Origin: Tetrahymena elliotti 4EA
Taxonomy: Eukaryota; Ciliophora; Oligohymenophorea; Hymenostomatida; Tetrahymenidae
Direction: 5' to 3'
Assembly: GCA_000231825.2 (NCBI GenBank)
Contig: JH720294.1
Location: forward strand, 2,202,654-2,266,653
DNA: 64,000 nt
This document shows, piece by piece, positions 1 through 64,000 of this stretch. Below the pieces are notes generated by a model, which saw nothing but the letters and a program-made list of their open reading frames with translations, did no database searches and was not told the DNA's origin. The position numbers and the translations under genes were made by a program. How positions within the stretch are numbered: position 1 is the stretch's first letter; each line of letters begins with the position of its first letter.

Positions 1-672
1 AGTCTTGGTGAGTTAAGACTTAACGAAAGCTAAACGAGAGATAGTTTCACCGTTGGCCTTGAAAGTATAATCCATAGAACCAGAAATATCAATAACGAAG
101 GCAGCAACCTTTTCAGTGATGGTACCATAAATACAGTTTCTGGCAGAAACACCGTTCAAAATGGTCATAGCATCAGACTTATCAGAAGAAAAACTGTATT
201 AGTCAACAATATTTTTCTTGGAAGCATCAGAGACATCACTAAGAGTGTTAGCAATAAGCTTCAAAGCACCCATCTTGTTGCCAGAGAACTTGAATTAAGA
301 CAAAATATCAACAATATTTTGAGAGGTCAAAGTTAAAATGTAGGGGTTCAACCAAGTAATAGCTTGTAAACGAGAGCTATCAAAAACGATCTTGTCGAAA
401 ATGGAAAGAATTTGTTAAGTAGAGAAAACATGAGAATCAGTGGGGATATTATCATTCAAGAATTTCATGGTGGCATCATCAGTGTTTTATTTGGAGAGAC
501 CGTCTAAGAAATTTTTCATCCAAGCATCTGATCTATATTAAGGTTGAGGGCAGAAATCAGCTGCACCTGCAGTTAAGTTAGCTCTCAAAGCATGTTCGCT
601 CTAGAATTAAGTGAGAGCAAAGGCTGATAAACCTACTAAAGTGACAAAAGCCAATAAGTATACTTTATTCAT
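1..672 (-). CDS. Secreted DUF4476-like / von Willebrand factor A domain protein, C-terminus cut by window edge
   Basis: The frame opens at an ATG at 672 and runs 224 codons to the window edge without a TGA, so the 3' half is missing. Residues 1-20 form a hydrophobic signal peptide, so the protein should enter the secretory pathway. Residues about 80-180 resemble DUF4476 (FDSSRL, LTSQNIVDILSQF, KMGALKLIANTL). The vWA domain starts near 190 and shows the metal-binding MIDAS loop DISGSM at 195-200. Such domains bind ligands through a divalent cation; the ligand here is unknown. TAA and TAG stand for glutamine inside the frame. Codon choice is cleaner than in the neighbouring copy (many AAG, TTC, GCC, AAC, CGT), as in strongly expressed Tetrahymena genes. 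It is a close tandem paralogue of the gene at 2553-3665: residues around DYTFKANGETISRL are identical. Confidence 0.9.
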
Positions 673-2552
673 TTTTTTAATAATTTTTTTTACTAAATTA
701 ATTTGAAATTTTAATTATTACAGTCTTTTTTGGAGCCGAATCTAGTTTTATAATGTTTGAAAAAGTTCTATTCGAATCATTAGTGGATAGAAAACTAATT
801 AAAAAGAAGATTTAATTAGGTTATTAACTTATCTAAATGTTTGATCAGCTAACATTGATTCTGTGGTTGATGTTTACTATTAAAAAAGGATTTTCTTAAA
901 ATATTAATAAAATACGTCTATAGAATGTAAAATTAATCTTTTATTCTTAAGCGATTCATTGTTAAAGCTGCCAGTCTAAATTTTTTCTTACTAATATATT
1001 AATTGATCCCATATCTTCTTATCCAATAGTTGTGATAAAATTTATAAAATAATTTTTAAAAAATAGTTATTGAAGATTATTCAATTAATTTTAACAAAAA
1101 TAAATAAGTTCATGAGAAGAATTAATTCATTTCAATAAAGTTTTGTCACTTTATGAAAGAATATCTAACAATATTTTTTCAATATACAAATTAACCCAAC
1201 TAAATTGCTAAATAGAAAATTTTCCAAATTTATAATTTTAAAAAATTTTCTATACTTTAATGAAATGATGCAATTAAAACTTCTAAGGATTATAAACTAT
1301 TTCAAGCCTTATCAAAATATTTGTTATGTTTTACTTTTTAGATTGAAAGTATTTAAAAATATTCTTGCATTCCCTGTCTGTTTTTTGTAACTCTGAATAA
1401 TGGGTTGCTTATTTTAGTATGAGGTTTATTCTATTTGAAAAATTAATTAGTTGACATAGATGTCACTATCTATCCTGTATAAGTATTGAATAAAGGCTAG
1501 CCTTATTTTCAGGTGGGTCAAAAATAAATATAAAAAGTAAATTAAAAATTTAGAAGTCCTGAAGAATTTAAGAAAGTATATCAAGATTGATTGAAAAAGT
1601 AAGCAAGTAATTTAATCAAAAGAATCATCAAGTACCAAAAAGATAAACATTTTTTTGGTCATTAGTTTATTAAAACTAAAGCAAAGTATGATTTAAAATA
1701 CTATATTTTTTAATCCATATTTCATGCAACAATCGCTTTCTTAAACTTTACATTATGGATTTATGTAAAGCATAATAATTATCTCTGTGATCACTTTTAT
1801 TTTAAAAGTTATTAAAAATAGTAACCTATGCAAATTTATTTTCTTACTCTAAATTTGTGATCTGAGTGCTTTAAATCCCCTAATTAATTTTAGAATGACG
1901 TAAAGTAAATGAACTAAATTTAATTTTAGTGATTAAGTAAATTCAATCATAAAATTCTATTTTGTATGATTAATTGTTTGCTATTCAATTTAAAAAATAA
2001 AAATTAGTTTATTTATAATTTTTACATTTTATTATTCTATTTTTAGATTACATTCTAATAAGCAAATAATTTTAATATTAATGTTGGGGCTTTACTAAAA
2101 GTTCTTCTTTTTTTTTTATTTTCAAAAATTTTAATTAAAAAACATGAAGAGAAAGTTAAGGGATTTTTTGTTTCACTCTAATTATTCAAGTATAGATTAT
2201 TATTTACTACAAGCATATTTATTATTTGAATTTATCAAATATTATTTAATTATTTAGTAATAAATAAATAAATGAATAATATAATATTTATGAAGCCAAA
2301 TTCATAGAAAAGAGAAAGGGAAATTCATTTTTTTAATTATCTTCATAATAAATTTAACTTTTTGCAAACCTAATAAAATAGATTTTTTCAAGCAGAACAA
2401 AGTGATTGATTTATGATTCAGTGTAAAATACTTAAAAATTTAATTTACAAGAATTGATAAAAATTTACAAAAATAAAGATGAAAACAATAATATATTTTA
2501 AGAATGTGGGAAAGAATTAATACTTTACTTTTTTAATAATATTTAATAAAAA
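673..2552. other. Intergenic, AT-rich
   Basis: This 1.9 kb spacer separates two same-strand paralogues. It must hold the promoter of the first gene (near 673-900) and the 3' UTR of the second. I see no conserved coding segment. The short frame at 1205-1390 has no recognisable protein and poor codon use. Confidence 0.6.
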
Positions 2553-3665
2553 TCAGCCAGAAATTCCTTTGAAAGTTCCATTTGTTATATCAGCAATTGC
2601 ATTGAGGAATTCAAAAGAGAGCTTTCTTTCTTATTGGGTCTCAGTACCTCCCATGATAAATGAAATGGTGTTTATCTTAACTTTTTCTTATCTCTTAGAA
2701 TTCTTTTCTGCCAAATACTTCTTGATACCATCCACAGTTATGACACCATTGTTAGGCACTCCATCAGAGAGAAGGTATATGGTGTTAATATTTTCTTTTG
2801 AGTTAAAAGCCAAGTCTAATCCACCAGATATGTTAGTTGCACCTGTTGTTACTAATTTGTTTATGAAAGCAATGGCAGCTTAGATATTTTCTGGTGTTGC
2901 ATCTATAACGTCTTATTTCCATTGAGTAGCTTTAGTGCTAAAAATAATTATATTGAACTTTTAGTATGATTTCAATTATTCACCAATTGTTTTTGTTAAC
3001 TAAGCTTTAATGAATTATAAACGAGATATAGTTTCTCCATTTGCTTTGAATGTATAATCCATAGAACCAGAAATATCAATAACAAAAGTTGCAATTTTAG
3101 AAGTAATTGTTCCATAAATACAATTTCTAGGAGCAACATCATCCAAAATTGCTTGGGCTTCAGTCTTATCAGAGGTAAAAGTAAATTAATTTACAATAAG
3201 CTTCTTAGAATTTTCAGAAACATCATTTAGAGTGTTAGCAATCAGCTTTAAAGCTCCCATTCTGTTAGAAGAAAAGACCAACTTATTTAAGATATCCACT
3301 ATATTCTATGAACTCAAAGATTGAATAAAAGGATTGAAAATTTACATAGATTTCAAACGAGAATTATCAAAAGTGAGTTTAGTTATTGTTTCAACAACTT
3401 ATTCAGATGAAAAAACATGGGAATCAGTTGGAATTTGATCTTATATGTATTTAATCTAATCACTATCAGATTTAGATCCAGAAAGACCATCTAAAAATTT
3501 CTTCATCCAAGCATCAGATCTATATTAAGGGTTTGGGCAAAATGTCTCAGCTGCCTTAGTTGGAGCAGCAGCCGAATTTTACTCAGTGGATAAATGGCTC
3601 TTGCGGAAAGCAGTTGTTAGTCCTAGCAATGCAAATAAAGCCAAGATTAGGATTTTCTTATTCAT
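2553..3665 (-). CDS. Secreted DUF4476-like / von Willebrand factor A domain protein
   Basis: A complete intronless gene of 370 aa, from the ATG at 3665 to TGA at 2553-2555. Residues 1-19 are a hydrophobic signal peptide. A DUF4476-like region spans about 80-180. The vWA domain fills 190-365 and has all MIDAS elements: DISGS (197-201), the TGATN threonine, and the LLSDG aspartate. This predicts an extracellular or vesicle-lumen cation-dependent binding protein. There is no transmembrane segment after the signal peptide and no obvious GPI signal; the chain ends ITNGTFKGISG. It is the tandem paralogue of the partial gene at 1-672, whose missing C-terminus should resemble this one. Codon use is more AT-rich than in that copy, with more TAA/TAG glutamines, suggesting lower expression. 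Confidence 0.92.
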
Positions 3666-4763
3666 CAAAACTTATATTTTAATTAGTATTTATTTATCTT
3701 TGTTATAACAAATAATTACAATTTTAAAAGATATTCTTTTGACCACTTAAATATCCTAGTTATTTTTTTGATCAAAGCAAATAAAGGTTCTTTCTTTATT
3801 AATTAATAATCAGTCTAACCTAAATAGTAAATAGATATGTAGTGAGTCAGCATCCTCAAGTTCTACATTAGAATAATACAATTTGTTTATCTTGATAATA
3901 TTTACATTTTATTAAAAATTATTTAAATTTTTACCAAGAAAATATCTATGAAAAGTAAGAATGGGTTAAATAGCCATATTATTTAACCATCTGTCATTTA
4001 TATTTTGGTTTTTTAAATTTTTGATCTACATTTTTACTTTCATGTGCAAAGATAAATAATCATAAAATAAATAAAATATATATTCTCAAAATATGTTAAA
4101 TCCTCACAAACCTTCAATTTTTTTGGTAAAATAGACATTCAAATTAATCTAATCTATTTTTTCATATTTATTCAGCATACAAATTCAAAATTTTCATCAA
4201 GTAAACCAATCAAAATTTCAAGTGTTTAAATATTTTTAAAAAATTTAATTTTTTACATAGCTTGGCTTTAACCTAATTTTAAAGTTAATTCATAATTTTA
4301 ATTTATGTTCTTTATAACTGAATTAAGTATGTATCTTTTAGTAGATCAATTAAGAAAATTAGAATAAGATATAAAATAAATCCATACAAGTATTTTTTGA
4401 ATTAAGATGGTTGGTTTTTGAAAGTTTCTTTTGTAAAATTTTAAAAAGTAAAAGACTAATTTTTGAACAAATAAACTTTCTTCTTCAAAATTATACTAAT
4501 TTATCTCAATTATTTTCTACAAGATTAAAAATACATTTATCTTGTGATAGATAGGTGCTTTATCTATACTTTTTTTGTTTGATTAAAAATTATTTTATAG
4601 ATTTTAATATATTTTTTATGATTAAAAATAGTGTTTTGTTATTCTTTTTTTAGAATGACTATTTAATTTAATTCATTTTTTAATTGTGCTTTATTGGTAA
4701 ATTTTGAATTTTTAAGATAATAAATTAAACTGAGAAGGAGATTAAGATAATTAAATATCTAAA
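3666..4763. other. Divergent intergenic region
   Basis: About 1.1 kb lies between two divergently transcribed genes and should contain both promoters. It is a mosaic of A and T runs. No conserved motif or coding segment could be supported. Confidence 0.6.
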
Positions 4764-6005
4764 ATGTAAAGTAAAAAAGAAGATGATTAAATATTTTATC
4801 GATTTTAAACTAACAGTGAAACTTCTGAGTTTTTTAAAGAAATTACTTTGTTTAAATAGCTATTTTTGGGAAGAGTTTCTGATTAAATAGAAGATGAGTA
4901 TGAAGTGAAGAATGTTTGGAGTCAATTTATAATTAGATATCTACAATATCCTGACTATTGTTTGATATTTAAAAACTAGATTTAAATTACAGCTGATTAT
5001 TATTTGTATCAGCATCTTATGAAAAAAGGCTTTGATTTTTAGAAAGATCCTACTTTATTATGGGATTTAGAATAGCTTAACAACTAAATTTCATTCAAAT
5101 TCAGCTCAATCATGGAAAGAATATCAAATGATGATAAAGAATTTTCATAAAATTTAGATTTAATTATTAATAAGTAGAAGTTATGTGATGAACATAATTA
5201 ATACTAATATAATATAAACAATTATAATATATTAATGAGGTAATATAAAAATATTTAAAATGTTTAACCTGATTAAGAAGGATCTAATGATGAAAAACTA
5301 TTTCTAAATTAAGAATAAAATAAAGATCTTAGTATAAATATATAAAGGAGTTAAGAAATAATTCATTCTGATTTTGATAGCGTTATGAATTCTAAGATAT
5401 TTTTAACTTTATTTTGGTACAATTACATAGGAATAGAAAATGGTTAATAGTGGTCATTAAATAGAGATGTATTTGACTTATTGAAGTAGTATTTGGATAT
5501 AAAGACAGAAGTTTTTGCTTCTCCTTTTAATAAAAATTTGGATAACTATTTTAGTCTGTTTGAATCAGATAAAAGCTTTGGGAGTCTAGGAAATTTTAAT
5601 AAAAATTACTTAAATATTTAGTAAAGTTTTTAGGCTAATCCACCATTCATAGACAGTTTATTTACAGCATTTGCAAGTTAAATTTTACAAATTATACATG
5701 TAAATACTTAAAATAACAGAGAAATAGGATGTATTATAGTGTTTCCTTGGTAGGATAATTAAGGCTATTATACATTGCAAAATAGTGAATATTTTATAGA
5801 TGAAATTGAATTACTAAAAAATGCACACTACTACACAGACTAAATGTCTAGTTCTTCAATCAAATCAAAGTTTAATACATACATACTCATTCTTGGTAAC
5901 AGCTATTTCAAGGATAAATACTCTAAAATTTAATACCTCTCAGATAGCATTGTTGATGCTTTCTAAATAAAAAAAGACAACATAATTAGTATCAAATAAC
6001 TTTGA
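4764..6005 (+). CDS. PCIF1-family (CAPAM-like) putative mRNA cap adenosine N6-methyltransferase
   Basis: Intronless, 413 aa, from ATG 4764 to TGA 6003-6005. The second half matches the PCIF1 catalytic region. A block EVFASPFNKNLDNYFSLF leads to the methyltransferase motif NPPF at residues 292-295. This is followed by a helix (IDSLFTAFASQIL), a hydrophobic strand (IGCIIVFPW) and a C-terminal strand (YILILGNSYF). Human PCIF1 uses an NPPF motif to N6-methylate cap-adjacent 2'-O-methyladenosine (m6Am) on capped RNA. The N-terminal 170 residues are Q/N-rich and poorly conserved, and I see no WW domain, so binding to the polymerase II tail is not implied. Family assignment is by motif recognition. 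The RNA substrate is inferred, and an adenine methyltransferase of another specificity is possible. Confidence 0.8.
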
Positions 6006-6327
6006 TATATCATTACCATTAATTTACTTCAATTTTATAAAAAATTATTAAAATTGAACTATTGTTTTAAAATTATACCAAACCAAACTACTAAAACTAT
6101 TTTATTATGAATTTTAAAATATCAAAAAATTATTATATTTGTATTTTTATTATAAATTACATTTATTTTGTTTATTTATTTAAAAAATATTTTGTATTTA
6201 TATTTATCATTTTCTTTTTTTTAAAGTTGCCAAATTTTTCATCTTTTTAAGAAAATTTGTTTCCAAAATACTTTGAAAAAATAATTTTTATATTTTGAAC
6301 TAAAGTTGTTTATTTTTGAACCATCTT

Positions 6328-6455
6328 ATCTTTTTGGTAAAAATCATTTCAAAGATAAATGCTCTCACTGATAAATTAGATAAGCTTTTTAATAAAAAAT
6401 GACTTCAGATGGATGTATCAAATAACTTTGATCAATCAATTAAATTACTTTGAAT
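6328..6455 (+). pseudogene. Decayed duplicate of the 3' end of the PCIF1-like gene
   Basis: This stretch parallels 5895-6035, the last codons and 3' flank of the upstream gene. Shared blocks are TTGGTAA...ATTTCAA-GATAAAT-CTCT, then GATA...GCTTT...AATAAAAAA-GAC, then ATCAAATAACTTTGAT (16 identical bases, including the terminal codons and TGA), then TTAATTACTTT-like sequence. In between it carries substitutions, a deletion and an internal TGA. It looks like the remnant of a tandem duplication whose 5' part is gone. The alignment was made by eye. Confidence 0.55.
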
Positions 6456-6699
6456 TTAATATAATTTGTTATATTAATAACTCCTTTAATTAATTTCTAT
6501 TAGATAATTATGAATTTAAAATATGATTTTTAAAGTTTAGAAAACTTGATGGTTTATCTATTTAAAAAATAATTAATTTTGAATTTCTATCAATTTAAGA
6601 ATTACATACATTTTTAAATATTTAGACAAAATAATTGGTTTTTTAAAATTAATTGAAAAGTAATTTTGCTAACATTTGAAATACTTAAATTAATTTCTG

Positions 6700-6743
6700 T
6701 AGAAATAGAAATAGATAGAGATATAGATAAATAGAAATATAAT
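6700..6743. repeat. GAAATA/GATA simple repeat
   Basis: Irregular tandem AGAAAT and AGATA units, a microsatellite in the convergent spacer. No function is evident. Confidence 0.6.
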
Positions 6744-6803
6744 TATAAAAGAAACAAAATTGTTTTTAATATTAATTCTTTATACAAAACTTTTAAATAA
6801 GAA

Positions 6804-8478
6804 TCATTTATTTGGCTATAGAGTTAAAATATAGGTTACTCCTTCACCACCTCCAAAAGCAATTTTATTAGTTACATTTCCATAATCGACACCATAGATA
6901 CCTTCTCTAAGTTTAACTACTCCTGCAGCAGGTTTATAATCTGTAGTATCGTACACTAAGAATTCATTAACTCCACTGCTTCCTGCAATTAATGTCTTAC
7001 TATCAATTTTACTATTGAGATTTTTTAATTTTGATGAAATAAATACTAAATAAAGTTCTATTTTACCTGAATTAAGAAGCATAAACATAAACTTATGAAG
7101 ATTAGTGACCTCCCCATTCTATATCCTTGAAAAGCTTTCTAGTTTTTAAATCCCAAAGTTATAATTACTTATCATTTCTATAAGAACCAGTAAGAATAAG
7201 TCCATCTTTATAATCCAAAGAATCACCACTTAAACTGGGTCCATAAATAGTTGCAACACTTTTCTTTTCACGAATATCCCATAAATGTACATTCGAATCC
7301 CAACCTCCTGAAAGAATCAAATTAGGATCATGAGCTAAGAATTTACAAGAAAAAACTCTGTTAGAGTGACCAGGCTAATTCCAGTCTGCAGGCTAGAAAT
7401 CTGTTGAAACACTTTTAGTATCTTCATCATAAACTCTAATCTAAAAAATATTGCTTATTATCTTTTTCTACTTTTTATTAATTTATTACATGGAAATCTT
7501 TTCCTGCAGTAACAAATGATGAACCTTCAGGATTATAATCTAAGCACATAATGCTATGATTGTTTTCAACTAACCTATGTAATTGCTTTCCTATTATATT
7601 TTTTTAATTATAATTTCATTGACCTTAACCATATGCTTATTTTACCAGAAGGAGCATGCCAGTGAATAATAGAACCATCTGAATTCACAGAAACTAAAAC
7701 TTATTTTGTTTTATTGTGAATAGGTGGTCTCCATCTTTTAAAAAATATTAAAAATTCATTATTATTTTTCTTATTTTAAAGCTTTATTTGATTAAAAATT
7801 TAAAAGCTGATTAGTTACCTGAGACATGTTGTAGGTGTTGCATTTATACCAGAAGAACTAAATATTATTTTAGAAAAATGTTATTGCACACTTGCTTTTG
7901 ATGAACTATACTAATTAATTACCCTGAAAGGTTGTGCTCAAGTTTGCCTTTTTGTTTAAAATAAAAAACTTATTAGCTATTTGAATATTAAATGATTAAA
8001 TTTATTTATTTATTTACCTGTTGATATGTTGAAAATCTTAACACTTCCATCAGAACATCCTGTTTTAATATTAAAAATTATTAGTTACTCTATCAATAGA
8101 AAAGTAATAGATTCATTTTCTTAGATTAAAATTTCGCAATTTTTTAAAATTCTTTTGAAGACAATTGATAACTTTACCTGCTGCTATGAATTAATCTTCT
8201 TGGTCAAATCTAACACAAAATACTTCTGTTTCAGGGTTACCAAAAAATGTTCTAATAGCCAATTTGTATTTAGAATTAGGATAATCACCGAATCTATTTT
8301 TAAATGAGATGAGATGAAAAAAGAGATAAAAAAGATGATGTTTATTAAGGATAATTTAAAGAATTTCATGAAATTACTCTAACTATCCAAAGGTGTATTC
8401 TCCTTTTTCTTTTTTTTGTCTGCTATCTTCATAATCGTAAATTTTAGAAGGTCTTTTTTCTTATTTTTTTTCAGCCAT
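6804..8478 (-). CDS. WD40-repeat protein, nine exons
   Basis: Proposed exons (reverse order): 8378-8478, 8178-8293, 8018-8059, 7923-7947, 7819-7857, 7646-7734, 7490-7590, 7067-7440 and 6804-7011. They join in frame to 364 aa. The introns are 49-118 bp with GTAA starts. After a charged N-terminus the chain is a series of WD40 blades: FIAAGCSDGSVKIFNISTGK, VSVNSDGSIIHWHAPSGK, SFVTAGKDFHIRVYDEDT, LILSGGWDSNVHLWDIREKK, LILTGSYRNDKQLQLWDLKT and a last blade ending GVTYILTL. This predicts a beta-propeller scaffold for protein interaction. I cannot name an orthologue. The first intron (8294-8377) is a multiple of three and open, so it could be retained. Its 3' end faces the PCIF1-like gene. Confidence 0.85.
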
Positions 8479-10816
8479 ATTTGTTAAATAAATCTAAAAT
8501 AAGTAGAAGAGGTTAATATTTTTTATCTATTCTTGATAAAATTTTGTAAAGCTTAGCTATTAAGATTATTTTTTTATTTATAATTAATTTATTATAATTT
8601 TTTAAAATTGTAGATAATCAACTGGCTTTTTAATACTTGGTTAAAATCAGCAAAAGATTTAAATTATAAGCATATAGAATTTTCATAATTTATTGATGGC
8701 TTTTATTTTTATGATCTTCATCATCATTTCCGAATTCATAAGTAGTTTTGAATTTTTACTTGAGTTTTATCATTTGTAGTAATAGAAAAGCTAAAACATA
8801 CCCATTTTGGGATACCATATAAATAAATAAAATAAACTTCAAACCTACTGACGAATCCCTTTTTCTATATAATTATTACATCAAAATTTTCATCTAACAT
8901 ATTATCAAATGAGCATATAAGTATGGTACTTAAATATAAATTTATTTTAATTGAAAATAGGAGTAACTTTAATTTTCTTTACTCTGTGATTTTTTTAATG
9001 AATGATTTTTTTAAAATGAATATTTTTTTCTAAGATATCAATTTTTATTTTTGAACATGTTATGAAATATAATTTCATATCAAATAACTGATTATTAGTC
9101 TCATTAATAGATAAAAATTTTCTAATTTAATAAAAAAGATTTACCATAGTTTAAAGACTTATTAATATTAATTAATTGCTCCCAAAAATTAGTGTTTTTA
9201 TTTTATTAAAGATTAGTAGAGTAGTCAATTCATATTTTAGCATAAAAGTATTAATAAATAAAACATAATTTCTAAAATCAAAGTTTTTTACTTTATACTC
9301 TTCTTTATTATTTATTTTTATTTAAAAGAAATGAGATAAAACACTTGAAAAAATATTTTATTAAATTAAAAGATATTTAATTCATAAATTTATAAAAAAA
9401 GGCATAAAAATAAAGTGATTTAATACAAAAAATTTTTATTCAACTAAAATAAGTTTAAATGAAGCTTTTTTTATCATTTCAGTTAAATTTTTAAAAAATT
9501 TAAATAAATAATTTTATGTTAATAAAATAAAATAAATTTTAAAGAATAAATAAATTTTTACTTTCACAAATAATTTTTATCAAAAATGATTTTTAGCATT
9601 TTAATGTGCTAGATGCATTACAAGAAAGAAAAACATTTCAGAAATAATTTAGATTATTTGAAATTATTTTTTTCGAAAATAAATTGGCTGTTTGATTTAG
9701 ACATTAAAAAATAAAATAAAAATTGAATTAAAAAAAATAAAATTTTAACATAAGATAATAGGAAATTCTAATATTTTAATTTTAATTTTAAAAAAATAAA
9801 AAAAATGTTAAATTAGAAAATAATATGAAATAATATGTAAATTGTATGAAATAAATAAGCGAGTATAGAAATCTTTTGAGATATCGTATTTGGGATATTT
9901 TAAAAATTAATTGTAAAAATTTATTGATAAGATAAATAACTCAATCAAATTAGAACAATTAGAATTTGGATATTTTACTTCAAATGCATTAAGAAAAGTT
10001 GGAAATAAAAGAGTGAAAAAGAGTAAATATTTGATGAATAAAATAAAACTGACATCTTTGGAATTTTGTTGAAAAATAAGTTAGATATTTGGAATAGCAA
10101 TTGACTTATAAGAAAGATTAGATAGATAAATGAATAAATAAAAAGGTCTATTCAAAGAAAGTGAAAATTAATCAAAAATAAAGAACTTTTACTCTTGCTT
10201 AGTAAATTAAAAGCGAAGAAAAAATATATTCGTTAAGAAAAAGATTATCCGCTAAAAATAAATAAATTTTATGGACTATTTATTGATTGATTGAAAGAAT
10301 CAATTTTTATTAAGAGAGTGTTTTGCATTTAATTATTTCAATAATAGTCTTTCGAATGAGCTAATGAATGGATTAATGAGGGAGGGAGAGATAGAGCATT
10401 AATTATTATATGACAAAGACTTAATAATCTTCGTTTTTTTCAATGGTGCATTGATTTATTTGATATTGGTCGTTTATATATTTTTATTATTAAATACTTA
10501 TTAGTAAACGATTTTTTATTGGATTAAAATTTCTTTTTCACAAAGATAAAGAAGAATAAGAAGAAGGAGAAAATAAACAAGTCAACTAAATATTAACAAA
10601 CAGCAAGAAAAGCTAAGAGTTGTTCAATCAAACTAATTCTAAAACAATAAATTAACTGATAGCCAGTCTAACAATCTTAAAATATTTTGTTGGAAATCAT
10701 TTATCTGGATTTGTGCAATTATATTATTCCTTATTAATTAACATTTTTCTTAACTAATCAAACATTGAAATCTAAAAGAATATCAAACATAAACATAATT
10801 TTTCCATTTAAAGACA
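8479..10816. other. Divergent intergenic region
   Basis: This 2.3 kb spacer lies between the WD40 gene (-) and a Q/N-rich gene (+). It holds long A/T tracts and a purine-rich patch near 10375-10400. No conserved coding segment or RNA gene is recognised. Confidence 0.6.
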
Positions 10817-12742
10817 ATGAGCAGCACAAATATCAATAGGGCTAATTTAGAAAACATTAGCCCTTTTAGAAGAGATTCTACGAATTCAGTCAGTATGAAT
10901 CATTCCCAGCGAGTAGCAGGGCATACTTCACATAAAAAGATAAACTCCTCTTCACGTGGATAACTTTCTCACAGATGCAACAGTAGCAGTAATACTTCAA
11001 ACAGTAATACATTCGCAAACAGTAGTTTGAATTTACAATATAATGTGAATACATCTTTGAATCAAAATAACAATAACAACGCATATGCAATTATGGGTAG
11101 CCAAGCTAATAGCAACAACACTAGCCACAATAATGAGAATATACTGTCTTCCTCTTTGCTTCGTTCTTCAATAGCAAGTCATACTAAGTAGCACTCTAAT
11201 GGTAATGGAATACCAAGCTCTAACTTGGCAAGCAGTTATTCTAATTTAGCTTCTAGAAATGCAAATCAATTTTCAGCTTCATTATCAAATTCAAGCTATT
11301 CAAAAGCACTTACATCAATAGATATCTGCTGCGATTCCTCCTCCAAAACAATTCAAAATAATTAAACAAATAAATTACAACAACATTAACAACTCCAACA
11401 ATAATATTCCATTAACTAGCTTAAGCAAAATGCTATTAAAAAGTACTAACTTCAATAACAATTGTAATAAAATGTATAGTAACAACCTACTAATTAAATA
11501 CCTCCTTACCATTTCGAAAAAGGTGCAAGCAAAACACATAGAGGGCATACAAGTTCCTACAATAACTTCAGTTATGTTTAATAGTAGAATTCCTCTGTAT
11601 AGAATATTTTAGGTAATTCTTAGAAACCAAACATGAATTAAAATTGGAATGAAGCTACTCCTCCTAGTAAGAGAGTGAATACTATGCCCTCATAACATAT
11701 TAGTTAACAGCTCATACCATAGCAATAACTCAATTTAACTAATCAAGTAAACAACCTCATTAACGATGAAAATGCTATGTTAACACTAAGCTAATCGATA
11801 AACATTTCTACCTATAAGGTATCCCCAAAACTTCTTAAGAGTTCTACAAACACAAGCCAAAATTCACATTAAGTCATAAATAACTTTATGCAAACTATTT
11901 AGCCTAATAGTAATAATAATAACAATAATAGTATAAATTACAGTAATTAGTAATAACACCAAACTTCTACTAGTTCTAATTTATGCATCTCTAATTAGAG
12001 CAATACAAATACTCAATAGTAATAATAATCAATTAATCTTTCTATCAAAAGAGTTTAATCATAGGATGAAGTCATAAACCAAATGACAGATGAAGAAGAT
12101 TTGATTTATCTCGAAAAGCTAAAGAAAGAAATTGATGGTTATAAGTAAAGAGAAGTTCAATACTTGACTAGAATAAATAGTTTAGAAGGAGATAATAAGA
12201 TAATCAATGAATCAGTTTAGAAACAAGAAACAAATATTAAAAATCTAAAGAATGAGCTAATAAAATATTAACAATAATCAATCAATACAGCTAATTAGAG
12301 CAACCTAAGTGGATCTCAGTAATTAAATAGTAACCAAGATTCATAATAATAACAAAAATAATCTAATTCAAATAACAATAACAACAATGTTAACATATAG
12401 CTGTAATAAAAGCAAATAGCAATGTTAGAGTCATATGTAGAGACTTTAAGTAAGAAATTACAATAATTAGAGATGGAATAGATTAGATAATAGAATGCTA
12501 ATCCTTAAAATCATTATGAAAAACAGTATCAACAATAAAAGGTCAAGTACAAACAATTGGTTGAGAAGTATTTTACTTTAGAAAAGGTATTCAATCAAAT
12601 AACTAGTGAAAATGATTTCTACAAAATTACCCTCAATTAATTAAAGTAAGAGTTATCTCACTAGTAAAATAATCAATAAGACCAAACATAGAGTAGTGTT
12701 CTCAAAGCACTTAAACTTGCATAGACAGTAAAATAATTATGA
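10817..12742 (+). CDS. Asn/Gln/Ser-rich protein with C-terminal coiled coils
   Basis: A single open frame of 641 aa from ATG 10817 to TGA 12740-12742. Residues 1-420 are low complexity: Asn, Ser and Gln runs with scattered His, many glutamines written TAA or TAG, and no predicted folded domain. From about 423 the chain becomes charged and helical (DEEDLIYLEKLKKEIDGY, then QRE..YL..I..LE..NK), followed by a second coil from about 530 to the end. This suggests a disordered, possibly prion-like region attached to an oligomerising coil. The next gene downstream has the same layout and shares the QRE-x-x-YL helix, so the two are probably tandem paralogues. No signal peptide or membrane segment is present. 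The function is unknown. Confidence 0.85.
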
Positions 12743-14155
12743 AAATGATAAAAAGTATAACAAAACTACAAATATTATTTTCTTAACATATTTCATGATT
12801 AAAAAATAAATCAACCAAATTTGTCTTTGTAAATAACATACATCCTCAATTATAGGAATAATAATTAAATAAATTAACAAAATTTAATAAAAATAAAAAG
12901 AGATAGATAGTTTCAAGATATAAATAAAATAATTCCTAAGATATTAGATAAAAATTAATTAATCTTAAATTAAAAATATTAATTATATCATTAAATAATA
13001 AATATATTATATTTTCATAACATAGCATACATACATTTGTAAATATTATCATCATTCTTCTTTCCGATTAATAACTCCTTTCTCTATATTTTAAACAAGT
13101 AAAAAATAATAAAACAAATTGGTAGATATATCTTAATAAAATTTTGATATCAATTAAATTCCTTTTATTAAAAACATACTCATGATGACGATGATGATTA
13201 GAAACATTGAAATATTATTTTAATTAAATTTATTGTGAATAGAAATTCTTTTATTTTAAATTTATAATTATAATAAATAAAAAATTCACCTATTGATACA
13301 AATTTTGGCACTTAAAAAATGGTATTAAAGTGAAAAATATTTTTTTAATTTATCTTATATAGGTTATGATATATTAAGTAAAATATTTAATTTTGTAAAG
13401 ATAATATAATAAATTTTATGATTAAACTAGGAGATATTATTAATATATTGATTTATACTAATATTGTCAAAAGGTTGGTAATGATAAATGTAAAGCTATA
13501 TTCTTTTTATTTAATGGCTAAATTATGAATCTTATAAAGAATAAACATAATAATTGATTTCATAAGAGGTAAAAAAATATTCGTTAATAATCGAATAACT
13601 ATATAGTAGTTTGGATTTGAAAATTAAATAAATTGACTAAATAATTAAATCAATTAATAAATAAATCAACGAAAAAGATTAATGCTAAATAAAATACTTA
13701 TTAGATGGAATAAGATGCTCTCAAGAGATTGATGTGATAAATAATCAAATTTGTTTGTTTTATTAAATATTTATTGCATTCATAGTTTCTTTGTTTTTTT
13801 CTTTATATTTTTACTTGCAAATATATTAACAACCAACTTTGAAACAAAAGATAATATTAGTAAGTAATTAATTAATTAATTTATATAGGCAATTTCTCGT
13901 TTAGCCAGTTGAAAAACAAAGTAAAATCAAAATTAACACTTATTTGTTTATTTCTGAATACAGTCTAAACACAAGCAGCAGCAAGAAGCAAACGCTTTAA
14001 AGCAAAAAAACAAATAAGCAAACAAATAGTAAATAAAAGATACCTGCATATAGCTGAATTATAAAAAATCAAATTATTATCTTTAGCTCTAACTATCAGT
14101 GATCTATTTCTTAATTTCATAAAAAATCATTAAAAATTCATAACTAACAATTGTA
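12743..14155. other. Intergenic between same-strand paralogues
   Basis: About 1.4 kb of AT-rich DNA holding a 3' UTR and the promoter of the next gene. The stretch 13955-14035 is rich in CA/AAG and AAC and is probably 5' leader. No coding segment is supported. Confidence 0.6.
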
Positions 14156-16189
14156 ATGATACCAACTGATTAATTAACTAGAGCAAGTCTAGATAACTTT
14201 GCAGCATTTAAGAGGGCATCTTCTTTTTCAAATATACCGAGACCAAGTTCATCTTCCAAAAAATCAAAAGAGAATGAAAATTTTATTTAATTCTCATAGC
14301 AATTACAATATTAGTAACAATAATAACAATAAAACATTTAATCTTAGCTTTCTATTGTAGGATCTTCTGGAAATCTTAATAAGCAAGCTTTATTAGCCAA
14401 CTAGATTCCTCTTTCATATAATTAAAACATATAAAATAGCTAGATTCCATAAACACAAAGAGTTAATTCATCAAATATTCAATAAATATCTCAACAAAAA
14501 TAAGTATCATCAGCATAGAGCAGCTGCTAAAATACTGCAAGAAATCTCTCTTAGAATTAAAATACATCTAGCTCTATTTCTGCATCCAAAGTTAATGCTT
14601 AATCATCTTATAGCATTTCTGCTAGCAATGGTAGAACTTCATCATAAAAGGTGCTTGGACACACCTAATCTTCTAATAATTTAAGTAGTGGTTTAACTAC
14701 TTCTAACTCTTCTTCTGTATAAATAAGTGCCTTATAACAAAATATTCGTTTATCACTTAATAGCAATGCATAGCAAATTGCTTAAACCAACAATTAATCA
14801 GGGATAAATGCTGTTATCAATTCTCTAAATTCTAATAATTCTACTGTTCCTTAATCAACAACAAAAAATTTAAGAGAAATATTATAGAGTAGCACAACTA
14901 AACCAAATAATTTACATACTCACAAGCAATCAGCAGTCACATCAAATCTTTTAAATAAAAACTAAAATGATGAAAATAATTCAAATATTGCAATGTAGAA
15001 ATAATTGATAAATTAAAACCACAGTTCAAAGAGAGTATTAACAACTCCTAGCACTATTGGATTAGATGAATCCTATGGTTTAAAAGATATGAATGTTAGT
15101 AAGAAAGATATTTTAAGAATGTCTCTTACAAAACAAAACTCAGCAGGAACAGCAGTGACTTCTTCACAAAATGGAATTATGTTTTCACAAAACTAAACAA
15201 ATTAGAACAATAAATCTTACAAAGAATATTAAAAATAAAGTAGTGCATAATTACCTAAATAAAGACATTCAGATATTATTGATGGAGCATCTTCAAATAA
15301 TATGCTACATTCTCAATCAATTTCAAGTACGTTTACTCAAAATCTGGAAGATAAAACTTTAACAACTGTTAAGAAATCAAAAAAGAACATTAACTTTTAT
15401 AAAAAAGAGATTGAGTACTATAGATAAAGAGAATTAGAGTACCTCTAAAAAATCTAAAAGCTTGAAAAGGAAAACAAAAGAGTAGCTTAGATTGTTTAAA
15501 AGAGTGATCAAGAAATTGTAATTTTAAGAGAAGAAGTGATATCCTTTAGCAATCGTTACAATTTGAATAGCTCATAAAACATGAATAGAGAAGAAGGAGA
15601 ATAGAAACAAAGAGGAGTTATTCCTGGTTTTAACTAGTAATAAAATACAACACACTATACTGATAGCAGAAATATCTAAGTCATGAACATTCACCTTTAA
15701 GATTTATAAGAAAAAGATGAGCCTTTATAAATGAGTGATTTAAATAATAACAATAATAATGATCAAATAGATCAGGCTGAGTATTCTAGAAATCAAGAAA
15801 AAATAAACATGCTATAATCTTATAGTATGAATTTGGAATAAAAGTTAAAGCTTTTAGAGCAAAATCTACTTCAAGGAAACTCACAAAACACTAGAAGTGT
15901 GACAAAATTGAATTAAAATAGAGAAACTCTAAATAACTGTTATAAAATTCTAGAACAAAAATATGTCTAATTATATAACAAAGCAAAGTAATCAAAGCAT
16001 GAGACAGATGACATTTAAACTCAAATACTTTACTATATTGATGAAATAAAGAAAACACCCAACTAACATAATCAAGACACAATTGAATCAGAGTTCTTAA
16101 ATTTAACACCATCCGCTTAAGTTGCTCAAAGCAGTATCTTAAAGGTTCTTAACATTGGCAAGTAGTTGACATAAGATAATAGCCAATGA
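14156..16189 (+). CDS. Ser/Asn/Gln-rich protein with C-terminal coiled coils, paralogue of the preceding gene
   Basis: An uninterrupted frame of 677 aa from ATG 14156 to TGA 16187-16189. Residues 1-400 are Ser/Asn/Gln-rich and disordered-looking, with several basic patches (for example SSSKKSKENEN and KTVKKSKKNINF-like segments). A charged helix begins near 406 (FYKKEIEYYRQRELEYLQKI) and continues as coiled coil to about 460. A second helical segment covers about 555-640. The QRE-x-x-YL helix sits at nearly the same place as in the upstream gene (residue 406 here, 423 there), which supports tandem duplication followed by rapid change of the low-complexity part. No enzyme motif is present. The function is unknown. 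Confidence 0.85.
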
Positions 16190-17213
16190 AAGATTTCAGT
16201 AAAATCCTAAGCATTTCTATGCAAACGCTTTAATTATTCAAATTTATATGTTTACAAGAGATTTAGCTTGTAAAATGAAATATAAATATATAAATAGATG
16301 GAAGGAAAGATAATTAAATAGTATTTTACTAAGCTTATCCTCAAACTAAGCTTTAATTATCACTTTAATTAAACTCATTTTTCTTATAGAAATAAATTAT
16401 ATTAATAAAAAGCAATAAGTAATTCATTATTTGTAGATGTATATAAGTTTATAATAATTCAGAATAAAATTATTTAGTAACTAAATAAATAAAGAATGAA
16501 AAGCTCTTTTGTTTATACTGTAAAATATTCTTAAACCATTACCTTAAAAAATTAATTTTTTTCTCTCTCTAAACTTGATAACAAAATATTTTAATTTTGA
16601 TATTGAGTTTTTTGTTTTTAATTGTTTTACTGCTATTTTAATTCTCTTCAAAAAAAGATAGCTAATGATACCTCATCTACTTAGATACTATTTAAAAAAA
16701 ATAATAAAATTAAAACCAATCCTGAAGTAGTATTTTTTCAAACACAATAGTTGATATTTGGTTGATTTTTTCAGACTATCCATATTTTTAATAAAATAAA
16801 TTTAAAAAATATGGCTTTTATTTACATCAAAAGAATGAATGAATAAATAAATTGATATTGAAAATAATTTTAAATTAGAATTTCATTTTTAAAAAAATGC
16901 TTTAGAATTTAATAGGATTTTTATATTTTTAAATTTTATTTAAAATGTTCTCAATACATGGACTTGTAGAAAAAAATAGAAAAATAATATAATTAATTAT
17001 ATGAAAAGAAAAAGCTTTTGATTGAATTAAAATAAATGTATTTGTTATATTTACTACTTGTTTGAAAATCTATAGAATAAATTCGTTGTAAATATTAAGT
17101 TTTTAGGAAGGCGTAAGAAATTAATAATCATTTAAACTAAATTTTTGGAATTATTTATTTATCAGCCAATATTTGCATTTAAGTTTTATATAACAAGCTA
17201 AGAATAAGCTGAA
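16190..17213. other. Intergenic
   Basis: One kilobase of AT-rich spacer between same-strand genes, presumably the 3' UTR of the coiled-coil gene and the promoter of the kinase gene. Nothing else is recognised. Confidence 0.6.
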
Positions 17214-20200
17214 ATGAATTTAATGTATGATATAATATGTAGGAGACCTGATAATGCTCCTTCAGAATCTAATGCTACATAAAGTAAAAATGGTAAAGCA
17301 AAGTAAAAGTAGGGTTCTACCTCTTAAAGAAAGTCTAATAATTTCTCACAGAGCTATAAAGAGAAGACTAATCTTTTAACTCCTATAGATCATGAAAATC
17401 TAGCCAAAAATATATATTTAGGTTAAATTCGAGTTAATCCCTAGCAGCAAGCTTAACAGTTATTTTTATAGAATTCTTAGATGTAAAATAAAATATTTTA
17501 CAGAACTTTTTAAAAGAATGGTCAAGCGTAAATTTTAAAGGCTTTATTTTTTGTATTTTAAAAATTTGTTCATTCATTCATTTTATTTTGCAAAAACAAA
17601 AATAAAAGAATGAAAAGTAGAGAATATTTTTTGATTTAAAAATGTTTATTTAAATAGAGTTCTTGCATAATAAAACTTTTTTGAAACAGAGATGACTCCA
17701 AATTAATCTAAATCAGATTTAAGGAATAACCATCCATAAAAGTAGTAGGAACATTAACTATTTAATGTATTTTCTGATAGAATAAATGATTAAAATTATG
17801 CTAATATGAATGATAATTATGAAGTTAACTATTATAACTCTAATAATTAATTTAATAACAATAATAATGTTAACGTTAGTGAATTTAATAATTAAAATTA
17901 GAATTTTTGCTCTATATAAATGCAATCTTCCAATATGGTTGACTATTCCACCAATATGCAATAAGATGGTCATTTTGATTAAAAAGAAGACTAAGAAATC
18001 ATCTAAAAAAACGATCTTTATTCGGATGTCTAGAATTGTATCCTCCTTCATTTATTTAAATTTCTCATTCAATAGTCCAGTGTATACAAAATATATTAAC
18101 TAATCAACCTTAATTTTTTATTTATTAAATAAAATTATGGATTATATTTACTTTTTAAATAACCTTTCTCTATCAAAAAACGTTATTTAATTAAATTTTT
18201 ATTTAATATTTTAAATGAATTTTTATATCCATAATTAAGTTTTAAATACACTAAAGATAGCTAACAAAAATTACTGATTATCTTAAATATATTTAAAGCT
18301 AAGTTATAAAATTCTAGATACACTCTTTACATTTACACATATTTTGATTTGATAAATCTAATTTATTTTTTAATTAAATAAAATTAAAGAAGAACTCAAC
18401 TCAAACTCAATAAACAGCAATTATAATGTTAGTAGTAATCAGTTTAGAATATCAAAATCTAAGAATGGATTGAGGACTCCTAAATAGTCTAATTAAAAGT
18501 AATAATAGCTTTTTGTTTATTAGTAATAATAAAAATTAGTAGTAAATAAAGATCAAGCAAAATCAAAATCATAGCAAAAAAGTAGGGTTAAAAAGGTTTT
18601 AAAAAATTCTACAAATTTACAGCAAAATTTGAAGTAAACAGAAACTTTCGAAATGTTAATAGAAGCTTAAAATAGATTGAAAACTCTTTAATAAAGCAGA
18701 TTCAATAATCATAATGAATTAAAGTAAACTAATAAAAATCCTAAAATTCCAAAGAATAATGTAAAGTAACCTTTGAAAGAAGTTTAATTATCTTCTGTTG
18801 AAAACAATTAAAATGGTAATTACATTAATTAGAAATAAGAATAAAAAATACATAAACTACCCTCTTATTATGTTCCTGCATCAAACTAGTAAGCATTAGC
18901 AGATATAAGAAAGAGAGGATCTTGTCTAGCAAAGTTAAATTCTGAAGATCAAAATTAATAAATGTAATTACCAATTTAAGAATAACCTTAAAAAATTGAT
19001 TTAAATAAAGAAACTTCTGTAGAAAATTATAGAAAAGAATAGAAATAATAAAGATGTCCTAGTGTTAAAAGAAATTAAAATCAAATTATTTAGAGTGCGA
19101 GCTCAAAATGTATTCTACTAGAAAATGAAGATTACTCCAATTAAAACCAACCATAAATATCTTCAAATCAAATAAGCAATAACAATATAAAAACAGCATA
19201 AAATATTGAAAATTATTAAAGTAACATGGTTTAACAATAATTAAATCATGCCCAATCATCTAATCTTGAGTCTTACAAACATAAAAACCCAGCTGATTAA
19301 ACAAAACTTCTTAATTGTCCAAGTAAATTAGCAAAATATTTATCTGATTTTTAAATTAATTTCTAATCTTTTAGGAAAACCAGTTTATTTAAGTGATGAA
19401 GATAAAAGGATATATGGAGATAGGTTCTTAGATGGTTATCAGAAACTTAATCTCTTAGGAAAGTAAATAATTTTACTAATTATTTTAATTAATTGAAATT
19501 ATATTTGGGTTGCAATTAAGGCTGAGGTTTTCATATTTTCTTTTTAAAATATCAAAAAAAAAATTTTTAGCTTATTTGGTTTATTTTAAAGAAGATATTA
19601 TTGATTTTAATAGTTACTTTGTTTATAAATAGAGGAGGTTTTGCATTAGTTTGGTTAGCAAAACAATATAAAACGGGAATAAGTTTTGCAGTAAAGTAGA
19701 TATGTAAATCTAATGGAAGTGATTCCCATATGAGAGAAATGAGAATTAATTAATAATTTTATGACCTTGAAGGGGAAGTAAAGGAATATTTCCATTAATT
19801 TGAAGGTAAAGATTTTATTAATTTTATAATTTTTGATAAATAATTTTTATATTATTGAAGGAATTAAAAATTTTTTGAAGTGTTATGAGATAAAGCATAC
19901 TTAAAAAGACATATTTATTGTATATGAGCTGGGTGGTGGCTCTTTGAGTAGTATATTATATGAAATTAAGGGAGAATTTTATAAAAATGAAAGGGTTTAT
20001 AAAATTAATTTTACAGGTTTGCATGATAAATTATTTTAAACAAAGAATAATAATTTGTTGAGATCTTTAATGAGACACTTTTTTAATGCTCTTGATTTAC
20101 TGTAGAGTCAAAAAATAGTTCATTGTGATATAAAGCCAGAAAATATATTAGTTGAAATAGATTAAAATGATGATTCATTTTAAAAGGTACACTTAATTGA

Positions 20201-20732
20201 TTTTGGTAGTTGCTTTTCTTTTAAAGATGTAGGTTCTATTGGAATGGCTACACCAGAATATCTAGCTCCAGAAATGCTAGAGTTGTTTGCATAAAGATTT
20301 AACATGAATAATTAACTTTCTTAGATAGAATAGCTTACCAAAATAGCGAATCCTTGGTCAGTAGATATGTGGAGTATGGGGGCTGTTATGCTTGAAATAT
20401 TAACAGGATTACCTCATTGGTTAGCTTATAAATGCAGAGTAGTAGATAAACAAGGAAAGAGTAATTTAAAATATGGACTTTTTTGTACAAAGGGATAAGA
20501 CTATGAGAAAATAATATAAAAATAATAATCATTCTGTGATAATTTCACCAGTAATGTAAAAGAAATTACTAAGTAATTTGATTGCCAAATCACAGCTAAA
20601 AAATTCTCTGATTTACTGAAAAAAATGATGAAATTTAATAGTATTGATAGAATTTCTCCTCAATAAGCTCTCCAACACCCATTTTTTTCTTCTTAATATT
20701 CAGCAGCAGATCTTTGTCAAACAGATAATTGA
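17214..20732 (+). CDS. Protein kinase with long Q/N-rich N-terminal region
   Basis: Proposed exons: 17214-17527, 17658-18037, 18390-19322, 19375-19462, 19633-19805 and 19861-20732. They join to 919 aa. Residues 1-540 are Q/N/K-rich and probably disordered. The kinase domain runs about 565-905: glycine loop GKGGFALVW (571-579), ATP-binding lysine in FAVKQI, catalytic loop HCDIKPEN (717-724, Asp719), metal-binding IDFGS (Asp743) and APE in YLAPEM. All key residues are present, so an active Ser/Thr kinase is predicted (HCD in place of HRD is tolerated in active kinases). Large inserts follow the hinge. The group is uncertain; the DFGS and HCD signatures slightly recall DYRK-type kinases. The second intron (18038-18389) is the least certain boundary. 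An in-frame ATG at 17223 is an alternative start. Confidence 0.8.
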
Positions 20733-22378
20733 AAATAAGATAGATAATTAAATAATAATTTATTATATTTATTTTATTTAATAATTTATTTTAATTTGTA
20801 AATAAAATTAATAATCTAATCATTCTATCAATTTCATTTTTAACTTTTTAATACTCTAATTAAATAACAAATAATTTTGTGTTTTAAATTTTATTTTTTA
20901 TTTTTTTAATTACAGCTTGATAGAATTATCAATATTTTAAAAAAGTTTAAATTTTTTTAAGTAATTCAATTTAGCAGTTAATTACAGTTAAAAGATAATT
21001 TGAGAAAAAATTTTTGGCAGAAAAAATTTAGAAAAACAACAAATAATAATAAAATAAATATCAATAATAATTAACTCATTACTTATTATTTAAATCTAAG
21101 AACGAAATTAGAATTTATTATTTAAATTTATTAATAAATTGTATGCTTATCCATTAATTCATTTTACATATTTAAATAAAATAAATAATGAGTGTTTATT
21201 ATGTGGGTGGGATTCAAAATTAAAAAATATTTTGTAAGTATTATAATAAAATAAATATTCAGTTGCTCCCTATTTAATCAATAATATTATCTAACAAATT
21301 CCCTCCCAATCTATTATATCTATTATTTGTTTTGTAAATAAAATGTTTATCTAATAATTATTTAATCAAAATTTTACATAACAAATAATCTGCATTTAGT
21401 CACCTTTGCCTTTGCTTCCTTAATTTATAGAGGATGATATTTTAAATGCTAAGATAAATATATCCCAAAATATTCTTACATGTAAAATGAATTAATTTAT
21501 TCCTCAAATAGTTTGTTTTTTTAATTCTCTTTTTTAAAAAATAAAAAAATTCTTGTTCTTCTCCAACAGTTTTTTGGCTGATAGACAATATTTTATATGA
21601 AATGTATGGATAAAACAAAATAAATTAGTATTTTAAATTTAAAATAAAGTTTTTTGTTGTTAATCACTAGTTTAGTTTACTTATTTTTATTGAAATATGT
21701 AGTAAAATTTTATCTAATTACTAAGAAAAACTTTAAACAACTAAAATTTTTGAGTAGAATGTTATTAGCTTTTTTATAGTTTAATTTTTTTAGGTTATTT
21801 ACTTTGTAAAAAGCAAAGACCAAAGCAATCTCTCCAAAAATGTTTTAAAGTTGTGTAAAAGTAAATTTTTTAATGGTATTTCTAAGATGCTATTTTTTAA
21901 GAAATGTATTTTAAACTTTTATAAATTGACTTTATGTAATCAGCTTCTTTTTGTTTACAATGGTCTACAAATTAAAAATACAAACAATAGTAATTTAGTA
22001 TTTTATTACATTTTTCAATCAATATTTTATAAATTTTTTGATGGGGATTTATCAATTTAGATGAAATTAATTTTTTGAAAGCACTTATTTTTTGAATAGA
22101 GAAGATTTACAGAAAATTCAAACAGTTATTTATAAATAATTGCACATTTAATAGCAAATAAATGATAAATAATCAAAATTTAAATTTGTTTAGACAATCA
22201 ATACTTTAATCTGAATATACTAATACTTATATGCTCTCTTTCTCAATTACATTTAGTAGTAATAAAATTAATAAAAAAAAAATAAGTAATTATAATATAT
22301 CAAATAGAACATAAGCAGAAATCCCTAAAAAAGTAGAAATATAAAAATATATAAAATAAGATTGAAAATAGGTTAGAA
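20733..22378. other. Intergenic
   Basis: This 1.6 kb AT-rich spacer lies between the kinase gene and the first PI-PLC gene. The short open stretch at 21851-22060 has no recognisable product. Nothing else is seen. Confidence 0.6.
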
Positions 22379-23332
22379 ATGTCTTGCTGTTTACTTAGTA
22401 TGTGTTGCATTCTTCCTTAAAAAAGAAATCACTTTTCAACAAAAAGAACACCTACCCCTTCATTACTTCAAAGCAGTCTTTATGGATCACCAAATAAATG
22501 GTTATCTTAAATTGATGATGAAACTTATATATCAGATATCAACATTCCTGGTACTCATGAAACCATGGCACTTTATTCTTACTTTACTTTATCCATACCA
22601 GTATGCTAAAAATGGCTACTTAAAGATCAATTAGAAAGTGGAATTAGATTTTTAGATATCAGAGTTAAGGAAGATAAAAATGGATTACTGCCCATTCACC
22701 ATGATATTGTTTTTTAGAAAGCCTACTTAGAGCAAGATGTCATAACTATTTGTGAGAAATTTTTAGCTTAAAATCCATCCGAGTTCATTATTTTGATGAT
22801 TCGTATTGAGCAAAATGATAAAAAAGCTCCATCTTTAAGCAGTAGATTTGATTAGATTGTTTAATAAAGAAGGAGTAGTGTATTTAGCTTTGAAAGTACG
22901 ATTCCTAAAATTAAAGATATGAGAGGTAAAATATGGGTATGGAATGGAAATAATTGGAATTATAAAGGATTTAGTATATTCAATATGTAAAAGACTGGTG
23001 TCTTAGTCCGTTAAGATAATTATGACTGCTCTATTAAAGAAAAAAAAAGATTAGTTAAAGACACATATGATTTGGCTGTATAATTTTAAGAAAATAGAAG
23101 AGATGGGGTTGAAATATATCTAAATTAATCCAATGGCTCCTAATGGTATGATTGGCCATCATCTTATGCTGAAGAAATGAATAAATATGTTTATACGAAT
23201 AAATATTATGATGGTATACTTGCTTTTGATTTCCCTGGAGAAATCTTAATTAAAGAAGTTATTGAAACCAATTTTAAAAATCAAAAAAATTAAAAAAAGT
23301 AACTCGACGGATATAGTACCAGCCAAAATTGA
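22379..23332 (+). CDS. PI-PLC X-domain protein (bacterial-type phosphatidylinositol phosphodiesterase fold)
   Basis: Intronless, 317 aa, ATG 22379 to TGA 23330-23332. The sequence shows the single-domain PI-PLC TIM-barrel landmarks: INIPGTHETMA with His60 (first catalytic histidine position), SGIRFLDIRV (90-96), LLPIHHDIVF with His107/108 (second catalytic histidine), and NPSEFIILMIRIE. Family members cleave phosphatidylinositol or GPI anchors without calcium. There is no signal peptide. The N-terminus MSCCLLSMCCILP is a cysteine cluster that could be S-acylated and tether the enzyme to a membrane; this is inferred. A paralogue follows 1.06 kb downstream on the same strand. Glutamines are frequently TAA/TAG. 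Confidence 0.88.
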
Positions 23333-24395
23333 CTGTTTTTATTAATTAATTTATTTAAAAGTAATTCTACTAAAATGATAACTAACTTGTTATTTTATCA
23401 TTTTAAATTAACTTCCAAAAATATTAATCTCATCAAATTAAATTCCCTTTATTAACATAAAAAACTAACAATTTATTTTGTTATTTACTTTATATGTTAG
23501 TTATTTTTTATTTATTTTCTTATGTATAAAAATTGTATTTTGTTGTTTTATCTTTTTTCGTTATCATTTTAATATATTCTTTTCTCTACTAAAGTATAGA
23601 ATTTAATAAAAAATCTAAAAACAAATCAAATTTAATCATTTTTTTAAATAAAATATTATTAAATTTTAATTATTTTATCAACTAAATTATTTTTACTTCC
23701 TATAAAACCTGTATTTTTTACTAAATTCAAAAATTAAATTATGGTTGTAGAGGAATGTTTGATGAAATTAGATCCTTTTTTGATGAGTTTAGTTAAATAA
23801 AAATCTTTAATAAATACCTTAGGATGCCCATTAATTCTCAAAAACAAAAATCAAAGAATTTGTGAATTTTTCTAATCACTAAATTTATATTTTATCTCAA
23901 AAATTAGAAGATTTTGAAAACTCAAATTAAAACAATTACCATGAATCTTATTAATATTTTTTTTATAAAAATACTTTTTTTAAAAAGAAATTAATTAGAT
24001 ATCTTTAGTAAATAATATTTTTGGTGCTTTAAAAACAATAAAAAATAATTTAATAATCTATTCAAGCTTTAATAGCATGTAATGATAGAATACCTAATTA
24101 AATTCTAAATATGTATAATTTAAAAAAGAAATAGATGAAGTAGAACAAGAATTAGAAATAGAAAGATAGATATTTAGTTTCTACTGATCTACTCATTGAC
24201 TTACTTGATTAATAAATAAATAAATTACAAATATTTTTAATTAATCTTAAATCATTTTTGACAGAAATTTTTGGTATTATTAATAATTTGAGATACAAAA
24301 TAAACTTTCTAAAATTTAATAGATTTAAATTAGATATTAAAAATCAAATTAATAATACTTTCATTTAATTATCAAATAATTTATAGAATCAACAT
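23333..24395. other. Intergenic between PI-PLC paralogues
   Basis: About 1.1 kb of AT-rich spacer. A short open stretch from 23742 (starting MVVEECLMKLD) ends at a TGA after about 60 codons and matches nothing I recognise. It was not annotated. Confidence 0.6.
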
Positions 24396-25355
24396 ATGTC
24401 TTTTTGCCTTTGTCTTTGCTGCTGCAGTAACTTGTGCTGTATACTCCCTCAAAGGAAAGGTCACCTCTCTTTAAAGAGGGAGCCAAATTTTAAGTATTTG
24501 TAAAGTAAAATTTATAATTCTACTGAAAACTGGATGTAAAATTTGAGTGATGATATTTGCGTTTCAGAGATTAATTTAGTAGGAACACATGATTCTCTTT
24601 CATTATTTCCCTTTTTTGGACTCTAGATATCAGTATGCTAGAGATGGCCATTACTAGAATAATTAAAAAGTGGAAATAGATTATTCGATATTAGGGTTAA
24701 AGAAGATTTAGATGGTAAATTACCACTTTATCACAGTTTATCATTCTAGCATAGCTATCTAGAAAAAGATGTAATAGATATAATAGACTAGTTCTTGGCT
24801 AAAAATCCTAGCGAATTTGTTATTTTGATGATAAGAATTGAGAAGAAAGACCCAAAGGCCCCCTCTTTATCAGCTGGGTTTGATAAAATAGTGAAAAGAA
24901 AGAGATAAAATTTATTTTCATTTGAAAGTTGGATACCTACATTAAATAAATTAAGAGGTAAAATTTGGATTTGGCCAGGAAACAACTGGGATTACAAAGG
25001 ATACAGTATGAAACAGAAAATAAGTACAGGATAACTAATACGTTAAGATTTTTACGATTGCTCAGTTTCAAATAAAAAAGAAGTTATTAAAGAAATTAAC
25101 AACCTAGCTTATTATAATAGGAATCTCAGATAATCTGGATAGGAAATATACTTGAACTAAATGAATGGAGTCAATTGGTATTGTTGGCCAACTTCCTATG
25201 CAAATTAAATAAATCAATATGTCTATGAAAACTAATTATATGAAGGCTATCTAGTTTTTGATTTCCCAGGAGAAAAAATCATAAAAGAAGTAATTGAAAG
25301 TAACTTCTACTCACCTAAAGAATACTTCACCAAAGACTATGAGAGCTTTGAATGA
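24396..25355 (+). CDS. PI-PLC X-domain protein, tandem paralogue with altered active-site surroundings
   Basis: Intronless, 319 aa, ATG 24396 to TGA 25353-25355. It aligns along its whole length with the preceding gene: INLVGTHDSLSL (His65), SGNRLFDIRV, KLPLYHSLSF (His113), NPSEFVILMIRIE, and the C-terminal FDFPGEKIIKEVIE. Both catalytic histidine positions are kept, but the first histidine of the HH pair is tyrosine and the following aspartate is serine, so activity or specificity may differ. The N-terminus (MSFCLCLCCCSNLCCILPQ) is an even denser cysteine cluster, again suggesting membrane attachment by S-acylation. Only the CCILPQ core is shared with the other copy. Confidence 0.88.
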
Positions 25356-28090
25356 AAAGCTACCTTAATCAATAAACAAAAAATAAATCTACTAATTTAT
25401 GAAAACAATAAATATTCCTCTATGAAAACAATTTTAATATTAATAATTATAATAATAAACTATTCATTAATCTTGAAAATTTAACTTAAATAAATCTTTA
25501 AAGTTATAAAACATTTATTTATTTCTATTAATTAACACATTTTACAATGATATATGAGTTCTACCCATTTATTTTTATTTAATTAATGCTTATTTTTTCT
25601 AAAAAGATCACATTATTCTCTCCAAAGAAAAATTAAAAACAATATGTAAAATATTAGATGAATAATGTTACATACAAAATTAAATAATAATTTTAATTGT
25701 CATTCATTATTTAAAAGATAAATTTTACTTCACTTATTCAAAAATACTATAATTGATTTCAAAAAGATTGAAAAAGCGTTATTGATTTTTATATTTAAGT
25801 TAATTAAAATCTATAAATTTTAGATTATCTTTTTATGTACTCAACATTACAAATTTTCTTTTTTATCATGTTAATTTTAAACTATTCTATTATTAAAAAA
25901 TTTAATATTTAAGAAAACCTCATTCTAATTTAGACTAATAATTCTAAATTAGAATTGAAGTTGAATATACTAAAATGGAAATATATGAAGATTTTGTTAT
26001 CATAGATTATTTTATCTGATGTGTAGATATTTAATCAGGAAATAAAATATTTTAATTAAATAATCCAGAATTCAAAAGATGAATAAACTTATTTTAGATA
26101 AACTAGCATCAATCCAAAATATGTTTCCATAATATAGCTTATTAGATTGCTTAATTAAAAAATAATATTTATAATTAATTGAAATCTTAATTGTTCAAGC
26201 AATCATTATTAGTTTGACTCTTATCTTTGTAATAATTACTTAATGAATAAATATCTTAGAATAATAGACTACTCCTAAATAAATTTAAATCATATAAAAC
26301 CCATAAGATAAAGTATTAAAAATCAATAACATGTTTTCAAGAGCTAGTTGTAATTATTTTATATATTTTTGCAAGTAAGTTATAGTTCCTTTTAATTTAA
26401 TTATTGTATTCTGCTTAACTACAACTTGATCTTCCAGTAACACTTTAAAATTTAACAAACCTGTTGAATTCAGTGGAAATTTTTTAGATTGAATTTTTAA
26501 GTCATTTAATGTTTAGTAATTTGCCAGAGTTTTTATTGTTATTTTTAATTATTTGTGTGTAAATTTAACAAAATAAATCCAAAATTTCAAATTTAATTTT
26601 TGTAGGAATAATTGTTAATGTTAATAAAATTTAAATTAGTAATTAAATTATAAAATTCATACCAAAGATAATACTAAATTTAATTTGAGTGTTGATTATT
26701 TTATTAATTAATGGTAAATTTATAAATCATTATCAATAAAACCCATAAATAAGTTATTGTAAATACTCTTTATTTGGGAGTTGTAAATAATATTTTTTAA
26801 AATCCACTTCTTTTGGTTTAAGTAAGCCACATTTTACATATAATAATCTATTAAGCAATTAAAATTAATTAAATTGTTTAATTTTATGGCTATTTAACTT
26901 TGTTTTTGAAAAAAAAAACATACAAGCATTCATTATATGAAGAGAGAAAAGATAATTTGGACTTGGCAGAGATCAAAGATTTTTATAGATAATTTATCAA
27001 AAAAAAGTTACTCTAACATTTACCTGAATAAATAAAAAACTTTTAGCAATTAAAAAATTGAAATATTCAAGAATAAATTTTTAAGAAACAAGAAATTTTT
27101 AGTTTTAGATTTTACTTTGATCATGGAATTCTTCTTTCTTACATAGATGTTTTAATTTAAACATGTGATAAAAATTAAAATAAGAGTAAATAATTTAAAC
27201 AAAATAAAATTTTGAAAAGAAAGTTAACAAAATTTCAAATTAATTGCAAATTTGATTTTTAAGGTTACTTTATATTGAAGAATTAATATGAAATGAAACA
27301 TTTTATTTTTAAAATTAAATGGAACGAAATAATACAAATATTTTTTTTTGAAATTGCAAATAAATAATAAACAAAGAAGAAATTAAAATAGAAAAAAAAT
27401 GCTTATTTATGGATCAATCAGTTAGTTGCACAAACAAAAATTTTGATGAAAAAAGAGTATATTTATGATTTTATGAAATTAACAATTGCATTTGCATTCA
27501 TCAAAAGACAATTAAAAGTTGAAATTTAATAACCAAGTAAAAGAATTTTTTAATTAGTTGATTTATTTTGTTAGTTGAAGTTAATGAATAGTAGATGACA
27601 AACATATAGTATGAAACAATAAAAGATGGACATTAATGATCTAATCAATAAAGAAAATTCAAAATTTTAAGCAAAAGACTTATTTAGACAAGCAGAAAGC
27701 AGAAATAATATATAATAGAAAGGTGAAAAAAATTGAAATAACTAAATTAATTAATCAGCAAGTAAATATGTTAGGGTTTTTGCATAGACTAATTGAGCAA
27801 GTGAGTGAGTGATAGATAGGTTGATTGATTGATTGATAAAGTTAGTTAGTGAGCAAGCGATTAAGTTAATAAAGCAAAATAAGTAATTTATTCTTTATTA
27901 ATTTGATTAAGGAATATAATAATTAATATTATCATAAAACAATAAAAGCATCAAATTATTAAGATAATAGGAGAGATAGTTAATATCGTGATTAAATAAA
28001 TAATCAAAAAATCATCACAGGTATTATCAAGGAATCTGCAAATTAAGAAAAATAAATAAATAGCTCATAATTTTTTGAAAGAAATTATCT
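25356..28090. other. Long intergenic region
   Basis: This 2.7 kb spacer is AT-rich. Near 27797-27850 there is a GAGT/GATT simple repeat. A frame without TGA spans about 27080-27597 but lacks a clear start, biased codons or any familiar motif, so I treat it as chance. No RNA gene was found. Confidence 0.55.
27797..27850. repeat. GAGT/GATT simple repeat
   Basis: Tandem GTGA, GATA, GATT and TTAG units (for example GATTGATTGATTGATAAAG), a microsatellite upstream of the large Q/N-rich gene. Confidence 0.65.
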
Positions 28091-31000
28091 ATGATGTTTC
28101 AAGTTTCTTCTTCATCTGGGACTTAAAGTGTGACTGATGGAGGAGGGGGAGGATCAATTTAGTAGCAATAGCAATAAATGAGCAATTAGATTAGTGGCTA
28201 CAGTAATAATAGTTTGACTTTGTCCAGTCATTTTGCAAAGAAAGAAGCAGCTCATTTAAGCAGATAAGCAACACATCGTCGTACAAAATCACAATTTGAT
28301 TTATAGACGAGCAATTTAAGGGGATAATCTAACATGATTTTCAACAATAATTTGAATGGGATGGCAGCAACCCACTCTCCTTCTGCTTCAAGCATAGTTG
28401 GGGGAGAATAAAATTACAATATTTCATAGTCTCTAGCTTCTCTTCAGCAGAGTCAATCTTATTAAGGATTATAGTAAAAAATTAATACAATCTTTAAAAA
28501 TATTTAAAATGAAAAGGCCAGTTTAAAAAATTCATTTTTAAAATAAATTAGTTAGCAATCACCAACGGAATCATAGTCATTTTGCTCTTAAATAAGGGAA
28601 AATTCATCTTCCTCATCGTCATCTACAGCTGCTGGAGCGACATCTAGTGGTTAGGGGTTATGTTAAAGCTATAGTAATAATAATAGCATAAATAATACAA
28701 ATAACCTTACAAACAATTCGATTATCAACTACAATAACAACAACAATTTAAATAACTTGCTAGGCGGTAAGGAACAATCGTCGCCAATGAATACATCACA
28801 AATGATTCAGATGATGCAAATAAAATAAACTTAGGAAAAATAGCAAATTATTGAACCTATTGAATAAGATTTTTAGAAATTTAGTGCTTGCAATTCTATG
28901 AATAATGGTTTCAATTTTGGTAAAAATAAGGGGAAATCATAGCAAAGAAGTGCTGGATTTTTTAGTGACATAAAAGGTTGTGCAAGCAGTTAGAACAATA
29001 ACAGCTAATGTAATCAATAAAGTTAAATGCAAAATTAAAGTATTTACTCTTAGCTAGTAATATCTTCAGGATAAAATCCTAACAGTAGTATGCCATTTAA
29101 TTCATCATTAAATTAAAATACTTGTTAGACTTTAGCAGGAAATCAAAATTTAACCTAACCTTCGTTAAATCTCATGACAATTTATGCTAATCATGCAAGC
29201 GGGCTCTAAACTATTCCAGAGTAAGAAATAAGCACAATGGATTGCCCTAACATTTCTCATCCAGGCTCAACTAGAAATTAAGATGATAAACGAATTGTTT
29301 TTCACTCTCACTCCAGTAGTTATTCCACAAATCCTCAATAAGTGAGTTAATAAGTTTCTCCAATCCTACCTTCTTAGTAAAACTAGCTACTCTTGCATTC
29401 AAGTCACAGCAGTGCATCAAATAGCGCAGCTCCTACTCATCATAAATAAAATTCTTCCTTGGGTGGTCACAACCACTCAAGCTCCTAAAACAGTGCTACA
29501 TTTTAAAGAATCTTAAATCCTTCCTAATTTTCAGGTAAAACGAATGTTTAAAACAAATTGTCCATCTGTTTTCTTCCTCTCCTTTAAATTTTTAAGTTGA
29601 AAATTTAAAATCCCCAAAAGGAGAAATTTTAATCCAAGCAAAAGAAAGAAACAATAATATTAATTTTTTAATTTCTAATTTCTAAAATGGCCAAAAGGGT
29701 TCATTTTTCATATTTTATTCTCAATCATAAGCTCCTTTTTGCCTGAATTAAAGCCCAAAATAATGCTAATTTAAGTTTCAACAAGGTAAAAGAAATGTAT
29801 ATTTGCCAATTTAATACAAAAAATGCAGAAATCCATAAGTATTTCAGAAGTTGCTAATAATTATGTTATTCATCAAGTATGGTTAGAAGTAATAAAGTCT
29901 GACAAAAAAGAACTACTACCTATGATTTAGAATAAGAATATATTTTAAAAAATCTAGTATTAATAAAGAAAAGAAAATGGAAAGAAGTTTAATAATAGTT
30001 GATTAATTATGTAATAGTAATGCTGAATGAAAAGAATGAAAAACAACATAAAGTATTATAAGAATAGAAAATAAGTTAACAAATAATTAAATTTGTGGAT
30101 TTATAGCATAAATAAATGAACAAACAAAAAAAATAATAAAAAAAATTTAAGAAAATTAGTGAAAATCAATCAAATTAAGAAAATTAATCTTGACTTATTT
30201 CAAAAGAAAAATTTCTTTTGTTATTTAAAAAATTTATCTCTCTCAAGACCCCTACCACAATTTAAATTATATTTAACAAGAATTTAAGATTTCCTTCAGT
30301 TAGCATTTTAATACCCTCATTCAGTCAAATTTTATTTCAGGATTTTTGTGCCAAGATAAAGCATTTCCTTATTTATTCTGCATTTCCTTTCCAAAAACCA
30401 AATATTTTCTATTAAAATTGGAATTAAAGAAAAACCTATTTCTAAAAAAAGTGTAAACAATAAATTGAGCTTAAAATAGAAATGTGTAAATTATCAAAAA
30501 TATACTTTTACCCTTTCAAAAAATATTGATTATTAATTTTCAAAATATTAGTGTAAGTGTTTTAATCCCCAATAAGAAATTCAGAATCAATCAATTTTTA
30601 ATTAAATTATTATTAAAAGCAACAATGATTAATTCACTTTTCAATCTATTTCATTTATTTTTAATAATATAGTTGATCAATTCACTAATCCTAACTAAAA
30701 TGGAATATAAACTGCTGCTGAGGATAGAGAATATAAAATATCTTCAGCAAGGGAGCACTATAAAACGTCTGATTAGAACTCTCTCACTAATATAACTCCT
30801 AAAATGGTCATTACTCCAGGAAATTCCTCGAACTCTAAAGAAAAAAAATTCTTTTCGTCAGTAAAAAAGTAATCACAAAATGGATCTGTTTCTAGTGTTC
30901 CTCAATAAAATTAAAACAATAACAATATGAATAACTAATAGTAAAACCAATAGCAATAATAAAATTAACAAATCCAATAGTAAACTTAATCATAAATTCA

Positions 31001-32630
31001 ATAACTATAACAATAACAACAATCATAATAACAACTACAATAGTCATATCAATAACAACATTAGCATTAATAATAGCAATAATTATAAAATCATTCACAT
31101 TTACATTAACAATCCTAGCAATAACTATTACAGTAAGCATAATAATAGTAATAAGTATAATAGCAATAGTTGTAACAGTAGCAATTATAATAGCAATAGT
31201 TGTAACAGTAGCAATTATAATAGCAATAAATAGTTCCTTAGATGCTAACTTAATCTTTAAGTTAGCCTCTTTAAAGTTCAGCAAATGTAAATTCTTTATC
31301 ATAAAGCCAAAACAGCTAAACAATTTAATAAATGATTTTAAACTCTCAAATGAGTAAACGTAAAAAATAATCTTCACTGACTGAAGAAATGGACTCATCT
31401 CTTAAAATTATATAAGCTTAAGTGTAAAAATTTGAAAAAACTATTAATGTTACAACTGATAATAAAAAGAAATCACAAGTTTTACAATAAAAGAAATCAC
31501 CTACAAGTTTAAAATTGAAGTTTGAAGCTGAAAAAGAAGGAAATAATTCATCATTTATTCAACAATAGCAACAATAACAGCAATAGCAATAATAGTAATA
31601 GTAGTAATCACAATAGCAACAGTAACTAATATAGATTTAATAGTTCTTAGCATAAGCAAATAACAGTAGAGCTTTTTTAAAAGAATAAAATTGCAACAGT
31701 GATCGTCCTATAAATTCAAATCAAAACTAGCTCTATGCTTAAAACCAAGTTTTTGGACAAAATTAATTAAATAATACTTTTTCACAAATGAATTATAGTA
31801 ATAGTGGTGCAGCAAATGCTAATAACTCAAACAATAATGTTAATGAGCATAGAATAAATCGTTCTGAGAGAAACACAAATGAATCAAAGAATTTGAAAGT
31901 TTAAATATTTCATCAACAATTATTACAAGCTTAAAACCCTCTTTCCAATTAGCAATCTATTTCTTAAAAATAACTAAAGCAAGTATAATAGCAATAATAG
32001 TAGTCATAGTAATAAGGATAAAGTTTAGCTGGAAATATCAGCACTTCTAAAAGTAACCCAACTCTTCATTAAAGGAAAAGTTCTGCTGTAGTTTAATCAA
32101 ATAACCAAAATTCAAATTAGAATTAAATAAATAATTCTGTATTGAGCCAACCTAATTCACAGCAGTCATAGCTCCAACAATATTTATTTGGAAATCAATA
32201 TGCAATAAATAAAAATATTGGAGAGAACCAGCAAGCAAACCATTTAAATTAATTACAATAAAATTAAAGTTAATAATAAATAAATTAAAAACATAAAATA
32301 ATGAGTTCTGTTTCATAAATATAGTAATACCTAATAAACCAACCTAGTAACAGTCAAACCATTACCCATGGTATAATAAACAGCAACAGCTTGAACAGCC
32401 TAAACTCTATTAATTAAAACCCATAAAATTTTGAGTAAAATAGAATATAACAACTTGAGTAAACAGTCTCAGAGCTGACTAAGAAAATAAACTTGTTGGA
32501 ACAAACCAACAAACTGTTAATATTAAAATTTAATCAGCTCTTAGATGACAAGTAATAGTAACCTTCTGAGAAAAAAGTCAATCTTTAAAAACTAATTTAA
32601 AATAAATCACACAAACCCAATTAATTATGA
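28091..32630 (+). CDS. Very Gln/Asn/Ser-rich protein with C-terminal coiled coil; large intron
   Basis: Two exons, 28091-29534 and 30673-32630, join in phase (TCA G|TT GAT) to 1133 aa. ATG codons at 28091 and 28094 are both in frame. Most of the chain is low complexity: Ser/Gly-rich near the start, Asn runs, and in exon 2 a tract of about 110 codons (30900-31230) that is overwhelmingly glutamine and leucine. It is spelled with TAA, TAG and CAA and contains 30-bp tandem repeats. The last 80 residues form a coiled coil (LEQTVSELTKKINLLEQTNK). There is no signal peptide and no enzyme motif. It resembles a scaffold or prion-like assembly protein; the function is unknown. The antisense open stretch over the glutamine tract is a shadow. 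Confidence 0.78.
29535..30672 (+). other. 1138-bp intron in the Q/N-rich gene
   Basis: The donor is TCAG|GTAAAACG and the acceptor is AATATAG|TTGATCAA. This is far longer than every other intron I placed in the window (next longest about 350 bp). The first 225 bp stay open in the upstream frame before a TGA near 29752. An unspliced form would therefore end early with a basic tail. Small extra exons inside cannot be excluded. Confidence 0.55.
31157..31228. repeat. 30-bp tandem repeat inside a glutamine tract
   Basis: The unit at 31161-31190 is repeated exactly at 31191-31220 and begins again to 31228. In frame each unit encodes ten residues, eight Gln and two Leu, spelled with TAA, TAG, CAA and CAG. 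This is a recent in-frame expansion. Confidence 0.85.
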
Positions 32631-33482
32631 AAAATAAATTCAACAACAAAAAAATATAAAATTTTCTCTGTGATTTAATTCTTATATTATTTATTTAATA
32701 AAGATTTAATTATTCTAAAAAATTGTATAAAATTCTATCTAAAGAAAGTACTTCTTTAATTTTTAATATTAATCAACACCTCATTCATTCACATTCTTCT
32801 TCCACCTTATTTTTTATTATTTTTTGATGTTTATTTCTTTTTCAATAATTATTTTGAAAAATTGAATTTAGATGAAATATAAAGTACTATTATTTGCTAA
32901 AATTGAGTTTTTTTATTTATTTCTTTGAATGTATTTAATAATTAATAAAAAATAACAAGTATCAAAAAAAGGATAATCAATCAATTAATCTATTTATAAG
33001 AAACTTTTAGATCATAAAAATAATTCAAAATAAAAAATTAATTTTTAAAACTTTCTAACTGTTTCTTTCTAATTAAAAATATAACTTGATTTGTTTTAAC
33101 ATTAACAAGATATTTTTTGTTGTTTGAATATGAAATTTTTTTAATTTTAAAAAGAATTGATTGATTGGTTTTATTTTACAACTTAAGAATGAATAATTAT
33201 AATAAATGGAAAAATGTGAAATCTTAGATTTAGATTTGAATTTTAAAGATAAAAAAGACTTTTAATAAATAAATAAGTTTAAAATATAAGTAAGGTAATA
33301 TTATTTTTTTTAAATTTTCATCAGATTTTTAACTTTTTAATGATTTGATTTGGTTTATTAATCCAAAATTTTTATATTTAACAATTAGTGTTTATATTAA
33401 ATTTAATTAAGTGTGTTACATCTATTTACTCTATGCTTTATTTTCATTTTTCAGCCACAGATTGCATAAATTTATAATTTAA
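32631..33482. other. Convergent intergenic region
   Basis: About 0.85 kb lies between the 3' ends of the Q/N-rich gene and GCP2. It is AT-rich and nothing is recognised. Confidence 0.6.
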
Positions 33483-36400
33483 TCATATCTTTTTCTAAAA
33501 CATTTAATATGATTAGCTTTTATCACTGTTATTATTTTCAAAGAATGAATTTTATCCTTCCATAACACCTTAATTAAAATTCCATTAATTACTGTAAAAG
33601 CCATCAAAATCAAGTCTTGCAATCAAATTAATTAAGTAAGTATCATATTTGGTAATCCTTTTGAAAATATTAATTAATTTAAATAAAAATTTAACCCCTG
33701 ATTTAACTTTACATATTGTTTATTATTTTCATTAGATCTTTTAGACTCGAATCAAACTTTAATGTGGATTTTTAAAAGTAGTCTTTATAGTTCTTTTCTG
33801 CAACAAGAATTCTTGCATGTTTTCTTTGTTCCTTTTTTAATTCCAATTTAATAACAAAATAACAATTACAAATAAATAAAGTTACTTCAACTTATTTTTT
33901 TCTTAACTGCAAAGGAGTTTTCTTTTCATCTTCATTTAAAAGTTGTGCTGCATTTTAGCTCTAATTTAATATAGAAACAAGCTTTAAAATTAATTTTTTC
34001 ATGTATTTCTCTAGTTTTAATTCTTGAAATTTTATTTTGTTAAAAATTAATTTCAACAAAAATATTATTTTGAGAAAGAAAATAAATAATTACTTCAGGT
34101 TTTTTGATAATAGAAATATTGTTTTATATGAATTGAGCAAAAGTGAGACAGCAAGAATTAATGGATTAGATTGTGTTGATAAGAGAGGTATCAAGCAAGA
34201 CACATTCTTTTAAACATTCATCTAAGAATTAATCATGATGTTGAATAATATCTTCAAATTATTGGACAGATTTTAGATTGCTTTTGAGTTTTTACCATTT
34301 AGTTTCAATAACTTCAAAGCAAATATAATATATGAAATTTTTAACATAGTGGATCATTCTTTGAGTGAGTGCATATCCCTTCAAAAATATTCTTTAGACA
34401 TTTAATTCTTTCATAGATTATTAGACAAGCCAAGCATTACATAATTGTCTTTCAATATATTTGCAATAGAATAAATGACGGAATATCAATTGATATTTAG
34501 TTAGAGTTTTTCTGTTAAAAATTAAATTAAGAGGCCACTTTATTCTGTAATCTAATGAAAACAAATCTAATCCTTTTAAAGTAAGTGCAGGAGTATGAAT
34601 TTTAAATTTCTCTTGGTTTAAATCACTTAATAAATTTGGATTCATTTATGAATTTTAATAAGCAAATAGTTATTCCTTTAAGGTATATTAACTAAATTCG
34701 TATGTAAGATCTTCAACATATGGATCTGAAGATAGACTGCTTGTCCTTACTGACATTTCTAATAAACTTTCTAATTTTTCTTTAGAAACTTGCCTTGCTT
34801 ACTTCATTAATTCATCTTCAGAACTATCCATGAAGTAAACAAAGAAATCTCCTCTCTCTAAAAAGAAATAATTTTTAATTGATTTTAATCTTCCTTACAA
34901 ATCTTAATCAACAACAACTAAACTAAATTCATTCATTTAAAATAATATTAATAAATTAAATAAAATATTTGATGAATATTTTTACTGCATAATTTAAGCG
35001 TTTGCCCATTCATAAGCCTTTTAAATAGGCTAAGAGAAATCTTATATTTAAAGATATGTTTCATAATTTTAAACTAAATCTAATTCAAAAGGACTAGATA
35101 CAACCTTTCCTTCATGTTCACTTAACACACTGAGATATTTTCCTGTCTTAAAAACCATTTCTTTCCATAAAGAAAGGAAAGCAGGAACTTATTTTTCTCT
35201 CAGAATAAACCTTTAATCCCAATAATTTTCCTTAAAATCTTTAGAAATATTGTCTCTCTTAACAAAAACATTTTCCTAAATAAAAAACTCTTAAAACAAA
35301 TCATCTATTTATCCAGAGTAAATCCACTAAGAAAGCATTTAAACATAAGGAGCAAAAGACTTTTATAAAATATAATAGTAAATATCAACTATCTATTTAT
35401 CGCTAGTATTCTTAAGTAACTCATATAATTTACTCAACAATTCTCCACCCTTTTCATATTATTCAAAATTAAAAAATCTTAAAAAGCCATTTTATTTTGA
35501 TCAATTCTTTAAATCAAAAATTTAACATTTAATCAAATAATTTTTTCAATAATCTTTCTCTATAGAAAGAAAATAATTTATTAAGCTTTTGAATGAATGT
35601 AAATTACCTTGTAATTTTCAGTTTCAGAAACTAATTTGTACAAAGCTTCCATAACTTTAAGAGATGGTTGAATATAAAACCATAATTTCTATAAGGTGAG
35701 CTCAGCTTTTTGGAATTCTTAATCGAGTTAGTTAATCATAACAACATATTCTCTAAGAAGGAGTCCTAATGCTGCACAGAGAGCTTAAGAAACAGTTCCA
35801 TAAGCAAATTATTAATGTTATGATATGTAATTCTATATTTTATCATATTAAAGGCAAATTTCTAGAATTTTATTAACTAATTATTTCAAAGAACTTTCAC
35901 AAGTAGATGTTTCTAAGTAAGGTTCTATGCAATAAATATATGGCTTTCTATATTAATCTGCTTTTTTCTTAATGTAATTTCCTTTTAAATAAAAATAAAT
36001 TTACAATCCATTATTATTTAATCATAATAATTAGTTATATATTTTAAAACCATTTTGAAAGAATTAAATTACCTTCTATTCCTGTCATAACAAATAGCAA
36101 ATCTTCAATAAGATAAAGTTCCTATAATTATGGACTCATAGCTCCTAAATTTTTCTTTTCTTCTAAATTTATTTTAAAATGATATTTAATCAATAAATTA
36201 AAATGGATTTTGTTGTTTTATTTACATGTTTTATTTAGCAATTACTATTTTTCTTAATATGCAATTTATGTATTTGTGGCTGTTAAAAATGTACTAAAGT
36301 CAGTTGGTTCTGTCCAAGTTGGCATAAAGGGAACATGACTTTTACAAATTCTCCACATTGAATCAGGTGAAATATTCGGACTACTAGCGCTTACAGTGCT

Positions 36401-37122
36401 TAAGTTTTCACATATTAAATAATTTCCATATGGTGATTTAAAAGCAATTTCCTCATAAACGTGAATTTATCTTTTTGATTACTAATTGTTAGCATCAACT
36501 AAAGTCCATTTTGCAGACTTAAATGTAATTCCATTTTAAAAGTTTTCTTCATATTCAGGCTTTTCCATTTTTAATGAACCATCTGCCTGACAAAGTAGAT
36601 AATATCCTTAACTATTATTACATAATATAAATATGAAAATCTTTCATGTATTTTATGAGATTAAATTAGCTCATATTTAATATTTTTTTTACCTATTCTT
36701 TATATGCACTTAAGAGCCAAATAAAATAAAGCCAGGATAGTCCTATAAATTTAAAAAGAATTAAGAAAATCATACAGAATAAAAGCAAGATGTAAAAGGA
36801 AGAAATTGATATTATGCGTAATACCTAATTCTAGGAATTGTAAATAATGAATTCTTCAATAGAATCAGTTTCTTAAACTTGAGTTTATTGCTTTAAAAAA
36901 GGATGAATTGAACTCATTTAAACAGAATTTCCTGCTAATTCATTTTTTTCTGTATCATAAGAATATTAATGACTCAAATATCTATTGTTTCTTGTATTTT
37001 TAATGCCAATCTATAATTTATATAATTATAATTGTTTTAACTTCATAATAAACTATTTTTAAGTCTTTTCTATAATCTACCTTGGTTAAATAAGATAGTC
37101 CTGTACCGTTTTCTTAAATCAT
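33483..37122 (-). CDS. TUBGCP2: Gamma-tubulin complex component 2 (Spc97/GCP2 family), eleven exons
   Basis: Exons (reverse order): 37081-37122, 36825-37010, 36693-36742, 36295-36611, 36073-36162, 35608-35981, 34986-35449, 34094-34922, 33886-33960, 33713-33831 and 33483-33657. They join in frame to 906 aa, close to the 902 aa of human GCP2. GCP signatures run in order: LQELYLIEDLLFVMTGIEG (about 207-228), ALCAALGLLLREYVVM and LQKLWFYIQPSLKVMEAL (GRIP1), YWDQRF, GRLKSIKNYFFLERGDFFV, then GRIP2 with DYRIKWPLNLIFNRKTLTKY, FRHLFYCKYIERQLC and the C-terminal LIARLDFDGFY. The protein forms the gamma-tubulin small complex with GCP3 and nucleates microtubules, in ciliates mainly at basal bodies. The first 200 residues contain a trefoil-like segment (GNYLICENLSTV, MWRIC) that I did not recognise as standard GCP2. 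Confidence 0.93.
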
Positions 37123-38786
37123 AATAAAATAACTTGCTAATAACTAAAATCAGTAATTATTCAGAATATCAAAATTTTGTTAATTATTATTCAAATTTTT
37201 AATATTACTAATAATCAATAAATATTAAATGATTTATATTATACGCCAAAAACTCTTTTTGAAAATTTAAAATATACCCAAATCTAAAATCTATTAATTA
37301 CTACTCAATTAATTCTAAGCTATTTATTTAATTAATCAGCGCCTATTTTTAAACCTACTTTTAACTATTCACTCATAACATTACTAAATGATGTATATAC
37401 CTTCAATAAATAAATAAATCATTTTTAAGCACCCTCTAGATTATTTCTTGACTTTTTTTAAGAAATTATTAATATTCAAATAAATCATAAAATAATTTAA
37501 AAGGCAAATCAGTGAAAATTAAAATAAGACATCATACAAATATCTTAAACATAATTAAATTTAAATATTAAAAATACCAAAGCGAAAGAATCTTTATTAA
37601 ACTATTGATGAAAATAAAAATAAATTAACTAAGCAATAACACAATAAAATTAATAATTGAAATATTATTTAAATAATCTCTTAAACAGGATATTCAGAAT
37701 GATAAATAAGTATCTTTAAATTTTCAATTTTCAAATTACAAAGAATTTAATTTTTGCTCACACATAATTATATTTTTCAATTAATTTTTTTTGAATAACA
37801 AACAAAAAAATCTATTAAAATCTAAGTTAAAGAAGATTAGGTAGAGTTAATCAAAAAAAATATTATTGAGAATAAATATCTTTAAATATAAGATATGTTT
37901 AAAAATAATTAAACTTTTAGTCTAATATGATAAATAACAAAAAGATTTTTTTAATAAAAATAAGTCTATTGTATTTAAACTAAACAATTATTTTTATAAC
38001 CTAATGTTTGGTTTCTTTTTAATAAAAATATTTCAAAAAATAAATAAATAAATATTTATTACATAATTTAGGTTAAACTTTTAAACATCGATTTCCCAAT
38101 AATATTAAATATTTTTGATAACTTCAAAAATAATTGTGAGTTTTAAATTAGGATCTTTTTAAATGAAAAATGGAATCTATCTATCTACATTGGATAATTC
38201 TTAAATTGAAGAAATTTTTTTTATTTGGTTGGTTTGTTTATTGAATTTTTCTACTTAATTGAAATACATTTTATTATTCAGAATTAAAATTTAAACAAAT
38301 ATTTAATCTGAAAATAAATTTAATATTGAAATAATTCATTAATTCTATGTCCTAAAAGTGATGACATTTGAATATTTAAGTCTATTTATATCTTTGAAAA
38401 ATACTATGTTTCTTTAAAAAATGTAAAAGAGTGAATAGAAAAGGTTATTTGAGTAACAAACACTAAGAATCTACCTCTTAAGAAATATTTAGGATGAAGA
38501 TTTATATTGAATAAAGGTTAAGCTTGAATAAAATTTAACAAAATTATAAAAAAATAAGTAATTAGATAAATCACACTGCTATTTGAGTAATAAATTAATA
38601 ATAAATAAAACTAGTGACAGATGATTAATCTTATTTTTATCATTTATTATTCAAATAATTGTAAAACTAGATAAATATTTCTAATAAAATACACAAAATT
38701 ATATTTACCAAAAAGTTCTCTCCATAACTCACCAGACACTAACAAAAAACTATCAATAGAATTAAAATTTTTCTGTTATACTTGCC
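37123..38786. other. Divergent intergenic region
   Basis: This 1.7 kb region lies between GCP2 (-) and the cyclic-nucleotide-binding gene (+). It is A/T tracts only and must contain both promoters. No motif could be supported. Confidence 0.6.
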
Positions 38787-41700
38787 ATGTCATAAAGACA
38801 GCAAAGCGACTTGACGGCAAGAATAAAATCAGATGTTGATTACCCAGAATATTAACAAGGCTAAGAATATTTTGCATCAAAGAGTCCTGAAGAAATTGTG
38901 AAAGTAGATTAAAAATATAAAATATTTATTTAATATAAATGGAAAAATAAAAAATAGGATGTACGAGGTATTCTAAAGAAGCCGATTTTAAATAGAACAT
39001 AGGAAGATATTCAATTCTTGTATTTTTACTTTCAAAAAATTGAATTTTTTAATGAAATTCTTGAGACCTATGACAAATGGACTGTTTTATCTTGCTTAAA
39101 GCTTTTAAGTTTAGTTTCTTTTATGCCTAATTAGATCATTTTCTAAAGGGGTAAATCAATTTAAAATATTTTAGGAAGATTATTTTATGTTTTCTGTTAT
39201 TAAGAAATGCTATTAAGCATTGTTATTTATTCTATTTTTGTTCAAAATTAGATGAAATTCCTAAACATTTTTGGATTTTGTTAAATGGTGATGCTACTTG
39301 CTCTGATTTTTCAAGCAGCATAGATAGAGGAAGAGTATTTAAAGTTGGTGAATCAGCAGGTAATTTTGAGGATTAAATGATGTAGTTTACTCTGAAAGCT
39401 GTACTTAAATGTGAATTTGCTGTTTTAAAAAAAGAGCAATATGAATTTGTGGTTTAAAAAAGAGATGAAAATGAATACAAAAGAATCCTTAAATTGCTAA
39501 AAAACACAACTGTATTTGAAGATTTTTAAATAATTATTTTAAAAAAGAATATAGCATCTTTTGAAAAAAGAGTTTACAATTACAATACTGTGGTATATGA
39601 TGAAAATCAGCCAATAGATGGAATTTATATTATTGATAGTGGCTAATTCAGTGTCATGAAAAGCAAAGTTATTGATAAAAGTAAATTAGGAAAGGATCAA
39701 GAGCTAGCAAGCAATAAGGTATTTGTTAGGGTTAGTATTTTACAGTAATAAAGTTAAGTTTTTGGACAAGAAGAGATATTTAGAGCCAAAACTATAAGAA
39801 AAAACAGAGTTATTTGCTCATAAAATAACTCAAAGGTGCTTTTTTTAAGCTTTGAAAATTACATGAATATGTTTAAATCCACTTCAGATAAGACAATATG
39901 TAATCTCATCAAGAAAGAAAAATTTAGCTAGCAATTAAGAGAAAGCATTATTGAAAGAAGATCAAATTTGGATGAATAATATAAAAATTTTCTTTATCAA
40001 TCAAATTTAAATACTTAAAGCTAAACTCAAACTGCTGGTTTGAAGCATTACGATGCTTAATCTATTGCAGAATTATAATAACTTTAAATTCCATCTACTA
40101 AAAAAGCATATTATTTACCTACAATTAATTAATAAGCTTAAGAAAAAAGAAGTTCAAGTGAGAGTCCTGAAAAAAATTAGCATCTATAAGAATATGTTCT
40201 CAATCTCAAAGATTCTCAAAGAATGAATAAAAATGATAAATAAAACACAAGCAAAAAGCTAAATAATTAAAAAATATAAAATAATTTGGCAAACAATTAA
40301 TAAAGCAACAGCAATTCTCCTAAACAAAGTGTAGTTAATTTATCTAAGCTTGAAAAAAAGCTAGTCTCCATAAATGAAGGCAATAATATGAGATAAAGTT
40401 ATGTCAAAGTAAATGAAATCAGCTAAGCTGAAAAAATAAATATGAATAATAAAGAATAGTAGCTACTTATGAAATAAACAATAAGTGGAAAGAGTGAAAA
40501 TATAAATTAAAACTAAGAATTATCTAATGCTTTTATGGAAGAAAATGATATTTTAGAAATTAAGTAAAGATAGAAGATGGAAAACATTTAGTAGATATTA
40601 GAGAAGAATAAACATCTTTGTTAAAATGCTAATTTTTTAAGAGATGAAGATGTTTATTAAGAGCTATAAAGAAATAAATCAAATAATTACACTTTAAACA
40701 CTATATTTAATAGGAATCGTTCAACTAGCTCTAAAAGGTAATCCATTTTTGATAAAAATGAAGGAAAGACTCCCAAATCAGTTATTAATAAAAATAAGAA
40801 TCTTTATGATATTGATTCAGAGAGTGTAGATAAGTCTTTTATTCAAAGATCATCTAAGATACAAAAACTTCCTTATTCTAATTTTAAGCCAAAGAATTAA
40901 AATAATAGTGCTAATAGCAGTGTAATTATTGAAAATAAAATACAAGTACAAGAAGAAGATAATACTCTTTAATAGAATCAATCATTTCTTTTAACACTAC
41001 CACCTATAGAGCAACAAAATATAAATATTAATGAAGATTCAACAATTTAAATTTAAATTTACAATTAAGGGTAATCTTAAATAAATGAATACAAAGAAGA
41101 GGAAGAATAAGAAGTAAATTAAATTCAAACAACAAATTAACATAAAAGAAGAAGTTTAAGATTGTAAATGGCTTAAGGTTAGTTAAGAAAACGATAATAA
41201 AATTAAAGTTTCCATAATATATATGATAGCACAGATGATAGAAATAATAATTTAAGCTACACATAATAACTTTCTAGATTGAATAAAAGCGAAGAAGTTA
41301 TATTGAATTAACCTCTAATTAGTTAAATCTAAGGACAAACAAAATAAAATTTATTGAAAAATTTTGGTATTATGGATCAAAGATATTCCATTGCTTAATA
41401 TAAGGATCCCATTTATTTAGGAAAACCAAGTAGATAAGCAAGCATAACATAAATCTATGAAGACGTCTCTCCTGAAAAAATCAAAAACTTAAATATTGAT
41501 TCATTAGAATTCTAGCTGTCTAATTAAAGTGAGTTAATGAGATAAGCTGAGCATGAAATTTAGTATGCAATTAATGGACCTAAAGTTAAATTAGTTGAGA
41601 ACTACATTAATAAATACATTAAAAGAACTAATAAAAGGAAAATAAAAGAAGGCTATGAAATTCCTAACTTACTAGAAACACTCAAAAAAGATAGTTCTAT

Positions 41701-42109
41701 GATTATTAGTAATTCAATAGGCATTTTGAATGATTTAAATTTTAATCCTGGAGGTAACTCAAATATCAACTTTCAAGATTAAGTTGTTTTGCCACAATTA
41801 AATTCTAATTTTAAGCAGCTTATGCTAGCAGTATAACCTTAGAACTCCATTAATAAGCAGTTCTTAAGAAAAAGTAGGAAAAAAATAAAAGAAAAACTAT
41901 AAAAAGCTATTGAAGATAAAATTTTGGAGGATCCTTTCATAGCCAAGAAATCTAATTCACCCCCTTAAAATAATTAAAAATATCAAAACAACAACTCTAA
42001 AATATTAATTTTATAAAATCCTTTAAATTCACCATAGAGTGTAAAAACAACTGCAAAGCTTCACAAAATCATTCTTGGAATTGACAAATTTGATATCCTC
42101 AAGGATTGA
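38787..42109 (+). CDS. Cyclic-nucleotide-binding-domain protein with long disordered tail
   Basis: Exons 38787-39150 and 39252-42109 (101-bp intron) give 1073 aa, ending at TGA 42107-42109. Residues about 205-325 form a CNBD beta-barrel: VYDENQPIDGIYIIDSGQFSVMK, then SQVFGQEEIFRAKTIRKNRVI in the phosphate-binding-cassette position, then FLSFENYMNMF. A shorter, degenerate CNBD-like segment precedes it at about 128-190 (FWILLNGDATC, VFKVGESAGNFEDQ), so there may be two in tandem. The classical arginine of the cAMP-binding cassette is not obvious, so ligand binding is uncertain. The remaining 700 residues are Asn/Ser/Lys/Glu-rich and probably disordered, with a short basic helix near 900-960 (IKRTNKRKIKEGYEI). 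There is no kinase or channel segment. It may be a regulatory or cilium-associated CNBD protein; this role is inferred. Confidence 0.82.
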
Positions 42110-42658
42110 TTGATTGAGATATATTAAAACTTTTAACAAATATTGAAATAAATTTAATTTAAGTAACAAAAATATTTTATAATATTGTAAATAATTCCTT
42201 ATTAAGCTCATATTAATTTTTTCAAATAAAGCTTTTTCTCGTTAGAACTTTTAAAACCTTCTTTACTTAACCAATTTAATTAAAAGATAATAGAAAAATA
42301 AATCCAAATTTAACAAATTAAATCGTCGTTTTTTTCTAGTTAATTTAATCAGTTTAATAATTTTTTTGTAACAAAGTTGAACTTATTTTATTTTTCACAA
42401 AAATATTTTTTGTCAAAATAAACTTTAATAACTTTAAATTAGATAAATTATTTTAATATCATTTCAAAAATCTGATTAATTAAAGATATTTATAATGATA
42501 AAAATAAGAAGAGTTAAAAATGTAATTTTTGATAAATAGATATATATTTACAAATTTGTTTGATATTTTATTTTTATAATAATTAAAATTAATTAGTTAA
42601 TTTGCTTGTTATATTTTATATTGTTTCAGTTAATTACTATTTACATTCATTATCTTTA
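42110..42658. other. Convergent intergenic region
   Basis: A spacer of about 0.55 kb between two converging genes, AT-rich 3' UTR sequence. Nothing else is seen. Confidence 0.6.
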
Positions 42659-45600
42659 TCAAAGCTATTTATAACATGATATTTTTCTGTAGTTGTATAT
42701 TACATCAAGTGTTCTTTCAAGTGTATCCTCTAAATCTCTTTTTCTTTTTTATTGATCTTTAAGCTCGTTATTAAGTCTCTTGAGGTCTTCTTCTTAATAG
42801 TTTACACTCTAATAATATAAAGATTTTTATTAAAATAAATATCATAATTAAATAAATATTTTACTGTTTCAAGGATTGATTTCTGGCTATTGATAGACTT
42901 TTGATGTTTATCTTCAATGATATTTTACTTTTTAAAGTAAAGCATATCTTGTTCATCTCTTTTACTTCTTTCTTTTTGGCATTCATTGTAGATGTGATTT
43001 ATATACTATTATGATTTTAGATTTTACAAATGAGTTAAAAATAAATAAATAAATAAATAATTTACTAATTGCTAATGCTAGTGAGATTGGTGTTGATGAT
43101 CCTCCCATTCTTATATTTATTTTACAGTTTTAAAACATTTTATAGATTCTTCATTCATTTCTTTAATGAGTTATTTTTCTCTTCTTTTTTGTTCTTCTAA
43201 AAATCCATTCAATCTGTCTCTCTTTTTATTTTTTTAATAAGATTTAAATTTTAATTTAAAAGAAATTAAATAATTTTTATTACTTCTTGCAACTTCCATT
43301 TGTTGTCAACTTTCTCTTCTATTTACTGAGTTTCTTACAATCTTTATTTTTGGTCTTTTTCTAAATAGAAATCTAACTTTGACTTCTTTGACTTTAGGTT
43401 AAGAATATCTTACTTTTCTTACTTAATTTATCTTTATATTGTCAGCTTTTGCTTTGAAGCTTGTGAGTTATTTCTTAATTAATTATTTTCTATGCTGTGT
43501 CCTCTTTCACTAAATTCTTCAAAGTTGTTAATAATACTTTTAACACATGAGTTGGCTTCAGGTTTCTTTACTTTAAGTTTAAGAATTTTATCTAATCTGG
43601 ATATTTTTGATGTTGCAGCAGCTTCATTTCTACTTTTTAAATCTCTTTATGAACAAGAATTTCTACTTGATTAACTTAAGCTTCTTTTTCTATTTGAAGA
43701 AGAAGAAGATTATAAACTATTTTGGTGTATTTTCTAACTTTCTTATTTGCTAGAAATAGGTGAATTTAGATATTAGCTATCATCTTTTTTACTTTTAATT
43801 GATAAAAGACTTCCCTATCTTTTATTGCTTATGCTTCTTGAAGTAGCATTTACCTATCTTGTTTTACTTTCATCTGATATTTATGTTGAGAATCTACTAC
43901 GTGTAGAATGAATACTCTATTATGTAAGACTACCTTAGCTCTATTCTCTTTTATGTAGGAATTTTTTTTATTCTACTTGCTTTGAAAATTTAGAATTATT
44001 TGTTTATTCATTTTCAGAATTCAATTTATTTTTCATTTTTTATGTTTAATTCAATGAATCTGAGAGATCAATCTTTTTAGGTAAATTAGAATTTTATGAA
44101 GAGAAGGATGTGTTTAATCTATTACTGCTTCTTGTTGTGTTATTTGTATTTTGTGTGTTTATTCTTTATGAAGATTATTACTTTTAAACTTCCCTTGTAT
44201 TAGTTATTTCTATTTATTTAGGAAGATTTATTCCTGATCTGGATGATGATTAAGAAAGCTAATCTGATGATTTCAGATTTATTTTCTGAGAATTTGATTT
44301 AGATAGAGATCCTTAAGAATTTTTAGCATTATTTTGTTTATTATTTCTAGAACTTTGATCATTTAAAATATCTTAGTGACTATTTGAAGAACTTAGTTTT
44401 TTATTTTGTGATTATTTATTTGGAGTTTGAGTTTGAGTTTTATTATTTTTAATTGGTGTCTTAACAACAATAGATGTGCTAAGTTGTTAGCAAGCATTAA
44501 GAGATAAGTTATTTTTAATAGTCTAGCTTTAGTTCATGCAAGATTAAAAATTAGCTATAGAAGTAGAGCTTTGTTTAGGAACCTAAAGAATATTTTTAGA
44601 AAATCTTTGAGAATCACTTGTGACACTTTAACCAAAAGTCATGTTAGATTATTTATCATGACTCTATTTTCTAGAGTTTGTTGCAAAAGTTTAATTCCCT
44701 GATTTTTCTTTATTAGACTTACTATTAAAATTACTATTATTTGTTGAATCTTTTTAATTATTTTTTGGATAGCTGAATATATTTTCTTTTTAAGTAATTT
44801 ATTGCTATTTGAGCATCTTTTTTTCAAAGTTAATTCTCTACTATATTTGCTATTCTTCTAATATTAATCTATTAAGTTCCATTTTATTATCATAATAAAC
44901 AGAAACCGCCTTAATATATGAAACTAAGCCAGACATATGCTCTTACAAAAGAGGGTTATCTGGTATTTCTAATTCTTTCAAGCTTTTTGCAGTTTCTCTG
45001 CACTAATCAATACTTCTACTGCTAACCTGATTCATCTCTATAATATCAGCTATCCTAGATAGCTCATTCATTAATCTTCCAGGAGAAGTAAAATATTCCT
45101 ACAAGCTCTTCCATGGAATCTCCTTTTGATTAAATTATTAATTTTTTAAGACTTTCTTCTTATTATTTTAGAGGAAAATTCAATATAAAATACCTCATCC
45201 TCATCATCATCAGTTTCTGTCTTTTAAGTAGTAGATCTATTGACATCAAAGCTTTCAACAATTCTTCTTCCGTCTTTTACAAGAGAGACTAAGCAGTTAG
45301 TAATTTATTAAACACATTCGAGAGGTTTTACCATCATTTTTATTGCCTGTTTTTATTTTTTTCATAGAGTTTAAATTAAATACACAAAATAATAATCAAT
45401 TTTTAATTTTTACTGTAAGTTATTTTATGGTCAATTTTTTAATGGCTTCTGAGAGCTGATTTTATGAATGCTCTAAATTTTAGATACAGCTTGTTTGTGT
45501 AGCTATTCTATGAACGCTCTAATTTGATTCGTATTCTTTTTGTTACTAAAGCAAAAAAGGCAAATTCGACTGTTACTAGTAATTATTGCAAACCAAGTAA

Positions 45601-46596
45601 TTAGGTAAAATTTCAGATAAATTCTGTTAGGAAAACTGAGAAACAATTTATTAGTCTTATTTCAATTAATATTTATTTGTAGCCCCTTTTGTAGCACTTC
45701 CGCCATTCAGAAATGAGCAAGAAGTATTTTGTGTCATATTGTTTCCATTTCCTTTTTTATCAAGTTTATTGATTAAGTTCTTAATATCAGTTTGGCTATC
45801 TTCTTCATTAAATATTTTGAAATGTCCTACCTCACTGTTTATTGATTTAGAGAAACCAGGAGAGTTTTAAGTGTGCTATTAAGTAGCAAAATTAATGGAT
45901 TTAATCTTAGTCTAAGAATTATTATGATTAACAATTGTTTAATCACTTTCATTTTAATCTTCATGGATAGCACTTGCTTCAAAATAATGCTACTTTCTCG
46001 AAGAAAATCCATTTTCTATTAAATATTAATTTGAATTTTGATAATCAATGTCTTTTATATCGCTTCTTTCTCCTATAATTGGAGCTTGAGTAGAAGGAGA
46101 ATACTTCAATAATGAATTATTATTTGAAAAATTTGCTTTCTTATTTGAGAATTCATCTTAATTTTTTTTAGAGCTTCCATACTTCTAATCATTAGGTGAT
46201 AAGCATGTTAAATTATTTTATAAAGAAAATTTTTTGCCTATTTATTTCTTTTAATTGCTATTTTGATCATGAGCATCTTCATTATCTGATGAAATTACTT
46301 CTCTAGGTGTTATTTATCTCTTTTTACTGCTTGATTACATTAATGGGAAAGATCTCTTTCTACCCCCTGAAACAGTACTGTTTATTAAAAAACGAAAAAA
46401 ATAAATTCAATCATTTTCAATAGAAATTCTCTTTACTCTTTCTAGCCATAATGTTAACGAATTATTTCTTGTATGCGCTCATTAAGATCCTCTTTTAAAC
46501 AACAAAAAATGAGCATTGAAATATTTTACTAAACGTACCTGAATTGACTGTATCAGTCATAGAATAGCGATCACTCTTTGTGTCAGATAATTCCAT
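42659..46596 (-). CDS. Ser/Asn-rich protein with C-terminal coiled coil, seven exons
   Basis: Exons (reverse order): 46539-46596, 45414-46366, 45194-45346, 43284-45122, 43066-43221, 42865-43005 and 42659-42808. They join to 1149 aa. Introns are 56-172 bp. The N-terminal 320 residues are disordered with a basic patch (GGRKRSFPLMQSSSKKRQ) resembling a nuclear signal. A helical segment follows around 340-490 (VKPLECVQQITNCLVSLVKDG, then RLMNELSRIADIIEMNQV, then SLKELEIPDNPLLQEHM). A long Ser/Asn/Lys region comes next. The last 250 residues are coiled coil (KQKLTIQRQIKQEKQDILNL, KRLNNELKDQQKRKRDLEDT). No catalytic motif is visible. The helical middle segment is the part most likely to be conserved. 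It could be a cytoskeletal or nuclear scaffold; I do not recognise the family. Confidence 0.8.
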
Positions 46597-48369
46597 AAAT
46601 ACTTAAATAAAATTTAGCTATAAATGAAAAAGATTACTTTGTTTATCTATTTATTTCAGTTTGTTTTAACTTATTGAATGTATTTATTAATTTGTGTTGA
46701 AATTAAATAATTAAAATTTGACTGCTTTTATAATATTAATAATAACTTTTTTATTAAAATTATAAAGCTATACATGCTTGCCTTTTATTAATGGTTGTTT
46801 ATTAGGTTACATGATATTAGATACTATTCCCAAAAATCAAATTTGTTTGTAAACCTTATCTTTAGAAAAATCTAAATTTAACAACTACTTTTTAACACTC
46901 TACATAACGCTTCAAAAAAATCCTCTCATAGTATTAAGAAGTTGAATTATCTTATGATAAAAGTTGTATAATAAATATTCAAAGGATTCATTCAACATAA
47001 ATTTAAAAATAATTATTTTAAAATGATACCAAATAATATTTTTATCTTATTAATTTCAAAATTATTAAAGTTTAATTTAAATTTTAAGTTAATTTATTTA
47101 ATTTTTTTTAAAGCATCTGACAAAGGTATTCAGATAAAAATATATTTTAAGTTCAATATTAAGAAGATTCATTTATTTTAAAAATCATCAAAGTTTTGAA
47201 TAAATTAAACAAACATTGTTAAGAATTTAAAATTATTTTGATCAAAAATTTGCTAATTTATTTATTTTTTTCATTTCAATTAATAATTTTGATTTTTACT
47301 ATTTTTTCATATTAAATCTAAAGAAATTAAATATTTTATGTAAAAATTTTCCTTTTAGTTTTTAATATGTGTATTTTTGTGAGTTATATTTATAAAAACT
47401 ATCATATTTTGTGTATTTTATTAAAAATTTTTTATTTTAAAGTAGGTGGTTTTAGATTTTAACTTATTTTCTACTTTTTGATTTGATTTATAAAATAAAA
47501 AGATAAATTTCAAAACTAATTCATCTTATGACTTCAAAATTATTATCAGAAATTTCATTTTTAAAATATTTCTCTTTTACTTGTTTTTCATTTTAATAAT
47601 AAAGTAAATAATTTTTTCAATTCTAATAAAGTATTTCAAAATCTTAACATTTAAAAGAAATTTTTATTGGTATCTATTTTTAAAAAATACTTAATATTTG
47701 ATTTGAACTTAATCATAATTTAAGAGTAATGCTTAATAAATAGAATAAAATCTGCTCTTTTTTTTGTCAAAAATAGGAAATAAAAATGATTCCTTTCAAA
47801 TTTTTACTTGGAAAATAAGCAAAGAAGCTTTGTTAGCATTACAAATTAAACTTTAAATTAATTTAAATTTTTAAATTCTTATTTTTCTGTTAAAATGACA
47901 ATTAGATAAATTTTATCTCTATGTAATTAATTATGCTTATTTTTCATTTGAATTTATGTTTATGATTAATAGTGTTACTTTTATAAAAATTTATTTAACT
48001 CTATTAGATATTTTTAAAATTCATATTTGAAAACTTTAATTTGTGTTATAATTTTTTCTATATTTTAACTATTTATTTAGTGGTGTAATTAGAATTGAAT
48101 GTAAATCTAATAAATAGATAGATAGATAAGAGTGAATAATAAATAAATAAATGAATTAAAGAAGAATAAGTGATATTGATAATAATTATGAGCTTAGAGG
48201 AATGCATTGATAATTGTAATAATTTGTAATTTAATATTTTTAAAAAATACATAAATTAAATTATAGATAATTAGGAATTCTTTAATTATAAGATAAAGAA
48301 ATCTTAAGAGTATTTTTTTGTAAATTAGCTGAAACATACATAATTTAATTAGACATACATACCTTTAAA
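46597..48369. other. Divergent intergenic region
   Basis: About 1.8 kb between divergent genes, very AT-rich, with a GATA simple repeat at about 48115-48132. No coding segment or RNA gene is recognised. Confidence 0.6.
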
Positions 48370-51300
48370 ATGCAAAATGAATAAGTGAAGTAGATAAAAT
48401 AGCAGAATTTATAGTCTCTGCTTAATCAAAGTTAATCGGGAACTCAAGCTAATTAAATCAGCAAGGGTAGATCAAACAGTATAAAGTAATAGAATTAAAA
48501 TATAGATTAGTAAGAGCTTCATCACCATCATCATCAAATATCTAATAATATAAATATGCACTAAAACGGAAATATGAATTAATAGCAAATAGCTAATTAG
48601 GAATAGTTTTATTAGAATTAGAATTATAGCAGGAAATTAAATGAGCACTCTAATAGTAATATGTCAAGCTCTTAAATTTAAATGATGATGGTAAACTATT
48701 AAAATAATGTTAATAGTCCAAATCAATCACTTTCTAATCTTTAGTTATAACAATTATTAAATTAACACTAGGCTTCAGGTACTTCAAAGAATTAGATATA
48801 ACAGCAGATTCATTACAATTAGCACAATTAATTATAACAAAATTATCTGCAAGGTAGTTAAAAGGAACTTCAAATAAATAGTGGTAACAATAGTATGTCA
48901 TTAGCATTTCCTTCTTCAAACTAGTCTCCAAATAATTCTTCTAACTAGCATATGAGTTTGATATAATTCAATTTATAATAGAACCTTAAAAATTAAAAGG
49001 GGAGAGCTTTTTAAGGATAGCAGTAGACATAATAGTAATACTTTTAGACATAAAATCAATAGCAATAATAGTCATAAAGCAATACATATTAAGGAAATCA
49101 TTAGCATAAGAAAGGAGAGAAATACTCTTAATCTATATCAGCAAACACAACCACAAATTCAGGAAATGGAAATAGTAATTTGATTAATTTGATGAATAAA
49201 GGGAAAGCTAGTTTAATTTTGTAAGATACATCTCTACAAGGTGTTTCCTCACCACCTAAATTATTTTCTCCATAATCAGTTTCATAGAGTTAACAACAAT
49301 TCTCAAGTCATTCTCAAAATACTTCTACATAGTATTAAAATTTTATAAATAATAATTTTCCTCTTCTGCAACAATCACAGGATTAATAAAATTTTCAAAC
49401 ACAATAACAGTCTTAAAATACACCACATTTATCTTCATCAGCAGCCACTATAATGAATATGATGAGTAGTACATCTAATAACGTAATGCCTCCTACAAAT
49501 AAGTATATAAATGATATCAATTTATAAAAATAAATGTAAACACTTCAAAACCCATAGCTCTCATAATAATTACAAGTACAACAAAACAAAGTAAACAGCT
49601 AAATAGCATCTAAATCAGGAAAGACATAAAGTATAGCTTTAAATAAAAAGTCTATTGCTGATAAATCTGGACTAATCTAGTCATCATATATCAATGGAAC
49701 ACCTACTTCATCTTAAGTTTTATAAGCTTAGCAAGAAAAGAGCAGTTAACAAAATTCTAGCACTTTTGTCTCCCATGTTAATTCTTAATCATAAACACTA
49801 GCGAATTTTAACTAGAACCAATCAAGTAACACAATAAATAAGCAAAACCAAGGACACTAACACTATAAATCTAGTACTGCATCTTCCACTTTAGAAATCT
49901 TAAAGAATAATTAAAATTAATAAAATTTCAATTAATCTAACAACAACATTATTCAAGCTTAAGTTCAATAACTTGCAAGTAAATTATCTAACACAAATAA
50001 AGCAAAGATTCAATAAAATAGCTTTGCAAACAGAAGTATAAACAGTGAATTTTAGTAAACATCTCAAAACCAATAAAGTATTAATGAAAAACAATTATAA
50101 CTTCCTTAATCTACCTCTATATAAAATTTAATAAACCCAATTTCAAGTATTGAAAATTATAAAAGTACAATAGAAGCATATAAGCGAATGGTTGAAAATC
50201 TTAACAAATAAAATGATTAAAATTCTGTCAATCAGTAACAAGTAAAACACTAATCTAATCACTCACAAAAACCATCAATCCCACTTCACTAAAACAATAA
50301 TCATGGTATTGAAAATTAAGAAATTTAAACACATTTAAAGAGTAATCACCAATAAATAAATTATCAAACTGATTCATAGACTAACATAAACGATCTACAA
50401 GAGGATTATTCTGAGACTAATTCAAAGATAAACTCTCAATTAGGTCATAGACATAATGAATCTCGTTAGAATAACCCAAAAAATCATGAAGATATATCTG
50501 TTATTGCAGCTAAATATACAAATATCGGTTCAGCACTGAACAATAATTTAAAACAGCAGCCAATAAACACAAATAATAGTTCTTACTATAATAATCAAGT
50601 AATAACAAATAATAATAATAATAACGTTTAAATTCCATCATCATCTAATTCATAAATTAATAAAAGTAGTGGAGATATTACAGATATAAAAGTATCTTCA
50701 TTAAGATAAATAGACCAAGATGAAATTAAATCCTGCAATCCTTCTCAAACAAATCTCTAAAGCAGTGGAATCCACTCCTACAACAACACAGCTGCAAATA
50801 TTTATGGTTCATTTAATTAATAAAATCAGCCAAATCCTAACAATAGAAATAGCGAAAATACCCACTTAAAGTAAAGTTTGGTAGAAACATCATCAAATTC
50901 TCATACTTAGTCTCATTTAAAACAATCAAAATTAAGCAATCTTTTAAAATTTTAATTTAATAACTAAAATGAATTCAGTTAAAATTAATTAAATCTGAAT
51001 AGCATAACAGCTGGAACTAATTCGGGATCAATAGCTGGAAAAAAGAAAAAAAGTGATACTGTTATTGGAATCAGTTCAATCACAGGTAATAGTTCTAGTA
51101 TTAGAAGAACACCTTCTAATTCAATAACATAAAATCCTTTGCTATTTGGTTCTTCAACTTCTTCGTCTTAGTAAAATATCTTCAATGTAAATTCTCCTTC
51201 TCATCTCTCACAACATCAAATGGCATAAAATTAAAATTAATAAGAAACTTAAAAAATAAACACATAACAGCAGCATCACCATTCTTTTTAATTAAACTTA

Positions 51301-52405
51301 AACAAAACAAAGCAACTATTCTCTAATGCCTCACCAGCAATAGAAAGTGCCATTTCTGGAAACTCATAAAACCAAAATAATAAAAATATTAATCCTCAAT
51401 AACTCTAAATTAACTCTGCTAAATTCGATAGTAACACTTAAAAAAATATGAATTAAATATATCCTAATTCTTTTGGCTCTGGAACTCTTGAAGCTAATCA
51501 TTTTCGACCATCATCTACAATGTCTGCTAGTAAACTTAAACACCAAAATATAATAACTCCATCAAAATCATTTTCTTAAATATCTCCACTCCCTCTTGAC
51601 CACTCCAGAGTTTCCACTATGAGATCAAATTATTGGGTCTAAAACACTCCTCAGCTTTTTGTCAAAGCATATTTTATGGACACTAAATATTTTTCAGAAT
51701 ACATGTAAGCATTTTAAAGTTTATTTATAATAAAAAATATAAATAATTATAAAAATAAATCTTAAAGATTCTAATTTTATTTTAATTTCTAAAGGTAATC
51801 ACTGAATAATTATGTAGATTTTGTAACTAACATAAAGCATCCATATATCTTTGATGATAATTAGCAAAAAGACAATAAAAAAGTAAAATAAACACATATT
51901 TAATTCATTAATAATAAATACAAAATCTAATTAAAAGGCTAAGAGTCACAAAGTATCAAGTGTTTTAATAGGCTTTTAAATTCCTTAAGAAAATGATTCT
52001 ACTAAAAATGTTCGTGGGATCATAGATAATATTGGAAATAAAAATTTTTCTAAATGGAAAGAGGTAAGAAAATATTTTAGAAAGTTTCTTTTTTAATTAT
52101 TTTAAAACAAAAATAAATAGAATATGGATTAGAAGTTAGCTCATTTGGCTTAGATTTAAAATTAGAATACTAATAGTAATAGTAACAATAATAATAATGC
52201 AATAAGTAATAATAATTAAGTGAGTAGGTAATTAAACAAATAGGAAATATAATAAAATTAGTAAACAACACATAATATGAACTAAATGAAGACTTTACTA
52301 CAATATAATAATAACAATAAAATTTAGAAAGGCATCATATAATTGTATTAATAAAATTTGTCACAGTAAATTCAATATTAAATAGCTGCCATTTAAGATT
52401 AATGA
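48370..52405 (+). CDS. Large Gln/Asn/Ser-rich protein with structured C-terminus
   Basis: Exons 48370-51704, 51795-51882, 51938-52063 and 52121-52405 give 1277 aa. Exon 1 encodes over 1100 residues of Asn, Gln, Ser and His-rich low-complexity sequence, much of its glutamine as TAA/TAG, with a short helical piece near 600 (ISSIENYKSTIEAYKRMVEN). The small last exons encode a different, conserved-looking module: NYWVQNTPQLFVKAYFMDTK, FSEYMQSLNNYVDFV, PYIFDD, then KVSSVLIGFQIPQE. All but the last exon sit where the sequence becomes structured. I do not recognise this C-terminal module. There is no signal peptide, membrane segment or enzyme motif. The low-complexity part resembles the other Q/N proteins in this window in composition, not in alignable sequence. 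Confidence 0.8.
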
Positions 52406-53221
52406 AACAGATTTAATTAAATAAATAAATTTAGTTAGTTAGTTTATTAAAAATAAAAACAATTTTGAATTAAATATATAAAAATATCTTTATTAATTAA
52501 TCTATTTTGTAAATAAATACATTTGAAATTTATTATTAAAAAAAGTTTAATCATTTTTCTAATCCTATTTACAATAAACAAATACCCACAAATTTAAAAA
52601 AAATAAGATTATTAATTATTTTTTTATGAGGAATGGAGATAAAAATATTTCTTTTAAATTTTAGACAATTTAATAAAATTCCTTAATAATTTTTTTAAAA
52701 CAAATTTACAATCATCACAATCTATTTTTATAACTTTGCATGTGTTAGGCATTATTTAAAAGAATGACTGCTTTTTCATTTTATAATTAAACTATTAGAT
52801 GAACTTTAATTATTTTTTTAAAAATATTTATCAGCTATTAATAAATTAACATGGATAAAAATCGACTATTTTCTAAGATTCAAAAATGCAAATTAGGATT
52901 TTAAAAATAATTGATAAAAAACTATTTTATTTAAATTTGTGAGGTTTTTTTATTTTTGAATAGTAAATTATTTAAATAAATAATTTGGTTTATCAAACAG
53001 AATTTTTTTAGTACAAATAAATCTAAATACAAAAACTAAATATAAAATTGTATGAATTTCAGAACATGAATTTATTTTTATCTTTTTTAATTTATATAAG
53101 ATTATAAGATTGATTTTAGGTATTGGTTGGTTAGCTGGTTTTTGTTTTTTGGATCTTGCCTGACTGACTACTACTCTATACTTTACAGACAACATCCTAC
53201 ATTTAATTTAATTATAATAGA

Positions 53222-53262
53222 GAAAGAAAGATAAGATAAGATAGGTAGGTAGATAGATATAA
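53222..53262. repeat. AGATA/GGTA microsatellite
   Basis: Tandem AGATA, then GGTA, then GATA units (ATAAGATAAGATAGGTAGG...). Confidence 0.75.
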
Positions 53263-53580
53263 AAGTAAGATGTAAATTTTTTCTAAATCTAAACTCATGT
53301 TGATTGTTTCAAATTGCTGCTTGGGCATTTAGAATAGCTAAAAGATTAAGAAACTCATCAAGTAATTAATTTTTGATATATTTACTTAAAGGGTTTCAAT
53401 TTCTTTTTGAGTTTTTGTTCAGTTTATCTTTGTTTTTTTTATTATTATTTATGATTGAAATTATAATGAAAAAAATATTTTATAAAAATTTTCGAGATTT
53501 GATTTGATTTTTTGGAAGAACTGTCTGTTTTGCTAAAGCTAGTTAAATAAGTTTAAACTCCTAGTTATTTTTTGAATTTA

Positions 53581-53605
53581 TAGGTAGGTAGGTAGGTGTG
53601 TAGGT
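53581..53605. repeat. TAGG microsatellite
   Basis: Consecutive TAGG units followed by TGTGTAGGT. This is a simple repeat and not a telomere array (no GGGGTT). Confidence 0.75.
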
Positions 53606-53894
53606 CCATTTAGTGTGTCTGATTAATTTTTCTAATATAGTTAGTATATAAAAAGCAAAGTGCTTTATTTAATTAATTGAAATATTGTGAAAAAGAAATA
53701 TCCAATTAAATTTTAAAAAGTAATCAAGCAAGAATAAATTAAATATTTATTTATTTATTTTTATATTTATCAAACTGATTTAAACATTTGTTTTGTTGAT
53801 GAATATATTTATTAATTTTTGCAAATAAAATATTTTTAAATTCATTCAAATGTGATTTATTTAAAACCTGATTATTACTTCATTAGTTTTTCAT

Positions 53895-56800
53895 TCATTA
53901 TTTAAACATCTAAGCATTTTGTTGTGGTTATTGTATGCCGCCTTACTAAACAAATCCTCCATATTAATTATTTTGTTATTACAATTAGGGTTGTTATACC
54001 TATTGATAATTATTTAATTATCTTCCAGATAGAGGCTAATTAACTGTTATTTAATTATTCTAATTAGCTTGCATTTAGTTTGGATAAACAATAGCAGGCT
54101 ATGAATAAGTACCTTGTGGTTTAGGAGGTTGCTAAGCCATTTACTTATTTACAGTAGTTACAGCAGGTGGAGCAGGTCTAGAATTAGTTGAAGCTCTGTT
54201 TCTAATTAACATCAAATCGTTTTCTATAAATTCTAATCTTTCTAAAACTTCTCTGAAATCAGGTCTTTTGACTGGATCTTGCTCCCAACAGTCTTTCATT
54301 AAATCAATAAGCTATCAAATAAATTCATCATTTTTAACATTTAAGAAAATTATTTAATTAATAAAATTTTACTGTTGGAGGGCAATCTTTAGGAATGAAC
54401 TCAGGACCTAAGCCAGGTCTTTTGCCTTCACACACATTTTTCATGATATCCACAGTACTCATTTTCTAATAAGGTGTTTTTCTTGATATGAATTCCCAGA
54501 GCACAATCTAAGTATTTATTTAAAAATAAATAGGTTATTTATTTGTTATTTTAAATTATTTTACTGCATAAGAGTAAACATCTGCCTTTATAGTGTATTG
54601 CTTATTATCAAATACTTCTGGTGCCATCCAATGCTTATAAAAAATGAATAAAGGTAAATAAAAGAAAATATTATGTTAATCTTACGAAAGTTCCCAAAAC
54701 TTAAGTCATTTCGTCTTTTGATTCAGTTCTTGCTAAACCAAAGTCAGCAATTTTAACATGATATTCAAAAGATTCTTCTTGATATGGAACATCTAGCAAA
54801 AGACTAAGTTTAAAAATAAATTAATTTTTAAAATTTCATTTTTTTGGATAAAATTTACTTTAAAGACTTAAGATCTCTATGTATAATAGGTGGGTCTAAT
54901 GAATGGAGATAAATCATTCCAGTAGCTATGTCTTTACACATTTTAACTCTGTGCAACCATGGAATAGGAGTAGTATGTTTTCTGTGTAGTAAATCAAACA
55001 TAGTTCCGCCATGGCATAGTTCAGTTATAATATAAAAATTATCCTTCTTCTGAGCAACACCAATCAAAGAAACTAAATTAATTTAAGGTGATATTTTAAC
55101 CAAAGTCTCTATTTCTCTCTAAAATTCTTTTTAGTTTCTTTCATTTAAACTATTAACTTCCATTTCCTTAATAGCTACCTCTACATTATTAAACACTCCT
55201 GAAAAAACCTTACCAGAGTGACCTATATTATTTTAATTTCATCATTAATTAATAAATGAAAGCATAAAATTCTTAAAAATTAAATAATTTTACTATAAAA
55301 GGATAAATTTTATTCAATTTAAAATGTTATTGATTTGTTAAGAAAATGTATTTGAATTATTTTAATTTAATAAAACAATGTTTTAAAATGAGATAAATTC
55401 ATTTCAAAGCTTAAAATAATAATTTAAATGAATGAATGAATGAATGAATTAATTATTACCAGAACCGATCTTCTTTCCAAAGGTTATACTATGAAAATCT
55501 ACAATAAGTTATTTAGGATCTAGGAGGTATTTTAAAATAAGTGGTTATTTATTTTTAAAAATACAATTTAATGTCTGTTTTACCATGCTTGACACGATTG
55601 ATGATAAAATTTTTTAATTCAATTAGATTTTCACTGTTAGAAGAGAAAGTGGAACTTACTGATTGAAGTCTGAATTCATTTTTGAAAAAAAGTGTAAATA
55701 ATAATTATTAATAAAAAAATGAAATTATTTTACACTGGATCTTTGTTCATTAGATTATTGTTGATTTAGTTATTTGTTGCATTCATTTATGAACTCATTT
55801 AATTTAATTGGTTTAAATCGTTTCTTTTAATTGAAGCTGCATTTGTAAATTCTATAGCTTTATTATTTTCTACCATTTCACTAATATCGAATTCTTCTGC
55901 ATTTACAAACGACTAGGATGTTCTCTATTAATATTATTGATGAGACTGATTTAATTTTATATTTTAACCTAATTATTAGGCTTGCTAATTATAAAAGTTA
56001 TTGACATGCTATTTATTCTAAATTTATTATTATTAATTCACGTATTAATTGCCTTACTATTGTAGTTGTTAGTTATTAAATCCTTAATTGAAAAAATTAT
56101 AATTGGCATTATTATTCTGATTAGCATTATTGTTTAAATTTTAGTTATTTTAATTAACAAAGTTGAATTCTTCAAAGTAATTGTTTGGGGATTTTGATGG
56201 ATTTTATGAGCCAACTCTTCCCAATTAGAAATTACCAAAACTGCTTTATTATTGCTTTTATTATAATTAGTTTTAAATTTGTTAATTTGTTCCATTATGA
56301 AAAGATTAAGAATGACCCTAGTGATTATTCATATTATTGTATTGCTATGTACTACCCATCGAACCTCCTTTATTTTCTTTAAGTTCAAATTTAATTTAAA
56401 CTTTACTGCCAGCTTTTTATTAATTATTTGCATTCGGGTTTTAAAATGTAAAATCATATTAATTTTAACCTGTTTTTTATGCTGAAGATTATTATTAGCC
56501 ATTTGGATTTAATTAATAGCTAGGGGGTGTATTGTTGTTGTTATTTGCATTATTATTGTATTATCCAAAGTCAACAAAATTATTTTAAGCTGGGTTAATT
56601 TTTTAAGCAGAGTTATTATTTCTTGGAAAATTAGTTGGCTAGTTAAATGCCATATTATTTTAACCTGTTGGTGCATTCTAACTTGCTTTACGAATTTAAT
56701 TAGGATTACCAAAATTTCCATTAAAATTATTATTGGCATTTATATTATTTTAGCTTGGATTAATGAAACCTGATGTAGAATTATCAAAGTTATTGAAATT

Positions 56801-59800
56801 GAAGTCATTGAAATTTTTGTTTTAAAAGCTATTATTTGTTGTGTTGTTATTAACGTTTAAAATATTACTTTATGAATGTTTCAATCCAAAGTTCTAAAAA
56901 TTATTGAAATCATGAAATTCATCTTAAAAAATATTGTTGTTGTTCATATTGGCGCCACCTTAATTATTGCTCAAAGGATTACTGTTCATCACGTTTGGGT
57001 TAGAAGAAATCAAATTGTTATTGTTGTTCATAAAATTTTAATTGTTAAGGTTGTTATTCATATCATTGTAATCTATAAAATTCATATTCTTAAATTTGTC
57101 AATGTTAGAAGGCATCTTTTCATAGTTCAATTCACCTTAAGAATATTGTTATTTATTTAAAGATTAATGTGTAAATTCAAGTTAAAAATTTTCTTATTCA
57201 TCATCTTAATCTAAAATATCATTATAATTTTAATTGTTATCATTAATTGTTTAAGTTTCTTCTAACTCATCACTATCACTATTGTTGTTCTGAATATTAG
57301 GGTTTTCTTCATCAAATTCATCTTGATCTTCCATCAAATAATCTCCTTTATTGTATGAGTTCTTCTTTTAATTCTAGTTCACTAAGGTCTTTTTGTTATT
57401 TGCAGCTGTTGTTAAATTTCCTGCAGAAGGTCTAATAGGCATATTTTTCTTAATATTTGGATCATTACTGCTTGGTAAGTTTGCAGATTAACTAAGTTAA
57501 TTTTATTTCATCTACATAATTTAAGCAGTATCAACTAAATGATTTTATATAATCTTTTATTCAGGATTTTTATATGATGGAGTGAATTCTGTAATACCTT
57601 AAACTTCCTACTATTCATCAATATTATAATCATCATTATCTTAATCACTCAATAAATTCTTTTCTCCCCTAATTAACTAATTTCTCTTTTTAAATTATTT
57701 CTAGAAATCATAATTCTTTTCCTTTGTTTCTTAACTATTTGAATTGCTATTACTTGTTGTCTTTTAGTCATCTTTTTATCAATAAAATTTATTTTTAAAA
57801 ACATTCCTCAATTAAAAAAATGTTTAAAATAACTAAATGAAATAAGGGGGGCATGAGTAGTAATAAAATTAAGGATATAATGAGAGTATTGAGCTATGTA
57901 TATTAGACATATTGTTTTCTTTAAAAAGTTAATTTAAGATAACTACTTCTTACCAGATACCTTTAACCTTAGTATCATATCCCCCTTATCCCATCAAATT
58001 AAAATTAAATAAGATAAAGAAATATTTGTTTACCTAACTAAACGATAAGCTTTTAATTTGTAGGAGGTTTTTTTATTACATTTTCCATCTCTCTTTTCAT
58101 TTCTTCAGTTTAATTGCTATTAGTTTGTATTGTTGCTCCATATGATAATGGTAATTTAATTCCGTAAATGGATTTTTTATAATTTAAAAATTCAAACAAG
58201 TTGAATTCATTTTGCAAATCTTGCATGCAAGGAAGATTATTTATGTATTCCACTACTTTAGAATCTATATTTGGGATAAAATCTTTTTAAGTAGATTAGG
58301 AAAGTGCATTCTAGCATTTTCTGAAGAATTATTTGGCTGATTCGAAATTACGTCCAAAGTTTACTTTAAAATCTTTAACTTTGGCAAACAGTTTACCACG
58401 ATCTATATTTTTGGAGAGGTAATTAGTTGATGTTATAAAGGCAGTTAATAAATGTGTTTGTGCACTCAGTAAACAATACATTTCATCAACAAGCTAAATC
58501 ATAAGTGAAATTTATATTTCCATTAATTGGTTTTAACTCAATATTTCTTATGAAAATGTGAGCAATGATGCCATATACTTTAATAAATCTTCTATTAGCT
58601 TATGAGTTAATGGTTTGAAGTTTTTATTCATATTATCAAAGAAGGGTTTCAATGAAAAATTGCCTTCAATTAATGAGCAATATGAAACACATAAATTCAT
58701 TTTCTCTTTTAGTCTTTATGAATACATATTAATTAATTTTGTTGTAAATATTGAACGCTTTTTATCTTTTGAATCGTCACTTGGATCTATGTTTTACCAT
58801 GTTTCTATTATTTTTTTAAGAACATTCACTGCTGAAACTTTTTTTCCAACGCTACTGAGAGCCTCTGGTGGGCCTTTTTTAATGTAATTATGAAGTAAAA
58901 TAAGGGATTTAAGAGCAATAATTGTGTTTTAAACATTTTGAGGCGTCAAAAAGATGTTAAAATGATCATAAAACTTCTCTATTTTATCAGTTTTCTACCA
59001 AGCTTTTATAATTAGAAGTCTCATATATTTTTGTTTAGGTCCTTTTTCATTCTCTTCAAGGGCTGCTAAAATCCATCCTTTAGTTCTTTTATTTATCAGC
59101 TTTAGGGTTATCATTTTTTTGAATTTGTTTATCATAGTTGGCTTAACTTCTTTTTCTGTTGCTTATTTAAATATATCAGTATCCAACAGACCTGTCTTAG
59201 ACTGTAAAATTTTTAAATCTGGCCATGCTTGGAGCACAAATGATAATAACTCTGAGCTATTTGCTCTCTAACTGGGATCTCTGCAAAGCATTCTTTATAA
59301 AACTTAGTTAACATTAGCAGAATATTTAGGAAAATCAGGTATATCAACTGACTCATTAAGAACAGATATTTAGTTTTAAAATGGTTTTTTGTTGAAGCAT
59401 AGAATGTAAAGTATTACACCAATAGCAAAAATATCTACTTTTTCATTTATTGGATACCCACTTTATAAATGAATTTATTCAGGTGCTCTATATCCTTCTG
59501 TTGTATTCTTTTTAATTTCATTTTCTAAAGATGCATACTCTTCATTTTGTATCCTGTGAGTAGTCACATATGAAAAATTGGTAATTTTATAATTATTATC
59601 TTCACCAAGCAGAATATTATGCATGGTTAAATTACGGTGAATCAAAGGATTTTGTCTCATATGTAAGTACTAAACTCCTTAGAGAATGTCTCTGATAATA
59701 CGCATAATTTGTATCTCTTTTAAAGCATATGAAGGAAGTCTAACACAAATAGAATCTAAACTTCCTTTTGGACAATGCTCCATAACAAATATTCCAAATT

Positions 59801-59819
59801 CAGTATCCTTTAATATCAT
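53895..59819 (-). CDS. NAK-like pseudokinase - ANTH domain - Q/N-rich adaptor tail - TKL-type kinase (single-gene model)
   Basis: Model exons (reverse): 58034-59819, 55734-57771, 55584-55669, 55460-55519, 54859-55222, 54686-54803, 54565-54633, 54373-54507 and 53895-54311; 1690 aa. Residues 1-215 match NAK (AAK1/GAK) kinases (VMEHCPKGSLDS, NTTEGYRAPE, INEKVDIFAIGVILYILCF), but HRD is HRN (61-63) and DFG is NFS (81-83). From about 245 an ANTH domain follows (PKQKYMRLLI at 261, TIIALKSLILLHNYIKKG), the phosphoinositide- and clathrin-adaptor module of AP180/CALM. Residues 600-1290 are Q/N-rich with FQDEF. A TKL-type kinase (1304-1600) has an intact Lys1342, HRDLKSLN (1438) and ADFG (Asp1465). The first reliable ATG (59819) lies inside the kinase, so a 5' exon is missing. 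The alternative is two genes, the second starting at 57994 (exon 57961-57994), but then the first gene's stop (57975) overlaps it. Confidence 0.75.
57772..58033 (-). other. 262-bp segment: intron of a fused kinase gene, or junction of two overlapping genes
   Basis: Spliced out (GTAAAC...AAAAAG), it joins the ANTH part to the Q/N-rich part in phase (TTA G|AT GAC). If not spliced, the upstream frame runs 20 codons further to TGA 57975-57977. The downstream frame would then need an ATG at 57994 with a weaker GTATCT donor at 57960. The two open frames would overlap, with no room for a promoter, whereas other neighbouring genes here are 0.5-2.7 kb apart. I therefore favour the intron. Confidence 0.6.
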
Positions 59820-60127
59820 TCTAAATGCTGCTTTTGTATCTACTATATTTGGAAACTAATCATACTTCCCTTCTCTTTAATTATAAAAAAAAATCTTAGC
59901 ACTTTAATGAATATTTTCTTCTTTTTTTGAAATTCTTCAAGTGAATGTCCTTTCATCCATATTTTCCTTAAAATATTATTTCTCATCAAAAATTTTGTTA
60001 TTTTTCCACAAATTGTAATTTTAACTTGATTTCTAAAAATAATTAATATCAAATATCACAAAATATATTATTGCTTCTCTCATTTTTTACAAGTTGCTTA
60101 ACAAATATTAAATATTTTAAAATGATT
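59820..60127 (-). other. Unresolved 5' region of the NAK-like kinase
   Basis: The frame of the NAK-like domain stays open upstream of ATG 59819 to 59936. It encodes a helix-C/beta-4-like segment (IFFYNQREGKYDQFPNIVDT), so coding extends beyond that ATG. It is then stopped by TGA at 59937-59939. A 3' splice site TTGAAG|A just after this TGA would fit an upstream exon ending in phase 2. The donor at 60427, at the end of the first exon of the neighbouring N-lobe frame, has that phase. A separate overlapping frame to 60052 shows a VKITICG string but no clear domain. Confidence 0.4.
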
Positions 60128-60678
60128 TCAATGCATTTCATGTGATAATTTTTTATTAAGCTTAACATGGATTATTGATTGATAAAACTATTAAGACAAA
60201 CTAATTCTATATTCTCCACTTAATTATTTGATATTATCTAATAAAATTTTTATGTATTGCTTTGAAGGCTCTTTTAGTAACAAAAACATTTGATTTAATC
60301 TTTAAAATATCTAACAAATGCCATGGTTTGCTTGAAAAGCCTCATGCAATTTTGTTCTACTAAATTAAGGAAAATGATTAATAAAGGAATTTATTAAAAA
60401 AATGTGCTTTTGCTTAATATTGCTTACTTTGTTTATTTAATAGGTATATTGGGTTTTTCTTCTTTCATTCTATTCCAAGCAAATACTTCCTGCTAAAAAA
60501 GATTGTAATTATTTTCATCGCTAAGATTCATAAGCTTGACTACTTAATTTGAATTTTCTTGAACTGTATAATACATAACTTATCCACCTAAATCAGTCTT
60601 AATTTCATCTTTTAGAGTCAAATTAATACCATAATCTCCATTCTTTACTTAAACTCTTCTAAATTTATTGGTTTTCAT
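60128..60678 (-). CDS. Truncated protein-kinase N-lobe; possible pseudogene or 5' exons of the adjacent kinase
   Basis: Exons 60428-60678 and 60128-60359 (68-bp intron, GTAAGC...TTTAG) give 160 aa. The sequence follows a kinase N-lobe: LGGQVMYYTV (strands 1-2), QVVKLMNL (strand 3 with lysine), NLFQQEVFAWNRMKEEKPNI (helix C and strand 4, NAK-like), LHEAFQANHGICQIFQRL (strand 5 and hinge), then ISLSQQFYQSIIHV (helix E). It ends SHEMH-stop, where HRDL would be expected. Further TGAs follow in the same frame. This is either a decayed kinase, a truncated pseudokinase, or partly the missing 5' end of the downstream NAK-ANTH gene. Codon use is coding-like. The family call is by eye. Confidence 0.45.
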
Positions 60679-63440
60679 TTTATATGTTCACGTGTCTGCT
60701 TATTTTTAATAAATGTTCCTTTACTATTTTACTGATGTCTAATTTTGGTATTCAATTATTTTATATTTTAAAAAATATTTAAAGTCGCTATAATAGGAAA
60801 CAATTGTCTTTAAACTGCAAATAATGAAGCAATTTAATTCTATGAATCACAAGTAGTAGGTTAATGTCTAAATCAAACAAATGCAGAGAGGACTATTCTC
60901 TAATTTTGTTAATTCCTTAGCTAATTACTTACTTACTCTTTATTTGTTTTCTTTATTAAATATAAAAGAATGCTAGAAGCAATTATATTCTTAAGACTTT
61001 CAATTATTTATTTCAATTCAGCAGTAAAAAATTAAATATTTGCTTCCCTTTGATTTTGATTAATAATATTGTTTGTTGTATTCAAAATTATCTTAATAAT
61101 AATTATTGTTTGTATGATCCAATTAATTACTTGTGAGAATTCTCTTAATAAATAAACAAATAATTGTTAGTTCCTTCATTCCTTTCTTTCCTATATTCAT
61201 TCATTCATTTATTAATTTATTTTTGTTTTTTGTTCAAATATTTTTTTGATTAACAAAAACTACAAATGTAGGTATTTGATTAATTAATTATTATGCATAT
61301 GCTCTATTCATATTTGCATACAATCAAAATGCAATCGAATCGTTTGTTAGTTTATAGATTTTCTATTTTATTCACTTATTTGCATGTTTGATTTGATTTT
61401 ATTTGTCATCAATAATCAAAAAATTAATCATAATATTTTTAAAACAAAAACAAATTAACACACAAATAAAAAAATCAAATAATCAGGTAAAAATTGTATT
61501 AAATAACAAGTTCTTCCTTTGACCAAGGATTAATTCCATGCAATTTTTTTTTAAAAATTGATTTGATTGATTCATTAAAATAAAAAAAGATTACAAATTT
61601 ATTTATTTCTCAAATCAAAAATTTATTTGACGATTATGTGAGTACCTGCTTTTCCTTACTTTTCTTTTCCAATTTATTTTATTCCATTATTTTTCTTACT
61701 CCACAAAATTATTTCGTTAGCGAAGAGATCTCTTTAATAATATTAATTAAATTCACATTATATATTATTATTATCAAAAATTTTACAAGTTAATACTTTG
61801 GATTTTAATCTTCTCATGTATTCTATCTTTGTTTTTCAAGATTTTTCTTTAGAAATTTACATTATTAGAACTCACTTAAAAGCCAAATTGTTTATTTTAT
61901 TCATTTTATGATTACAGATTTTTGAAATCTTTTAAGCCTTTTTTAAAAAAAACATTATAAAAATTAAATATTTTCCTAAATACGAATATTAATATATTTA
62001 AAAAATGCTGGATTTAATTATTTAAATGATATTTTTAAAAAATGAATTAAAATACAATACCAACTATTGGAAAAATTGTTACTAATTTAAAGACATTTCT
62101 ATTTTTAGGAAGTAAATATTTACTCTAAATAGCTTGTTATTTAATGAGCAAAAGTAATATAAAAGTTAAGTATTGCATATAAGACTAGTAAAATTCTAGG
62201 AACCGCAAACAAATATATTCATTCTTTTATTCATTAATTTTTTTAATAATTTAAAATGAGATAAGGATACAGCAACCGATTCTATTTGTTTCTTAATTTA
62301 TGAATTTATTATTTTAAAAAAATTTGAGTTTTTTTCTAAATTACTAACATTTATTAATATCATATTGAATTTTTCAACAGATGAATAAAATTCATATAAA
62401 TTTTAAAAACTTATCAAATTAGAAAGAAATTTATATTACATTATTCAATTCAAAATTATTTGGTCTCATATTACAAATCAAAATTAAAATAAATAACCTT
62501 TTGATTAAGTTAAAGATTTTTGTAAACATTTATTCAAATAAACCAACTAATTTTCTAATCAAAGTAATATCAAGTATTCAATTAAAAATTTAGATAGAAA
62601 AATAAATATTTTACATCAATAAAAAATTAGCAATATGAATTTATTTAAATCAATTTTATAAACTGTTCAAATATTTTTTGCTGAAAATAAACTGTAGTAG
62701 CTCATATTAGTATTTTTAAATTCATTATATAAACTTACTATTTTAGAAAAAAGGTTAAAGTTGGATATGATTGGTAAAGTTTGTTAATTAAGTGTTTATG
62801 TTTTAATTGCTAGTTGTGGTATTTTTTTTATTAATAGGAGGTTTTTTGGAAATTGTTCAAAATATATTATCTATCATTACTGGAAAATAAAAAAATGAAA
62901 TCAAATTAATTTAAAAAGAACTAATATTAATTTAAAAAAATAAAGTAATATTTATCAGAAAAGAAAAATGTAATGTATTTTTTAAGTACTTTGGGAAGTA
63001 ATGTAGGTCAACAATAATAAGACTAACACTTATGTTTCTATAATATTGATATGACAAATAATATACTCTAATTGTTTAAAATAACATAGTGGCTAAAAGG
63101 TGTTTAATTGACACTAAAACCATTCCTAAAGAACTGAACAGTTTCTAATAATTAAAATTTTAATACAATAAAATAATACAAATGAGGATGATACTTAAAA
63201 TAAATAAATGTACACAAATTTTACTTTTTCCTTTATTTTTTAAATTAAAAAGTGAATTTTTAGCATTTTAATATCAAACAAGGTAAATTAAACTTTATTT
63301 TTTTCAAAGGTTACAATTATAAATATAAAAAATATCTAAATTAAATGATTTTAATTAACAAACCATTTTTATTTATAAACAACTGGCTATCTTAAGTTTA
63401 TTTAAATTTTTAATTTAATCCTTTTTTCATTTTTATAATA
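60679..63440. other. Long intergenic region
   Basis: This 2.8 kb AT-rich stretch lies upstream of the kinase region. It contains runs of ATTCATTCATT near 61196-61212 and otherwise A/T mosaics. I found no coding segment, tRNA or other RNA gene. Confidence 0.55.
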
Positions 63441-63666
63441 TTTCTTTATTCAATATTTATTTTTATTATTCTTTAAAAGTGAAAATAGTGATAAGGGCTC
63501 ATAAGGATTAGGATCTGGTTTAGAATAGTGCTCTAATTTCTATACTTTGGTTATTGACCTATCCTAAATATTATGTTTCATTATTAATAAAACATTTATA
63601 AAGGAATGATGGGATAAATAAAGATTTTAGTTCATGAGAGACTGACGAATTTGGTTGAATTACTTG
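63441..63666 (+). repeat. Direct repeat unit 1 (LRR exon plus intron-like flank)
   Basis: Starts TTTCTTTATTCAATATTTA and ends TTGGTTGA(A/T)TTACTTG. It is highly similar to 63760-63996: the flanks are nearly identical (GTTTCATTATTAATAAAACA and GAATGATGGGATAAATAAAG are shared exactly), while the LRR core differs at scattered sites. The period is about 319 bp. Confidence 0.9.
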
Positions 63667-63899
63667 TATTATTTGTTAAGCTCAGTTACTCATTTATTGA
63701 TTCTTTTTTTTTTCTCTGATTTAATTCAAATGTTAATATTTTTTTTATTGTTTTATTTATTTCTTTATTCAATATTTATTTTTATAATTCTTTAAAAGTG
63801 ACAAAAAAATTGATGAAGTGAGTGGATAAGGATTAGGATCAGGGTTAGAATAATGCTCTAATCTCAAAACTTTGACTATAGACCTATACTAAAAATAAT
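63480..63899 (+). CDS. Fragment of a leucine-rich-repeat gene: two tandem LRR-encoding exons, running off the window
   Basis: Each repeat unit has an acceptor-like TTTAAAAG followed by an open segment (63480-63574 and 63799-63899). They encode KGSQGLGSGLEQCSNFYTL then VIDLSQ, and SGQGLGSGLEQCSNLKTL then TIDLYQ. This is the ciliate LRR pattern LGSGL..C.NL..L.I.L. Both units then show ATGTTTCATT, where a GT donor could lie. With these donors the two exons do not join in phase, so either the true borders differ or the copies are decaying. The rest of the gene lies beyond 64000. LRR proteins mediate protein-protein recognition; no partner can be inferred. Confidence 0.45.
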
Positions 63900-63996
63900 G
63901 TTTCATTATTAATAAAACATTTATAAAAGAATGATGGGATAAATAAAGATTTTAGTTTATGAGCGACTGACTGACTAATTTTGGTTGATTTACTTG
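63760..63996 (+). repeat. Direct repeat unit 2 (LRR exon plus intron-like flank)
   Basis: Second copy of the unit at 63441-63666, with a six-base longer LRR segment. A multiple of three added inside the coding part points to selection on a reading frame at some time. Confidence 0.9.
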
Positions 63997-64000
63997 AAAT

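Follow-up and report, generated by a model that had tools for sequence, protein, structure and literature searches.

A single gene on the minus strand at 60678-53895 of the window (the whole stretch of 64,000 nucleotides of Tetrahymena elliotti 4EA DNA analysed here) was predicted to encode a protein of 1,792 residues, consisting in this order of a NAK pseudokinase, an ANTH domain, a 727-residue N/Q-rich tail and a TKL kinase with intact-looking catalytic motifs. We consider it rather probable that this one protein is a membrane-bound scaffold taking a kinase to endocytic sites. The four parts had been named in an earlier note on this DNA, and all of them were found in the sequence on the minus strand, with Pfam matches for kinase, ANTH and PK_Tyr_Ser-Thr.

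Gene model and the junction between its halves

The gene model was assembled manually, using open reading frames and GT-AG pairs, before comparison with the database relatives, under genetic code 6 (TAA and TAG as glutamine), in which the relevant frames stay open. It contained ten exons, was in frame throughout and had no internal stop. The gene was larger than the region 53895..59819 given in the earlier note, with an exon for the NAK N-lobe lying upstream at 60678-60428. The features are listed below.

60678-60428, 59874-58034, 57771-55734, 55669-55584 and 55519-55460, minus strand: exons 1-5 (spliced model)
55222-54859, 54803-54686, 54633-54565, 54507-54373 and 54311-53895, minus strand: exons 6-10 (spliced model)
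60428..60678, minus strand: exon 1, NAK N-lobe, beta-3 lysine kept (VVKLM), GxGxxG loop absent (model and alignments)
59228..59873, minus strand: remainder of the NAK pseudokinase (Pfam Pkinase 1.1e-28; PDB sequence and fold searches)
59639-59631, minus strand: HRN replacing HRD (alignment)
59579-59571, minus strand: NFS replacing DFG (alignment)
58260..59066, minus strand: ANTH domain (Pfam ANTH, 39.8 bits, cut-off 21.5)
59025..59036, minus strand: KQKY, aligning with KRKH of Sla2 (alignment)
55609..58115, minus strand: N/Q-rich tail, residues 671-1397 (composition), with introns 58033-57772 and 55733-55670 inside
58033-57772, minus strand: intron between the two halves, GTAAAC...AAAAAG, phase 1, 262 nt
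54234..55519, minus strand: TKL kinase with GSGHSG, VAIK, HRDLKSLN, ADFG and APE (Pfam, PDB, alignment)
53895..54233, minus strand: short Q/P-rich C-terminal tail and TGA stop (spliced model)

Six of the nine introns were 52-64 nt long and the rest 237, 262 and 553 nt; seven of them interrupt the tail-TKL half in addition to the intron at 58033-57772. Six donor-acceptor pairs were possible for the first intron, of which 60427/59875 was taken, and the three Tetrahymena proteins described below later agreed with this choice. The intron between the halves, claimed in the earlier note to join them in phase, proved sound in form, being the sole frame-keeping GT-AG pair within the 60-nt spans searched on each side. 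It contained TGA in all three frames, and its GC content, 0.225, was below that of the exons on either side (0.279 and 0.240). When read unspliced, the NAK-ANTH frame ran into a TGA at 57975.

In the databases, T. thermophila has a protein of 1,786 aa, T. utriculariae one of 1,802 aa and T. malaccensis one of 1,804 aa. All were continuous across the join with the same residues on either side, and the junctions predicted by the model matched all three except for a 17-residue insert of T. malaccensis at the next intron, 55733-55670. As these three proteins are approximately 95% identical to each other, and the annotation methods behind them may be common, they provide weak independent evidence for the join.

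Several other genes were seen elsewhere in the window. Two adjacent plus-strand frames (22166-23329 and 23787-25352) each contained a PI-PLC X domain (1e-8 and 2.1e-8), perhaps as a tandem pair, and the plus-strand frame at 4734-6002 matched the PCIF1 WW family (4.2e-41). On the minus strand, a gamma-tubulin complex component with both Pfam halves was found at 33935-35500, and one frame at 2556-3809 combined DUF4476 with a von Willebrand A domain.

Domains of the predicted protein

The NAK domain was detected by Pfam in the frame 57978-59819 (Pkinase, 1.1e-28). In the PDB sequence search it matched BIKE, AAK1 and GAK with 113-95 bits, followed by Polo-like kinases at 62 bits; BIKE, AAK1 and GAK were also best in the PDB fold searches, the lists of which were filled by kinases. 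The glycines of the P-loop were gone, and HRD and DFG were changed to HRN and NFS, in this gene as well as in three Tetrahymena relatives. This agreed with the earlier description of a NAK-type pseudokinase, and the domain is likely a dead kinase of the AAK1 type, judging from these residues. The Ichthyophthirius NAK domain likewise had lost the P-loop and carried HRN and NFQ, and the two Paramecium rows aligned retained HRD with NFQ in place of DFG. The motifs were intact in a paralogue of this gene in the same genome, in its T. thermophila ortholog and in Pseudocohnilembus. DFG was also present in all 11 members of a further set of relatives (P0121-P0131), seven of which had HRD as well; the altered rows were HQD in P0123, YRD in P0127 and P0128, and YRS in P0131. 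The distribution of these residues suggests that the NAK domain decayed repeatedly while the ANTH domain was retained. One notion, that no NAK domain exists in the genome outside the fused genes, had to be rejected, as two more NAK-like frames (L024, C3:1375553; L027, C26:601268), judged by eye from BLAST, lie outside them.

The ANTH domain was found by Pfam in the same frame with an E value of 3.5e-10. A ten-sequence family profile matched only Sla2/HIP1R ANTH chains in the PDB at E<=1, which were three of Sla2 and one of HIP1R (best 2.6e-11); the PDB includes CALM structures as well. The ANTH domain of the earlier note was confirmed, and the likeness to AP180/CALM drawn there was not borne out by sequence, where only Sla2/HIP1R was matched among solved structures. 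According to a 2014 review, KKKH plus a lysine of the first helix bind PtdIns(4,5)P2 in CALM (PMC4194041). KQKY was present here, and the alignments did not pick out a counterpart of the first-helix (alpha-1) lysine.

The ANTH domain was reported at E<=0.01 in none of the six relatives when scanned by Pfam at full length. When the ANTH region was scanned alone, five of six reached or exceeded the cut-off of 21.5 (41.4, 39.4, 24.5, 21.5 and 21.5 bits); the Pseudocohnilembus fragment fell under it, and the domain rests on alignment there. For the five proteins common to both scans, the difference was 0/5 at full length versus 4/5 as fragments. The low-complexity N/Q-rich tail thus appears to hide ANTH from standard profile searches. 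Six-frame searches of the genome (90 Mb, 134 contigs), which can miss domains split by introns, detected PF07651 above cut-off at two places, one in each fused gene, along with ENTH at three places; a third ANTH place (C28:849942) was rejected at 17 bits, under the cut-off. An I/LWEQ actin-binding domain turned up neither in a six-frame search of the genome, which introns can defeat, nor among the Pfam matches of the five window pieces scanned. According to a 2015 survey, Tetrahymena thermophila seems to have lost the CALM family, and the case of Paramecium is unresolved (PMC4450294). By profile, an ANTH domain is contained in proteins of both, and it may be of the CALM type or of the Sla2 type.

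The tail of 727 residues contained 23.7% N and 14.3% Q. Motif counts against shuffles detected no DPF/W, NPF, DLL or clathrin box in this copy; FxDxF occurred once (0.10 expected, p 0.1), and FxxF was enriched (8 versus 2.5, p 0.005, as one of ten patterns, uncorrected). The paralogue tail had two NPF (0.19 expected, p 0.018) and one LIDL (p 0.038). An adaptor-type tail, as previously proposed, was thus weakly borne out, the DPF/DPW, NPF and clathrin-box motifs being absent. By these counts the term would be a reasonable guess for the paralogue and a poor one for this copy. A full-length structure was predicted for a Paramecium protein only (pTM 0.39), in which the linker between ANTH and TKL had a pLDDT of about 20-30.

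The TKL kinase gave a PK_Tyr_Ser-Thr match of 1.3e-20 in the frame 54765-55196. The best PDB matches included RIPK2, CTR1, MLK, TNNI3K and TAK1, and the first rank was a chain labelled as EGFR. In the tree, the 14 family members tested clustered (88/94) apart from 25 other kinases, which were search matches only and not a survey of all TKL kinases. With the full set of catalytic motifs and TKL-group kinases among the best PDB matches, the domain does look like an active TKL kinase, as the earlier note had it. Two T. thermophila relatives, P0001 and P0139, carry the database name 'tyrosine kinase domain protein', which cites neither ANTH nor NAK. Their HRDLKSLN motif presumably points to Ser/Thr rather than Tyr specificity.

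A paralogue and relatives in other ciliates

One close relative was identified in the same genome (locus L014, contig C22), with a model of 1,623 aa and the same four parts. In this paralogue a single 3,081-nt exon sets in inside the ANTH domain, covers the tail and reaches the TKL P-loop. Its frame contained no TGA, compared with 22.7 expected and a minimum of 9 in 300 first-order Markov simulations. The best genome places for a NAK-ANTH query outside this gene were at the paralogue locus, and the only other genome match of the TKL exon query at E<=1e-12 was the same paralogue gene. As the nearest genome relative of both halves was one and the same gene, duplication of the fused protein as one unit would be the simplest reading. 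The best evidence for a real fusion is the uninterrupted exon, together with this presumed joint duplication.

The nearest database proteins of this gene were from Tetrahymena species. A search with the paralogue as query retrieved T. thermophila P0139 (1,648 aa), Pseudocohnilembus P0140 (1,718 aa) and seven Paramecium proteins, P0141-P0147 (1,145-1,155 aa). P0001 clustered with this gene and P0139 with the paralogue, and the Pseudocohnilembus and Paramecium proteins showed the same layout as this gene. Six of the 13 relatives (P0001-P0004 and P0139-P0147) were scanned with Pfam, which detected two kinase stretches in five of them (P0001, P0139, P0140, P0141 and P0145); no Pfam family was listed for the partial Ichthyophthirius sequence P0004, which extends to the start of the TKL domain. 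The database relatives with this architecture were single chains, rather than always the products of two separate genes. With three of the relatives sharing the same join, and the paralogue running without an intron from ANTH to the TKL P-loop, the earlier claim of one polypeptide is well supported by comparison of the sequences.

The 11 proteins P0121-P0131 (652-714 aa) were NAK-ANTH proteins whose ends lie no more than a few dozen residues from that of ANTH. Among the 10 scanned, all had a kinase match, with one kinase stretch each, ANTH was above the cut-off in seven, and no TKL domain was detected. Their sequences could have been truncated at an intron, or they could be genuine two-domain proteins. 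In the NAK-ANTH tree, Pseudocohnilembus was placed with the paralogue group and the P0121-P0131 set (86/75), and in the TKL tree with the group of this gene (95/87), on long branches in both cases. A fusion of this layout was not found in the titles and abstract openings of the literature searched.

Proposed function and alternative explanations

Since the fused layout recurs in the paralogue and in proteins listed for further ciliates, these cells likely have their endocytic adaptor and kinase in a single molecule. Through its KxK(Y) motif, the ANTH domain would attach to PtdIns(4,5)P2 and set the protein at coated pits, where the pseudokinase would serve as a binder or regulator instead of phosphorylating. 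The TKL kinase would be the active enzyme, with coat or cargo proteins, or its own tail, as targets. Pseudokinase-plus-kinase architecture is that of the JAK kinases, and by analogy the pseudokinase might regulate in a JAK-like manner and the TKL kinase might be recruited to endocytic sites, as the earlier note proposed. The resemblance lies in a pseudokinase and an active-looking kinase in a single chain; unlike in JAK, the two domains here belong to different kinase families and have ANTH and the 727-residue tail between them. The paralogue, with both kinase domains intact, would likely retain AAK1-type activity. A mu-adaptin-family gene (L038/L042, one place on C124) carries AITGAVTWR, the TGAVTWR of which we take to resemble the site phosphorylated by AAK1 in AP-2 mu, and a target for the intact NAK domain of the paralogue is therefore likely present in the genome. 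Seven of nine loci were scanned for this motif, and it was not seen at the other five, which are short, so that absence there means little.

The halves could instead be two adjacent genes, one for NAK-ANTH with its end at 57975 and, downstream, one for the N/Q-rich TKL part, with the fused database proteins as annotation errors. Such an arrangement would explain the stop in the unspliced reading and would dispense with the 262-nt intron, but the paralogue's exon spans the same place without interruption, a single other gene is the closest relative of each half, and the Paramecium and Pseudocohnilembus proteins are fused. We dropped this explanation as highly improbable on account of the paralogue exon and the joint duplication. 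It is also very unlikely that the NAK domain is still an active kinase through unusual chemistry; the beta-3 lysine and APE are kept and the domain is conserved across Tetrahymena species, but the P-loop and the aspartates of HRD and DFG are all gone, also in Ichthyophthirius.

A single chain would also fit a protein whose ANTH domain serves the phagosome, contractile vacuole or ciliary base, with the TKL kinase in a pathway unrelated to clathrin. The tail of this copy is indeed poor in clathrin/AP-2 motifs, and ANTH matched only Sla2/HIP1R in the PDB, yet no I/LWEQ was found by the six-frame search of the genome. Against this, NAK with ANTH is an endocytic pairing by family, and the paralogue tail has the NPF and LIDL motifs; we thus regard such a role at other membranes as a minority possibility, behind the endocytic scaffold.

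The protein differs from each known system it resembles. In the PDB sequence searches both NAK domains were closest to AAK1, BIKE and GAK, but this copy is without the catalytic motifs, and to our knowledge these kinases have neither an ANTH domain nor a second kinase. Sla2/HIP1R, the only PDB chains matched by the family ANTH profile at E<=1, differs in that ANTH is internal here, between kinases, with no I/LWEQ found. AP180/CALM shares an ANTH domain with a KxK(H/Y) sequence and a long unstructured tail, but here ANTH follows a kinase domain instead of being N-terminal. We know of no system in which an AAK1-type kinase and an ANTH adaptor are other than separate proteins, and evolution appears to have fused the two here, plus a second kinase. 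The 2015 survey describes CALM proteins as having gained few accessory domains, and the ANTH domain in proteins of Tetrahymena thermophila and Paramecium bears on the CALM absence published there (PMC4450294). The 2014 review notes that the kinases acting on AP180 in vivo had yet to be discovered (PMC4194041).

More tentatively, the whole recognisable ANTH adaptor class of this lineage may have merged into kinases, so that adaptor, kinase and regulatory pseudokinase form one molecule, with NAK later decaying in more than one branch and ANTH and TKL kept. If so, a single step at the membrane would control both the assembly of the coat and its phosphorylation. Tetrahymena thermophila lends itself to genetic work, and its ortholog, together with the active-looking paralogue, makes the control of clathrin coats by a kinase-adaptor testable.
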